From Cladocopium goreaui (lineage: Eukaryota; Sar; Dinophyceae; Suessiales; Symbiodiniaceae), in NCBI GenBank assembly GCA_947184155.2, contig CAMXCT020001022.1, forward strand, positions 65,001 through 129,000: a stretch of 64,000 nt of DNA. The letters run 5' to 3'. Positions 1 through 64,000 of the stretch are shown here, in pieces. The notes under the pieces are model-generated. The model ran no database searches, was not told the origin of the DNA, and saw only the letters and a list, made by a program, of their open reading frames with translations. Within the stretch, counting starts at the first letter, position 1. The number at the start of each line of letters is the position of its first letter. Made by a program: the position numbers and the translations under genes.

Positions 1-807
1 GAGCATGCTAGCACTGGCAGGGTGCTCTTGAAAGACTTCTATGGGTCTGCTTTGAAAGGCAACTGGCAATTCTCAGAGAGCATTGCCTACTTGAGGGAAC
101 TTGGAGCTTTGGATGAGTCTGACCCTTCCAACCTTGCTGTGCTGATTCCCAACTATGTGAACTCGCACTCAAATTGTGTTGCATCAAGCAGTGTCTACTC
201 TGTTTGCTGCATCAATGAGTGTGAGGGGCTTTTGAGTCATCTTGAACGTGAAGTGGCAGCTCCTCAAGTTGAGCCAGACCGGCTCTTGGCCATTGTGTCG
301 GACTTGCCTTCTGCTTCTGTGAAGGCTCCTCGCACCCTTTCTCCAGAGTTGAAGGACAGACTTCATGAAGTTGCGAAGAAGCACAATGGCAAGGTGCCGT
401 TGCATGGCCGCTTGTTTGCACAGTGGCTGCATCATGCCTACCCGCGCGAGTGTCCATTCCCACACATTGCTGGGAAGACCAATCCTATGACAGCGGATGA
501 ATGGATGCAGAACCGCCACGAGAGCGTGTCAGCATCAAAGCAAGATATGCTCAAGGTGGTTCAAACTGCACCCGTTGCAGAAATCAAGCGAGAGCTTCCC
601 TGGACAGTGGAGGAGGAGTTGGTGATTGGTTCCACCAAACCAGCTTCCAAACCAGCTTCCATGGTGGTTTCCCTCCTCCGCCAAGTTTGTTTCTTTCTTG
701 CAGCTGCCTCTGTTTGCATATTTTTCGGCAAAGACGCCATGGCAAAGGCGCTCACGGCCAGAGATGGCTTGCTGCTTCCCATGGCACAGAAGCAACACGC
801 GTGCTGA
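1..807 (+). CDS. conserved dinoflagellate-type membrane protein, 3' part
   Basis: The frame is open from base 1 to a TGA at 805-807, so the gene starts outside the window. The in-frame GTG at 22 is not a credible eukaryotic start. The visible 268 residues carry the blocks LRELGALDESDPSN, NCVASSSVYSVCCINECEGL (Cys-rich) and VPLHGRLFAQWLHHAYPREC followed by PFPH. From memory only, I associate these blocks with a large family of uncharacterised dinoflagellate proteins. Near the C terminus a hydrophobic stretch (VVSLLRQVCFFLAAASVCIF) looks like one membrane segment or a tail anchor, followed by a short basic tail. No intron is needed in the visible part. Molecular function is unknown; the Cys-rich block suggests disulfides in a secretory or lumenal compartment, which is inference. 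Confidence 0.62.
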   Translation, partial: EHASTGRVLLKDFYGSALKGNWQFSESIAYLRELGALDESDPSNLAVLIPNYVNSHSNCVASSSVYSVCCINECEGLLSHLEREVAAPQVEPDRLLAIVSDLPSASVKAPRTLSPELKDRLHEVAKKHNGKVPLHGRLFAQWLHHAYPRECPFPHIAGKTNPMTADEWMQNRHESVSASKQDMLKVVQTAPVAEIKRELPWTVEEELVIGSTKPASKPASMVVSLLRQVCFFLAAASVCIFFGKDAMAKALTARDGLLLPMAQKQHAC

Positions 808-1399
808 ACGAACCAGTCACCATGCAGAAATCTTCCTGAGAGAAAAGCCATTTGCGACATCTAGATTGGATGATGCGAACCCATGGACTGAAAAGAACAT
901 GCAGCCGAGAACGTTTCCAACGTCCAAACTTCATTTGCTAAAATGTTGTTCGTTGTCATTCCATTGTATGCCGACTGGTTTTTGCAGTGCTTTGTGAGTT
1001 TGGGGAAGGAAGGACATTGGAAGACAAAGTGAGACTTGCATTGAAGAGTGGAATGGACAGACACATTGGCATGCTTATATACAGGCCGAGGTTAGATTCA
1101 CTCTGGCACGTTGGTGACTGTTGAATTTGGGCTCCATACTTTCCAAGAGCGGAATGTACAGAGCCGCTCGAGAGTCAAACTTGTAGCATTTTTTCAAGGC
1201 TATGAGCCCACGGGCGGCTATGCCAAGAGAATCTGTGCGCATCTTTTCTCAAAATTGATCATTAAGTTAACAAGTAATCTGATCGCCAGGCAAAATAAAA
1301 CAAACAAACATCAAAAGTAGCACACCATCATATGACAGCACGGTGCCGATTAATTACTACATCAACCAAATGATCTGAACTGTCCACCACCGCCGAAGT
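808..1399. other. 3' flank, no gene seen
   Basis: AT-rich sequence between the end of the first gene and the first exon of the next model. I see no exon-like GC-rich island or repeat here; the short open frames are shadows. Confidence 0.5.
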
Positions 1400-2694
1400 A
1401 TGGAAGATGCTTCGGAAGATGTCACTTCTGAGTTGTTGGACGCGTTGCTTTCAGGCTGGGCTGCTGGTGGACACGTCCGGGAATGTTTGACTGAAGACCA
1501 CATGAAGATACGCCTTGGCAGAGGGTTTGAGTGCAGAAAAACCCAAAAAATGCTGTAAGAAATGAAGGATGTAAAAAATAAAGATTAAAAACGGGCAGAG
1601 AATTAACTTTATACAACTTGGATCAAATTGGTCCCACATGTTTGTCTTTGGAAGGATTATATTCTGGTATTCATGGTACATCCTTGTATTCAGCCCAATT
1701 TTCGTCAATTTTGAGGCCTGGAAATTCCCACAGCCCCACGCTCACCTCTTTGGCGCCCCATCTCAGGGACAAATTCCAAGAGGTTGGAGGACACCGGGTG
1801 CCGACAAAAAGCAGCGGGAGATGGTGTATTCTCTTGGAACGCCTGCAAGATCTTGAAAGTTTAAGACGCACTGAAACCACATGCCATCCCACCATCCAAC
1901 TAATATCCAACTATAGAGCCTGCCGACTTGGAGGTTGAGAGGATACATTCACCCAAGAAACAATGATTTCAGAGTCTATGAGTTGGAAACAGGGGTGTGG
2001 GATTCAAACTTGGGCCATCTGGAAGCGACGAGATGAAAGGAACTGGCATCCACGTGGAGACATGCGCAAACTCCAAAACTCTTGGCCGCCGTGTGCGGCC
2101 TCCGGTCCCTCGGCGCCTGCCAAGCCTCGCTGTTTCACGAAGGAGCCTTAATGGGGTCCAGAATGGTCCAGGGATTGCCGTTGACCCTTGAAAGATTTTC
2201 ACTTTGAGCCATGACGCTGAACTGTTCAGGTTTCCACCTTTCCCAAAAGAAGATGAGCTGCTCCGTGGTGCAGCGTTTGGGGCTTGGTGTCCTCGTATCT
2301 GTTGCTGCTACGTGTCTTTGTATGCCATGAACAGGTCCAGCAGTTTTTGTGGATCCTGCTGCTGCATGCTCAAGCCCGCACAGGAACCATCCGGCTGGTT
2401 GATTTATCCCACAGAATCTGCCATTGAGACACCCCAAGATGTTTTGCGATTTGATATATGATTTGATTAATACCTGATTGCGCTACATAGTCTTGAGTTG
2501 CGCCAATGATATTTCCATCAGCGCTGGTTTCCCGATACACCCATGTTTGTTGCTTCAAACTGAGATTGGACTTCTCCGGCAATGCCGCAATGTAACCCAC
2601 TTCTTGCCGGTTCCCGGTAAGGCTCTCGCTTCGGGATACGTCGAGTGCATCGCTTCGGGCTACGCCTCATGCATCGCTTCGGGGTACCTCATCC

Positions 2695-2725
<31 letters not shown>

Positions 2726-5447
2726 TAATTAGAAAATGAAAAAATGATACCTCCCCACCCCCCAACCAAACCCTAAATGGCTAAATCAAGTAATTAGATA
2801 AGAAGAATGATGGTTTCCGTGTTGCTCAAAGTGATGTTTTCCGTGTTGCCCAGAGTGACCGTCCAAAGTGTGAGGAGTGTGTGATTTCTGGATGTTGCCT
2901 GAAGTGATGCGTTTGGTGTCCCCAAAGTGATGCGGGTACCCCGGTGCCTTCGTGATTTTGCCCACATGAAGCCATCCGGGTCCTCGTGCAATAGTGGGCG
3001 GGATTTTCACTTTGCTTTACCCTCACAAAAGAAACAACGCACGGCGTCACACACCGAGCGAATCAACTGCCAAATTCATCGGGTTCGCAGCGGATAGGCA
3101 AGGATGCATAGGAAAAAAAAGTAAAAACATATACTGTATATATATAATATATATATATGTCAGTTGATCGATTTTCAGCACCGGCATCGGCATCATCCAA
3201 AAACTGCGGTACCCCTTTTGACCCGCGCTAACCCGCACCCATATTTGGGGCTGTGCGCCTCTGTTTTCGGACAAAAAAAGCACATAATATGATGTTGTAA
3301 ACTGGTCATAGCCATTTTTTTGATTAATTTCAACCCATGCACGAAGATATGGGATAAGAAACCCAATGCAAACCCGAAAAGATGCAAATTACGTTTCATT
3401 GTTTTAGGGGGCTATGCGTACATCCTATTTACAGTATTATTATGTATATTTAAGTATATTTATTCATCATGTCAATAATGCGCTCCAACGCCCCACGGTT
3501 CCCTGGTTCCCAGGTCCACAGTTTTGGCCCTGCAAGTGGCCTTGGCCAAGCTCCTTGATAGCGCTGTGAAACCTGGAGCGCAAGGACCGTCGCCGCTCCT
3601 GGGAACGTTGCAGAAGCTTGGTGCAGGGAGACGGTTGGGCTGGGGCGTGTCATCGGTGAAGCATCAGTTGCAGGACAAAATCATTCCAGAATAGAGGATT
3701 TCATGTTTAGGCCAGCCCAACACCCATCAGATGATAAGTTTATAGTGAGCGAGGATGGCATGTGGCTCGCGAGGTGTCGTGTACTCTTGTGTTTCGGTTT
3801 GCCTATACAATCGTTTTGGCTGGCAGCATTCATATCACTTTTGGATGCATGTGTTTGTTATAGTTATTGTTTATATTGTTTGTTTTGTTTTCAGCATAAA
3901 TGCCAATCCAAATCCACATACAAACGAAAAAAGTTTTGCTCAACAAAAACACCAAACATACATTTCTTATTATGATCTTAAAATTCATGCATTTCGTGTG
4001 TTCTCCGAAAATAGTTGAATTGGAAACTGCAACTGTTTGGTCAACTAAATTTTGCCCCTGAAATGACTTGAACCCATAATGATCAAACAATAACAAAAAT
4101 TCTGGCCGCCGGAGTTTTGATTTTTCAGTCCATACGCATTGCACCAAGGACCTTGCCGCCACAGGGGGCTCGTCAGGCACGGGTTCTTGTAGTAAGGGGC
4201 TATATGATGCTAGGCTGTGCGCTGTCATGCTGCTTTGATTTTATGTGTTGCATATTTGCGCCATAAGATATACCAAACACATGCCATGGACGTCCGGGCG
4301 GTCCATTAAATTTGAACTGGCAGGTTGAAACTGATAGGGATCGCATGGATCACTGGGTGCAGGAAGGTGTTGGAAACAAGTTTCTGTAACATTTCAAGAT
4401 GTGACCGTTCAGGGTACATAGACGGACCATGGACTGAGTCGCTTGGTCACCAGTAAACCATCCCCAAGTTGTGGTTTATCCTTGGCTATTTCCCTACAGC
4501 GGGATGATTCAAAAAAAGGGATTGCCATGACTCAGGTGATGACTCGGATATCCAAGCTCTATAGCGTGGTTGTTGGCATGCTGGTGTCTGCTGAGAGAAT
4601 CCTGAATGCAAAAAAACATTGTCTATGGATGAAGACATCACAGGCTTCATGAAGGTCATGGTGTCCGTTTTGAAAACAGTCGAGCCATCAGACAGATTTT
4701 GTTTTTGCAAGTATAGCGACCATAAACCAAAGAGGCTCTGTTGTTGCCCAAAACAGAACCACGTTTGAGGGCACATATTATCAATTCTACTTAACTACAA
4801 TGCTAATGTTGTTGCCCAAAGCCGAGAAACAGATTGTAACATTCTGCTGAAGGCGAAGCTAGAGGAGACTCCCATTTGCTGGCCAGAACCACATGGTTTT
4901 CCATATTCTTCCCTCGGCGACCATCCCGAGAAAAGAATGATCCATAGGCCGCTGGCATACCCACAGCGTCTTGAAACTCATGCATTTTAGTATCAACATT
5001 GCAACACTTAAAACAATCTCGATACATTGCTGGACAAATATGTTTGTTTGTTCCGACTTCAAGGATCACGTTGGGTTTGCAACTTCAAGCTTCTCAGGCA
5101 AGTGTCTGGGCGATCCTTTGCTAGAACTGCTTGCCCAGCTCCAGTTGATCTCAGGCGTGGCATCACCATCCTACAATTTTCATGAGAGGAGGGCATGGGG
5201 TTAACAAAAACTAACATTCCTCAAAATCCATGTTGCTGGCATGTTTTTCATAACCTTAAGATGTTTACAATATTTCCAATTGTTACCTACATTTGGCCAA
5301 TTTTGCGAGGTAGACGGAGGCAAATTGTATGGTCTGCGCGGCAGATGGGTTCCAGCCCTGTTCACTTGCCATTGTATTTTCTGCCAGGCACACCACTTCG
5401 ATCGCTGCGCCAGGCGCTACAACATGTTGCAGATTCGTTGCCGCTGA
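1400..5447 (+). CDS. four-exon gene, 165-residue Cys/His-containing protein
   Basis: Predicted exons are 1400-1554, 3514-3655, 4129-4191 and 5310-5447. The ATG at 1400 opens 51 codons ending at a GTAAGA donor. Downstream borders are CAG acceptor/GTGAAG donor, CAG/GTAAGG and a GAG acceptor. The phases 2, 0, 0 match at every junction and the total is 498 nt, giving 165 residues and a TGA stop. The protein starts MEDASEDVTSELLDALLSGW (acidic, helical), has a Leu-rich second exon (ALQVALAKLLDSAV) and a last exon with a CHCIFC cluster plus HH and RC, which could bind zinc. I do not recognise a family. Introns are 0.5-2 kb and AT-rich. Further exons may be missing (for example 1998-2163). The consistent phase is the main support. 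Confidence 0.5.
1998..2163 (+). other. candidate exon (open frame)
   Basis: An island of higher GC with an open plus frame including GSDEMKGTGIHVETCANSKT and RRVRPPVPRRLPSLAVSRRS. It lies inside the first intron of the model at 1400-5447. Borders are not convincing and the minus strand is also open, so it is only a candidate alternative exon. Confidence 0.2.
2628..2730. repeat. 27-bp tandem repeat plus ATC microsatellite
   Basis: Three imperfect copies of a roughly 27-bp unit containing GCATCGCTTCGGGCTACG are followed directly by an (ATC)n run at about 2694-2724. It lies in an intron. Confidence 0.75.
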
Positions 5448-5845
5448 GTTTGTAATTAGGACAACGCGGTTGGCGGTTCAGTTTGCGTCTCTTTGCCCCT
5501 GCCTGCTTTGAGAAGATTCAACCCTGTTTATTCCAATCTGAGATTGGGAGTATATTTGTGCCATCTTCAGGAAATGTATGTATACTATAATTGTATATAA
5601 TATTTACCGGATATGTTAAAACTGCAAAGCCGGGAGGCCGCACAGTTCGATCGTTCTTGGCCGTGACTATCCCAATGCACTTTATTTGGCGGGTTGATCA
5701 ATTTTCCACATTTTTCCAGATGTGCAATACGGCTAAGGTGTATAATGAATTTTGTCTCCTGCAAAAATCTTCAATCATCTTGATCAAATTCAAATATTTC
5801 CACCTACCTGAGCACATTCACTCCAAGAAACCGCTCCTTCCACAG
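5448..5845. other. spacer, no gene seen
   Basis: Between the TGA of one plus-strand model and the first recognisable exon of the next. No clear start exon for the downstream gene could be found here, though one must exist. Confidence 0.4.
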
Positions 5846-8800
5846 CAACCTCCCACGCAGCGGCCCACAGGCGGCCAGTGCCGCAGCGCTGGGCGCCCTG
5901 CAGGCGCTCTTGGCGGAGCGCCACGTGGCGCGTGGAGCCTTGGCGGAGTTGGAAACGCAGAAGCGAGCGCTAATGGATGCAGCAGGCCACGTTGGGATCA
6001 TTCGTGGTTAGTTCTTACCATGGTTAAGGGGTTGTAATGATAGGGAAGGATTGTTTGTTTGGCGTTTTTGCCAGGCATTAATAGTTTGAACGATTAAGTA
6101 TTTTGTGAAAATTGAGAAATGGCCTTAGTTTTGGTTATGAAGTTTATTCGGTGGCTTCGCAAAGTTCAATGGATACCAATCATGCAATTATGGGCAAACT
6201 ATCGCTTATCACGGCCAGCATTTTTTGGACTTTTGGATGACGACAATGGGTGATTGAAATTCGGAAATTGGTTTCCAAAAATGGCAGTTTGGGAAAATTT
6301 GGTAAATCAAGAAGCATATGGAGGATTATGATGAGCTAGTGGGTTTGGGTGGAAAATTTGTGATTCGACGCATAGGACAAGCAAAAATGAAATAGAACCA
6401 TGTGTTGTGTCTGATAAGGGGTTGTGTAATTGAGTCCCAACCAGGGTGGCGTGTGGGATGATAGGGCGGGTGACATCCTTAACTGTTGTTTTTTTTTCCC
6501 GGTTGCTTCCAAACAAACCATTTGCGGCCGGGTTTCATTTGAGCTTAGAAGCGCCAACACATTCAGGGATTTGACAATGTATAGCGGAAATTTATATATC
6601 ATTGATCAATTGTATATCCAACCTATCTCAATTTGGCTGGTATCATTTATAGTTGTTATTTGGGATGGTGGTTCCCAACCGGCCAAAATCATGGTTTCAA
6701 CATGGGAAAAGCATCGCATGTCCCAAAGGTGAACTTTTTTTCCGGCGGCACAATTATTTTGATTCAGCTGATTTCGACATATTGGATCTAAATGGTTTTA
6801 AGATGTTTTAGGATGAAATGTTGGTTTCGGCTTTCAAGTCAGCGGGAAATCGATTGGTGAAGGGGAGGTGAAACGGGGAAAACTGCCTAAATTTTATCAA
6901 TGTGGGATGATCCTCCCAGATAGTCAGATGATTGTAATTGGATGCCCACCGGTTACACACTATAGAATTATATACAATAATTTGACCGGTATTTCATGGT
7001 ATCTTACCATATGTTAATAAGTAATCCAAGATTGTTTTGACCATGAACAGATACAACCTTGTAAAAGTAACACCAGTCAATCAATCAAGTAAGTCAAAAT
7101 CAAAATGAACATGTTTATCACCAAAGATTTGACCACATGAACCACCCCCACATTTTAACTATTGTTGGTGTCTCCCCCAGCAACCAACGGGCACCGGCAG
7201 GTGATGCCGCCGCCGCCGCGCGCCTCGCGCGGCTCTGCCGAGGTACTGCGCAGCTGGAAGCATTGACGCAGCAGATGGACGTGGAGGCAACGGGTGACAC
7301 GGGGGGGCGAGTTGGAGGCGGGCCGTTGGAAAATTTTGGGGGGCGAAGCCATGGTGAAGCCCCAGGACCAGAGATTTTGGATGGTTTTGTTAGATGTTTA
7401 GTATTTAGATATTTAGCATCTTGTGATTGGGATACATAATTTTGACCTATATACCCATGCAAGCAACCATGGCTGGGATTAAATTCATTAACGATCTTGG
7501 GGATATAGTGGGGATGTAACACTTTTTTTAAATACTTATATGAATCAATATGGGTTAAACCATCAAACATAGGGGTATAAAGCATTTCATGAGAATAAAA
7601 CGGGATATAATATGATATAATTGATTTAGTAACAATTCGTCTTTGTTTAGTACACTTTGTTTTTAGCACCTTTTAAGATTATGTTTTGCAGGTTATCTAA
7701 GTTTGGCGATGGCTTATTATTATGCTACATGTTGGTCTTAATGCTGGATATATATGGATATGAATTATCACCTTGACCTGCCAGTGGATGGGGTTATAAA
7801 CTTTACACGGGCGATCTTGTGAATGTAGGATTTGTGGCCGGGTGCTGCCTTTTTGGTGAATGGCAACAGATTTGAACAGAGAGTTCTCACTGTCGGCTCC
7901 CTTTTTCAGCATTCTTCTCAGCCCTTACGCAGACTACGCGCAAATTTCATTCGAAAAGGTTTCCCATTGGTTGGGATCATGGCCTAATGGGGCCCTCGTC
8001 CCTGCTGGACTGTGCATCGATCATGAGTTATATATGTGCTCCGTTATCACGAAATCACTTTATATAATTGTTGAGCAACATTGAGCAACAATCAATCCAA
8101 TTCACAAATCCCACCAAATCAAACCCCATATGTTTCCTGGAAAAACATTCGCCACATATTTCTTGTATCATAGATGGTCCACTTCGCCAGGTCGGAAAGA
8201 TGCAGGAGCGAGTTCTGTTGCCACGGCTCCAAGACACCGCTGCGATTCTGAGGAGGCGCGGTGGGGCTGGAGGTGCACCCACGGTTGCCTTCAAGAGATG
8301 GGGTCCCAAAATGGGTTTGAAAAAATGTGGGAACATTACCCTCTGGTAATTTAACATAGCTATTGAAAATAGCCATTTATAGTTGATTTACCCATAACAA
8401 ATTGTGATTTTCCATAGTTGTGCTAGTTTACCAGAGGGTATGATTAATTAATCAAAATCATGGGAGCTGCGAGTAGCACATTCTTGTCAGACACACCCAG
8501 GATGAGATGCAGGGTTTCAGCATAGATGATTGCCACAGGGGTGGGTTGTTTTTATACACCTAGATTTGGTGAATTTCCCCGTTTGTTTGAGCAGTTGGGA
8601 GCAACCCTGAACGTGGGATGGTTCTAAGCTCCACAAAACGGTGCACACTTCGTTTCGTTGTGCAATTTGTTTCATGTTCAGGATCCGTTTTTGGATACCC
8701 CAATGCTAACTTGTGCCCATATTGGCAATCAAGAATTAGTGGGGAACATATTGAGAACCTGTTGGGTTATATTGGATTTTGAGATATGCCCCTTTTGTGG

Positions 8801-9562
8801 AAAAACAACTGACTGGGTGATGACATGTTAAACATCTCCTAAAATAGGGTTTTCACATGTACCAGCCCGAACAAAATAGCATACTCTTTTTCAATTGCTA
8901 AGAATGTGTGTGGATTAGAGGGCTCCGCGCAATCAAGAATCAACAACTCCAGCTGTAAGCGATAATTACCTCCCATCCCTGCGGTAGTCCTGGGATGACA
9001 TTACTTGCGAGAACAAGTATACAAACATGCGTTTCAAAAGGTTTTGCCCCAACATGTAAAAAATTGCAAACCAACACAGCGCTTCTCAGCCTTTATTCCT
9101 GGCTTTCCAGGTGCAAAAAGGCATGTAGTCCCAATGATGGGACCCGCAATTCCTTGAAGCAGCCCGCTCCCTGATAAACCGTTAATAGGAAGTGCGCGAA
9201 CAAGCTTGCGGGAACAGAAGTCGCATCATTGAGAGCAGGAAATTACCACTATACCCTGTGGTAATCATCGCGAGGGAAACTCCCCGGGACGTTTTTCATT
9301 CAAATGCCCATTTAGCTTGGGGATTTCCCAGCCATGTTTCCAGAAACCGGTGCCAATCATTGCCATAGATAAAACTCATACTGTGCATCCACGCAGGTTC
9401 ACCTTGAATGCCTTGGGTCGCTACATGCAACTGAAGTTCCTGTGGACACCCGAGCGCATCCTCCAAGGCTTCTTCGCTGGGCCACCTAGTAGCTCTTTTT
9501 CAAGAGATATAGAGATGTGGAAGACACCCATGTTTTCTTTGGGAGAATGGATGAATAAATGA
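5846..9562 (+). CDS. Ala/Leu-rich helical protein, 5' end unresolved
   Basis: Predicted exons are 5846-6006, 7201-7293, 8191-8260 and 9397-9562. Junction phases agree (1/2, 1/2, 2/1) and the last exon ends at TGA 9560-9562. The first exon encodes a strongly helical segment (ALGALQALLAERHVARGALA then ELETQKRALMDAAGHVGIIR). The second continues with ARLARLCRGTAQLEALTQQM; together they look like a coiled coil. The last exon contains ALGRYMQLKFLWTPERILQG. Acceptors have pyrimidine tracts (CTCCTTCCACAG) and the first donor is GTTAGT. The first exon begins in mid-codon, so upstream exons are missing from the model. No family recognised. Alternative open frames exist in the third and fourth exons, so those are less certain. 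A MITE lies in the last intron and the 5.2-kb transposon begins 158 bp after the stop. Confidence 0.42.
8339..8438. mobile_element. 100-bp MITE with TA target duplication
   Basis: Starts CCCTCTGGTAA and ends with the inverse TTTACCAGAGGG, flanked on both sides by TA (8337-8338 and 8439-8440). The interior is an imperfect palindrome (GAAAATAGCCATTTATAG against GATTTTCCATAGTTG). Size, inverted ends and TA duplication fit a Tc1/mariner-type MITE. It sits in a predicted intron. Confidence 0.72.
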
Positions 9563-9720
9563 GCCTCCATTTTCCAGGTTTGATGATTTTATTTGATTAT
9601 CAGCCACCGACAATTGAGAACTGGAATGCAGGGACCCCAGTGTCATTTTTGGAATTGTAGTTTGGTCACCAGGAAATTCTACCATGCAACCTGGTGTGCT
9701 TTTAAAACACAAATTCGGTA

Positions 9721-9751
9721 CCCTAAGTCTCCGGATATGGTAATTTTAGTT
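9721..9751 (+). repeat. left terminal inverted repeat
   Basis: 31 bp starting CCCTAAGTCTCCGGATATGG; pairs with 14919-14949 with one mismatch at the sixteenth base. Confidence 0.88.
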
Positions 9752-10009
9752 CTCTTTTTTTTACTGTAAATTTTACAATTTAGTAGTAAAAAATATGTTC
9801 AAGATTACTGTAAATCAATTTACTATTTACTATTTACTATATCAAGTATTTTTTTACTTATATAAGTAAATGGTTTTTGCTTGTAGAAGTAATTTTCGGA
9901 ATACTATTTTTTGGCATTGTTTTTTTAACCATGTTATGTGTTCACTTGTGTATTTTTCCCGAATGCGTAGCAAGGGTTCCCGTTTCACTCTGGGGGTCTG
10001 GGGGTTGAG

Positions 10010-11235
10010 GGTGTGTTCGCTCGACGTTGCGTTCACGGTCGCAACCGTTCGCAACCGTCCGCAACCGTTCGCAACCGTTCGTACGAGGTCCGTATGGCCA
10101 TGCCTATGGGAAGTTTTGCAGAGGTGGTCATTTTTGGGGGTTTCGGACGTGTCGTTGCTTCGTTTCGCGCGGCAGGCGTGGCACTTTGTGACATTCAGAC
10201 GTGTTTTGCAACGTGTTGAAAATCGTTTTGCGTGGCAGGCCCAATACTTTTGTGACGTTTTTAGAAGATGTGTTGCAGTTTTCGTGGCAGGCGCAGCACT
10301 TTGGGCGTGTCCATCGTCATTTTTCGTGGCAGGCGCAGCACTTTAGACGTGTCATGTTGCGTGTTTTTTGCAAATCGCATTGGCAGGGCTGCGTCAAGTG
10401 GCGACAAGGTGCAAATTCCGTGGCAGGCGTGGCATTTTGTGCGATGCGTTGAAAATTGACGGAAGCCTCCCACGAAACATCGATTTTGAGGTTGCCAATT
10501 TTCGGGTTCTAAGGAAAACTCGTAGGAAAACGTCGATTTTGAAGCTACAAAGTGTGAAAATTAGAGGAAGTCTCGCACGAAATGCTTGTTTTGGTGCTCC
10601 CACCTGTCTCTTCTCGCGTGTCTGGTTTTCCCGTGGCCTCGCCGTGTCTATGGGGGAAGCTGCAAAACGTGTCCTTTTGTCATGTTGCCAACTGTGAAAA
10701 TTGCCGGAAGTCTCGCACAAAATGCTGGTTTTTCTGTATCCACGTGTCTTGTCTCGAGGCGCTTGTTTTTCTGTGGCGTCGCCGTGTCTATGGGGGAAGC
10801 TGGAAAACCTGTCCTTTTCGAATGTTTCCAAGCAGGTTGTCATGTTGTTTTGCGTGGCAGACGTGGCACTTTTTGACATTCCAACCTGTTTGATGATGTT
10901 CAAAAAATTGCAAAATTGGAGGAAGTCTCGTACGAAATGCTGGTTTTTCTGCATCCACATGTCTTATCTCGAGTCGCTGGTTTTCCTGTGGCGTCGCCGT
11001 GTCTATGGGGGAAGCTGGAAAACATGTCCTATTCGAATGTGTCCAAGCAGGTTGTCATGTCGTTTTGCGTGGCAGGCGTGGCACTTTGTGACATTCCAAC
11101 CTGTTTGATAACGTGTGGAAAATATCAAAATTGGAGGAAGTCTCGCACGAAATGCTCGTTTTTTTGCACCCACGTGTCTCGTCTCGAGTCTCTGGTTTTC
11201 CTGTGGCGTCGCCGTGTCTATGGGGGAAGCTCCGC
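10010..11235 (+). repeat. long-period direct repeats inside the transposon
   Basis: The block GCCGTGTCTATGGGGGAAGC recurs at roughly 10648, 10785, 11000 and 11213. Shared neighbours include GGAAGTCTCGCACGAAATGC and GGCAGGCGTGGCACTTTGTG. Spacing is about 130-220 bp with variable divergence. The first part (10010-10090) also has a short GTTCGCAACC tandem repeat. The overlapping open frames of 60-190 codons on both strands reflect the repeats and are not reported as genes. Confidence 0.75.
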
Positions 11236-12630
11236 ACTCCACACTCTACACTTTACACTCCACACTCCACAATTTACACTTTAGACTCCACACTCTACAC
11301 TTTACACTCCACACTTTGCACTTTACATTCCTCACTCCTCACCTGAGACTTTACACTCCACACTCCACACTTTACACTACACTCTACACTTTCCACTCCT
11401 CACTCCTCACTCTACACTTTACACTCCACACTTTACACTTTGCACTTTACACTCCTCACTCCTCACCTGAGACTTTACACTCCACACTCCACACTCTACA
11501 CTTTACACTCCACACTCCACACTTTACACTACACACTCCTTACTTTACACTCCACACTTCACACTCCACACTTTCCACTCCACACTCCGCACTCCACACT
11601 TTACACTCCACACTCCACACGTTACACTCCTCACTCCACACTTTACAATCGTCACTTTACACTCTACACTCCACACTCTACACTTTACACTCTACACTTT
11701 ACACTCTACACTTCACACTCCACACTCTACACTTTACACTCTACACTCCACACTTTACATTTTACACTCCACACTCCACTCTACACACCGCACTCTACAC
11801 TTTCCACTCCACATTTCGCACTCCACACTTTACACTCCTCACTCCACACTTTACACTCCACACTCTACACTCCATACTCCCCACTTTACACTCCACACTC
11901 CACACTCTACACTTTCCACTCCACACTCCGCACTCCACACTCCACACTTTACACTCCTCACTTTACACTCCTCACTTTACACTCCACACTCCACACTCTA
12001 CACACCACACTCTACACTTTCCACTCCAGACTCCACACTCTACACTTTACGCTCCACACTGCGCACTTTACACTTCACACTTAACACTCCACACTCCACA
12101 CTCCACAGTTTACACTCCTCACTCCACACTCCACAGTTTACACTCCACACTCCACACTTTACACTCCTCACTCCACACTTTACACTCCTCACTCCACACT
12201 TTACACTCCACACTTCACACTCCACACTTTACACTCCATACTCCACACTCTACACTTTACACTCCGCACTCCACACTTTACACTCCTCACTCCACACTTT
12301 ACACTCCACACTTTACTCTCCACACTCTACACTTTACACCCCACACTTTACACCCCATACTCCACACTCTACACTTTACACTCTACACTATACACTCTAC
12401 ACTCCACACTTTACACTTTACACTCGACCCTTTCCACTTTACTCTCCTCACTCCACACTTTACACTCCACACTCCATACTCTACACTTTACACTCCATAC
12501 TCTACACTCTACACTCCGCATTCTACACTTTACACACTCTACACTCCCCACTCCACACTTTACACTCCACACTCCTTACTTCACACTCCACACTCCACAC
12601 TCTACACTTTCCACTCCACACTGCAGACTG
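11230..12630 (+). repeat. CACTCCACACTTTACACT satellite block
   Basis: About 1.4 kb built from two alternating short words, CACTCCACA and CTTTACA, with CTCTACA variants in irregular order. It has an extreme strand bias (A, C and T with almost no G on the plus strand). It stays open for about 500 codons in one frame (LHTLHF/PHST patterns) only because the words lack stop codons in that frame. Confidence 0.95.
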
Positions 12631-12906
12631 GTAACAAGGGAAACATGTACAAGACTGTTCAAATAAACTATTACAGAAAGGTATTGCGCGTGACTGCATA
12701 ACCATGTGTTTTGACATCTTGACCATTAACATACGTGTGAGCATTCGGGTTCGTGGGCTTCATCTTGTTCTATTTTTTTTGATTTGTTCTAGTGCGCTGT
12801 GCAGTTGTTGGCTGTTATTTACTTGTGACAAAGCTGAAATTTTACTTGTGCTCTGTTGCAATTTACCTGATATCAATTTATTTGTTTTTTTACTTGGATT
12901 CTGCAG

Positions 12907-14492
12907 ATGGTGTGGACATTTTGGCCAGGGCATTTTGCTCAATGGGGTGTGTTTAGACTTTTGGCGTCTGCTTTGTCTGAAAGACAAACTGCTGCTGTGG
13001 AAGAAGAAGAAGATACCAATCTTCTCGTCCCAGGTTAGTAGCAGACCCGACGATCTCAGTTCAAGACATCCACGCCTTCTTGTTCAACTACCTGAGGTAC
13101 AAAAAGACGACTGACCTTTTTGCTTTACTTTGTCCTCCACCTTCCGGCCCTCTGCAAGTGACATGGCAAGCGACAGTGCATGGCTCCTGGTTGGTGAAAA
13201 CCGCTGGGCTGCTTTTTGACGTTCTAGATGTTTGCCCCAACACAAAATTACTTGGAAGCAAAGTGCAGAAAGCTGTTGTTACACTTTTGCAGGAGAAGGC
13301 GGTAGTGTTCGATCACAAGATGAAGGAACAAGATGGTGTGGACAGAATAGATCTCTACTTGAGAAACCTGTTGTACCAGATGAGGGTTTTGAGGCTTTCT
13401 TCTGAGATCCGTGGCAGGGTGTTTCGAATGTTGTCCACGGCCGAACAGACTCAGTTGGAGATGTGTTTGGATAAGGTCAAACTGCCACCTGCCATTTTGG
13501 CACAAGGACTTGGTGGAGGTTCTTTTGGAGATTCCGTCGTCTAGTTTGTTTGCAAGTAAACAGCATGGACCGTGTGATGTGTCAGGAGCTACCCAACGGA
13601 GCAGAAGTTACGGTCTCTCTCTCTACTCCACAATCATGGCAGAGGCAGGTAAAAGGCAGAATCCTTGGAAGAGCAATTGGCAGCTGTTGAAGCTCAACTG
13701 CGTGTGCGCGCCAAACGCACGACCTGAGCCTTGCAAAGAAAAAATCCTCAGCTTGCTGTAGCTTTACGTGAAACGATATGTGCTCGTTTCAGGTTTTTGG
13801 GTGACAGACCATTGAGTTTGATGTCAGATATTAGTATCCTTTTGGATCTTTACTCAGTGTAGAGAATGCTTCGCAACGCTTGGAGAAAAAAGAGTTCTGT
13901 ACCACCTTTACCTGAAATACGAACAAACATCTTATAGTTCCAAGTTCAAATTCACTTGCTAAGCCTTGTGGTACATCGGTCATATCGTGTGAGATGTTTC
14001 TGTTTTTCTAAAAGCAGAAACAAAACTCATCCTAACAACCATTTTTTGTTTGCATGGCGGACTTGCAACTTTCAAATTTACCTGTAGAACAGTTTTCTCT
14101 ACATGGAAAACAAAAGTCAGACCTGTGACATGGGTTAGAGATGCTGCAACCACTTTGGGTAGCATTTGGAATACTTATGCAATAACCAATGTTGCAGTTT
14201 ACTTTCAAGCAGTCTCGAATTTTTGCCCTTGTCGAGACTCTGCCATCACCACAATGTCACTGACAGGGCCCGTGAGTCCATTGGAACAACTTCTCCAGCA
14301 CAAGGACGGTTCCTTCCAGGTTCACCTCTTCTCCACGAAGGACTTGGGGTCATTGGCAGCTCTGAACAAAAGTTTCACAAAAGCTATGCCATGGACAATG
14401 AGCACTACCAGGACTTGCACCGTGACTATGAACATGAACAATGGTTGGCATGGATGAATTCACCATCCAACCCCTATGACTTCAGTGACTAA
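12907..14492 (+). pseudogene. frame-broken gene region inside the transposon
   Basis: Coding-like protein is spread over several plus frames with no usable introns between them. An ATG at 12907 opens 43 codons (MVWTFWPGHFAQWGVFRLLA, then an EEEED run) and stops at 13036. Another frame then runs to 13544 (FLFNYLRYKKTTD, GSWLVKTAGLLFDVLDVCPN, LRNLLYQMRVLRLSSEIRGR). A third carries LVEVLLEIPSS, a fourth PNGAEVTVSLSTPQSWQRQ and a fifth LEEQLAAVEAQLRVRAKRTT before TGA. A further segment ends at 14492 with DFSD after HRDYEHEQWLAWMN. Changes of frame within 10-30 bp suggest indels; one or two could be introns I failed to place. No known transposase motif is visible. It is probably a decayed cargo or transposase gene of the element. 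Confidence 0.5.
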
Positions 14493-14918
14493 GGTGTCTC
14501 TCTAAAAGAGATCTTTCAATTCGCAAAACACCTTTGTGCTCCTGCACTTTGGACAGGGAAAGAACAATGAAATTCATAACACAGTCGACCAAATTTACTT
14601 GTCAAAACTCTCAAACTATTTTTTCCAAGCTTAAAACACTCAATCTGTATTTGTCTGTGTTTGCAGGCATTGCAATAACTGATGACACTCTCATCGAAAA
14701 AAAGAAAAATAACATAACCTGGACCAAATGCAGTTGGGGGGTTACATGAAAATTCTGCAAGCTAGCCGAATGAAACGCGAAGAAGCTCTGACGAAGTTTG
14801 GATGCAGTTTTGATGCGGTATTGATGCTGTTTGGTTAACATCTTTAACTTACGATTTTTACTTTCAAAAAAGTTTCAGTTTTACTACTATTTTTTGTATA
14901 TCAGTAATTTTACTCTAA

Positions 14919-14949
14919 AACTAAAATTACCATGTCCGGAGACTTAGGG
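14919..14949 (-). repeat. right terminal inverted repeat
   Basis: Inverse of 9721-9751, reading CCCTAAGTCTCCGGACATGG on the minus strand. Confidence 0.88.
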
Positions 14950-15078
14950 TATAGCTTCAATAGATTTCAATCATGTTCCGTTTGTGACACTACCGAGTTT
15001 TCGGGCATTTCATTCAATGCTTATTCCGCGTGTCCTTTTGAGGCTGGTGAGGACCCCCTGATGGTTTGATTTGCTTAG

Positions 15079-18000
15079 GATCCAGCTCCAGAAGTCAGAC
15101 TTCAAGCCATTGAAATTGCAGGTGCTTGGTTTGAGGCGGAGTGCAAGTGGTGAGATCCAGAAAGTCAATGGCGATTTAATGGGATAATTTGCGAGCCATG
15201 GATTCAATATCCATTGGAGTGGAGAAGAGACGTCATTTGTGGTTCTCTTCCTCATTCTGGGGTGGGACGCAGTTGAATCAGTTTACCGTACCCTACCATA
15301 CCAAAGTGGGCAAAACATATATGAACGAAGGGGATCTCTGAATTCCTCACAGGGGAGGAGCGGAGATAAGCCACTTCGAGAGAAACCTATTGGGGCCCAA
15401 CGACTAGAACCTTTTGGGGCCGCAGGGTGACCTGGATGACCCTGCTCTTGTACGAGAGGCACTGGGCCGCCGCGGCTGGGGGTATGATTTGGGCGGTGAA
15501 AGCTGGGGTTAACAAAAATGAAGTCCATGTTTTTATGCTGCTGCAAATTCTGAGCTTCTGTTCAAAGCATTGCCATTATTTGCGATTTGTATCCATTTGT
15601 GTTTTTCAAAGTGCTTCGTTGCGATGATCAAATTTGTGCTGGGGCAACCATAGTCTCAATCCTCATGAGATGGTATAATTATTGTATAAGCATGATATAG
15701 GATATTAAAAGCTCAAATTATATATGCAAATTTTCAAATAATATGTCACATATCCCCTAGCCGCATATTCCTCCATCAACGAAACGACATACCAATCAAT
15801 CTATAACATGTTAAAACCCAATGTTCTGTCAATGCTACCCAAATCTTCAAATATATATATATATATATGTATTTTCATGTTTAGATATCACACCAATACC
15901 ATATCATCCATGTTAAACCCTTTGCCACATATTCATATCAGTGATAGACTAGATCAATAGTAAAAACTTTTACAACTCAGTGTGTTGTGTATCACTAGAG
16001 AGTCATGAGTATTTCATACGATGGCTAAGTTGAAGTATCCCATGATCTGGATATTCTATCCTACATTCTATGAATCGAGCCGCATCTCAGATACCTTACT
16101 GAGATGCGCCTTGGAGTTAGTCAGCGGCAAGTGGGGTATGATTCATTCCCTAGTTCCAAAAAATATGTATAACCAATGTACTACCAACTGAACTAACTTG
16201 ATGAAGCATCTATATCAGTATGATATCATTGGGATTTAACCATCCCCGCAAAGGTCTCCCCGCAATAATAGATGCTTAATATGTACCCTTATTAGCGGTT
16301 GTTGCTTGCCAACAAGCCTGCCCCAAAAAAAAAACATGGATCCGTTCCCGTTCCCTCGAATGTCAAATACCTCTCTTGAAACTGCTGTTTAGTATTGGAT
16401 CCGTTCATTTTCGGGCTCATATTGGTACTCTTTCTTTGGGGGGGCTTAATGGTGAATTGTTAACGGCTTATTTAGCAACAAAAAAATAAGAAACCCATTG
16501 TTTTGCCATCCATTATTGGGATGGTCACCATTTTGGGTGTTGAATCCTTATGAATTTTGGTGACACCCCTCTCAAAAAAAACTTCTATCCCTATACCCCG
16601 ATTTGAATCCGATGCTTGGAGGATCATCCCAGCAGCGGTTAGTAACCTTGGCTAATAAGTCACCATTTCATCGGTTTTCCACTTGAAAGCGGGGTATAGC
16701 CCCCTTACAAACTGTTTACTACTTGGAAGTGCAGTTCCAGTTATGCATGGAAGTTACGGGTAGTTACCAATTTTGGGGGTTTTAAAGCACTTGCTATACC
16801 ATGTTATACCTATTTGTAACTTTAACTGCGCCTCCAAGTATGGTACTGTAATTCTCACAAATTCCCCCATTGTGCACCCACCAAACCTTCATCTTTCATT
16901 GTTAAACAACCATTTCCCGCTATTAATCACTATTATTCACGATTAACCACTTTTAATCAATATTAATTACTATCAATCACTATTAATCACTATTAGTCAC
17001 TATTAGCCACTATTAAATCAGTATTAATCATTATTAATCAGTATTAATCACTATTAATCACTAATCATCACTATTATATAACCACTATTAATCATTATTA
17101 ATCAATATTAACCACTTTTAATCACTATTCATTTCTATTAATCATTATGAGTCACCATTAATCATTATTAATCACTATTAACCACTATTAACCACTATTA
17201 ATCATTATTAATCACTATTAATCACTATTAATCACTATTAGTCACTATTAATCCTGATCAACCAATGGATAGTTGATTTCTTTCCTGGTTGGGAATGGTG
17301 GGAAGATACTCCAAAATTTGCGAGGCGGCAAGTCACCTGGCGGAGCGCAGCCGCGACAGCGAGCCACGCGTCAGCGCGGCGGCGTCGGGCGCTTTGGTGC
17401 CCCCTGTTTTTGTGGCGTTATAGATCAGGGTACAACATCCAAGTGGACATTTTATGGAAAATGATGATAGTCCAATTGATGATATTTGCCAACCATATTT
17501 CCAGGTATCAGATTTCCCACTTTTCTATATATATATATATTTATGTTGATTATGTTGGGTTTGCCATGATGAATGTTGGGTGATGAATTTATAGACATCC
17601 CCAGCCTCGGATGGGTAGAAACTAATCCTTCAGATGATAACTATGATTACTACCATAAGACCCATAACTACAGGTTTTTTTTGTGGTGGGGCCACCAGGC
17701 ACCCGGTCTTGGTTTCTCAGCTCTCCGACGACGACTTCGCACGGGTGGCCAATCTCGCGTTGACGGCGCCGGTGCGCCTGAATTGCCGGGGCAAGAGGGG
17801 CACAGGTGTTCCAAATGGAGGTGTTTGAAAATGGGGCCCCAAAATGGTTAGTTTCGTAGCGAAAATTATTATGATCCATTGGAACTGATGCTCATGTTCT
17901 GACCTTTCCCAATGGGTATGTCTGCGAAAGGGGTGTACCCATGTGTACCCGATGCAAATCTGATACCAAAACATGATTCAACAGTGGACTTTAGGGGTAC

Positions 18001-18798
18001 CTTGTTTCCAGATGAACCCAAGTTGGATTTTCAAGAGTGGAGGGGAACTGTCGCAGCCAGTCAGCGACTGGTTCAATTGGACCGATCGTAAGGATTAGAC
18101 CCAGTGGTTCATTTAAGTGCACCAAATCATACGATGGATTCAACGTGAAAATTAGACCATGAAACACACATCCTGCATTGTCAGGGATGTACGAGAACCG
18201 ATCCTATCACGGAATCACGGATGGATGTGCATCTCAGACATGGTACCTGATAGGTCATTTATAACACAATAAAACTATATAAAACTTATAAACCTTTTTG
18301 CAAGTGGATTACATTATGGTTATTCACCACTTGCTGGGGATTCACCCCAAGAAACCACAGAAGTACCAACTGCAGCAGCAGGATTTTGGTGTCAGAAATC
18401 AATGGCTTTACCTAGACATGTCCGGCCATGTCCGTTTGAGATTCTGGGAATGCACTTCCATTCCGGCCTGGGATCTATTCATTCGGGGGAAGGGATTGCA
18501 CAGTGAGAATTATCAGATTCCAATAGATCATGATATATCCATCAAGATCCCATTTTACTGGGTAAATCCCATTCAATATCTATACTGGATCTATCTATCC
18601 TGTATATATGTATACATACGCAATTCAGGATGGTTAAACCATGTAAAGACCCATTGTTGCTGGTAAAACTGCTAGACCCAATGATAACCCCGGTTCCAAC
18701 AATCACCGCAGGATAGCCACGGCCTGCTCAGAGTGGAAGCGGCCCTCTTTGTGGAGCAGCACTTGCTGCCAGAACCAGGCCAGACGGGCTGCCTGTAG
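15079..18798 (+). CDS. HEAT/ARM-like repeat protein, 3' exons
   Basis: Candidate exon about 15079-15120 or to 15151 (DPAPEVRLQAIEIAG, a HEAT-like helix), then 15426-15481 (GDLDDPALVREALGRRGW), 17306-17396 (YSKICEAASHLAERSRDSEP, then RVSAAASGAL), 17721-17805 (LSDDDFARVANLALTAPVRL) and a last exon 18712-18798 (LLRVEAALFVEQHLLPEPGQ, then TGCL and TAG). Phases agree from 15426 to 17805 (2/1 then 0/0). The joins into 15426 and 18712 do not fit, so an exon is missing or misplaced at each end. Acceptors GCAG, CTCAG and CCGCAG are good. The Ala/Leu/Val-rich helical pairs with D..PEVR and EPRVSAAA patterns resemble HEAT or armadillo repeats (inference; too few residues to be sure). The copia element starts 173 bp after the stop. 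Confidence 0.45.
16915..17253 (+). repeat. 10-bp tandem repeat (ACTATTAATC)
   Basis: More than 30 imperfect copies of a 10-bp unit (ATTAATCACT with GTCACT and CATT variants) in a predicted intron. The rest of 15482-17305 and 17806-18711 is AT-rich with no clear gene. A 122-codon open frame at 18298-18666 has weak coding character and may hide an exon. Confidence 0.9.
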
Positions 18799-18971
18799 CC
18801 TCCATTAGTACAGTTGGGTAATATATATATATATATATGATGTGGGAGACCCAAGGCCATAAACCTACCGAACTTGGGGAGGGGTTATAACAACCATAAA
18901 ATTGGTGATTTTGGCGATGGTTTATTTGTTGGGTCTATCACATTATGTATGTATGATATATATATATATAT

Positions 18972-19120
18972 TGTAAAAACTCCTGCAGTAAAACCATGTA
19001 TTGTATATATCATCGATCTGCCCGATAGCGTTGGTTCAAAAGTACCAGGAGCTGAGCGGTTTGTAGGTTCACCCCATTAGTGTTGTAATACCTAATTGGT
19101 GGCTGACCTGTGAATATACA
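18972..19120 (+). repeat. 5' LTR (149 bp)
   Basis: Begins TGTAAAAACTCCTGCAG and ends GTGAATATACA; identical to 31124-31272. It should contain the promoter. A TATATATCATC stretch inside could serve as a core element, but this is a guess. Confidence 0.95.
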
Positions 19121-19142
19121 GGTTATCAGCCGTAGTCTCACC
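19121..19142 (+). other. primer-binding site, half-tRNA type
   Basis: Directly after the LTR end, GGTTATCAGCCGTAGTCTCA. Its complement reads as a tRNA anticodon arm: a five-base 5' stem (TACGG), a seven-base loop CTGATAA (anticodon GAT, isoleucine) and the first two bases of the 3' stem (CC). Drosophila copia is known to prime from a 5' half of initiator tRNA-Met cut in the anticodon stem, and its site also starts GGTTAT. That this element uses a half tRNA is inference from the match to a broken-tRNA end rather than to a CCA end. Confidence 0.6.
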
Positions 19143-19150
19143 ACTTTGCT

Positions 19151-22100
19151 ATGGGGACCCCAATCGACCATCCTCTCGCCGTTCCAGGGTCAGGTCCATC
19201 GGCTGTCGCTGTGCCTAATATGGCCGGGGGCAACCCCGAGCCGATGGATGACGAAACAATGTTCCAACCCGTTTTTGTTGTTGCGTACTTTACCTTCATA
19301 CAAAACAACCTGTCCCAGATTACTAGTGGGAATACCCTGCAAGTCATGAGGGAAGCTGAACAGAGGCACCTTCAGATAATGCATGGAGTAGTTGACTCAA
19401 TTCGAAACGAATGGTCAAGTAGACTCGTAATGCAGGAACAGGAGTATGAGCAAAGGCTGCAGGAGGTTGAAGGTAATGCCATTAGTGCCCTCAACGAGGA
19501 GAGGAAACGAGGCGACGAGATGGAGGTCAGGTTGAATCAGGCTCAGGCATCGCATGACAAAAGAATAGAGGATGTAAAGGCAGAGGCAAACACAAAGCAT
19601 GATCAGAAAATTGCAGAGGAAAGAAAACGTATCACTAGTGAATTTGAAGCTTCCTATGCACAGACAGTTGAACATGCAAAGAATGCCATAGCTGCCACAA
19701 AGAAGCAATATGAAGACCAGGCTGCAATTGATCAGGCCAGGTTCATCAGTTTGAGGACTGAGTTTGAGAACTACAAGAAGGAGATGGCCGACAAGATCAA
19801 CGAGGCAGCGGCTCAGAACCTTAGCCTTCAGGACCAAATCGATGATCTTCAGGAGCAGTTAAAGCATGTTGCCAAAGCGCAGCATGCCTCCGTTCCGAAA
19901 GCATCCGTCCAGAACGCCGAGCCGGCCGCTACCACTAGCGTGACCCACTTCAATATTGCCACTCCCAAAGCATCCGATGCACAGGCTGCCAAAGGCAGTG
20001 ATGAGCCGATTCTTGAGTTTAAGACGCCTGCAGTGTTGGCGCAGGAAGCAAAGGCCAAGTTGGATGAGCTGCTCAAAGGTGGCAGTCCCAAGCAAAAGCC
20101 GGCTGTCGGCAACGACCAGCCCCAATTGCCAACGCAGTCAGGGTTTTTCACTCCCACTGAAGCTATCAAAACTCCCCCAAATGAATCTCCCAAGAGCGCA
20201 ACCAAGCAACAGCAAGTAATGGGTCCCTCAGATCTTATTGAATTGGTGAAAGCCTTAACCCAAAGGGAAGAAAAGGATAAGCCAAAAACTAAGGAGGCTG
20301 AACTCATCAAGCTGAACAACATGCCCGCTCCGGAGTCATATAGAACTTGGAAGAATCATGTCAGGGATGAAGTGAAGAGCTGTTCAGATCGCCCGGATGA
20401 GGCGTGGCTCTGGCTCAACGAGGTGTACGATCAAGAGTGCACCAGAGAGCAGTTGGAGAAGAAACTCCAAGATCCTGGAAAGTTCCTTACGCTGGATACA
20501 AAGTTATCAGCAGCGCTCACGCGCTCAGCCGGAGGGGACCTCGCAACTAGGATCTTGAATTTCAAGGAGCAGCAATCCCGAAAAGGCATCCAGGTCAGGG
20601 GAAGATATGTTCTGCTTATGTTTGAGGACTACTTCAAGACATCAGAAGAAGCAGGTAGCCTTTACAGAGTAGAAGATCTTTTGGGTGTTGTCAAAGTAGG
20701 CGATACTGTCCAGGATCTCCGAAGATTCATCAACAAATGGGATGCTACCCTAGCTGGCATGGCTGTCACCCCTGATGATGCTGTGTTAAGGGACATCTTG
20801 TTGAGGCAGATCCGACCAAGTCAGTTGCTGAAATATGACATCGAGGTGTTTGACCGTGCTCATGAGAAATCCCATGAAAAGTCTTACAGTTTTCTTCACC
20901 AATCCATGAAGAACTTGATCGATCGTGAACGATTGAGGGAGAACAGGAACCGCATTGCGGAGAAGAACAAGGCTGGGATTAAGGACACAAAGGCCGCACC
21001 CGCCAAAGGCGATGGTCGCGGCGGCCGAAAGGGCTCTCCAAGTCGCGGTAGATCGCAGGAACGAGGTAGCAAAGGCGACAAGATTTGCTATAAGTTCCAA
21101 AAGGGTACCTGTGATAAGGGGAAGAAGTGTCCATTCAAGCATGTCAAAGATGATAAATCTCGAACTCAATCACCCAGAAGAACCAAAACACGTTCACCAT
21201 CAAGGGGCAATAAGGATGATAAGGGGAAGAAGATGTCTAAAGAAGAAATGGCTAAAACCCCATGCATCTATCATGCCCAGGGAAAGTGCAGACGTGGTGA
21301 CAAATGTTTTTATAAACATGATGACAAAGCCGCTGCCGCCACCAAAGACACCAAAAGGGCCAATTCACCCGCTCCCAAGAAGAAGGGCAAGGATTCCACA
21401 GCCGCTCCATGTCTGATCCAGAAGTTTGCATGCATCGTCCGAAAACAGCCGAAGGCAACTTCGTGCTCTGATGAGGCAAGTGTTAGCATGAAGCGTCTTA
21501 GATTCCGAAAGGCCCCACATGTGATCGAGGTGAAGGCAGTCGGTCGTCAAGTCCCAGTCAAGCACCGTCCAAGAGAGTTCACTAAGGTGTACAAGACAGC
21601 TGAAGATGTTCCAGTTTCATCAAAGGTTGAACAGCATGAAGCTCAGGTTCGTGCAAGACAGCTCCAAGAAACTGTGAAACTTCATGATTCAGATGTTGCA
21701 CCAAGTTGTGGGTTTTGTTGTTGGGATGAGGACACACGCGACATCACATGCAAAGAGTGCAGGTTCATCAGCGGTCCCAAAGCCCTTAGAGACATTGGTC
21801 GTTTCCCGTCAATTGCCACAGCTGCGCCAAAGGCCGGCGTTAGTTGGCTTGTTGACTCAGGTAGTGAATCCGATCTTGTGTCCAAAGGAATGCTGAGGGA
21901 CGTAAGTGCCAAGAACTGCCGTGCAGCCGAGCATCCGATTTCCTTAGTCACAGCCAATGGTTCGACCGAGGCAAATGAAGTTGCTGATGTCAAGTTGTCC
22001 GCATTGCCAGATCCCGTGCATCCGTATGTGCTTGATCATACCCCAGCTGTGCTCTCTGTAGGAACGAGATGCGTAGATCAGGGTTACAGTTTCGTATGGC

Positions 22101-25100
22101 CTGCCAATGGCAAACCAATCCTAGTCCGTCCAGATGACAAGGTCGTCCAGCTCAAGATCGAAGGTCATGTCCCAATCTTGGATGATAGTTGCAAGGTTTA
22201 TCCCAAAGATCAATTTCAAAAGGATAAGCACCTCAAAAAGTTGTTTGCAATGCCGACCTCACGGTCGAGCTCAAAAGCCAAGCGGGACGAAGCCCAAGAT
22301 GAAGAGCAGTTGGATGAGTTGGTGGAGGATGACGCTCAGCAGGAGTACATCCGAAGCCGCAAGACTGAGGATCTGTTGGCTGAAGCTGCAAGTACCCAAC
22401 ATCAGTACACGCATTTCCCCAAGAACCCCTTTTGCAGAACTTGCCAACGAGCAAGGATGATGGCACCTCAGGCACGAAAGAAGGGTGGTCAGAAGAGAAT
22501 CGAAACTGAAGTGTTTGGTGACCACATCATTGGGGATCATGTCATCATCAAGAAAAATGTAGAAGAGGGTTTCAGGGGGGAGCAAGTTGCGTTGGTGTTG
22601 AAAGATCTGCACACCCAATATCGGTATGTCTACCCTAGCCAGTCCAAGGACTCACAAAGCTGTGTTGATGGTTTGAATCACTTCATTGGATCAAAGGATG
22701 ATGTTCAAGTTGTGTACACTGACAATTCCCCAGAATTGATCAGGGCCATCAAGGATTTGGGTTACAGACACCAAACTTCCATTGAATACGTAGATTCATC
22801 AAAGTCTTTTGCTGAGCGCGAAGTTCGTCAGATGTTGGAAGGTGCCCGGAGCAACTTGTTGCAATCAGGACTTCCTCTGAAGATGTGGCCATTGGCCATG
22901 CAGCATCATGCGACCGCGATCAACGCAAGCCCCCAGCTTGACGGCAGTGATTCCCCATGGCAACTCAGGTTTGGTGAAGAGTTCCCTGCAATGCACATTC
23001 CATTTGGTGCCAAAGTGTTGTTCTGGAATAACCCCAAGAGGTTGGATAACACATCAGGTAAGCTCTCCCCAACAGCAAATGAAGGAATTTTCCTTGGGTA
23101 TTACATCCAACCAGGTCATGATTGGAAGGGTGAATACTTAGTTGCCAAGTTGGAAGCCGCAGATTATCATGTCAACTGGGGTGCACTGACAATCCAAAGA
23201 ACAAAGAGGTTGGAATTGCCATCCGAGGGTTTCATCTTTCCTTTGAAAGCTCTGATCGACTCGAAAGCACCCAAAGCCGATCGCCTCGAGGACCAGGTCA
23301 TTCCGCAGACACCCAAAGCTGTGCCTCTTGAGTCCAGTTTGCATCCACCGCAAGATGAGTATGAATACGAGCCAGGTACGCCTCTACCAGCCGACAGCGA
23401 TGTCGAGCCTGATGCACCCGAAGCGCCCGTATTTCCAGATCTCAAATTGACCCCCAAAGGTGAAATTATTCCAGATGGACATCATTGGGATGGTCACCGG
23501 ATTGTACGTAACTACAAAGGTTCAAAGCGTCCGGAGGGGATTGACTCAGAACTGTGGAAGATGTTAGGACCCCAAGATAGGAAGCTGATCATCGAGGAAG
23601 AAGCAAAGAAAGCAGCCAAGGAGCAGGAGGAAAAGCCAGTATCATCATCTGGCAGCAAGGGCAAAAAGAAGAAATCTTCACCGGCCCGGCTTGAGGCAAC
23701 TCAATGCCCTCCTGCAACTGCAAAGCTCGTAGGCAATGTTTGGGAAATCATTCCAGCCAATTCCCAAAAGTTTTCCGTGCCGGCAATGCCAAAAGTTGCC
23801 GCGCCTGCCACAATTGAGCACCGGCCTCGAATTAGAGAGCTCGTCCGAGAGAAGATCAAGGAACTTGAGTTCAAGGTCGCACTCGAGCTTTTCGCTTCAG
23901 TTGCTAGGCTTGTATCAAAAGATGAGATTGCCAGCAACCCCAAGGCCAAGGCCGCCCTTGATAAGGAGTGGGATAATCTCCGTAATAAGGGTGTTTGGGA
24001 TGAGAAGCGTGTTCGTGAATGCCGCGACATAGTAGCTGAGGCTCGTCGCAATGGCCAAACTGTGCACCTAGGTCGAATCTTTGAGGCTTGCTATGAGAAG
24101 GGTTCTGAATTGCCTGAGTCAGACCCTCGCCGGAAGTTCAAGGGTAGGACGGTTTTCCAAGGGAACAATGTCAGGGACGAGAATTCCGATCACGCACTCT
24201 TCAACGAGTTAGGCTCTTCCCCAGCATCCATGGAAGCAGCAAAGCTGCTAGATGCTTTCGGTAGTCAGCCCGGGTTCTCCAAACAGCAGGCAGATGCAAT
24301 CCAAGCCTACATACAAGCCCTCTTCACAGGGGTGCCCACATGGTTGTCACTTCCACGCAACAGATGGCCCAAAGATTGGGAGAAAAAGTACTGGCAACCC
24401 ATGGTTCCTATGTTACTTGCCCTTTATGGTCATCCTGATAGCGGGGGTATTTGGGAAAATCATCTCAATAGCCGTGTGGTGAAACAGGGTTGGAAGCAAA
24501 TTTTACCTGACATTTGGCATTCAATTTTTCATCATCAAGAGCTCAACTGTCTTTTGGTTGTGTATGTAGATGACTTCAAGATGGCTGGCCCTACTGCCAA
24601 TCTAGAAAAGGCATGGGCAAGCGTCAAGGCTGCAGTGAACATTGGTGATCCTGAGCCATATGACCGCTACTTTGGCTGTATGCACCGTGAATTTCACAAC
24701 ATCCGGTTGCCTTCGCAGGCACACCCTTTCGCATTCGCCTTTGAAGCCAAGAAGTCAGCAGCCGCACAACATAGAACACAAGACTGGTGGGAGCATGATG
24801 AAACCAACATGGCATGGATCAGACACCACATTCAACCCCGAAAAAGATTGTACCAGCCGGTTGATGAGGGGGGAGATGTAACTTGTCAAAATTCAAGTCG
24901 CATAACTTTCTTTGACAAAAAGGTAACACTGAAAAGTTGTCCTAGCATCACCGACGGGAACAATCAGGGGGGCTATGATGTTTACACAGATGATTGGAAA
25001 ACATCTAGCAATCAAACAAATGAATTCTGGACAGGAAAAACAGTTTTCTGTTATGGACAAGATGGACCTGACAAATTCAAGCAGTTTGCAATGGCAAGTA

Positions 25101-28100
25101 AAGCCAGACCAGGACCACATCGCGACAAACGCGAGGCGAAAAAGGAAGCCAAGGCCTCTAAGTTCAAGGGGGTTGAACACGCCGTGAAGAACAAAGCTGG
25201 CGTCATGGCCAAGCCCGTGAACTTAGTAAGGTATGACATGAGCGATTTCCTGGGGTCCTGCGTAGAAAATTATTGTAATCTTGCAAAAGTCAGCCCATCG
25301 TCTTTGAAAGAGGTGCCAACACCATTCACAGATGCTGGCATCGCACGGCCTACACTCAGTGAAGATGAAAAGCCTGGCAAACTCCAGCCAGTGGCCAGCA
25401 AGATCTTAATGAAGATACTCTTTGCCGCCAGAATGGCAAGGTTCGACTTGTTGCGTGCCACACAAAGCTTAGCATCTAGAGTGACAAAATGGTCCATAGA
25501 ATGCGACTTTGCCTTGCACAGATTGGTGTCATACATACATTGTACGAAGCACCATTTCCTAGAGGGTTTCATTGGGGATGCCTTTGATGAATGCCAACTC
25601 TGGCTTTTTGCCGATGCAGATCATGCAGGCGAACATGATAGCAAGAGTACCACTGGCAGTGCCATTGTGCTTGTTGGCCCCAACACGTATTACCCCTTAA
25701 ATGCGTTCAGTAAGAAACAAACGGTTGTTGCCATATCGTCAACTGAGGCTGAGGTAGTTGCCGCAAATCACAGCATGAGAGCTGAGGGCATTCCAATGCT
25801 GGCCCTGTTTGAGCAGTTGAACCTTTTCAAGAAGCTGCAGGGCAAACCAGCTCGCGATGCCGCGAAGCCCCAAGAAGATGTTGTGTTCACTAGGATTGAC
25901 CCTGAAATTGACGAAATCCGTAATGGGAATGTCGATACAGGTTGTAGTGTCGCGGACATCAACTCCCTCAAGGCCAGTTTCCCTGAATTTTATCAAGTCA
26001 AATTTATGGAGGACAACCAGGCGACTATTACAGTCATGTCCACCGGTTCATCAGCATCCATGAGACACATGAACAAAACACAAAACATCAACTTCAAATG
26101 GTTGAAACAGCAATTTGAATGTAAACAGTTCGATCTTCTCAACGTAGGAACCAGTTTCCAAGTTGCAGACATTCTCACAAAACCTTTTGCCCGACCAGCC
26201 CTTTGGTTGCATGCCATTCACCTCATTGGCATTGGCCCGACAAAGGTGGAAGAAGCAGCAGCCCGCCACACAGCGGCGCCGAACTCCACTAAGGTGCCAA
26301 AACTAGCAACCGCTGCCGGGAATCAGGGGGGCTCCCAAAAGTCTTTTAAGCCCAGAATGTTGATCGAATTTTGCTGCTCTGATGATTCGAAGCTTAGTAC
26401 CCCAAGAAAGTCCAATGAAGATTGCCACTGCATTAGGGTTACCGAAAAAGAAGATGGTACCACTAACAGCTGTCGGCAACGGCTAGCCTCCCAAGTCCAA
26501 GATTTCAGAAATGATTTCAATGACGGCACTTTGATACTCTATGCATCGTTGCCTTGTGTAGGAGGTAGCCCATGGGGGAACGTGAATGGCCTTACTGTTG
26601 AGGGTCAAGAAAGAATCAAAGAGCAACAAAAACAGTTTACCAAGTTGTTCAAATCTTTTGTCAAACTTGTGGATGAAGTTTATGATGAACGAACCTTGAT
26701 AGCATTTGAACTGTCCAAGAATTGCAAATATTGGAGATGGCCGATGGTTAGAAGATTCCTTAAAGAACGATCCATGACTACTCATCACTTTGATGGTTGT
26801 ATGTTGGGTGTTCTTGGAAACAGCGGTCAACCAATGAAGAAAAGTTGGACTATTGCAGGAAATTTTAAAGAATTCACCGTGTTAGACTCATTCAAATGTG
26901 ATGGCAAACATGAGCATGATCAAAGTAGGGGCAAAGCTCTTAAACTTGCTGAGAACTATACCTTCAAGTTGACTGACATGCTCCATGAGTGTTTCCGGGT
27001 AGCTGTGGTGGGCCAAACATCCAAAAGGATTTCACCCGTTGTCATTCGTGCCTGTCCTGCAAAAATGGCTGACTCACGATATGCCACAGCACACCCGGCC
27101 AGCCGCGAGGCTGCGCTCGAAGCCACACGTGAGGCTAACAAAGAAGCATGGTTGCTCCTTCACAATCGCATTTTGTATGCATTGGCCATGCGCAATGAAG
27201 GTGAGAATCAGGCTGCTCAGGACCTTGTGGATGGTTTGATGACCGAATGGACGCCGGCTTCGGCCCTGAGGTTCTATGGTCGAGAGGATCCGCTTGCAGA
27301 ATACCTTAGTTTCTGCTTTTTGCCAAAGGAGTCCCACATCGAAAAGATCATGCTGCCAGAGATGCCCGTCAATGACGTAATCTGGATCTTAGTCTCTGAC
27401 TCGTCATGTGCATTGATCACAGGGCGTAGGAAGACACTTAAGAAGTTTGATCTTTCCGAGCACTACCGACAGCGCAAACCCAAGTACGTGACTGAGTTCA
27501 TCCACGAGATGCTTTGGGGCAAAACTTTGCAGAGGTTGGTAAAGAGAGGGATCGAATTGGCCGCGGACGCCCGCGAGCGCTATCCTCATGCACGCATCAA
27601 CCTGCACTTGTCCTGGTTCGGAAATGAATTGGTAGGGGAGGATGGAATTGCCCAAAATCCAAATTGGCCGTACGATGGTCCCAACGGGCACTGGCCCACG
27701 ATCCTGGATGATTGTGAGCGCCACTTGACATGGTTCATCAACAAGGCCCGGGAGTTGGACTTGCAGACGGCCGGTCTCACGACCGCGCCCTGGAGCGCAG
27801 ATTACGGCATTCATCCAATTTTCGATCAATTTTTCGACCATTTGGAGCCCCGATTCAAAGCTCTAACCAGCAGCCTGCAAGGGCGTGCCAATCCGCGGTA
27901 TCCGTGGCTAAAAGCAAAGGGGTACGCCGATGCAATGGAATTCAGAGACCAGTGGCATTTCGCTAACTCTGAGGAAAATCGCACGCGCCTTGCTGCCTAT
28001 TGGACAGCTACCCTTTTCGCACTTGATTCCGGATGGCGGGTCGGCCAAATTGGTTTGGAGCTTTCTGAGTGTGCCCAGGAGACATGGGATGATTTGCGGA

Positions 28101-30901
28101 GGAAGATGAGCGCCGTCCTGGACGAGCTGCCAAGATCCTATCAGGAGACATGTGCAAACATCACCAAGTTGCTTTTTGGAGAGTCCCGAAGACACATCGT
28201 GCCGACGGGCAGGTCATTCACCAAGGAGGACGTCGAAGCTCAACAACCTGACACTGAGGACTACATCGACATCAAGACGTTGCCTTCGGGCACGTTTGCT
28301 GAGCCTCCCAAAGATGACCCTCCAAAGGCCGCCGGCGACGGCGAGCCCGCTGCATCCAGCAGAGCAACAATCCTGGTCCAGACAGCTGAGGTCATGTTGA
28401 AGTCGCGGCCGAAAGCAGCACCAGCATCAATGGATGAGCCCGCAGATGACAAGGGAGCCACATCCAGCCAGTACCAGCCGCAGGCAACTGCGCGCTTCGA
28501 GGGACAAGCATCTGGCCACGTGAAAGCATATTGGATGGAAGAGCATTTGCCTGAATACCAATATACAATGGTGACCAATGCAGACGGGGACGATGTGCCT
28601 GGCATCCTCTTTGAAGGTACGGCTTATGAGCTGGAGCTGATATCGGCATCCGACGTTGAGACCATTGCCAGCCAGACTCGCGTCGACAAGAAGTTTTCTG
28701 ATTTTGCGACTCGTGTCAACAAAGTTTGCAGGGGGCATGGATCCTGTGCCAAGGTGCCAATGGACAAAGACCTTTGGATTGACTTGGAGGATTTCGCCAA
28801 AGCCTTCCGCAAGGAAGTGCCCCCAGATGTTTTCATCACTGTTGCAAACCTGTTTGGCACCGCAATGAAGATCGACAAGCATGGCAAGAGTAGGTTCCAA
28901 TTCTTGTGTGCAAAGATTTCCCATTTTCCTGTCGACAATGGCCTAGGCATGCCGTATTATCCTGTGAAAATCCGTGCAATTCAGGGTCACTCCGAAGCTG
29001 CCTTGAAAACCGCAGGGGGTCTTTATGCCAATTCAACCATGGTGTATTGCTCAGACCATGTATCCCCCGAGCGAAAAGCCGCCTTCACTGGCGTGCCCCT
29101 GTGTGCCATGACTGAGGTTCCTGAGGTTGTCTTCCATCGCACGATGAAAAGCAGCTGGAAGAGCATCGCACAGAACGGCCTGATCCCAGGCGGCGGTGCA
29201 ACAGTCAACAGTGGCCGTGCCCATATCTATATGGCAGAACACTGTATTGGCACGCAGGGGTATCGATCTGGATTAAGAGCAAAATGTCCAATCGAAGTCA
29301 AAATCGCAATGCGGCAAGCAGTTGAAGCTGGTGTCATCTTTAGTCGCACAGAAATGGATGGGATTTTGTGCTCAGAACGCATCCCACCGCAGTTTCTGGT
29401 CAGCATCTCAGAAGAAGGACAGGTGCTTTGGTCCCGCGCCGAGAGCAATCTCGAGCCCAGCACATGGACTGGCGCGGCGTCTGCCTCAGCACCGAAAGCC
29501 AAAGCGGTCACCTTGACTGCCCGAGATGATGCAAATGACGACCCAATGGATGACACCAGCACGGGGCGACCCGATGCCAAGTCCACTGATGATGATGCAG
29601 CCACTGCCTCAATGCAAGTTGACCAGCCGCCCGCAAGGACGGGCCGTGTTTACATTGCACCCAAGTACTGCGAACCTTTCATGGGCTCCTGTCCCCTCTG
29701 CCAGGTTGAGTACGTCAGTGGCCAAGTGACATGCACCACATGTGGTTTTGAGCCACTCCCAGTGGACGAAAGTGGCGATACAAAAGAGGCCAACAAACCC
29801 AACAGGAGGACCCGCATCCTTGAACGGCGAATGCAAAGTCTCGCCGGGTTCGGAATGTTTGGGAAGATGAGCGGAAGCTTGCTGACAGCCTTGACGGAAG
29901 AGCAAGCCAACCTGCTACGCCGAGAACTGGGCCCCAGGGGAATCACATCCGTGGAATCAGCAGTCCTCAAAGACTGCCGCGACAGGCATCGACGTGCAAA
30001 AGCGCTGGGCTACGAGGACGTGGAAGATAGATACTCCAGCGACGTCACTTTTTGCGACCGCATCCACGGTGAGGGGAAGGACCTGCAGGACTGCATATTT
30101 GACGATATGTTCGCATATGGCAACCTCCCCGATCCCCCAAGGACCAAAGCTCAGATCTCGGCTGGCGTCGCCGCCAATGCCCAAAATGAGAACTGCTTAT
30201 CTAAGTTGATTTTCATGTCTCAGCCTCGTGGCGTTGATGGCTTCCCAGTTGAGTTCCGCAAAACATGGAAGAAGGTCTGGGGTTTCATGTTTGGCCGCCA
30301 CATTTTTACAGAGGATGAATATGTCAGCTACATCGGCCGTCGTGGCGCATTCCGTGGCCTGTTGACCTGGAAGGGTACTGTCCAAGTCCCTCTTGATGGC
30401 ACTCGTGATTTCCTCGAAAAGGTGTATGAGGAAAACCTTCCCTTGGTTCGGAGCAATCTTGAACGCAAAGAGAAGCAGAGCGCCGCTGCAAAGGCTGGAG
30501 GTCCTGGAGGTCATAAGGCCGACCCCACGGTCGCGCCCACCATTGAGCGAAAGCGCAAAGCCGAAGCTGATGCATCCGCAACCGCAACAGATGTCACAGC
30601 CGCCTCAAGCTCTGCTCGCGCAGATGCCTCGCACGCTGATGCCCCAGCCGCACCATTTCTGGTACCCGAACCACCAACATCCAAAGCAGGAGCACGACCA
30701 TTCTTGGAGCCTGAGACACCGCCCACTGCAAAAGCAGCAACCGCAGGAGTCACTTCGAAGGCTGCAAGCTCCGGTCGCCCGGATGCCTCTTGGAGTTGGA
30801 ATCGTGATCACTATGGTGCACGCCGAGAATGGAGTTTCTGGCGTGGAGCTTGGTATTACCGTGACGAGGCCGGCGGCCGTTGGATCTTTTGGAACCGTTA
30901 G
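19151..30901 (+). CDS. copia gag-pol polyprotein with KptA/Tpt1 extension (3916 residues)
   Basis: The first ATG after an in-frame TAG at 19133 opens 3916 codons to TAG 30899. Order by residue: Gag with coiled coil (about 60-240); two CCCH zinc fingers (first Cys 646 and 705); a Cys-rich CGFCCW block; aspartic protease WLVDSGSES (Asp902); integrase with zinc-binding HFPKNPFCRTC (Cys1095) and catalytic Asp1129, Asp1191 and Glu1222/1224; reverse transcriptase YVDD at 1805-1808; RNase H FADADHAGEHDSKSTTG (Asp2155), Glu2199 and Asp2288. Ty1/copia order (integrase before reverse transcriptase) is clear. After RNase H come a methyltransferase-like part (2404-2530), an SGNH-like part (2749-2940), a KptA/Tpt1 domain (about 3179-3420), a zinc ribbon (CPLC at 3514) and a Pro/Ala-rich, then Trp-rich, tail. 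Gag and Pol share one frame, so protein ratios need another mechanism. Typical copia polyproteins are about 1300-1500 residues. Confidence 0.95.
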   Translation: MGTPIDHPLAVPGSGPSAVAVPNMAGGNPEPMDDETMFQPVFVVAYFTFIQNNLSQITSGNTLQVMREAEQRHLQIMHGVVDSIRNEWSSRLVMQEQEYEQRLQEVEGNAISALNEERKRGDEMEVRLNQAQASHDKRIEDVKAEANTKHDQKIAEERKRITSEFEASYAQTVEHAKNAIAATKKQYEDQAAIDQARFISLRTEFENYKKEMADKINEAAAQNLSLQDQIDDLQEQLKHVAKAQHASVPKASVQNAEPAATTSVTHFNIATPKASDAQAAKGSDEPILEFKTPAVLAQEAKAKLDELLKGGSPKQKPAVGNDQPQLPTQSGFFTPTEAIKTPPNESPKSATKQQQVMGPSDLIELVKALTQREEKDKPKTKEAELIKLNNMPAPESYRTWKNHVRDEVKSCSDRPDEAWLWLNEVYDQECTREQLEKKLQDPGKFLTLDTKLSAALTRSAGGDLATRILNFKEQQSRKGIQVRGRYVLLMFEDYFKTSEEAGSLYRVEDLLGVVKVGDTVQDLRRFINKWDATLAGMAVTPDDAVLRDILLRQIRPSQLLKYDIEVFDRAHEKSHEKSYSFLHQSMKNLIDRERLRENRNRIAEKNKAGIKDTKAAPAKGDGRGGRKGSPSRGRSQERGSKGDKICYKFQKGTCDKGKKCPFKHVKDDKSRTQSPRRTKTRSPSRGNKDDKGKKMSKEEMAKTPCIYHAQGKCRRGDKCFYKHDDKAAAATKDTKRANSPAPKKKGKDSTAAPCLIQKFACIVRKQPKATSCSDEASVSMKRLRFRKAPHVIEVKAVGRQVPVKHRPREFTKVYKTAEDVPVSSKVEQHEAQVRARQLQETVKLHDSDVAPSCGFCCWDEDTRDITCKECRFISGPKALRDIGRFPSIATAAPKAGVSWLVDSGSESDLVSKGMLRDVSAKNCRAAEHPISLVTANGSTEANEVADVKLSALPDPVHPYVLDHTPAVLSVGTRCVDQGYSFVWPANGKPILVRPDDKVVQLKIEGHVPILDDSCKVYPKDQFQKDKHLKKLFAMPTSRSSSKAKRDEAQDEEQLDELVEDDAQQEYIRSRKTEDLLAEAASTQHQYTHFPKNPFCRTCQRARMMAPQARKKGGQKRIETEVFGDHIIGDHVIIKKNVEEGFRGEQVALVLKDLHTQYRYVYPSQSKDSQSCVDGLNHFIGSKDDVQVVYTDNSPELIRAIKDLGYRHQTSIEYVDSSKSFAEREVRQMLEGARSNLLQSGLPLKMWPLAMQHHATAINASPQLDGSDSPWQLRFGEEFPAMHIPFGAKVLFWNNPKRLDNTSGKLSPTANEGIFLGYYIQPGHDWKGEYLVAKLEAADYHVNWGALTIQRTKRLELPSEGFIFPLKALIDSKAPKADRLEDQVIPQTPKAVPLESSLHPPQDEYEYEPGTPLPADSDVEPDAPEAPVFPDLKLTPKGEIIPDGHHWDGHRIVRNYKGSKRPEGIDSELWKMLGPQDRKLIIEEEAKKAAKEQEEKPVSSSGSKGKKKKSSPARLEATQCPPATAKLVGNVWEIIPANSQKFSVPAMPKVAAPATIEHRPRIRELVREKIKELEFKVALELFASVARLVSKDEIASNPKAKAALDKEWDNLRNKGVWDEKRVRECRDIVAEARRNGQTVHLGRIFEACYEKGSELPESDPRRKFKGRTVFQGNNVRDENSDHALFNELGSSPASMEAAKLLDAFGSQPGFSKQQADAIQAYIQALFTGVPTWLSLPRNRWPKDWEKKYWQPMVPMLLALYGHPDSGGIWENHLNSRVVKQGWKQILPDIWHSIFHHQELNCLLVVYVDDFKMAGPTANLEKAWASVKAAVNIGDPEPYDRYFGCMHREFHNIRLPSQAHPFAFAFEAKKSAAAQHRTQDWWEHDETNMAWIRHHIQPRKRLYQPVDEGGDVTCQNSSRITFFDKKVTLKSCPSITDGNNQGGYDVYTDDWKTSSNQTNEFWTGKTVFCYGQDGPDKFKQFAMASKARPGPHRDKREAKKEAKASKFKGVEHAVKNKAGVMAKPVNLVRYDMSDFLGSCVENYCNLAKVSPSSLKEVPTPFTDAGIARPTLSEDEKPGKLQPVASKILMKILFAARMARFDLLRATQSLASRVTKWSIECDFALHRLVSYIHCTKHHFLEGFIGDAFDECQLWLFADADHAGEHDSKSTTGSAIVLVGPNTYYPLNAFSKKQTVVAISSTEAEVVAANHSMRAEGIPMLALFEQLNLFKKLQGKPARDAAKPQEDVVFTRIDPEIDEIRNGNVDTGCSVADINSLKASFPEFYQVKFMEDNQATITVMSTGSSASMRHMNKTQNINFKWLKQQFECKQFDLLNVGTSFQVADILTKPFARPALWLHAIHLIGIGPTKVEEAAARHTAAPNSTKVPKLATAAGNQGGSQKSFKPRMLIEFCCSDDSKLSTPRKSNEDCHCIRVTEKEDGTTNSCRQRLASQVQDFRNDFNDGTLILYASLPCVGGSPWGNVNGLTVEGQERIKEQQKQFTKLFKSFVKLVDEVYDERTLIAFELSKNCKYWRWPMVRRFLKERSMTTHHFDGCMLGVLGNSGQPMKKSWTIAGNFKEFTVLDSFKCDGKHEHDQSRGKALKLAENYTFKLTDMLHECFRVAVVGQTSKRISPVVIRACPAKMADSRYATAHPASREAALEATREANKEAWLLLHNRILYALAMRNEGENQAAQDLVDGLMTEWTPASALRFYGREDPLAEYLSFCFLPKESHIEKIMLPEMPVNDVIWILVSDSSCALITGRRKTLKKFDLSEHYRQRKPKYVTEFIHEMLWGKTLQRLVKRGIELAADARERYPHARINLHLSWFGNELVGEDGIAQNPNWPYDGPNGHWPTILDDCERHLTWFINKARELDLQTAGLTTAPWSADYGIHPIFDQFFDHLEPRFKALTSSLQGRANPRYPWLKAKGYADAMEFRDQWHFANSEENRTRLAAYWTATLFALDSGWRVGQIGLELSECAQETWDDLRRKMSAVLDELPRSYQETCANITKLLFGESRRHIVPTGRSFTKEDVEAQQPDTEDYIDIKTLPSGTFAEPPKDDPPKAAGDGEPAASSRATILVQTAEVMLKSRPKAAPASMDEPADDKGATSSQYQPQATARFEGQASGHVKAYWMEEHLPEYQYTMVTNADGDDVPGILFEGTAYELELISASDVETIASQTRVDKKFSDFATRVNKVCRGHGSCAKVPMDKDLWIDLEDFAKAFRKEVPPDVFITVANLFGTAMKIDKHGKSRFQFLCAKISHFPVDNGLGMPYYPVKIRAIQGHSEAALKTAGGLYANSTMVYCSDHVSPERKAAFTGVPLCAMTEVPEVVFHRTMKSSWKSIAQNGLIPGGGATVNSGRAHIYMAEHCIGTQGYRSGLRAKCPIEVKIAMRQAVEAGVIFSRTEMDGILCSERIPPQFLVSISEEGQVLWSRAESNLEPSTWTGAASASAPKAKAVTLTARDDANDDPMDDTSTGRPDAKSTDDDAATASMQVDQPPARTGRVYIAPKYCEPFMGSCPLCQVEYVSGQVTCTTCGFEPLPVDESGDTKEANKPNRRTRILERRMQSLAGFGMFGKMSGSLLTALTEEQANLLRRELGPRGITSVESAVLKDCRDRHRRAKALGYEDVEDRYSSDVTFCDRIHGEGKDLQDCIFDDMFAYGNLPDPPRTKAQISAGVAANAQNENCLSKLIFMSQPRGVDGFPVEFRKTWKKVWGFMFGRHIFTEDEYVSYIGRRGAFRGLLTWKGTVQVPLDGTRDFLEKVYEENLPLVRSNLERKEKQSAAAKAGGPGGHKADPTVAPTIERKRKAEADASATATDVTAASSSARADASHADAPAAPFLVPEPPTSKAGARPFLEPETPPTAKAATAGVTSKAASSGRPDASWSWNRDHYGARREWSFWRGAWYYRDEAGGRWIFWNR
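21086..21319 (+). other. two CCCH zinc fingers in Gag
   Basis: CYKFQKGTCDKGKKCPFKH (residues 646-664) and CIYHAQGKCRRGDKCFYKH (705-723) both follow C-x7-C-x5-C-x3-H. These are CCCH fingers as in RNA-binding proteins, not the CCHC knuckle usual in copia Gag. They are separated by an Arg/Ser/Lys-rich linker. Presumed role: packaging of element RNA. Confidence 0.9.
26351..27010 (+). other. methyltransferase-like segment after RNase H
   Basis: Residues about 2402-2620. LIEFCCSDDSKLS could be a degenerate AdoMet-binding motif I. LYASLPCVGGSPWGN places a Pro-Cys as in motif IV of C5 cytosine methyltransferases. IAFELSKNCKYW stands where the ENV motif VI would be. Spacing (about 65 and 50 residues) is reasonable, but the glycine-rich loop and ENV are not intact. 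Cytosine methyltransferases are reported in Symbiodinium retrotransposons (de Mendoza and colleagues, 2018). Whether this is a relative is inference; a profile search would decide. Confidence 0.35.
27380..28040 (+). other. SGNH-hydrolase-like segment
   Basis: Residues about 2744-2960. The order of three blocks fits a GDSL/SGNH fold: ILVSDSSCALITG (block I, Ser in DSS, about 2751), SWFGNELVGE (block III, Gly-Asn at 2824-2825) and FRDQWHFANSEENRTRLAAY (block V, Asp2933 and His2936 in a D-x2-H pair). Some LINE elements carry SGNH esterases of uncertain role. The match rests on motif order and spacing only. Confidence 0.45.
28685..29413 (+). other. RNA 2'-phosphotransferase (KptA/Tpt1) domain
   Basis: Residues about 3179-3421 match both lobes of the family. 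N lobe: KKFSDFATRVNKVCRGHG in the place of the family's SKFLSxxLRH, LWIDLEDFAKAF for the GWxxVxxLL block, then KSRFQF before KIRAIQGHS (family IRANQGHS, 3273-3281). C lobe: VVFHRTMKSSWKSIAQNGL (family LYHGT...I..KGL), RAHIYMAEH (family R.HVHLS), a GLRAKCPIEVKI strand, VEAGVIFSRTEMDGIL (family G..FY.S.NGVWLT) and IPPQFLVSI. The enzyme uses NAD+ to remove the 2'-phosphate left by tRNA splicing. Oddities: the Arg-His pair is split by a glycine (R3194-G-H3196), and HGT is HRT, so activity is uncertain. Confidence 0.85.
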
Positions 30902-31107
30902 GGAGACGATGATTTTCTTTTGTAGCATAGCGCAAGATGTGGCATGGTAATGTGCCTTCCTTGCAACGCTGCGCTGGGTTTTACGGGCTTGAGCTTTTTA
31001 GAGGGACCTTTGAAAGACTGCACAAAAATGTCTAAAACCAACTAAAGAAATTCGGCTACCCGCGAGGGTATGCTTTTCTGGGTTATTCGTTCTCCGCAGT
31101 CGTCCCT

Positions 31108-31123
31108 GCTCGCCCGAGGGGGG
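31108..31123 (+). other. polypurine tract
   Basis: A short G-rich purine run (CGAGGGGGG) abuts the TG of the 3' LTR, as expected for the plus-strand primer of an LTR element. The stretch 30902-31107 is the element's untranslated 3' part with no further frame. Confidence 0.7.
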
Positions 31124-31272
31124 TGTAAAAACTCCTGCAGTAAAACCATGTATTGTATATATCATCGATCTGCCCGATAGCGTTGGTTCAAAAGTACCAG
31201 GAGCTGAGCGGTTTGTAGGTTCACCCCATTAGTGTTGTAATACCTAATTGGTGGCTGACCTGTGAATATACA
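31124..31272 (+). repeat. 3' LTR (149 bp)
   Basis: Identical to 18972-19120; followed by a TATAT target duplication within a TA microsatellite. Confidence 0.95.
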
Positions 31273-31547
31273 TATATATATATATATGTGGCACATTGCA
31301 AAAAGATAGACAGTGTTTCCAGGATGGTAGTTCGATGATGTTTTCCCCATCATTTCGAGATGTTCTATTTTCCTATCGTCCTTTTGGAGGTTGCTATAAT
31401 GGGGATATTTGTGGCATATAATGGGTATAATGAGGTACATGGAATAGTACCTTGACCTGATATGTTGTCAACCTTGCGTTTAATTGGGGATTTAGCCATG
31501 TGTTGGATGATGACTATGACCATTTTATGGGATATGCTGGGGATATT

Positions 31548-31645
31548 CCCTCTGGCAATTTCACATTGCTAAGGAAAATTGATAAATGGCTTATTTATAA
31601 ATGATTTACCTATCAGAAATGGTGATTTTCCATTACAATGTTCGC
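31548..31645. mobile_element. MITE fragment related to 8339-8438
   Basis: TTCCCTCTGGCAATTTCACA followed by AAATGGCTTATTTATAAATG, ATTTACCTATCAGAAATGGT and GATTTTCCATTACAATG parallels the MITE at 8339-8438 in order and spacing, but the right inverted end is absent. It is diverged or truncated. The rest of 31273-32560 is AT-rich; a small exon-like island (about 32014-32031, MLRTHL then GTGAGG) was too short to call. Confidence 0.45.
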
Positions 31646-32560
31646 AAAAACTGGAGGCTGATTTTAGTCATGTACCAGGATGATGGTTCACAGCGGCGCC
31701 TGATTTGTTTCCGGTACTTACCGGGTTCCCAGTATGGCAAATGGTCCCATGTTCCAATGCATTCAATCCATGGAGAAGTATTCCTTCCTGAACCAGACAG
31801 AGTCACAAAAAGACCTGGCAGAGCGCAGAGAATCCCTTGAAACCTAATCTTATATAGTAACCAGACTTTGGGTTTGAAACCATATTATACTAAACTATAA
31901 CCATACTAACTATATATATTTTTTTTTATAATATACTAACTAATTAATAATATACTACCTCTACTATGACCGGCTACTTATGTTGTGAAAGCTGCATTTA
32001 TCTTTGAACACCGCAGATGCTGCGCACGCACCTGGTGAGGCCTTGGTATTGCCGCCAAAAAGCAACCTGGGGAGGCTGAATCGGCCTTCTTTGCTTTCTA
32101 TCCGATGTACACGATGTAATTACATGGATTCAAAATAAATGAATATTAATATGAATTGTATACTAGAAAAACCATCATGACATCATGATAGAAATTCATG
32201 ATAAGGATACCATGAATGAGACATTAATTATATACTGAGTACTGTGTCTCAACATCTTGGTGAATTTTGTTGACAGGTGGTTGATTTTGTGGTGCTTGCT
32301 CCTCTCATATATGTCAATCCTCCGTGCCGAGACTGTGGCTAACTTCCGCCGTTCCATCTGTTAGAAAAGTTCCAGCTGGACGTGCTCCAGTCCAAGCGCG
32401 TAATCTGAATATTGCGAGCATATAAAACAAAGCAAGCCCACAGAAGATAGAAACATTCCATCAAATTCCTACTTCAGTTAAATCTAAAGTATTTGGGCAT
32501 CCCCCAAAAAAGCGACTCATCATTCTACATCAAGTCGTGGTTTCTGTCGCGACGCGCCAG

Positions 32561-35500
32561 GAAGGGGACGACCTGGAACGGCACTTCATCACCGAGTGCG
32601 CCCAGTGGGTGCTGAAGATGATCACCGTCCGAAGTCAGTTCTTCTTGATGTTATTCATGATATACATCCCAGCTATAGGGTAAGTAGGGGTTATCCAGTT
32701 TGTGAATGGGGCTGAGCCGAGTGTCATATCCGTTCGTATCCCAAGGCAGGTAGGGTGAACCCAATGAACCCAGGGAATAAAGGCCATGTAAAACTGTTTG
32801 GTGGTTTGGAACATTTTTTATTTTTCCATGTATTGGGAATTTCATCATCCCAACTGACTAATATTTTTCAGAGGGGTTGAAACCACCAATCAGTTATTTT
32901 TTTTTTTGCCAGATGTTCAACATGTTTGTGGCCTTTCCCTTTGGGGTTTTAGTCAAGATAAGGAAAGCAAGGTCCATATTGTGGAGGCGTTACCATGTCA
33001 ATGGTTCATTTGGAGAAGCTGGATCATCGAAACAGCTTCCGACAACAGACCCCAAATCATCCAATGTTCAATGTCCCATGTCACGGAGGCATGGTTTAAT
33101 GGCAGTTGCAGACTTTTTGACCAGCTACCTCCCGGAGAACGACCAGCTACATCTCTCACGACGCTTTGTGGAGGTTGGAATGTGCCCATGGGATTCCATG
33201 TTTTTATTGGGCGAACTGATGATGTTCAGGGTTTTGACTCACCCATTTATGGAATCATCATGAAGCGTCCCAAATTGGGGATCGCATGTCTTTCAGGTGC
33301 TCCTCAACTATTCTGCTTGGGCCTTCAACGGGGTTAGGGCATCAATAAGAAAATCAATGCAGCTGATGGTCTTGGGAGACTTCCCGATATTATTTGGGTA
33401 ACGGTAACAGCCCCTTTTTGTATATTCGTTCCCTGAATATCGAATACCCCAGTACTTCTGGAGTTAGTGAAGTTAGTGAACTGGTTGTGAATGGGTATCT
33501 CCCTCGGAACTGGGATGTTGATGCACTGACCAACCAGTTGACTCCATGACCGATCTAAGTTAACCCCAAAATTTATAGATCCAACGCTAACTCCATGGTT
33601 TCTGTAGGGATTGTCATAGATTGCTTTTTATTTTGTTTGGAGTTTAGGGATTGCAATTCCATTTCGATCAATTTGGTTTGTCAGGGTCATTCTGACTTGC
33701 TGACATCCATTATTTCATGGGATTTTGGGTGTTCAATGCCCTTTTGCTTCCCCTTGTTGGTTGATTTGAATCCTCTTTCTGGTTTGAAATCCTCATGTTG
33801 GTTGCGAAAAAAACACCCCATCTTGATTGGCTAAAGCTCATTTAAGCATACAACTTCTGGAACCCCAAGGGCACTTGTCTAGACGTTTCAGGCTAAGAAC
33901 TTGAGAATATCGTTTCATCTTAGTTGATTCAAGTGCTTAATTTGAGTTTGTCGGAAAACAGGGTGCCTCGAAATCTCATGGTTCATCATCATTTTTCTGT
34001 CGAAACAAACGGCAATTTTTGCTGACGTCCCGTTTTCAGACATATTTGAGTTGTTTGAAAATGATATGATAAAACCGCTAGAAGACCATCTGAGAGCCAC
34101 ATAGTCAATCAAATTCAAATCTTTGAAAGATCAGAACCCCCCAAGGTCTTCCCAGTATTTGGCTCCCAAAAAAATCATAAAGAATCTCTAGGCCCTGTGG
34201 CTGCGCACCGACGCCTTTCGCCGCTGGTCCGCCTTGGCGGACTTGTGTCTACTGGGTGAAGGGCAGGGCGCAGCCAGGGGGGTGCCATGCAACTTGGCGC
34301 GCCGGGTGAGGCCAAGGGGGTCGACCAGTTTCGGTAACCGCCAAGGCTAGTCGGACAGGGAATTGACTGCCACCATACTGCCACCAAAACCAAGGGATCA
34401 TAATGGAAAATGGGGCTTTTGAAACAAAGCCAATGGATTCCACCAGCTAAAAAGCAGCATTCAACCAGCAAATTTAAGAGTTTTACTAAAGCAAAAATGG
34501 TACAAGACAAGAATTACCAAGCAAAAGGTCTGGTTTCATCGCACTTAAGCTTACCTGCTTTTAAGATAGTCAAATATTTTTGGTGGTCTTCACTATTTGT
34601 GATTTCCATTGTGCCCCAATTATTTGTGAATGTGGCTATCTTACTGGTGTTTAATAAGGAGAATGAAATCCTGGGATTCTACTGGGTTCAACAGACTTCA
34701 TTGGTGTACCCCCATGTGGGAATTCACCCATGGGGTCCATTGAGCATTTTATAATTGGGGTGTGAAAATAATCTGATGTTTGAATATGTGATTAATCTAA
34801 TTATTATCTTAATGTGGCGTGGCACCCCCCTCGCTGCCCTGCGGCCGCCACATCCTGCTCTGCGCCAGTCCCGCTGGGAGCCTCAGCTGATGTTGGCTGG
34901 GGTCTGCGGCTTAGGTAATCAGGTGAGATCACCAAACCACTTGATTAAACAGCGGGTTGACATTCGATTTTTTCCCGTCAAGGTCGAAGCTCAGCACATG
35001 CCATTTTATGGCAATTTCAATTTTGTTTTGGCATTTTCCTGCCACTTCATGCACTTGTTCAGCTGTTCTACTATTCTACTGGACACTGAAAGTGGCCAAG
35101 CATTCCCAAGAGCCAGCCCCATCTCACGGACGCTGAGATCATCAGCTTGCATACGCTTTGGGTCCCAACCCTGCACCCTGCATTTCTCCTGATGGACCAG
35201 AACCAAAGTAAAATATGATCATGTAACTATAATGTAATGGGTTTATAAATACCATAATAATTGGGTAACATAGTGATATAGACACAAAAAAACAGTAAGG
35301 GGTTAAGCGGCAAAGGCCAAAATCCAGTCCTGCAGGTTCATGAATCGGCGGTGCGAAGTAACCCAAAAGCTTTCGGAACACCCTCCTCTTGCCCTTGTTA
35401 AGCACGGGCTCCTAAGTAGCAAGAAACCATTGAGGGACCTTGACATGTGTTTTCAAGTCAAAACCAAAAAAACTGATGGACATTCAAGTTTGAAGCGGGT

Positions 35501-36170
35501 ATATGCATTCAACCAAGATGCTTGTCTTTGCTGGGTTTCCCTTGAAATTTTTTGGAGGCCGCGCAGTCAATCACCCTTAGATGACACACTCAATCTTCAA
35601 TTTCACATCGAAAAAGCTGACCACACATTATGAACACTAAGACTTAGGTTTGAGTGCCAAAATATTACCAAGAAACCAACAGTCATCCAAAGATTCACCC
35701 TGGTTAGTCACCCACTTCAGCGCTGTTCGCAGTCGCTTCTTCCCGGTTGAAGACTTTGGGAACTCATAGTCTTGGGCTTTCCTGTCCAGCACACAAGGGA
35801 TATTATAATGGTAAATAGTTTGGGGCCCAACGATTAATGAGTTAACTATCTCCCAAAAAATGGAATTCCTTTTTCAACCTCATTTTGGGTACCCTTGCCT
35901 CCCAAGCATCTTGCACAGCTTGATCTTCTTCAGGTTCTTCAAAGGTTTTGGCCAGGAGAATTGCCCTGAGGTTGGCTGTTGGTGGTGAGAAACAATATGC
36001 AAGTGATTATAGGACCCAAGGTGCGTATTTATTGGACCGCAGAGCTGTAGGTTACCCACCCTAGTTGGACCAAGGCTCCCTTCATCGCATAGCTATTGAC
36101 TCCGACGATCCAGAGGCGCTCACGTCGCTGAGGGAGCGCGCCGTGGGTGAAGGCATCCAGAACCTGCCAA
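32561..36170 (+). CDS. multi-exon plus-strand gene (five internal exons)
   Basis: Exons 32561-32633, 33112-33173, 34192-34305, 34869-34914 and 36093-36170. Phases match at all four junctions (1/2, 0/0, 0/0, 1/2) and donors are GTCAGT, GTTGGA, GTGAGG, GTAATC and GTAAGA. Encoded segments: GDDLERHFITECAQWVLKMI, FLTSYLPENDQLHLSRRFVE, ALWLRTDAFRRWSALADLCL, SRWEPQLMLAGVCGL and IDSDDPEALTSLRERAVGEG. Neither start nor stop was found, so both ends are incomplete. The frame of the first exon is open further upstream (KRLIILHQVVVSVATRQ). Helical, slightly acidic protein; no family recognised. A 100-bp MITE lies in the first intron. Confidence 0.5.
32794..32893 (+). mobile_element. 100-bp MITE with TTGGTGGTTT ends
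   Basis: Ends are inverted repeats (CTGTTTGGTGGTTT at the left, AAACCACCAATCAG at the right). A near-identical copy lies inverted at 58313-58412, sharing ATCATCCCAACTGACTAATA and TTTTTCAGAGGGGTTGAAAC. Confidence 0.75.
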
Positions 36171-37553
36171 GTAAGAAAATATAAGCTGTTTGATACTATA
36201 TATTATTTTGAAGTCAAGATTGAAAATGGGATATGTAGATTCCTGCACTTCGTCAACTTCACTATTAGTAGTCTGAGTGCATATGTTTTTTTAAATTCAT
36301 CATTTTGATTTGGTCAAAACAACCTCTGTAGGCCCATGTGCGCCTTCCAGTAGACCTTATAGTGTCCTTTGGACTTGAGCCTGGGGTCAGTCAACATGTT
36401 TGGACGTGATTGGGCACATTCAATTTAATGATAGGAACTTATGTCAATTATGAGTGTCAAGGAGCTTTGCGAGAAGCTTCTTGAAGAATTTGGCATGCTT
36501 CTTGTTGGTCAAGGACTTGCTGTTCTCTAACACAAACGTATCCGGTAGCCAGGCTTGTATGCGCTTTACCACCTAGGATGGCAACTTTGGGGCTCAGATC
36601 CAGTTGTGGGATGAAGAAACGATTAAATTGGCTATGATCACTTTGGGATATTGAAAATTGAAAACAAAGGCACTCTTTCGAACACTTTGGCCCTTGGGTC
36701 CTTCTTCCCCTTTCGCTTCCCGATGGGGGAAAAAGGCTGGCACGGGCAGCCAGCACCAAAGATGTCAATCAGCTGACGGATTCCTCAGATACAGTGAGGG
36801 GTCTGGCAGCAACATAATTTAATCAGGTTTGACGATCTTGTTTCCCGACATGAATCCAAATTAAACGAAACACCAAATGGACAGGATACCTTTTTTTTTC
36901 ATAGCATCTTTCGAAACCAACTCCGGCTTGTAGATCTTTTTCAACCGCTCTAGGAGCTTTGGGTCGCTCTCCGAGACGTAGTATACATGACTTTGTAGGC
37001 CTGCAAGCCTTAGTAGATTTTCTACAATTTATGTTGCCATATCATAGTAGGCAGATAGGCGTGTCAGGGTAAAGTGCAAGTAATTGAATAGAAGGTCGAA
37101 TGCAACAAATCAGTCAGGTAGCTTGCAACTTTCTTTCAGCGGCCCCAGTCCCGCACAGTCTTCTGCCAACACAAGATTTCTTTTAGGCATTGCGCCCAGT
37201 CTATCACTGAGCCAAATACTGACAAACATGCTTTGATGTTGAGTGGCCTTGAGAGTCTTAGTGCGGCAATTTGCAATTTGTAATTTAAAACCAGAACAGG
37301 CTGGGTTTTTCCCTTTTTGGTTCCCGCAGCAAGCCGTGTCCAGCGTAGGTCTTGGTATGTCCAGTCCTTTTACATCTAAGCTCACATCAGGCCATCAAGC
37401 CTTCACTTCATCAAGCCTTCAAGTTTTTTGAGCACTGCATTGGCCTTCTTCGCTCCTGCCTTGGTACCAGCTATTAATAATTGAAATTCAAATGGAAAGT
37501 GAAAAGAAACAATACAAGGAACATTTTCAATTGGGTCACTTTATAAAACCCGG
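36171..37553. other. no firm gene
   Basis: AT-rich stretch with weak open frames on both strands (for example 36457-36768 minus). I could not separate exons from shadows here. It is the boundary between mainly plus-strand and mainly minus-strand exon clusters. Confidence 0.4.
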
Positions 37554-39623
37554 CCTTTGGGCGTCCTGCTGCCTTTGCTTTTCCTTTCGCCTTTGGCTTT
37601 GCCTTAGCCTTGCCTCCCCCTTTGCCCTTTCCCTTTGCCTTTGCCTTAGGTGCCTGCTTGGGCTTGGGCTTTGCCTTTGCCTTGCTTGCTCCCTTTCGTG
37701 CCTTGCCCCGGGGTTCCTCCTCATCATTATCTTCATCCTCCTCATCCTCACCTTCCTCTTCCCCATCCTTTTCAGATCCTTCCTCCTCTTGGCTCTCCTG
37801 CGCATCGTCATCCTCATTCTCTGATCCTGGCTCCTCCTCAGAACCTTCCTTCATATCATCATCTTCCTCTGGTTCCTCCTCTTCATCCCCCCCACTTTCC
37901 TCTTCCTCCGGTTCCTCATCTGCATCATCATCCTGATCATCATCCTCTTTGTTTGCTTTTGACTTTGCTTTGGCCTTCGTTGCAATTATCATACATTAAA
38001 CATTTTAAACAATGGGGAAATTAAAACAAAAACGCGCAGAGTAACATAACCTCGCCTTGGCTTTGCTTTGAGGTCTTTTTTTCATTTTCAACAGTGCTGC
38101 CAGTCCCGGTTCGTACAGGGGCGAGTCTGGAAGCTGCATGGCGCGAAACACCTGGCTCTCCAGCCTCTTCAAGAGGAAGTCCGCCTCAATTGCCCAATGA
38201 TGGCATATGATTAGTACTACCTGGTTTCATATGTCTTGTTTGACTAAGCATGTCTTGCTTGACTAAGCTGACTCACTGAACAATTATATCCAAGAAACAT
38301 GCTCAGAGGTGTGTACCACCCCCACAAACGGGATGCGCTTCGCAATTGCAGTAAACGCGGTTTTTCCGTCACCTGATGTGGCGGTGGGGCAATAGCAAAA
38401 TGAGACTTTGTGCAGGCTAAATTTAAATTTCACATTTTACATCTCAAAGCCAAGATACCACAGCTCAGATCCAACATGTAGCCGATGTTGAGTTCTTCAA
38501 AGATTTCTTCAACCTGACTAAGAGTGTAGCGACTTGTTAATCATGATAGCCTGTAATACCCGATTGTCATTAAGAACCTGTACCCCATGGCCCGAAATAG
38601 ACAGACAATATAGAATGAAGTTGTCTGTTCATAATCAAGCCAGGCAACGGCCTGGGATGGAAGACTGTGGTAATAAACCGGTTCTTCATCAGTATCCTTT
38701 CTCCTGCCTTAGTTTGATGCTTGAAGTTGATAGAAGGTTTGAAAATCGATTCACTTGACGACTAGAATACTCGGCTTTTTAAGCTAGAATACTCGTCTTG
38801 CTCTCCGGTGGTTGTGGTTCCCCTTTTGAGCCAACTTTGATGAAACCCGCAGGCCCAAAGAGCAGCTTCTTCTTGGCCAGAGTCATTCGCCAAGTCTCGG
38901 CCTCGTCCTTAGCTGGGATTGGCAAGAATTAGAGGTGGCGATGTTGATATGTTGGATGGTTGGAACCTGGAATGATGATAGTTGGGGTGATGTTGGGGTG
39001 ATGATCCAATGGTCTTTCCCACAAAACGACAACAAAGTAGACACCTTAAAATTTTGGTGAGGAAATCATCCAAAGTTCAGTCCAGCTTGGAGCCTTAACA
39101 GGATATATGGTGTCACCTCGATTGGTACCTGTATAGATTGCCCGATCGTGGAAACTGAAATTCTGTTCCTCTGGAAGGATCACCTGCAGCCGTTCGATCT
39201 GTGTCAATTGGGCTCCCTTGTCCCTGGTCTTGCGAGCACGTAGCGACTGTTCACTCCAAAGAAGGTATTTCGTGATCTTGGGCTTGGGTAGACTGGCATT
39301 TGTAGGAGTTTTCAGTGCAGACATCAGACTCGACCACAAGCCTTAGTGAGAAATTTCAGTACTGTTTTTTACCCCAAATAAATACATGTTTTTGCAACCC
39401 CATTTGATTCCATATCTCTGATGATACTCTTGATTGAATGTTTCAAGGAACCTTCCCTTCCTCCATCTTGAATCACAATGCCATCGCCTTCATGAAGCGA
39501 CTTGTCCTCTTCATTCCAACGCAAGGCGATTGCCGCCGAAAAGAGGCGATTGTGGCGCCCCTCACGGAGCGGAGGCATGCGAACTGCTGGCTGAGTAGCA
39601 GCCTCTCCCACGGTTTTTGTGTC
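37554..39623 (-). CDS. minus-strand exon cluster ending in an acidic/Lys-Ala-rich exon
   Basis: Likely exons in transcript order: 39399-39623 (PAVRMPPLREGRHNRLFSAA, SLKHSIKSIIRDMES), 39129-39341 (KPKITKYLLWSEQSLRARKT, ERLQVILPEEQNFSFHDRAI), 38847-38907 (DEAETWRMTLAKKKLLFGPA), 38299-38372 (DGKTAFTAIAKRIPFVGVVH, then TSEH), 38051-38184 (ADFLLKRLESQVFRAMQLPD, SPLYEPGLAALLKMKKR) and about 37554-37980. The last is extreme: a Glu/Asp run (DEEPEEEESGGDEEEEPEED) followed by Lys/Ala repeats (KAKAKGKGKGGGKAKAKPKA), like a histone-chaperone or nuclear tail. The junction 38299/38184 is in phase (0/0); others are not resolved, so exons are missing or some belong to another gene. Function unknown. Confidence 0.42.
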
Positions 39624-39949
39624 CTGAGTTTTCCGATGGGATTCATTGTGAAACATTTTGCTTTTGGAAGTAAGCTACCGGATCCCTGGGTGCAACCAGG
39701 GCTCCAGGTAAATGGCCACCAGTTTCGTGATCTGCCTCCTTAGCTGGGAGTCAGTGGGGCATATCACACATCATGCGTTTTTTTTAACCGGGGGCAGGAC
39801 AGGAGTTATGGGTGATCTCTAGGAATAAAGGGGACCTGTCTAATACATACCTCTAAAGAAAGGTTGTGGGGAATAATTCAACAACATTTGGGCGCCAAAA
39901 GGAATTGTCGGGGCACATGGAATGCCTATAATAAGAAGGTGAGCCTAGT

Positions 39950-40075
39950 ATCGTTTCAGCATCCACCTGCCCTCTCCATTCACCAAAAGCCGTGGCTGCG
40001 AAAGCTTGTTGCATTTTGGTGGTGTTGTCCTGGGGACTGATAGGAGCGGTTTTTGAACAGAGTTTTTGAACAATA
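39950..40075 (-). other. candidate minus-strand exon
   Basis: Open minus frame with SKTAPISPQDNTTKMQQAFA and ATAFGEWRGQ, ending near a CAG/GTGGAT border. It could belong to the cluster downstream at 37.5-39.6 kb. Other frames are also open. Confidence 0.25.
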
Positions 40076-40331
40076 GGGAACACATTCCGATTGAACATCT
40101 TTGAGCATTGGGAACCCTATCCTCTTCAACACAGAGTCTCACATGTGTTCGGACTGTCTGGCAAGCTTTCTTCTTGTACCTTTGATTCAAGCGAAGCAAC
40201 AATAAACCATCAGTGTTTGGCAGACTTGTATACACACCACACGAATAACAGGGGTTCAAAGGCTTCAGAAATGAATACCAACATATTATTGATGGCTAGT
40301 CGGGTTTCATTTTTAAAGCCTTTCAGCAATA

Positions 40332-40625
40332 CTAAGCCTTTAACGCATCAATCTTCTTCACAGTTTCCTCTTCAAAGACTGGGGCTTTTTCAACAGCCTC
40401 CTTACCACCACCGTTTTTCTTTGCTGCCAGCACAGTCACCGGAAGTACCTGAAACAAAACTTCTCTTGAAGTATCCCAATTCAATTCAGAGATATTGAAC
40501 ACAATCAATGTCATCGAAGTTAGTAAACCAGCCTGCATGTGTGCTGTTGGGTTTTCTTCAGCCTCAGCCTCCTGTTCCTCTGCCTCTAGGCTCTCAGCTT
40601 CTGCGTCCTGCAGACCTTCTCCAGC
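40332..40625 (-). CDS. terminal exon(s), Glu/Ala-rich then Lys-rich tail
   Basis: On the minus strand an acceptor CCTGCCAG at 40626 opens AGEGLQDAEAESLEAEEQEA, continues through NPTAHMQ and ends VLPVTVLAAKKNGGGKEAVE ... KKIDALKA with TAG at 40332-40334. Either it is one exon, or an 84-bp in-frame intron (GC donor, TTTCAG acceptor) separates 40536-40625 from 40332-40448. Low-complexity charged tail; no family recognised. Confidence 0.42.
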   Translation of the reverse strand, partial: AGEGLQDAEAESLEAEEQEAEAEENPTAHMQAGLLTSMTLIVFNISELNWDTSREVLFQVLPVTVLAAKKNGGGKEAVEKAPVFEEETVKKIDALKA

Positions 40626-41012
40626 CTGGCAGGTATGTTTGATTCAGCCGCAGCGGGGCATCGCGATCATCAAAAGTTGCAACCCTGAAAACGAAAATCA
40701 TGGGTTTATAATTTCACACTAATGCGAAATCAACTGATCATCGTTATGTCAATGAATGAGTAACCTGCAAACAAATACAATCGTGCCTCTTTTTTCCTGG
40801 CTTTTTCTTCCTTTTGGTGTTGCCTTACAAATGAGAGGGGCATTTGAATAAATGACTGGGCAGCACGATATTTTTGATAATAAGACGATAATACGATTTC
40901 AACCCCGGCCCCCCAATCAGTTTTTTTAATATGTCGTCATTTTACTAAAATTACTCTATTCTGTTTTCACCCGATCGAAACCTAGCTTTACTAGTCATAT
41001 GTCCACACCGAA

Positions 41013-41122
41013 CTAGCCAAGTTGCTCCTTGATCGCATCCAGCCGAGTGGTCATTTCTGAGTGGTCTATCCAATCTGGAACCTTCAGTAGCCACCACGAG
41101 GGCATTGTGGGACCATGTTTTC
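41013..41122 (-). CDS. terminal exon of a minus-strand gene
   Basis: A minus frame reading KHGPTMPSWWLLKVPDWIDH then SEMTTRLDAIKEQLG ends at TAG 41013-41015, with a GAG acceptor at 41123. Tryptophan-rich helical protein. Upstream exons are not certain; 42297-42357 (WPKSAEMFWNFLEASQQWK) on the same strand is a candidate, but its phase does not match directly. Confidence 0.4.
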
Positions 41123-41185
41123 CTCAAGTGACAGATATAATATAAAAGTAGAGATTGATGATGATTTAATGAAATATAATTACTT

Positions 41186-42002
41186 GATCCCCACCATGAC
41201 ATTTATACATTTTGTTACTGGCAAATCTTCTGGCATTCTATCTGACATTTTATCTGGCATTCTATCTGGCATACCTTGTGGCATTCTATCTGGCATATCT
41301 TCTGGCATTCTATCTGGCATATCTTCTGGCATTCTACCTGGCATATCTTCTGGCATATGTTCTGGCATATCTTCTGGCATTCTTTCTGGCATACTATCTG
41401 GCATATCTTCTGGCATATTATCTGGCAAATCTTCTGGCATCCTATCTGGCAAACATTCTGGCACTTTATCTGGCATACCTTCTGACATTCTATCTGGCAT
41501 ATCTTCTGACATTTTTTCGGGCATTCTATTTGGCATAGCTTCTGACATTCTATCTGACATATCTTCTGACATTCTTTCTGGCATATCTTCTGACATTCTT
41601 TCTGGCATATCTTCTGACATTCTTTCTGAAGTTCTTTCTGGCATTCTATCTGGCATATCTTCTGACATTCTATCTGACATTCTTCCCGTTGAGGTCCGGC
41701 AGTGCCCACTGCGATCTGGAAGTAGTTGAGGTCCGGCAGTGCCCACTGCGATCTGGAAGTCGCGGTTGAGGTCCGGAAGTGCCCACTGGGATCTGAGGCT
41801 CACGGTTGAGGTCCGGCAGTGCCCACTGCGACCTGGAAGTCGCGGTTGAGGTCCGGCAGTGCCCACTGGGATCTGGAGTCCGGCTGTGCCCACTGGGATC
41901 TGGACTGCGAGGAGGAGGCGGGGGTGGAGGCGGAGGATGCGGAGGCGGAGGAGGAGAACAGCTCTGATAAAATCTAACAACCCTCACTTGGCAGGTGGGG
42001 AA
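41186..42002 (+). repeat. 0.8-kb minisatellite module, copy 1
   Basis: Two parts. At 41218-41690 are 12-bp units of the form ATCTGGCATTCT/TCTGGCATATCT. At 41690-41905 are about six 40-bp units containing CGGTTGAGGTCCGGCAGTGC. The whole module recurs inverted at 50650-51458, including the outer borders (GATCCCCACCATGACATTTA at one end, CTAACAACCCTCAC then TGGCAGGTGGGGAA at the other). All unit lengths avoid stops, so long frames (MPDR/MPED tetrapeptides on one strand, SGIL on the other) are by-products. Confidence 0.9.
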
Positions 42003-42083
42003 TAAGCAGTCCTTAGTGTCATAAACTAAGATGGTGGAGTTCTAGTCCACTTGGGGATAAGACTCTGAAGGTATTAATTTCAG

Positions 42084-42175
42084 CCACGGAGCGGGCTTCC
42101 TGTGTCGAATCAAGTTCCGGAACGTGGACTGGAACGTGCTGCTGAAGATGCAGTCCTGGCACAACTACCCACCAG
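42084..42175 (+). CDS. plus-strand exon
   Basis: TTTCAG acceptor at 42083 and GTTGAG donor at 42176 bound a frame encoding HGAGFLCRIKFRNVDWNVLL then KMQSWHNYPP with clean codon use. Reading on in the same frame gives a TGA at once and then another coding-like run to 42363 (EQDYNPSLRELEEKRNRDF), so the region may be a decayed longer exon. On the opposite strand 42297-42357 is also exon-like (WPKSAEMFWNFLEASQQWK, GTGAAG donor). Its strand is opposite to the surrounding genes. Confidence 0.4.
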
Positions 42176-43012
42176 GTTGAGCCCTTGGGGTGCAAAAAGC
42201 ACTGGGTGAACAGCTGCGCGGATCCCAATTCAAGGGAGAACAGGACTACAACCCCTCACTAAGGGAGCTCGAAGAGAAGAGGAATCGGGACTTCACCCCT
42301 TCCACTGCTGAGAAGCCTCCAGGAAGTTCCAAAACATCTCCGCTGATTTTGGCCATCCTGTAGATGAATTGGAGGGACACCACAAAAAATGGATTTGATT
42401 TATTTAAGATCAGTTTTATAAAATTGAATGGCTGGCCTGCACGCCAAGTCAGATCAACATTCTCTTCCCCTGCTTTTCCACACATCCTAAGTTGCTGGAT
42501 GTTTTCCGGATGTACCCATTGAATTTACAGATTCTGCTATTATCAGACTGAGCCCGCAGCTCACGATAGGTGCAATGCAAATGCGAGAAATCTTTGATCT
42601 TGGTGTTGACCGACTGATCCCATCCAAAATTCCTTGGTTATTCAAAGCTAAGGTTAAGAATTGATTGGTCTACAAAAGTTGCTCTCATTATTGATTTCCA
42701 ATCCAACTTATATTCAACCGCCGAGTTGCGGCAACACTTTGAGAATTAGATAGTCACGGAGGTCCATCTGGCCCACAAAGAGATCCACGGTACCCTTACC
42801 ATTCAAGCCATCTTTCAAGCCGCGCCAGGTGAGAAGGTCTTGGGAAAGGTAGTTGTTCTGCCAGCCATCGTACCTTGGTATCTCAACAGGCCCGGCCTTC
42901 CACCCGCTTGGGCTAAACTACCACTTTTGTAGAAATGATTTCAGGTCATCGCAAAACAAGTAAATTAGATTTGTTTCTGTATTTGGTTCTTGGAAATTTT
43001 GAGTTGAAGAAT

Positions 43013-45184
43013 TCAGCCATGAAACAACGCATGAAAGGACCACTCAATGTTTTTGGCAGTCTTCGACTTCTGCACTAATATCTGCAACTTAGCCCAGCTG
43101 TCGAAAGGATTCCCCTTCACTTCATCCGACTCCAGAAGTAACTGGAGCAATGAGGGGTTGCTGAGAACCCTTTTGTGAAGCGTTATGGAGGTGTCAACGA
43201 ACGCCTCTGTGACCTCAAAGCAGGGGCGCCCGGAATCGCCCGGAGTTTCAAGGGAGGACAATGATGTGACAACCAATGGGCAATAGGTAAATCTAAGTCA
43301 AGGGACTTTGTCGTCATCTGTTGCCGGATTGTAGTTCTCCATGTACTTCCTTGCAAAAGGATTCCACGCCTTATTATTATTAATTGATTTATCAACGATC
43401 TACCCAAACTCCATACCCCAATGCCAAATGATGGTTTAAGGTTACATCATGAAAAACACCCATGCCGATAAGTTGCTCAACGTTCCCAGTACCTTCTCCA
43501 TCCTTGATTTGCAGTTGAGCACCGAGAAGATGCGCTGTAGAGTTGTATGTGTCATTGCCTCCTGAGGGTGGCAGTAAATTATGGATTAATTGGCTATCTT
43601 CATTTGATGGGGGAGATACCTCGTGACCATTGTCCTTTCAATTCACTTCCCCCAAACACCCACGTATCGAAGGTCCTTGTTCGATTTCAAATCCTGTCGT
43701 TCATTGGCGCTCAGAAAGTAGATCTGATCTTCGGAGTTCGCCACAATGTACTGCACATTCACCTGGGGATGCAATAACAAGATGACACATGATGACCCCT
43801 ATTTGAGACTATGTTGTTTAATAACATAACTTATCATGATGACCCCTATTTGAGACTATGTTGAATAACATAACTTATTTCTCAACCACCCCAAATCGAA
43901 ATCCAGTCAAGAAACTGACAGCAAGTGTCGTTTCCACTCCAGCACTTTCTCTTCGTCATCAATGTCTCGGAACATTGACCTGCCAGAGAAGAACGAAACA
44001 AGTATGATAATAAGCTAAACTTGTTTATGATGGTGTTGAGACGGAACCCCAGCAAATCATGGTTCAAACTAATGTATCCAAGCTACAATAAAAACGCCAA
44101 GGTGTTTTCTGGCGGTGAGATGGGTTTGGCACGGGACTTGGAGCAACTATGCTGCATCCAGTCTGGGGGGACACACACCTTGAGCGTCCCATGGTAGGGA
44201 TTCGGCTCCTTGTAGTACCTTTCACCGAGGTCATTTATCGATGATTGTCGAATGGGCACCTTAGAAACAACATGACAATGTTCAACCGGGACTATGATGT
44301 TCAAGGGTGAAGATGCTGTTGGTGAATCCCGCTTCATCAAAACATTTGGAAGTCTAAGGGTATGACGGATGGGTCTGGGTTGAACAAAATGTCCATCAAA
44401 AAAATTGACTGGCTGCAACGGTAGCTCGCAGCCCCACTGCCACCACCGGCAAAAAGAGTGGCATTGCATAGGGTCGCATCAAAGGCAGCCTCAAGTTTCC
44501 AAAATGTGAGTTTCATGTTTATTTTGAAGTTGTCATTGATGGTTTCAAAAGAATCATTGGGAACCTGCACTTGTTAACTAAGTAGTGCACATCACAGACC
44601 ATTCCAGTAACCAACCATTTGGGGATTAGGTTGAAGAATGATACCCAATAATAATCATTGACTTGGGATGGTTAACTGGCAGCACCTTTTTTTTAATCAC
44701 CATCATGTGGTTTAAGCATCATGTGAGATCAAATGGACATGATAACCTTTAATTAATTTATTAGGAGATTATGTAACGAATATCAAATCAAAGAAGGGAT
44801 GATACCATGATAACATCATTAAGATTTTACCCTGAATTTTCGTGCAAGCAACTTGCTGACCACCTTTTCCCAGGCCAAGGGCGCTGTCGGTGTCAAGGCC
44901 CGGAAACAAGGTCAAGATCTTGTCCAGCGCCTCTTGGGCCGCAGCTACAAGTTCCGCATTCTGGGTGGCACCTGAAGGGAGCTTGGTGATGAATTGGATG
45001 AAACAACAAACATGGACCAATCAACCTTATTATTATGTTGGGGTGACGGATTAAAAAAAATGTTTCAGCATCAAAGACCTGAAGAAGTCAAGACATCGCT
45101 GTTCTCTTGGTCCAGCAACGGTGAAAACGGTTTGCTATCAACATCGCTGCTGCGCTGCTTCTTTCTAGCCCGGTGTGACGCCAT
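43013..45184 (-). CDS. nine-exon gene, 369-residue protein of unknown function
   Basis: Exons in transcript order: 45184-45079, 44971-44831, 44569-44367, 44259-44096, 43979-43916, 43762-43664, 43561-43493, 43369-43307 and 43213-43013. The start ATG (45184) has context GCCATGG. All eight junctions are in phase and the sum is 1110 nt (369 residues plus TGA). Introns are about 100-280 bp, all bounded by AG and GT. The protein opens MASHRARKKQRSSDVDSKPF (basic, possible nuclear signal). It continues ELVAAAQEALDKILTLFPGL, LGLGKGGQQVACTKIQVQVP, FETINDNFKINMKLTFWKLE, INDLGERYYKEPNPYHGTLK, MFRDIDDEEKVLEWKRHLLS, VNVQYIVANSEDQIYFLSAN, AWNPFARKYMENYNPATDDD and SLLQLLLESDEVKGNPFDSW. I recognise no domain. 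The middle exon borders have alternatives; the overall phase closure is strong evidence that the gene is real. Confidence 0.68.
43787..43880. repeat. two-copy tandem duplication in an intron
   Basis: CATGATGACCCCTATTTGAG and its neighbours occur twice about 50 bp apart, between exons five and six of the nine-exon gene. Confidence 0.85.
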
Positions 45185-45379
45185 GGCCACTGGTTCTGAC
45201 ACGGGTGCCACCTTACCAACTTCCAAAATAAACACTACTCTAATATCAATTAACCGATGGTTTTAATGTCCCATTTCAGTCAAGTTGGCACCCAATGGCA
45301 CCCCCATTTCCTACAGCTTGCCTTGGATCCAAACAGCAACATCAAAAAAAGTAAAAATTCAAAATTTTGTCATTTTGAA

Positions 45380-45652
45380 CAAGTGCATTTAAGATAATCA
45401 CTGCTCTAAGAGGGGGGCCTGGGATACCCTCTCCTTACATCACTCCGGAGCGCTCCCGACCGCTCTAAGCCCTACCCAGCCGTTCATTGGAGGCAGTTTT
45501 TTGGACCGCTCTAAGCCTAAATGAATTTTTCCCCTACGCTTTTAAGATAGTCAAGGGTAGGCTTACATCACTCCGGAGCGCTCCCGACTGATCTAAGGAG
45601 GGGGCCTGGGAGACCCTCTCCTTAGAGCAGTGATTATCTTAAATGCACTTTG
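45380..45652. mobile_element. 273-bp MITE with 30-bp inverted ends
   Basis: The left end CAAGTGCATTTAAGATAATC then ACTGCTCTAAG is matched in inverse by the right end (CTTAGAGCAGTGATTATCTT then AAATGCACTTTG). The next 20 bp (GGGGGGCCTGGGATACCCTC against GGGGGCCTGGGAGACCCTCT) are repeated directly. Inside, TTACATCACTCCGGAGCGCT occurs twice. No target duplication is evident. Confidence 0.72.
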
Positions 45653-46377
45653 ACTGATTTGTATTCTTTTAATTTTCACTATTTTTGCTTTCATCAGTCC
45701 CAGGCTTTCTCCCTCCCAATGATCACCTTTTGGGCTCACCCAGGAACAGGGAAAAGCACAGCTTTGGAAAGGATTTGATTCAATGAGTTTTGTTCAACCA
45801 ATTTTGGTTTGGGTTTGAATTGGTAATACCCCCCAGAATCCAAAATCACCTTTTTCGACTTGCCTGATGACATCCCCTTCAAGCACCCCAGCAACGAAAC
45901 ATCGGTCTACTACCATCTACTTCTAAGAAGTATTGAATTGCGTCCTCTGCGGTCATCTTCAACAAGACTGTCTTCAGATCCTAAGTTCTGTCAACTTGCG
46001 AAATGCAGGATTTATAGATGGATATTTCAAGAGTTGATTTAAATTAAGATGATCGGATGGTTTTACTTTCAACCCATCATAAGAATTTTGTTGGCCACAC
46101 TGGGTAGAAGTAAAGCCCCTTAGGCACCCATCAACCTCACTCCGGAAAACCAAGTTTCGGCGTCCGAGGTCTGCTCTCTTCGGGTCACAAATGCGATGGC
46201 CGTTTTCTGGTGAGATGAGAAGCGCCTCAGCCGATCCTTGGCTTGTCCAAGCCGGGAAATAGCCGGGGATTTCCAGGGGGTATGGAAGTAAGCATTTTAA
46301 TCTTGATTTAATGGCATTTATTATGTTTGGCTAATTCATAACAGAGTCCAGAATTGTATAACGATTCCTTTGAAATG

Positions 46378-46467
46378 GGGTCCTCATTTCATCTTGGGTT
46401 CGCGCTTTTTTTTGATGAAAAAAATGTACAGGGGCCCGCTCGCGAACCCAAGATGTCATGAGGACCC
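46378..46467. other. long hairpin
   Basis: GGGTCCTCATTTCATCTTGG plus GTTCGCG (46378-46404) is complementary to 46441-46467 at 25 of 27 positions, with a 36-base loop. No known element recognised. Confidence 0.8.
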
Positions 46468-46614
46468 TTTTCATGTCGAAGACCGCTTTCAACCAAAATC
46501 TTGTTTAAGTGCAACCATTTTTCCAAGAATTTCTCTTTGGATTTTTCATAAATCCAGGGTGGCGACGGTGCGGCCTGAATTGCCATTGCAGCTCGTGGGT
46601 GTTGCTGCTCAAAC

Positions 46615-46863
46615 GAGGGAGAAATCCAGCAAAGTCTTCTTGTCCATTTGGAAGCCGGCCTGCGGCCAGTGCCATTGATTGAGGTTCCTGACCCCCCAAA
46701 CACTCCTAAATACTGGTCGGTCTTAGTGCAGTTTAGAAACTTGTAAGGGACAAGGAGGCCTGTCCTCCCACTTGATTTGAAATACTTGTGGGACGCAACG
46801 TACCTTAGTTTGGAATAGCTATGAAGGAGGCAATGACCCAATTTCGGGTTTCTAATCAGCACC
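46615..46863 (-). CDS. two exons of a minus-strand gene
   Basis: Exon 46863-46804 (VLIRNPKLGHCLLHSYSKL, CAG acceptor, GTACGT donor) joins in phase (2/1) to 46705-46615 (VWGVRNLNQWHWPQAGFQMD then KKTLLDFSL, TTTAG acceptor, GTTTGA donor). A competing reading keeps one continuous frame through both (YVASHKYFKSSGRTGLLVPY) to the hairpin below. Family unknown; neighbouring exons not found. Confidence 0.38.
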
Positions 46864-46916
46864 CTGCATGTGAAAAAACAATGATTAAATATAATAATCA
46901 TAATAATACTTACCTG

Positions 46917-47011
46917 CATGTGAAAAAACAATGATTAAATATAACAATCATAATAATACTAAGTATTATTATTATTATGATTATTATATTTAATCATTTT
47001 TTTTTCACATG
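46917..47011. other. near-perfect palindrome preceded by a direct copy
   Basis: CATGTGAAAAAACAATGATT then AAATATAACAATCATAATAA is followed immediately by its inverse ending TTTCACATG, with almost no loop. The same arm also occurs directly repeated at about 46867-46912. Confidence 0.85.
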
Positions 47012-47216
47012 CGACTATTAATGGTAATTTATCCAAGGCACACCCCAGTTAAAAACGCCGCGCAGGAAGCTGAGACGGACGGTTTTAACGGGTCTTTCTG
47101 CACAATGACATTCATCTCAGACCTTAAATGTGGTTTGATCATCTTTGAGAATTGGACAAAACAGGTCGATAACAAATTTGGTTCATATTCACACTGCCCT
47201 GCTGATGATTGACATG

Positions 47217-47304
47217 GGTATTTCTCAACATCAGGGATGCTCGAAAATACCTGTAAAGTAAATGGATCGACTATTTTCGAGCATCATTCATGTTGAGAAA
47301 TACC
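47217..47304. other. hairpin with 33-bp arms
   Basis: GGTATTTCTCAACATCAGGG then ATGCTCGAAAATA (47217-47249) pairs with 47272-47304, with a few mismatches in the middle. This is the third fold-back within 1 kb. Confidence 0.85.
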
Positions 47305-47496
47305 TGCCTAATTAAATTAAGGCAAGAAACATCCGGGTGACAAGTTTGGCCCCTGTCCTTCTTATGGAATCTCGCACTTGGCCATCACCAGGATTCAAAA
47401 CTTTCATGTCTTTGAACAAAGGGAGGGATTCTTTGGGTCCTAAGAGGCATTGCCATTGAACGAATTACACCACCACAGGTCCCAAGCATCCAATTT

Positions 47497-49775
47497 TCAA
47501 TCATTGCGCTGGATTCTAGGACCGCCACCTTCAACTGCGTTGTCACCTGAGGCCCGGCGGGCTTGACTGGACGGGTCTTTTGCATGGTTTGTCTGTCATT
47601 TGGTCATTTGTGATATATTGACAAGTTACGATCATTGACGCTTTTGATGTAAGCTTTACGTCTTTTGGATGCTTGTTCCTCTGACTCAGCCAGATCTTTC
47701 GCCAAACGCTTCTTGTTCTTGAAGGGAACCCCATTCTTGAAGGCTTCAAGACCTAAGTTTATTAAGCAATCCAAATTTAGCAAAGAAGCATTATTGGGTT
47801 GAATTGAACTGACTTGAATTGAAGGGGTATTCCACGGTTCCATGTAAGACCCAGTCTAGCTTGCTAGGCAAAAACCCAAAATTGTGCTTGGTCAAAACCA
47901 AACAACGTCGTGCGTGCTGCTTGTCCCTCATGAACTTTTGTTCCTTTGTGTGGCCAGCACCCCACAACCTCTGAGCGACCTTTGATATCCTGGTTTGCAC
48001 TTCCTTGGATGTCACCCCATCATTCTCACCATCAACTGCTTCTCTGACTGCCTGCCTCCTATAGCGCAGCCACTGCGCAGCTGAACTCCACTTGCGTTGC
48101 TTGGTCCCTTGCAGGCCCCTTCGTCGATATGCCAGTCGTTTCGTGGACTCAGTTTCGTGGACTCAGTTTCGTGGACTGTGTCATGGGGGAATAGCCCAGT
48201 GAATTGTGTTATATGAACTTGATAGGAGGAACAATCCAACAATAACAACAGTGAATTTGATTCAGGGGTTGTAAACTGGGAGCTATGTTTTTTCTTGTGA
48301 TTTGTTCCCATCAATGTTTTTGTCAAGGCACTGCGCGTTCATTGCCATAGCAACTGGCCTTGGCTTTCAGGAATCCCTGTAGAACTATGATATTATGACA
48401 GGAAGAATACATGTTATTTATCAGGATCAAAAATCCAGTGGGCTGTTGTAACAATAGTGAATATCCTGTTATTAGTTTTCAAGTTTTGGTGGGGTGAAGA
48501 AGAACAAGTCAGGAGCTATCTTCTTGTGTAGATTTGATATCATATGAACTATTGTGTTGTTTGTTGTTCACGCCTTGAATGCAGGAAAGTTGCCCACTCC
48601 GTTTGTGCGAGCTGGATCAACCTTATTGAGAGGTGGTTTGCCAGCATGCCGTTCTTATGGTAACTTAGAAAGTAAATGGGCCAACGACGATCATAGATTA
48701 ACCAAGGTTATTTATGTCAGATAAGTAGCTCGTCATGCAGCTTTTGCGGCATGTGACATGCCCTGAGTTCGTCGTTGGCCAGCATCTCTGTGCATTCTCG
48801 GCGACATTTGATCCAGCCGCCAGAGCTGAATGTTCCTCTAGTGGGGCTTGGTCATGAGGCATGTGGTAAAACCACTGCAGTTAAGGCCGTTTACTTACCA
48901 GTTTTAAACGAATTAGTTTTTATAATAATTGGGTTGAATCCATATAATAATAAGTGAAGGGCCATAACTGTGGCTATCATTGTTTTATTAGATCCCGATA
49001 AAAACATACGTTATACTAAATTTACACCAACTGATCTTATTAAGTTGGGTCCGGAATAGTGGTGTCATCAGTGCTATTGTTTTTTGGTATTGTGTTCATT
49101 ATTACATCAATAATTAATTATCAACAGAATCGAACAATTCTAAATGATAATGATCAGTTCTATTTACATGTCAGCTAAGCTTCTCTCAACCCCGGACGTG
49201 CCAAACTGCCACGCAATGCACCGCAGTACAATGTAACGTAGCAATGGGCAAGGTAGTTTGTACCGTTCTTCTCTCTTCACCTTACAGCAAGTGGGCCCTG
49301 GATCATAAGTGGACTTAATTGTGGTTCTGGCAATTCTGTTCATCAGTTCTAACATTGGCGGGTTTCCCATGAAAATATAAGTCCAAGCCACTGCAGCGGC
49401 CCAAGACTCAAGAGGTGCCAGTTTGTCTCGCCTTGCAAACCCCTCTGCCAAGGGTCGCACACGACCAACCTCCAGAATGAGCTCGTCCTCAGTCAGAGCG
49501 GTTTGGCAGCCCAGATGATTCATTAGTGGGATGGAAATCACTAAAGGGCAACAAAATAACAATAGTAAGTAAATATAAGGTGAAAAAAATACCCCAATTT
49601 AATTCGAGTCTCAGGGTTGAAGCCAAATGCAAAAGCAAGCCGCTCTACAGTTTCATCCCCCTTTTCATTAGCTTTGACGGCAGTCAAGAAGGAGGCAACA
49701 GTATGGAGCATCTCGAAATGGGGTACTTCTGCATCAACACTGGAGCGAGCCAATTTCACCCAGTTTGAAAGCCTC
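47497..49775 (-). CDS. hAT-like transposase-derived gene, 3' part
   Basis: Likely exons in transcript order: about 49775-49593 (RLSNWVKLARSSVDAEVPHF, ETVERLAFAFGFNPETRIK), 49540-49168 (TEDELILEVGRVRPLAEGFA, WTYIFMGNPPMLELMNRIAR, CPLLRYIVLRCIAWQFGTSG then VERSLADM, GTAAAT donor), about 48165-47904 (KVAQRLWGAGHTKEQKFMRD), 47752-47630 (LEAFKNGVPFKNKKRLAKDL) and 47546-47497, ending in TGA at 47497-47499. The last two junctions are in phase (1/2 each). The order P-L-L ... T-S-x-x-E-R-S-L resembles the C-terminal dimerisation segment of hAT transposases (typically ...TSxxxERxFS). The tail after it is strongly basic. The catalytic core is not visible, so it could be a remnant or a host gene. Confidence 0.45.
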
Positions 49776-49979
49776 GGGGGAAAACGATTTAGCATCTGAT
49801 GTAGTAATTGGCGATAACAATCTCAAGACTATGTTTTTCTGAACTACTCTTTTGACTTTTGACCTTTAATCATCCCTGGGTAGATAGAACATGGAAGCTT
49901 CCAAACCCTTACGAAATTCAAAAATGGGATCTAATATTATTCTTTCTACTCAGGCTAAACCATTGGCATGTTTATTGAA

Positions 49980-50190
49980 CGCAAGGCCTTCCCAAGACTT
50001 CGTCTAGGACCCGTTGTGGTACCTGCGCGCCCCCAATCTTTTTGATGCACGTAGTTCCTCCAAGTTTCTTGATCTTGATCATAAGGGGGTCTGCTTGCAA
50101 CCGTCTCCTGAATATCACCAGAGCCCTTTCGGGCTCCCCAAATAAACCATGAACTGATAAAGTTGATTTGGTTTTGCAGTCCCAAAGCCA
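49980..50190 (-). other. minus-strand exon region, frame undecided
   Basis: Two minus frames are open and coding-like here: one with SGDIQETVASRPPYDQDQET then WRNYVHQKDWGRA before a CAG/GTACCA donor, and one with GEPERALVIFRRRLQADPLM to a TAA near 49972. Only one can be real; I could not choose. Confidence 0.3.
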
Positions 50191-50315
50191 AGGGTCAAAG
50201 TCATGGCTCCATAGGTGCCGTTCAAAGTCCAGACATTGCCCTTGACAAAAAGGTAGGTGATGGTTTGGGGAAACCTGATACGGTGATGGATTCTGGGGCC
50301 AGGTGATTTTTCCAA

Positions 50316-50435
50316 ATGCCAGAAAGAATGTCAGATTGAATTTGTCAGAGTATATGCCAGAAAGAATGTCAGATGATAGAATACCAGGTGCCACATATGT
50401 CAGAAACTATGTCAGAATAGCATGTCAGGGTGGAG
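50316..50435 (-). repeat. degenerate fragment of the minisatellite module
   Basis: GCCAGAAAGAATGTCAGATT, TATGCCAGAAAGAATGTCAG and the border-like GTCAGGGTGGAGATCATTCG match the 12-bp units and outer border of the modules at 41186 and 50650, in the orientation of the latter. Confidence 0.65.
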
Positions 50436-50472
50436 ATCATTCGACGTAAGGTAGCGTTTTGGTGATTGAAAT

Positions 50473-50657
50473 TTAAATGCTGCCAAAGGGCCGATCCAGA
50501 CCAGCTTGAAGATTTAGGATATCAAATCCTTCAGCATCTGCAATCCTGATAAGCGCTAGGTGCTCATCTAATGCATCTGCCATGGCTGCCAAGGTCCTCA
50601 GAGTGGCTGTGGCCATTTGGACCCACAAACATCCAAATTCAAGTATTTGTTCCCCAC
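50473..50657 (-). CDS. terminal exon of a minus-strand gene
   Basis: Acceptor CTCACCTGGCAG, supplied by the edge of the minisatellite module, opens a frame that ends at TAA 50473-50475. It reads GEQILEFGCLWVQMATATLR, TLAAMADALDEHLALIRIAD, AEGFDILNLQAGLDRPFGSI. Length is 2 + 183 nt. Helical protein, family unknown. The preceding intron therefore contains or consists of the 0.8-kb module. Confidence 0.48.
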
Positions 50658-51458
50658 CTGCCAGGTGAGGGTTGTTAGATTTTATCAGAGCTGTTTTCCT
50701 CCTCCGCCTCCGCATCCTCCGCCTCCACCTCCGAAGTCCAGATCCCAGTGAGCACAGCCGGGCCTCCACCGCGAGCTCCAGATCCCAGTGGGCACTGCCG
50801 GACCTCCACCGCGAGCTCCAGATCCCAGTGGGCACTGCCGGACCTCAACCGCGACTTCCAGGTCGCAGTGGGCACTGCCGGACCTCAACCGCGACTTCCA
50901 GGTCGCACTGGCCTCTGCCGGACCTCAACCGTGAGCCCCAGATCGCAGTGGGCACTGCCGGACCTCAACGGGAAGAATGTCAGAAAAGATGTCAGATAGA
51001 ATGTCAGAAGATATGCCAAATAGAATGCCAGAAAGAATGTCAGAAGATATGCCAGACAGAATGTCAGAAGATATGCCAGAAAGAATGTCAGAAGATATGT
51101 CAGACAGAATGTCAGAAGATATGCCAGATAGAATGCCCGAAAAATGTCAGAAGATATGCCAGATAGAATGTCAGAAGGTATGCCAGATAAAGTGCCAGAA
51201 TGTTTGCCAGATAGGATGCCAGAAGATTTGCCAGATAATATGCCAGAAGATATGCCAGAAGATATGCCAGATCGAATGCCAGAAGATATGCCAGAACATA
51301 TGCCAGAAGATATGCCAGGTAGAATGCCAGAAGATATGCCAGATAGAATGCCAGATAGAATGCCAGAAGGTATGCCAGATAGAATGCCAGATAAAATGTC
51401 AGATAGAATGCCAGAAGATTTGCCAGTAACAAAATGTATAAATGTCATGGTGGGGATC
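50650..51458 (-). repeat. 0.8-kb minisatellite module, copy 2 (inverted)
   Basis: Inverted copy of 41186-42002 with the same two parts and the same borders: 40-bp units (GACCTCAACCGCGACTTCCA) at 50760-50965 and 12-bp units (ATGCCAGAAGAT/ATGCCAGATAGA) at 50980-51430. Unit number differs slightly (809 against 817 bp). On the minus strand its end coincides with a predicted 3' splice site. Confidence 0.9.
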
Positions 51459-52536
51459 ACACGAAGTAAAGTAATTATTTTTGAACCCCAAATTAAGGCA
51501 GGTGGAAATGAATGGGCTTGAGCAACTTAGTACATCGACATTATTATTAATAATATTAGTATTATTATCAATTATCAATTTAAAGGCTTGAAAATCAATG
51601 GTAGGGGCCCATGTATGCTGTTCGGGTATTTCCCTTTAGGAGGTCTATCCCAGGTGGGTACCACAGCTACAATCCCATGAAGATTTATTTCAAACCCAAT
51701 GCTAAGCCTGATCCAATGCTGATAAGATTCAAGATGTGTTGGATGGACACTTTTTCCAGAAATTGGGAAGCGATCTTCCCCTCAGCCTCAGTTTGTGGCC
51801 AAAGTCAAAGGGTTACCCCCATAAAATGAAGCAGGGTTAACTGGCATTTACCCAAGAGGGTTTCCCTAGTAGCTAAGGTTTGTTGGTTTTGGTTTATTTG
51901 TTTTAAAGCGATCAAAAACCAAGAAACTTTTCCGCGTCGCTCCACAGAGATTTCTTCCTTAGGAAGGAGCAGGGCAGGCAAAGGAATTTAACTAGGGGAT
52001 AAAATTTGAATGGCTGAATAGCTTTCAATATTGAGTTCGGTGATTGAGCTTGACCTTTTCAAGTTTCTTCTTGCAAAAAAAGTAGCCATCACCAGCATTA
52101 TCGAATGAAGGTGTAGGACAACTTTCGATAACGGGCTTCTCAAGCTTTCAAACCTGGCGGTTGACAATGAAAAGTAAAGGAACCTGTCATAAATAAAAAC
52201 TGTTCTAAATTTGTAGCTCAAAAATCAACTAGGCGTCCGAACCGATGTTTGGCAGCTGACATAGACTTGCACTTCCATCCCTGGTTTTCTGCCACCTTTT
52301 TCGAGAATCTTTCCTGCCCGGAGATAGAGGGTAAACTTTTGAAAAACATGTAGTAGTCTTTTATTGCAATGACTTGCGGTGACATTTACATACACCCCTT
52401 AGGCGCACAAACACCACCCATCACTTTTCTGGCCACCCATGTCACTGTAAGTAGCTGTACGCCTGCGGCAATCACCACGGCTTAGTTTTAATTGTCCTAT
52501 TGTACGGCAAATCGCCCCAAAGCACCCGGGGTTAGA
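51459..52536. other. no firm gene
   Basis: Mostly AT-rich. A plus open frame near 51729-51830 (KIQDVLDGHFFQKLGSDLPL, ending TAA) is coding-like but its borders are unclear. Confidence 0.35.
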
Positions 52537-55254
52537 TCAAAACAAAGAAGCATTGGACCGGCGCAACTTCCCAGTGCCAGCACTACTGCCAGCGCTACTG
52601 CCCTGCCCCAACATCACTGGCTGAGAGACTTCCTGGCCCGCACTGTCATCATCACTGTGAAAGTCATTCATGTAGAGGGTACGCTGAGAATCCGAAAAGT
52701 ATTCATCATCATCCTGGGTGTCATTCAGCCCCTGGCCCCAGTCATCTTCATACACCTCCCGGGGTGGGTCATCGGGAATTTCAATCAAAGGAACTTCTGA
52801 CTTGTCAAAGCAACCAGCGTTCACATCAGCCAAAATGTCACGTTCAAGTTCAAGCTGTTCAATATCGAAGGGGCAATGAGGTTCCCATTCCTGGCTCCAG
52901 TCCTCCTGAGAACTAGGTGGCTGGTTGGTAAGTTGGTGAGGCTTGACCCGCTTCTCAAACTGTGTCTTGATCACACCTTTGTTCTTCAAGGAGTCCAGCA
53001 AAAGAGGCCTTGGCTAGTGTACAATAGACTAAACAAGAATGGCCCATACCTAATTAATCCCAGACAAAATCAAATGAACAATGACTTCAAATAATAAAAA
53101 ATAACTTGGGCATTTTACCAAGTAGCATTGCCAAAATGAAACGATGGCACAGCAACCAACAACGCAAACTATCCCCCAGATTCTTGAACCCCAAAAAGCT
53201 CCGCCACAGATTGTTTTGCCGATACTTTTCCACACAAAATTAAACTGAAACACCAAGCACCCAGCTCAGCATCAACATTCCCGTGCCTTGAAAAATACGG
53301 AGTTCTCAATCAGTCGTGTCGGACTTGTCTTGGAAGAAACAAACATGTCGAGCCTTAGCTGGCAAGTTGGGAAACAATCGTTAAAAAAACACTGAGGCCA
53401 CCTTTTATTTCCCACTGTTGAGATTGAGAACTTGTCCAAATCTGCAATCCCCAAAAACAAAATGCCCGCTCAGTCAAACAACGTCTCTTTCATGAAATCA
53501 TCGGCGTAAATGGGGCGCTGACCTATCCTGACATCGAGACGGTGTGATATTTCAAGATTTTTTTTTTGACTGTGAAAATCATGTTTTTCTTTCTAAAAGG
53601 GACACATGTGTCAACCCCCTTCCTACTTTGGTTTTCACAACAAATACTTGGATGTTCATCCCCCACAACATGGCCCTGCAGGTCCATCAGGCCTTCTCAC
53701 AGCATGTGCAAGATCCTGCACGCGAATTTTGATGTTCTCGAAGTAGGGCTCCTCGCCATCCCCGAAATCAAAGGCTCCAGCCAAACACTCCTGAGGCTCA
53801 AGGAAGTAGCAGGGACGTTAACCAATGATAATTTGCCACCCAAAAAAACATTTTTTAAAAATATAAGTTTGTCGTAACCTTCATTCTCTGACATCAGTAA
53901 TTTGACCCCACGCCAGAAACAACGCCTAGATTCTAGAGCACGTTGCTCGTCACGCGCCGCATCAGCTGCTAAACATTCAGTCTTAGTCTTCAATATCTTC
54001 TCAAAGCCAGGATACTGGGACCTAAGATCAAGGGGGTTGCCATAGAGCAGGAACACTGGCGTTGTTGTCATAAAATCAAACCACAGTGAAATCGGTTGGA
54101 GAACATTGGAAAATTATGGCAAAATCAAACATGAAATTGAATCGTTCAAGAAACCGTTCTTGTTTCGAATATGGCATCCGGGAACTGGGGCATGCAAATT
54201 CGCGCAATATCTTCTGTGTTGCTTCCGATATCTTCTTAGCATGGGTCTGTAGAAGTTCTGCAATGTTGTATACCCCAAGAACACCTGCATTTGGTGTCAA
54301 ACTTTCACAACAACTGCCATACCGGATGCAAAGCCATCCGGCTGATGCATCCTGCATCAGTGAAATGGATTCCGAATCCATCCTGAGATGCACACAACAG
54401 AAAAGGTTACCCATGAAAAAATACACAGTCAAACTACTACTCTGTTCAAACTTCCAAATTGCAAATGAGATTCAAGCATGCAATCGTCATTTTGCGGGCT
54501 GCCTCCCCCAAACAGGCCTTCATTTTTCGAAGTTTGACACGTCCCTTAGCTATCATGAAACCCCCAAAAAAACTACTGTATGTCAAATGACTTCCAGGTA
54601 AATGCAAGGCCAGTATTTCCACCTGTCTATTTCAATCAAGATGCAAAGCGGCCTTCCTCTGCTGAGTGGTTGGCCTTCGAAGTTCTGGTCCTAGGCAGTG
54701 GCGTTAGTTTGGCAGCCACTATTTCCCAACATAACTAATCCGGCACTTTTAAACATTGGTAGCTTAGTTAGCCGAGAATCAAAACGGTACGGAATAGATC
54801 TGCTGCAGGAACCTTATTAACCAGGCAGTGATAACGAAACATCCGTCATACCTCATGTGAATCAAACATTGCATTGTCAAGGAACTATTTTCCCATCAAC
54901 CAATGGCACATGGGTCCCAATTCCAGTTTGCTTCGCAATCGCAAGCTTGTGTTGACGAGTGTTGGCATGTTGTTCCAAGGATTGTTGGCGAACCAAAGCC
55001 TTGGTAGGAGGAACTTTCATGTTTCCGCAAAGTTAGTCAACGTCTTAGCAAAAACTAAACCCATTTTCCAAACACGGTAAATGTTGACAGAATTTTGATC
55101 AAGTAACTCTGCGGCATGCTTTGAACTTTGCCCATACTCCACCTACACCAGCCTTTTGGCAAATGTTGCATCCCAGGCCTCTCTGGGAGATAGAAACCCA
55201 AGGATACTGTTCGCTCCAATCACGCCAATGCTTCAAAACATGGGCGTTCCATTC
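52537..55254 (-). CDS. zinc-finger, hAT/DUF4371-like gene with acidic C terminus
   Basis: Exons in transcript order: 55254-55108 (WRDWSEQYPWVSISQRGLGC then NICQKAGVGGVWAKFKAC), 54999-54886 (ALVRQQSLEQHANTRQHKLA), probably about 54694-54623 (DQNFEGQPLSRGRPLCILIE) and about 54290-54160 (LLQTHAKKISEATQKILREF), then 54055-53850 (FLLYGNPLDLRSQYPGFEKI), 53790-53667 (ECLAGAFDFGDGEEPYFENI), 53522-53480 (QRPIYADDFMKET), 53353 down to about 53283 (LDMFVSSKTSPTRLIENSVF), 53240-53121 and 53008-52537 ending in TGA. Several junctions are in phase (0/0, 0/0, 1/2, 2/1). The first two exons complete a finger: CNIC in one, HANTRQH in the next. A Trp-rich lead followed by C-x2-C ... H-x4-H is typical of hAT and DUF4371-type transposases. 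The last exon is acidic (PDDPPREVYEDDWG). The 5' end is incomplete. Confidence 0.5.
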
Positions 55255-56492
55255 CTTAGGGCAACAGTGAGGGTTTGAGTTTCAGACCTAAACAGCCACC
55301 TTAAGAACTATGCCTACCATAGCTCAAAAACTTGGAATTGAACATTATGTTCCAAAATCATATGTAATTCTGTTGTTGATGTCACCGCAAAATAGGCCGG
55401 TGGAGTTTCCAAAAACCATAACTGCCTAGTCTCGAATTGGATAATCTTTGGGGGGAACGCCAAGCGTCAACATAGGCACAGCTGGACAAGCGCACCATTG
55501 CACTACGCAGTCCCCACGCAAACTGATGGTTTCTATTCACGTGCCTGAAAAAAAATGCCATTCTTAATTTAATTCAACTGAATAATTTTTTCTGCAAAAC
55601 AATTGTTCCTAAAAAATGATTTTAAAAAAAAAACTAAACAAATTAAAAGCGCTAGGAAGTGTTTTAAGACGTTGGGTTATTCGAAAAGGTTTGGCCCTGA
55701 CGCGACCATAGTGTTTGGGCAAAATGCCTTGCAGGGGCCCGGATGCCCAAAGTCAACAAAGCATGGGCTGAACCAGAGTTGGACTGCACCAAGCGGTCAG
55801 AATCATAAGGGCACCAACACTTTGCATCAAATTGGTATTTTCCTACTGGATTGTTTTATGGGTTGAAAGTTTGTAGGCTGATGAACCTCTAAAAGATAGT
55901 ATCGCTTTCAGATTGCCAAATACTTTTTGAGTTTATGGGATTCATGGGCCATGCCCATTTAAAATTGTTGTTCATACTAATTAATATTAACTTATTAAGT
56001 GTTCGACAAATGTAATATATCACTGACACGAAGCATATTACAAAAATACCCCTTGTATCCTTAATTTAATGATGGACAATTACTATCAAAATGGATGATT
56101 CGGGGGCACCCACATTTTAGGAAACCTCCATGTTTTTTTTACACCAACTCACCATCACCAACTGCCATTGAGGTCGTGGCTGGTGCAGAGCACAGCCCAG
56201 CGGCACTGCAGGGCGGATGGCCCTGCACTTCCCCCCCCACCCCCCACCCCCCACCCCCCCACCTAAACCCCACCTAAACGATTCGAGGCGGATAGACAAT
56301 AATAACGATTCTATTAAAATGAGCAACGATTCTTAAGATTTGAATAACTTATCAGGAGTACAGGATAGATTCACAACTATAACAATTCTATGAGTGCCGG
56401 GGTTAACATTTATCCAAACTACCAACGAGATAACCCATGTCATCTAATCTGATTGTAGGTTCCTCAGCAAAATTAGTAGAAATTCCATTTGA
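55255..56492. other. no gene seen; poly-C tract
   Basis: AT-rich sequence with a homopurine/homopyrimidine C-rich run at 56228-56275 (repeats of CCCCCCA). An 87-codon plus frame at 55603-55866 has no clear coding character. Confidence 0.45.
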
Positions 56493-58183
56493 TTATTTGA
56501 TTATTTTAAAAGCAGCCCAGTCGTCAACCCCTTTCGGCAATGCGTGTAAGGAAGCTCCAGCAAGGTGGGGCGCAATCTCGGCCAGCGCCTCTCCGCGGAC
56601 GAGCAGCTTCACAACATCGGCAAGCTGGACAGCCATCTCGTCTCCATGAGGGGAAGCGAGGGCCTCGCGAAGGTGGTCACCTCGAAGGCCAGTGGGGCCC
56701 GCGCCACTCCCACGGCTGAAGGAGCGGATGGCCTGGATGACGTCCTCCACCGCCAGCTCGGGCACAGCAGCTAAGGCAGGCAGCCCTAGAGCGACGAGAG
56801 CCGGGCGGGCAGGGGCGGCGCGGGGGTGTTTGGCTTGCAGCTTGGAAACAACATCAGTCGTGTTGTCCAAGAGTGGCGGAGACACCAGGGCAGCACAGGC
56901 ACGTGAGAGCTCCCCTTCAGCGGCCAAGGCACAGCATCGGGCCTGCCTGGCAGCCTGCGCTGCCTCTTCATCATCGTCCCGAGGCCGGCGACGGCGAGGA
57001 CCGGGCAAGTCTCCCCAAAGTTCCTCGCGCTCACCAGCCAGCCATCTGGCACAGCGCCGCTGGGTGAACTGCGCGGCCTGGAGGCGGTGCCGGCGCCCTC
57101 CACGTGGAGCAGGGTGGAGCACCGCCTTGGGGAGCATGAAGAAGTCCCGCCACGCTTGCGAGGTGTTGTTGCCTGCCGCTTGCCCAAGGGCGCGAGAAAG
57201 GCATTGTGCCCAAGCGGCTCGCGCAGCTTTGGGGACATGCCGGAGGACTGGGGCAGGCTCAGCGAAGACGGCTTCAATGGACGGCCCAGGCAGTGCCAGG
57301 CCTGCGGCAGGGACTGGCACGACAGCTCGGCGAGCTGCTGGCCGACAGCGTGGGTGCGCACCATTGAAGCGGGATGCCACTAACCCCCCACAAACCGAGC
57401 ACAGGTCAAGGTGATGGCGAGCCCGATAGGCCTGGGGGACTTCCCCTTCCAAGGTGCCAGCGGCGTGATCTTCGAGGTGCGGTCGCATGGCTGCGTGGGA
57501 GGTCCAGCCACGGCCAGACGAAGCAGCGGCGGGGCACCCTGGAACAGGGCAGAAAACCCGCTCAGTCCGGCGAGCTGCCGGCGGGGATCGCTCACGCGAC
57601 CCTGGCCCAGAGGCATCAACCACCATAGGTTGCCGCTCGCCGCCGACAGGGGTGCCAGGGGCTGGAGGCCCTGGATTTGATGCCTCCCCCACACGGATCC
57701 CGATGAAGCCAGTGCGGCGGCGTAGTCGCCGGCGGACCCTTCCACGGCCTCGGCGGGGCACCCAGCAAGCCCGGCGCCGGCGCCAGCGGATGGAAGGGAG
57801 CATTGGATCAAGGGGCAGCGCAGAGCAGGCCCATGCCTGCAAGAGGATGGAGGTGAGCTGGCGCCGCTGATAGTGACTGGCTCGGCCGAGTGGTTGATGC
57901 CGACGTTCCGGCAATGGTATGCCGCCAGGGGCAAAGGTCGACTGGCCGATGGTTGGCAAAGGATGAGGGCAAGAGAGCAGGGACAGAGCCACTAGCCGGG
58001 GCAGCGCCCAAAGGAGGAGCACGCCGCAGGAAGCCATGGCGGGCCGCTGCTGGGCGGTGCAAGCAAGCAGAGGGGGCACACAGAGGTGCTCACACTTGAG
58101 GCCCACGGCACCGCTTGCCTGCACCCCCGAGCAACAGCCTTACAAAAGATCGTCCTCATCTGAAATTGCTGAGAAACGGCTTC
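56493..58183 (-). pseudogene. LINE retrotransposon fragment, cut off inside reverse transcriptase
   Basis: GC-rich minus frame of up to 543 codons (58124-56493). The first in-frame ATG is at 58037; the upstream GTG is not a likely start. Order by residue counted from 58124: basic region; VGEASNPGP (145-153), a motif I associate with dinoflagellate LINEs; C2H2 finger FCPVPGC ... H210 ... H216; a second Cys/His cluster DLCSVCGG ... H257, C260; then FSRGSGAGPTGLRGDHLREA (470-489) and AGASLHALPKG, which look like the first motifs of the reverse-transcriptase domain. The frame ends within AT-rich DNA at about 56515 before the YxDD core, so the catalytic part, endonuclease and 3' end are missing. 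Loss of the 3' side is unlike the usual 5' truncation of LINEs. It is preceded by a spliced-leader relict. Confidence 0.68.
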
Positions 58184-58203
58184 CTTGAGCCAAAATGGCT
58201 ACG
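58184..58203 (-). other. relict dinoflagellate spliced leader
   Basis: On the minus strand CGTAGCCATTTTGGCTCAAG matches the last 20 bases of the 22-base dinoflagellate spliced leader known from trans-spliced mRNAs. The leader's second base, C, is A here. It lies about 60 bp upstream of the LINE frame, in the same orientation, as expected if a trans-spliced transcript was reverse transcribed and inserted. Confidence 0.88.
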
Positions 58204-58312
58204 TTGAAGTCATCTGACAAGTTAGGAGAATCCCTGTTGATGTTTTCTCGATGCCCTGAAGTGGGTATGGCTCAAAGCGCAGATGCTTTTCACAGAACCC
58301 ACTGGTGTTTAT

Positions 58313-58412
58313 CTGGTTGGTGGTTTCAACCCCTCTGAAAAATATTAGTCAGTTGGGATGATTATTCCCAATATATGGACAAATAAAAGCCATGTTCCAA
58401 ACCACCAATCAG
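58313..58412 (-). mobile_element. 100-bp MITE, inverted copy of 32794-32893
   Basis: Starts CTGGTTGGTGGTTT and ends AAACCACCAATCAG; on the minus strand it aligns with 32794-32893 over its whole length with few differences. Confidence 0.75.
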
Positions 58413-58501
58413 TTTTATGATTTTATATGGATGTTGAGATGTTCTCATCATTCCCATGGTCCCCATGATTTTTGTCCAAAAAATGTCCCATTTCCATCGA
58501 G

Positions 58502-58977
58502 GCCGAGGCAATGCCGCTGAGGCCGTTGAGATCGGTGTTGATCTTCAATCCTTTGAGCCTGTGCCATTGACCCTGGATCTCCCTGGGTTCACCCCAGGTA
58601 CAAGTAAAATGGATAAATCAAGGATAAATCAAGGATAAATCAAGGGGTCAAACGTGGTCAATTTGATGCAATTTCTATCAATTTCTCCCCTGGTCAATAT
58701 CTAATTTAGGCATTTGAGAGATATTTCAGGCACCTACAAGTTGGAGTTACCTAAACTATCCGAGGTCATGCAAGGTCTATATGAGGCGGCCGAAAAGTGC
58801 CTTCGAATATCACCCCAAACTCTGGCCTTCTATGGCACGTATCAGGTTCCTAGAGCCACTGAGCCTGGCCCTGGCAAGAATCTGGTCATCCTAAAGCAAC
58901 ACTGGAAATTTGTAGAGCCTGGGCAGCCTGGGTTAAGTATTGACAGTGCTACAACCATCGTATGGACCCAGATACAG
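58502..58977 (+). CDS. two exons of a plus-strand gene
   Basis: Exon 58502-58597 (GNAAEAVEIGVDLQSFEPVP, LTLDLPGFTP, donor GTACAA) joins in phase (1/2) to 58730-58977 (TYKLELPKLSEVMQGLYEAA, SPQTLAFYGTYQVPRATEPG, NLVILKQHWKFVEPGQPGLS, donor GTAAGG). Acceptors are TCGAG and TTTCAG. Start and stop lie outside the found exons. Soluble globular-looking sequence; no family recognised. Confidence 0.5.
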
Positions 58978-59332
58978 GTAAGGCCTGATGTTGAAAAAGC
59001 TATTGTGCACTGCTTCTACTGTTGGCAGGAATTTCTCATAGTGATGAACTTTCTCGATAATATGATGCAAACTGGAGTATAGACCACCAACACTGCTGAG
59101 GATTTTTGCCACGTTTCAGGTAATTTGTAAATCTGAGGAAGCGCTTGTGATGCATCTGTGAATTGATGGGGGTGGGTCGGTTTTGTTTTTATGTTTGCAG
59201 CTTTTCATTTTTTGAGATGTTTTTTCCCGGTAATTATATTTTGCAACATGTTTTTCAACATAAAACCAAAAATGAATAAAAAATCAACATAGCAAGTTCC
59301 TTGTTAAAACCCCATTAGAACATACTGTAGCA
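58978..59332. other. intron or spacer
   Basis: No gene seen. The exon frame stays open to 59082 but the GTAAGG donor at 58978 is the better border. Confidence 0.4.
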
Positions 59333-59752
59333 GCAGCACCCAAACAATTTTTGAAGGGGCTAGCCCATGAGCAACATTGATCTTCAATAGTATGTTTGTT
59401 GTGCGGGTCCTTTATTTTGTCCAGCTTTTTTCTTGGCTGAACAGTTTCATAAATCCTTCTATTTGTTCCTTTCCTTTAGCTTTTCTCTCTTACTTACTTA
59501 GCTCCATTCTTCTGGATGTCTCAAGATGTTTAATTTCCCAAAATATAGGATGCCGTGTTAAATCCCTATTTAAAAACAGCACCCAAACAATCTTTCAAGG
59601 GGGTAGCCCATGAGCAGCATTGATCTTCAATAGTATGTTGTGGGGGTCCTCTATTGTGTCAAGTTTTTTTTATGTGAACATGTTCAAACATTTCTGTATC
59701 TTGTCCTTTCCTTCCGTTTTTCTCTCTTACTTTCTTAGCTCCATTCTTCCGG
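59333..59752 (+). repeat. two-copy direct duplication (about 180 bp)
   Basis: AGCCCATGAGCAACATTGAT then CTTCAATAGTATGTT, the flanking CAGCACCCAAACAAT and a later TTTTTCTCTCTTACTT/AGCTCCATTCTTC stretch occur twice, offset by about 245 bp. Confidence 0.8.
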
Positions 59753-59756
59753 AAAT

Positions 59757-59956
59757 CAATTGAAAATCAATTGAAAGCAAATTGAACATCAATTGAAAAT
59801 CAATTGAGCGTAAATTGAAATCAATTGAAAATCAACTGAAAGTACTTTGAAATCAATTGAACATCAATTGAAATCAGTTGAAAATCAATTGAAATCAATT
59901 GAAAATCAACTGAAAGTACTTTGAAATCAATTGAAAATCAATTGAAATCAATTGAT
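59757..59956. repeat. CAATTGAAAAT tandem repeat
   Basis: About 20 copies of a 9-12 bp unit (AATCAATTGAA with AAATCAACTGAAAGTACTTTG insertions). CAATTG makes it locally self-complementary. Confidence 0.9.
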
Positions 59957-60929
59957 TCAACATTATTCAGGCCCCGACCCTTCAAAAGTGACTAGCCTAA
60001 AGAGACACCTTCAAATGTTTAGGGAGGGGCCTTACACTAATCAGGATCCAACATTATTCTCGATGGCTAAATTGCCCATGTTTAATCATTTTGATATGTT
60101 CAACCCTGCTATTTTCCTTCCCTTAAGATTTCTCCGTAAATTCCCATGAAAAATCGCCATCGACCCTCACCTCACACAGCAGTAGGGCGGAAACTTGGCG
60201 AGCTCAGCCAAGACCTCTTCAGTCGCCTGAAGGAAACATCTCCGTTTTGACCATAGGAAACCTAAAGGCATCCTAAAGGCTTTCACCTGTTTTTAAAGCC
60301 CAATATAGTTTAGTTATGTTTAGTTTGTTCCTATAAAAACTCTAATGTTAATGCATCCAATACTGGATGGATATATCATGATGTTGATATATAGTAATTA
60401 TCGTTAATTAAAACGAGATGGGATGAACAGTACAAGACAGTATCGGATGAACAACTTGTCTTGCAAATGGAATGAATAAGAAAAACAATGTCCACATCCC
60501 ATTCACGATCCCACCGCCCAAATCCCAGACAAAATAAATAATCCCCGCACAATTTATTGGACTCCAACCGGTTTTCGTGGTAGTTTTTGGGTGAGTTTTC
60601 ATTTTTCTGGGGGGTGGTGATCTTTTTATTCTATGAATAATTATATTGAGAAGTTTCCAGGCTAAACCCTCCCCAAATTCTTTATCTGAATGTCAAACTT
60701 CCCAGATCTGAATCACTGAATGCATGGATTTCTGTCTAATTCCCTTATAGTCTTGTTTCAAAAAGACAAAACACAACAAACTCGCAAAGTGGTAGCCTTG
60801 AACCGCTCCGGAACCACACTAAAAAAACTGTTTAACCCCATAAATACAGTCACTGAATTTCCCTGTGGCAGTTTGTGGTGAAAATATCCTTGGCTTTCTG
60901 AATCAACCCTCTTCATAAAGCTTTCCATG

Positions 60930-61145
60930 AAACTTATGTATATTGGTTTCGATTAGGCATTTTGTTCGGCCATACTGCAAGGGTCCCGACATGACAATAT
61001 GTATTCTTTTTGCATTAGGCAATTTGTTCAACAACATTTAAATGGCAAGGTGAACTTATGTATTCGTTTTCAATTAGGCAATCTGCAGGGTCCCACAATG
61101 ACACCTATGTAACTATGTATTTGTTTTCAATTAGGCAATTTGTTC
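60930..61145 (+). repeat. degenerate direct repeats of about 60-75 bp
   Basis: The phrase TATGTAT...TTTTCAATTAGGCAATTTGT recurs four times, twice with CAGGGTCCC/AAGGGTCCC nearby. The rest of 59957-61314 is AT-rich with no firm gene. Confidence 0.7.
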
Positions 61146-61317
61146 ATCAGTGCACACATGCTAAAGATTTTCAGGGTCCCCAGAAGTTTGTTTGGCCTCA
61201 ACTTTATTTGGAATACGATGTTAATGATATTGTTGGAGGAGGGTTATGAATCAGATGTAGACATTGGTTATGAGTCATTTCAGTTGCTTACATCCCACAC
61301 TAACCGATTTTCTTCAT

Positions 61318-61415
61318 CGCTGCTGTCCTGCGCACTTGGGGGCGGCGCGACCGTGCGCTCTGGTGGTGCTTTGCCCGCACTGTGGCTGCGGCGCGCCTTA
61401 CAGGGCAGTGATTTA
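61318..61415 (+). other. GC-rich exon candidate
   Basis: Isolated GC-rich island with two open plus frames (FFIAAVLRTWGRRDRALWWC and SLLSCALGGGATVRSGGALP). Exon-like composition but frame and borders undecided. Confidence 0.3.
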
Positions 61416-62205
61416 AGGGCGAAACATGGGAAACACACCAGGAGTTTGATGGTGTTTGCCAGTTTTTTTTAATTCAATACCATGATATACTGTTCTTATG
61501 GTCAAATAAGTATGTGTGGGATTAAGGAGGTATCGTGTAAATGTTCATTCATAGAATATGGTAGATTTTTTCTGAAACCCAAGTCTGGGATTAAGAGACA
61601 TCAGCACATCACAACAAAATATCCAAACATACAAAAGCGAGCTCGAGGATCAGAAGGATGCATATTGGGAAGAAACAAACTTATGATTTTTGAGGTCCTT
61701 TTTCTGATCCAACATCAAAGATATGCAATACATGCCATAGCTGGCAAAACGTAAAAACTGAGAACTTAATGTCTTGATGCCGTTGTAAAACATGCACATG
61801 GTCACACAACAAAAATACGAAAAATTGACGAACAAAAACAAGATCATTCCATCTCATTCCAACAGCGTTGCTTTGAGAGAAGTCGCCTACCCGTGACACT
61901 GGGCACATGAACATAATCACAATATCTGTACGAGGCACTCTTTTTTTTTTCATGTGTTTTTCAAAAGTCATGGGTTCCTGGGCAAAAGTCTAATCCTTTC
62001 CGACTTTCCGGGCCTTTTTCCTCTGCGACGAAGAAGCTTTCCTGAAGGCAGATCACTGAAGCCACAGCAATGTAAAGGGAACCATAAACCTAATTTATAA
62101 GTATATACTAGATCAATCTAGTAGATTTCTGCTCCATTTTTGCATCATACCCTTGAGGTTATCTTGAATCCAACAGGATTGAAGTGAGTTTTTGGGACAT
62201 TCCTT

Positions 62206-62285
62206 GTGCCCTCTACACCTCCCCGAGATGGCCTCGCCGGTTTGCTGCGACTGCGACTGCGCCTGGGCGCTATCGAATGGAAACA
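62206..62285 (+). other. exon candidate
   Basis: GC-rich island encoding VPSTPPRDGLAGLLRLRLRL then GAIEWKH on the plus strand. A second one at about 62473-62535 (APELPSAAVLRSGLAASDFN) may follow it. Borders not resolved. Confidence 0.28.
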
Positions 62286-62879
62286 CCCAAATGCAGCCAG
62301 AATGGGATAAGAAACACCATTACAAATCTTAAAATGTGCCTTAAGTTGCAACATCATAAAAATTGTTGAGCTCAGAGAGGTACCCCTCATGTTCACATAT
62401 GTTCACATAACATCTCTTACCACATATTTTGACCACATAACTTTTACTATCTTTTACTGTCAAAAGAAGGGCACCGGAGCTGCCTTCTGCTGCGGTTCTT
62501 CGGAGCGGCCTTGCGGCCTCGGATTTCAATGAATCCATATGTGTTTTCAGTCTTTTCCCCATTGTAAAAAATGTCATCCTGGTGGAAAAAAAATCAGATC
62601 TACAATTTTCAGACACACCCAAATGGCCTGAAATGGATTGAAATGGAAGTTCTCCATCTTTAATCTTTAGCATCAAACTTGCCATTTTGTGGTAATTACT
62701 ATCCCATCTTGAGCAACTACCAGCCATCAAAGCTTTATATCATATGATCATATGTAAAAAACATGTAAAAACCATGATCTACTTTACCAATCTTTACCCC
62801 CATATTTTCACCCTCATCCATCAGTATCCATCTCCACCATCCCCCTACAACGTCACAACTTGTCACAACCGTTGCCACC

Positions 62880-63049
62880 ACGGCGCTCTTCGATCTGGAC
62901 CGCGGTCTTCGGCTGCGCGACCGCCGCGACTGCGACCGCCGCCGCGAGCGCTGCGAGCGCCGCGACCGCGACCGCGGTGGTGACTTCCGGAGGGTCCGGG
63001 AGCGCCGCGGAGGGTCCGGCGTTCGTCGCGGGGAACGGCCTGAGACAAG
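62880..63049 (+). CDS. exon candidate encoding Arg/Asp/Glu-rich repeats
   Basis: GC-rich island, abrupt against AT-rich flanks. One plus frame encodes LFDLDRGLRLRDRRDCDRRR, ERCERRDRDRGGDFRRVRER, with RD/RE dipeptides as in some splicing factors. A second plus frame gives Ala/Thr-rich sequence (SAASAATATAVV). The charged frame seems more likely, but repetitive GC-rich DNA can open all frames. Confidence 0.35.
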
Positions 63050-63253
63050 GGGCTTTTGGGGTTTCAATCAGCAAAAAAGGCAACAAAAATGGTGGTTCAA
63101 CTGGCAAAATATATCAAACAATGATGACACGCGCAGCGGAAAACCTGCGAAAATTGGTTCAAATCATCAATGATGTTGATATCACCATGTACTTCTTGAT
63201 TTTTCAATAGATAATGATTTTCCATGGCTTGGTTTACCAGTCAGTAGGTGCAG

Positions 63254-63392
63254 GTGTGGCAGTTAGAGGCTTTGCGCAGCCGGAAACTCTCCTGACAGAT
63301 CAAACTTTTGTGAATGGCAAAAAGAAACCACAGCTTCGAAACCTGTCAGTTAGTTGGGGGCACGAGTACCTGGATGCTGTGAAACCTTGCAG
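63254..63392 (+). CDS. internal exon of a plus-strand gene
   Basis: Acceptor GGTGCAG at 63253 and donor GTAAAA at 63393 bound a 139-nt frame (2 + 135 + 2) encoding VAVRGFAQPETLLTDQTFVN then GKKKPQLRNLSVSWGHEYLD. No family recognised. Other exons of the gene are not identified. Confidence 0.5.
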
Positions 63393-63849
63393 GTAAAAAC
63401 AGTAGTTTAAAATGTTTAAGTTTAGGGTATAGTGCTAAGTCTATAATGGGCAGAGGCAAATCTAACTGTGGCAGAATCCATGCCCTGTGGGGTGTCTGAT
63501 AATGTCTAGTGCTTTGTATTCCAGTACGTAAAGTACCCAAATGCAAGAAAGTCAAAGTTACTGTATAATATTATATATAAAATATTGATCCCAGAAAGCG
63601 GTTGGAACACAACCAAAGTTGATCTTCAACCAAAAATCTGCAGCAGGGCACTTTCACCCTAGACTTCGAATTTCAATCTACAATATCATACAATTCCAGC
63701 TCTCACTCTTCAAACCGACCTCCTTCAAGAAGTCGACAGTAAACTCCACTCCCGAAAGGTGTGAAACAACTCACATTCAGGTATAGGTTAAACCGAGGTG
63801 CTCTGCTAACGAATGCATCAACGAATTTGCCATGTAAAAATCTGTGTAC
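63393..63849. other. no gene seen
   Basis: AT-rich spacer between exons of opposite strands. Confidence 0.4.
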
Positions 63850-63915
63850 ATAGTATTGAATCATGCATCTGATCAGCCAGTCTTGCAGCATCTCCAAGCC
63901 CACCAATTGGGGCCC
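63850..63915 (-). CDS. internal exon of a minus-strand gene
   Basis: 66-nt minus exon (CAG acceptor, GTACAC donor, phase 0) encoding GPQLVGLEMLQDWLIRCMIQ then YY. The frame stays open further (VHRFLHGKFVDAFVSRAPRF), so the donor may lie later. Confidence 0.4.
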
Positions 63916-63989
63916 CTGGCGTCGGCTTCTCCGCCTTTTGTCGAAGTGTCAAAAATATTAGTCAACGCATACGTCAACATATTATATAT

Positions 63990-64000
63990 CTGGTTGGTGG
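63990..64000 (-). mobile_element. start of a third TTGGTGGTTT MITE copy (cut by window end)
   Basis: The last 11 bases, CTGGTTGGTGG, equal the first 11 bases of the MITE at 58313. Too short to be sure. Confidence 0.3.

Follow-up and report, generated by a model that had tools for sequence, protein, structure and literature searches.

Why should the polyprotein of a retrotransposon contain a domain related to RNA 2'-phosphotransferases? We addressed this question in a 64,000-nucleotide stretch of a Cladocopium goreaui contig (the window), which contains a 12.3-kb copia-type LTR retrotransposon, plausibly in a dinoflagellate host. The preliminary description had placed a two-lobe KptA/Tpt1 domain in the intact gag-pol frame of this element. 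The Pfam match, the fold search, the comparison of profiles and the purifying selection on the domain agree on this point, and the presence of such a domain is close to certain. Judged from its residues, it is a derived member of the KptA fold that we do not class as an RNA 2'-phosphotransferase.

The element is well preserved (Table 1). Its gag-pol frame has no internal stop, and its two 149-bp LTRs are identical; thus, this copy inserted recently. As expected for Ty1/copia, two TG...CA LTRs accompany candidates for a primer-binding site and a polypurine tract. The same 19 nucleotides of the primer-binding-site candidate occur in two copies from a second family described below (L117 and L118 of family B), and the pattern was found at 212 places with up to two mismatches versus none in a reversed control. 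RVT_2 was the only reverse transcriptase family matched (E 2.7e-4 in a piece of the frame), and its 21 bits fall short of the 31.6 cut-off. An HHCC-like stretch can be read upstream of it, where Pfam gave only a weak SH3_retrovirus match (E 0.094). The KptA-like domain lies near the C-terminus, 3' of a second accessory domain that matched no Pfam family and for which Foldseek ranked DNMT2 first (E 6e-4, TM 0.28, on a model with pLDDT 67).

Table 1. Features of the copia-type element, in window coordinates
Feature	Position	Strand	Remark
Target-site duplication candidate, 5 bp (TATAT), upstream copy	18967..18971	.	Weak: inside AT repeat
5' LTR, 149 bp, TG...CA	18972..19120	+	Identity to 31124-31272
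Primer-binding-site candidate, 19 nt	19121..19139	+	Abuts 5' LTR
gag-pol ORF, intact, 3,921 codons plus stop	19136..30901	+	Stop-to-stop limits; first ATG 19151
Two CCCH zinc fingers, gag part	21080..21322	+	PF00642 6.9e-6; PF16131 1e-7
Copia-type reverse transcriptase	24131..24676	+	PF07727 RVT_2, weak match
Second accessory domain, perhaps C5-methyltransferase-like	26303..27205	+	Foldseek on model
KptA-like RNA (winged-helix) lobe	28685..28993	+	Arg18 equivalent in VCRG, Arg68 in KIRAIQGHS
Inter-lobe stretch, 45 residues	28994..29128	+	Exceeds length in aligned cellular enzymes
KptA-like NAD+ (ART) lobe	29129..29398	+	HRT, GRAH, SGLR
Polypurine-tract-like CGAGGGGGG	31115..31123	+	By reading; adjoins 3' LTR
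3' LTR, 149 bp, same sequence as 5' LTR	31124..31272	+
Target-site duplication candidate, downstream copy, same 5 bases	31273..31277	.

What identifies the domain? The motif blocks of both lobes stand in the frame where they had been reported: KKFSDFATRV at residue 3185 (nt 28688), WIDLEDFAKAF at 3214, KIRAIQGHS at 3278, FHRTMKSSW at 3333, AHIYMA at 3362, AGVIFSRTEMDGIL at 3398 and IPPQFL at 3416. PF01885, whose curated cut-off is 26 bits, was matched by the whole frame (residues 3199-3413, E 1.6e-10, 41.8 bits) and by a 438-residue piece (E 3e-12, 47.4 bits), and the domain spans residues 3184-3421. This match is not due to chance, since a profile built solely from three KptAs of cellular type in this assembly scored 37.6 bits on the window piece against a best of 6.5 for 2,000 shuffles of the domain, and profile-profile alignment gave a probability of 99.5%. 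A profile also matched human TRPT1 over the NAD+ lobe (E 4.2e-5). The structure prediction that the preliminary description had proposed has a winged-helix RNA lobe followed by an ART-type NAD+ lobe. Foldseek placed Tpt1/KptA structures at ranks 1-18 of its PDB matches, five of them at E <=0.001; mouse and human enzymes were the best (mouse 7yw2, E 1.5e-6), and both lobes could be aligned. Taken singly, lobes superpose on yeast Tpt1 (3.1 A over 98 residues) and on the La motif (3.0 A over 80). How the two lobes sit relative to each other is uncertain in the model (pTM 0.55), with an rmsd of 12 to 16 A where a match covers both. Neither outcome that the preliminary description had named as refuting, lack of a significant family match or a predicted fold missing the NAD+-binding lobe, occurred. 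NCBIfam equivalog cut-offs were missed by far (best 23.5 versus 239 bits).

The active site explains our caution over the name. In Clostridium Tpt1, Arg18 and Arg68 grip the 2'-phosphate and Arg121 and Arg139 the NAD+ pyrophosphate, and His19 contacts only the neighbouring 3'-phosphate (PMC6333775). His101 and Thr103 of Tpt1 also contact NAD+. The equivalents of all four arginines were kept in 32/32 sequences from two copia families (A, which includes the window's element, and B). In the same 32 sequences His19 is replaced by Gly, so that the Arg-His-Arg-Arg tetrad reads Arg-Gly-Arg-Arg, and the HGT motif at the NAD+ site is HRT, as first noted for the window copy, with His101 and Thr103 retained and Gly102 changed to Arg. 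Because of these two changes we do not file the domain as an RNA 2'-phosphotransferase. The Arg-His pair had also been described as split by one glycine; Arg-Gly-His holds throughout family A (16/16), whereas family B has Arg-Gly-Gln (16/16) and database relatives have Arg-Gly-Leu, Arg-Gly-Ile or Arg-Gly-Thr. Since the residue after Arg-Gly varies, the histidine position is best read as replaced by glycine, and Arg-Gly alone is general. Mutation of any one tetrad residue to alanine abolishes 5'-end ADP-ribosylation by human TRPT1 (PMC6582358).

The domain is not confined to one element, and the initial report of a single copy extends to many. PF01885 was matched by all 150 of the candidates scored, a subset of 1,496 in the genome. 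By reading, family B shares its pol and its second accessory domain with family A. Families A and B and a distant relative, P0083, which has Lys at the Arg121 position, fall together on one side of a branch with support 100/98, a tree that fits one acquisition by copia elements. KptA capture has probably recurred across element types, because two others in this genome (C and D) also carry KptA domains. Type C elements and a host-type KptA gene in the same assembly have standard active-site residues.

Is the domain maintained? Values of dN/dS were 0.098 in family A and 0.045 in family B (n=16 each), lowest in both lobes and higher in the inter-lobe stretch and the upstream linker. In the same 12 family A sequences, the KptA-like domain (0.060) is less constrained than the reverse transcriptase (0.029). 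These codon comparisons indicate strong purifying selection, and it is very probable that the domain is functional for the element.

What might that function be? We put at about even the chance that the domain is an NAD+-dependent enzyme acting on nucleic-acid ends. It would use NAD+ to work on phosphorylated ends in the service of element replication, its specificity having moved to terminal phosphates and away from the internal 2'-phosphates of splice junctions. Such a shift is suggested because the grips on the 2'-phosphate and the NAD+ pyrophosphate are kept and only the His19 contact to the 3'-phosphate is lost. Candidate substrates are primer or element RNAs on which metal-independent RNases have left 2'-phosphate ends; alternatively, 5'-phosphates of RNA or cDNA may be used. 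Once cleaned or ADP-ribosylated, the ends would be extendable, or shielded, during replication. Published 5'-phosphate chemistry speaks for this reading (PMC6582358), and clean-up of 2'-phosphate ends has been proposed for viruses (PMC9503650). Against an end-processing enzyme we count the His19 and HRT changes, the loss of 5'-end ADP-ribosylation in tetrad mutants of human TRPT1, the missed NCBIfam cut-offs, the lysine of P0083, the weaker constraint relative to reverse transcriptase and the uncertain lobe arrangement.

There is a real possibility, short of probable, that the domain has lost all or nearly all catalytic activity and now binds nucleic-acid ends or ADP-ribose, for example to retain the primer tRNA or to package RNA of the element, with the winged helix and phosphate-gripping arginines kept for binding. 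However, constraint is as strong on the NAD+ lobe as on the RNA lobe (dN/dS 0.081 versus 0.083 in family A; 0.040 in both lobes in family B), and equivalents of the NAD+-contacting His101, Thr103, Arg121 and Arg139 are retained. An ordinary RNA 2'-phosphotransferase that repairs tRNA or element RNA by taking off 2'-phosphates, internal or at splice junctions, for instance once host RNase attack has been followed by religation, is improbable: the domain has two fixed changes, in the catalytic and NAD+ sites, at which standard residues are found in type C and in the host-type gene, and that gene is already present. Homology and fold nevertheless favor such an enzyme, replacing the His19 equivalent of Runella Tpt1 with alanine slows single-turnover step 2 only threefold (PMC6333775), and RNA repair was proposed for KptA-bearing viral polyproteins (PMC9503650). 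Accessory domains of retrotransposon polyproteins are described as not stringently present (PMC6338049), yet a useless captured gene piece, retained since the C-terminal part needs an open frame, is disfavoured and very improbable, as an open frame by itself does not produce dN/dS of 0.04 to 0.10 and fixed active-site residues in two families. The inter-lobe stretch and upstream linker also evolve faster than the lobes.

An NAD+-dependent enzyme acting on ends also admits a broader and more doubtful proposal. A captured KptA of new specificity may heal or ADP-ribosyl-cap primer, genome or cDNA ends, and unrelated retroelement types in this genome may have recruited KptA independently; NAD+-dependent end processing would then meet a recurring need of the retroelements in it. 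If such repeated capture holds, retrotransposons in these hosts are under real pressure from damage to RNA ends or from conflict based on NAD+. Where tRNA splicing by a 2'-phosphate pathway is not known, the role of Tpt1/KptA has been termed elusive (PMC6582358). A derived KptA under strong selection in a retroelement offers an assayable route to end chemistry on RNA or DNA, and natural active-site variants (copia A and B, types C and D) can be compared for substrate.

How does this element compare with known systems? The preliminary description knew of no copia element with this enzyme; likewise, we found no retroelement or retrotransposon with a KptA/Tpt1 domain in the literature searched, by which this would be the first such NAD+-enzyme domain described in a retrotransposon. 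Like Tpt1/KptA/TRPT1 (PF01885; 6e3a, 7yw3), the domain has both lobes in order and keeps Arg18, Arg68, Arg121, Arg139, His101 and Thr103; unlike them, it has Gly for His19, Arg for Gly102 and a longer inter-lobe stretch and is embedded in a retrotransposon polyprotein. With other Ty1/copia elements ours shares the TG...CA LTRs, the PBS and PPT candidates and, to judge from a match below the cut-off, a putative RVT_2-type reverse transcriptase; it differs in carrying two additional domains toward the C-terminus, one perhaps methyltransferase-like and one KptA-like. As described in PMC9503650, Beihai picorna-like virus and Botrylloides leachii nidovirus also captured a KptA-type domain into the polyprotein of a replicating RNA element, although these are positive-strand RNA viruses and ours is an LTR element that replicates by reverse transcription and is present in many copies in the genome. 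Finally, in Symbiodinium, a dinoflagellate genus, DNMT-bearing LINE and DIRS retrotransposons captured a host-type nucleic-acid enzyme more than once; the enzyme is a different one, and KptA copia elements are absent from the accessible portion of that account (PMC5890265).

We found that the gag-pol protein of the window element carries a KptA-like domain (residues 3184-3421), which Pfam matched to the RNA 2'-phosphotransferase family, PF01885, close to the C-terminus. The preliminary description had placed a KptA/Tpt1 domain in an intact gag-pol frame, and both the match and the frame, which is open throughout, bear this out. The element is called copia-type on the anatomy of its LTRs, on reading and on an RVT_2 match: this match, to copia-type reverse transcriptase (RT), is weak (E 2.7e-4 on a piece of the ORF, under the curated Pfam cut-off), and the integrase, protease and RNase H assignments come only from reading. 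TATAT stands on the outer side of both 149-bp repeats and is surrounded by an AT repeat. The insertion is recent, since the two LTRs are identical. The ORF also holds a second accessory domain, which by reading is shared by family B, the other copia family with a KptA-like domain besides the window's own family A. Its top fold match was human DNMT2, a weak match (Foldseek E 6e-4, TM 0.28, model pLDDT 67), and it is perhaps a diverged C5-methyltransferase.

Features of the window element and of two other KptA-bearing element types (L numbers, loci read from the same assembly)
Feature	Position	Strand	Remark
gag-pol reading frame, 3,921 codons, intact	19136-30901	+	single frame, window
5' LTR, 149 bp, TG...CA	18972-19120	+	same sequence as 31124-31272
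3' LTR, 149 bp, TG...CA	31124-31272	+	same sequence as 18972-19120
Primer-binding-site (PBS) candidate, 19 nt	directly 3' of 5' LTR
CGAGGGGGG tract	directly 5' of 3' LTR
CCCH zinc fingers	gag part of window ORF		Pfam
Second accessory domain	26303-27205		motifs LPCVGGSPWG, FELSKN
AT-rich array	16889-17290		10-bp unit about ATTAATCACT; upstream of element
Type C frame	L079:5224-7422		overlaps end of RVT_1-type RT frame (E 2.3e-4, under cut-off)
Type D KptA-bearing ORF	L006:1489-2049; also L116

The assembly (1.17 Gb, 6,202 contigs) yielded 1,496 first-look PF01885 candidates, and each of the best 150, which were scored, exceeded the cut-off. Genome size and element style suggest a dinoflagellate host. 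An internal stop occurs in 5 of these 150 rows; the fraction of open frames is biased upwards because the best candidates were scored first. Among the rows are three genes of cellular type and other kinds of element; the 40 loci read were a non-random choice from them (15 of family A, 18 of family B and 7 others). The longest ORFs in family B rows reach about 4,030 aa. By reading, 6 kb of sequence from one B copy (RVT_2 E 0.0053) match the window element in pol order and in having the second accessory domain upstream of KptA, and the 19-nt PBS candidate is identical in two further B copies. Protein searches listed at least 54 of 595 and at least 99 of 7,997 scored candidates, in overlapping lists; the relatives listed are mostly contig translations, with one eukaryote gene model.

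The domain is constrained in both families. We calculated dN/dS by the Nei-Gojobori method, pooled over 120 pairs, for the window with all 15 A loci and for 16 of the 18 B loci, two (L058 and L075) having been dropped for a broken or shifted frame. In family A (16 sequences), where synonymous sites are saturated for L069 and L070 against the window, dN/dS was 0.098 for the whole domain, 0.083 for the RNA lobe and 0.081 for the NAD+ lobe, against 0.189 between the lobes and 0.171 upstream. The values for family B (16 sequences) were 0.045 for the domain and 0.040 for each lobe. Over the same 12 A sequences (the window and 11 of the 15 loci, the fetched stretches of the other four having no RT match), dN/dS was 0.029 for RT versus 0.060 for KptA. 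By these ratios the KptA domain is looser than RT yet clearly under selection. As a separate observation, synonymous divergence of the window's KptA stretch from the same 11 copies is 1.4 to 3.9 times that of its RT stretch, which suggests that the window element may be a mosaic (recombinant).

The active site of the domain is derived. We number residues as in Clostridium thermocellum Tpt1, with equivalents assigned by alignment. In that enzyme (PMC6333775) the 2'-phosphate is held by Arg18 and Arg68, and the neighbouring 3'-phosphate is the sole contact of His19. Arg121 grips both this 3'-phosphate and the phosphates of NAD+, the His101 and Thr103 of the HGT motif grip the adenosine ribose, and Arg139 is part of a cage round the pyrophosphate. 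Counted position by position, arginine stands at 18, 68, 121 and 139 in 32 of 32 A and B sequences, and all 32 likewise have glycine at position 19 and HRT for HGT. The HRT motif first noted in the window holds for every A and B sequence counted. The reported splitting of the Arg-His pair by one glycine holds for family A, where histidine follows the glycine (16/16), and fails for family B, which has glutamine there (16/16); some database relatives have leucine, isoleucine or threonine. The shifted histidine could still act in family A, but it is no general feature. Because the changes are fixed while the remainder of the domain is constrained, they look like re-tooling rather than decay.

What might a re-tooled domain do for a retroelement? 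We favour, at about even confidence, an NAD+-dependent action on terminal phosphates, which the domain would perform in element replication. We infer the specificity for termini because the lost residue, His19, contacts the 3'-phosphate only. Two findings would favour activity. In Runella Tpt1, changing the His19 equivalent to alanine slowed step 2 only threefold in single turnover (PMC6333775), and human TRPT1 can attach ADP-ribose to RNA and DNA at 5'-phosphate ends (PMC6582358), which puts end chemistry other than tRNA splicing within the family's reach. Two others would count against it: alanine at any residue of the Arg-His-Arg-Arg tetrad abolished 5'-end ADP-ribosylation by TRPT1 (PMC6582358), and P0083, a more distant database relative (39% identity), has lysine at the Arg121 position. 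A binding module is the main competitor to action on terminal phosphates, one that we regard as possible and give about a third of our weight. Canonical 2'-phosphate removal in RNA repair seems unlikely; position 19 and HGT are altered in all 32 A and B sequences. It is very improbable that a domain with such low dN/dS is a passenger.

Half-tRNA priming, if true, would tie KptA to the healing of cleaved tRNA. In Drosophila copia, priming is linked to the tRNA anticodon loop. The reverse complement of the PBS candidate resembles an anticodon loop, yet by reading a tRNA 3' end is an equal or better fit. Two places in the assembly, both on contig C1, combine a suitable anticodon arm with a T-arm; the sole exact match to the first guessed anticodon pattern is the PBS of another element, and no tRNA was found in locus L080. 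Half-tRNA priming forms no part of our reading. Of 40 tRNA matches, 30 lie on contig C1 (7.4 Mb), which also carries a bacterial-type KptA; contig C5523 carries another, and both seem to be bacterial contigs within the assembly.

How often has KptA been captured? In a tree that left out L072 and L074, families A and B and P0083 lie together on one side of a branch (support 100/98), which fits one acquisition by copia. Neither type C nor type D groups within copia, so more than one capture is likely, although the tree has long branches and open forks here. In type C (L073, L074, L079) the tetrad is complete and HGT is unchanged; in L079 the KptA ORF is followed by a further ORF that weakly matches a RanBP-type Zn finger. 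Type D makes up 22 of the 150 scored rows (E 5e-26 to 2e-23; 8 fetched). L006 and L076, the two aligned over the whole domain, have Arg-His intact and alanine for Arg68, with HGT in L006 and HGS in L076. By reading, type D is a retroelement-like ORF, not copia. A DIRS/DNMT identity, read from RT- and RNase H-like motifs (L116, L006) and a methyltransferase-like end (L006), was rejected: Pfam, NCBIfam and PDB sequence searches confirmed no RT, RNase H or DNMT, the nearest match being HIV-1 RT (E 1.4). L072, on contig C5927, has a highly diverged KptA-like ORF with LRH, IRAVQGHS and HVT for HGT, and a second match lies about 15 kb off.

A cellular source exists, since the host-type gene L001 in the same assembly carries all the motifs. 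In the PDB, the copia domain matches mammalian structures best, rather than bacterial ones. None of 26 pattern matches in a scan of viral contigs was confirmed, though the domain may still have a viral source.

By title or abstract start, no retroelement with a KptA/Tpt1 domain is described in the open-licence PMC literature that joins KptA, Tpt1 or ADP-ribosyltransferase with retrotransposon or dinoflagellate themes or that treats dinoflagellate retrotransposons, two of the listings comprising the best 10 of 11,695 and 10 of 224 papers and one name form perhaps differing from print. Passages of four papers mention KptA or PF01885 together with retrotransposons and draw no link: a Pfam table for Entamoeba (PMC4053983), a list of soybean genes (PMC3549820), a table of mussel genes (PMC11817969) and an account of baculovirus KptA genes (PMC3230848). 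KptA is reported from phages, from sawfly baculoviruses, from Bodo saltans mimivirus and from two +RNA-virus polyproteins in PMC9503650, where the word 'retrotransposon' does not occur. DNMTs lie within LINE and DIRS elements of Symbiodinium (PMC5890265), a paper from which the terms KptA, Tpt1 and phosphotransferase are absent; PMC6338049 treats accessory domains of retrotransposons, and the term phosphotransferase is absent from it. Capture of accessory enzymes by retroelements is thus already known, and by these papers the new part would be the capture of KptA with a derived active site.
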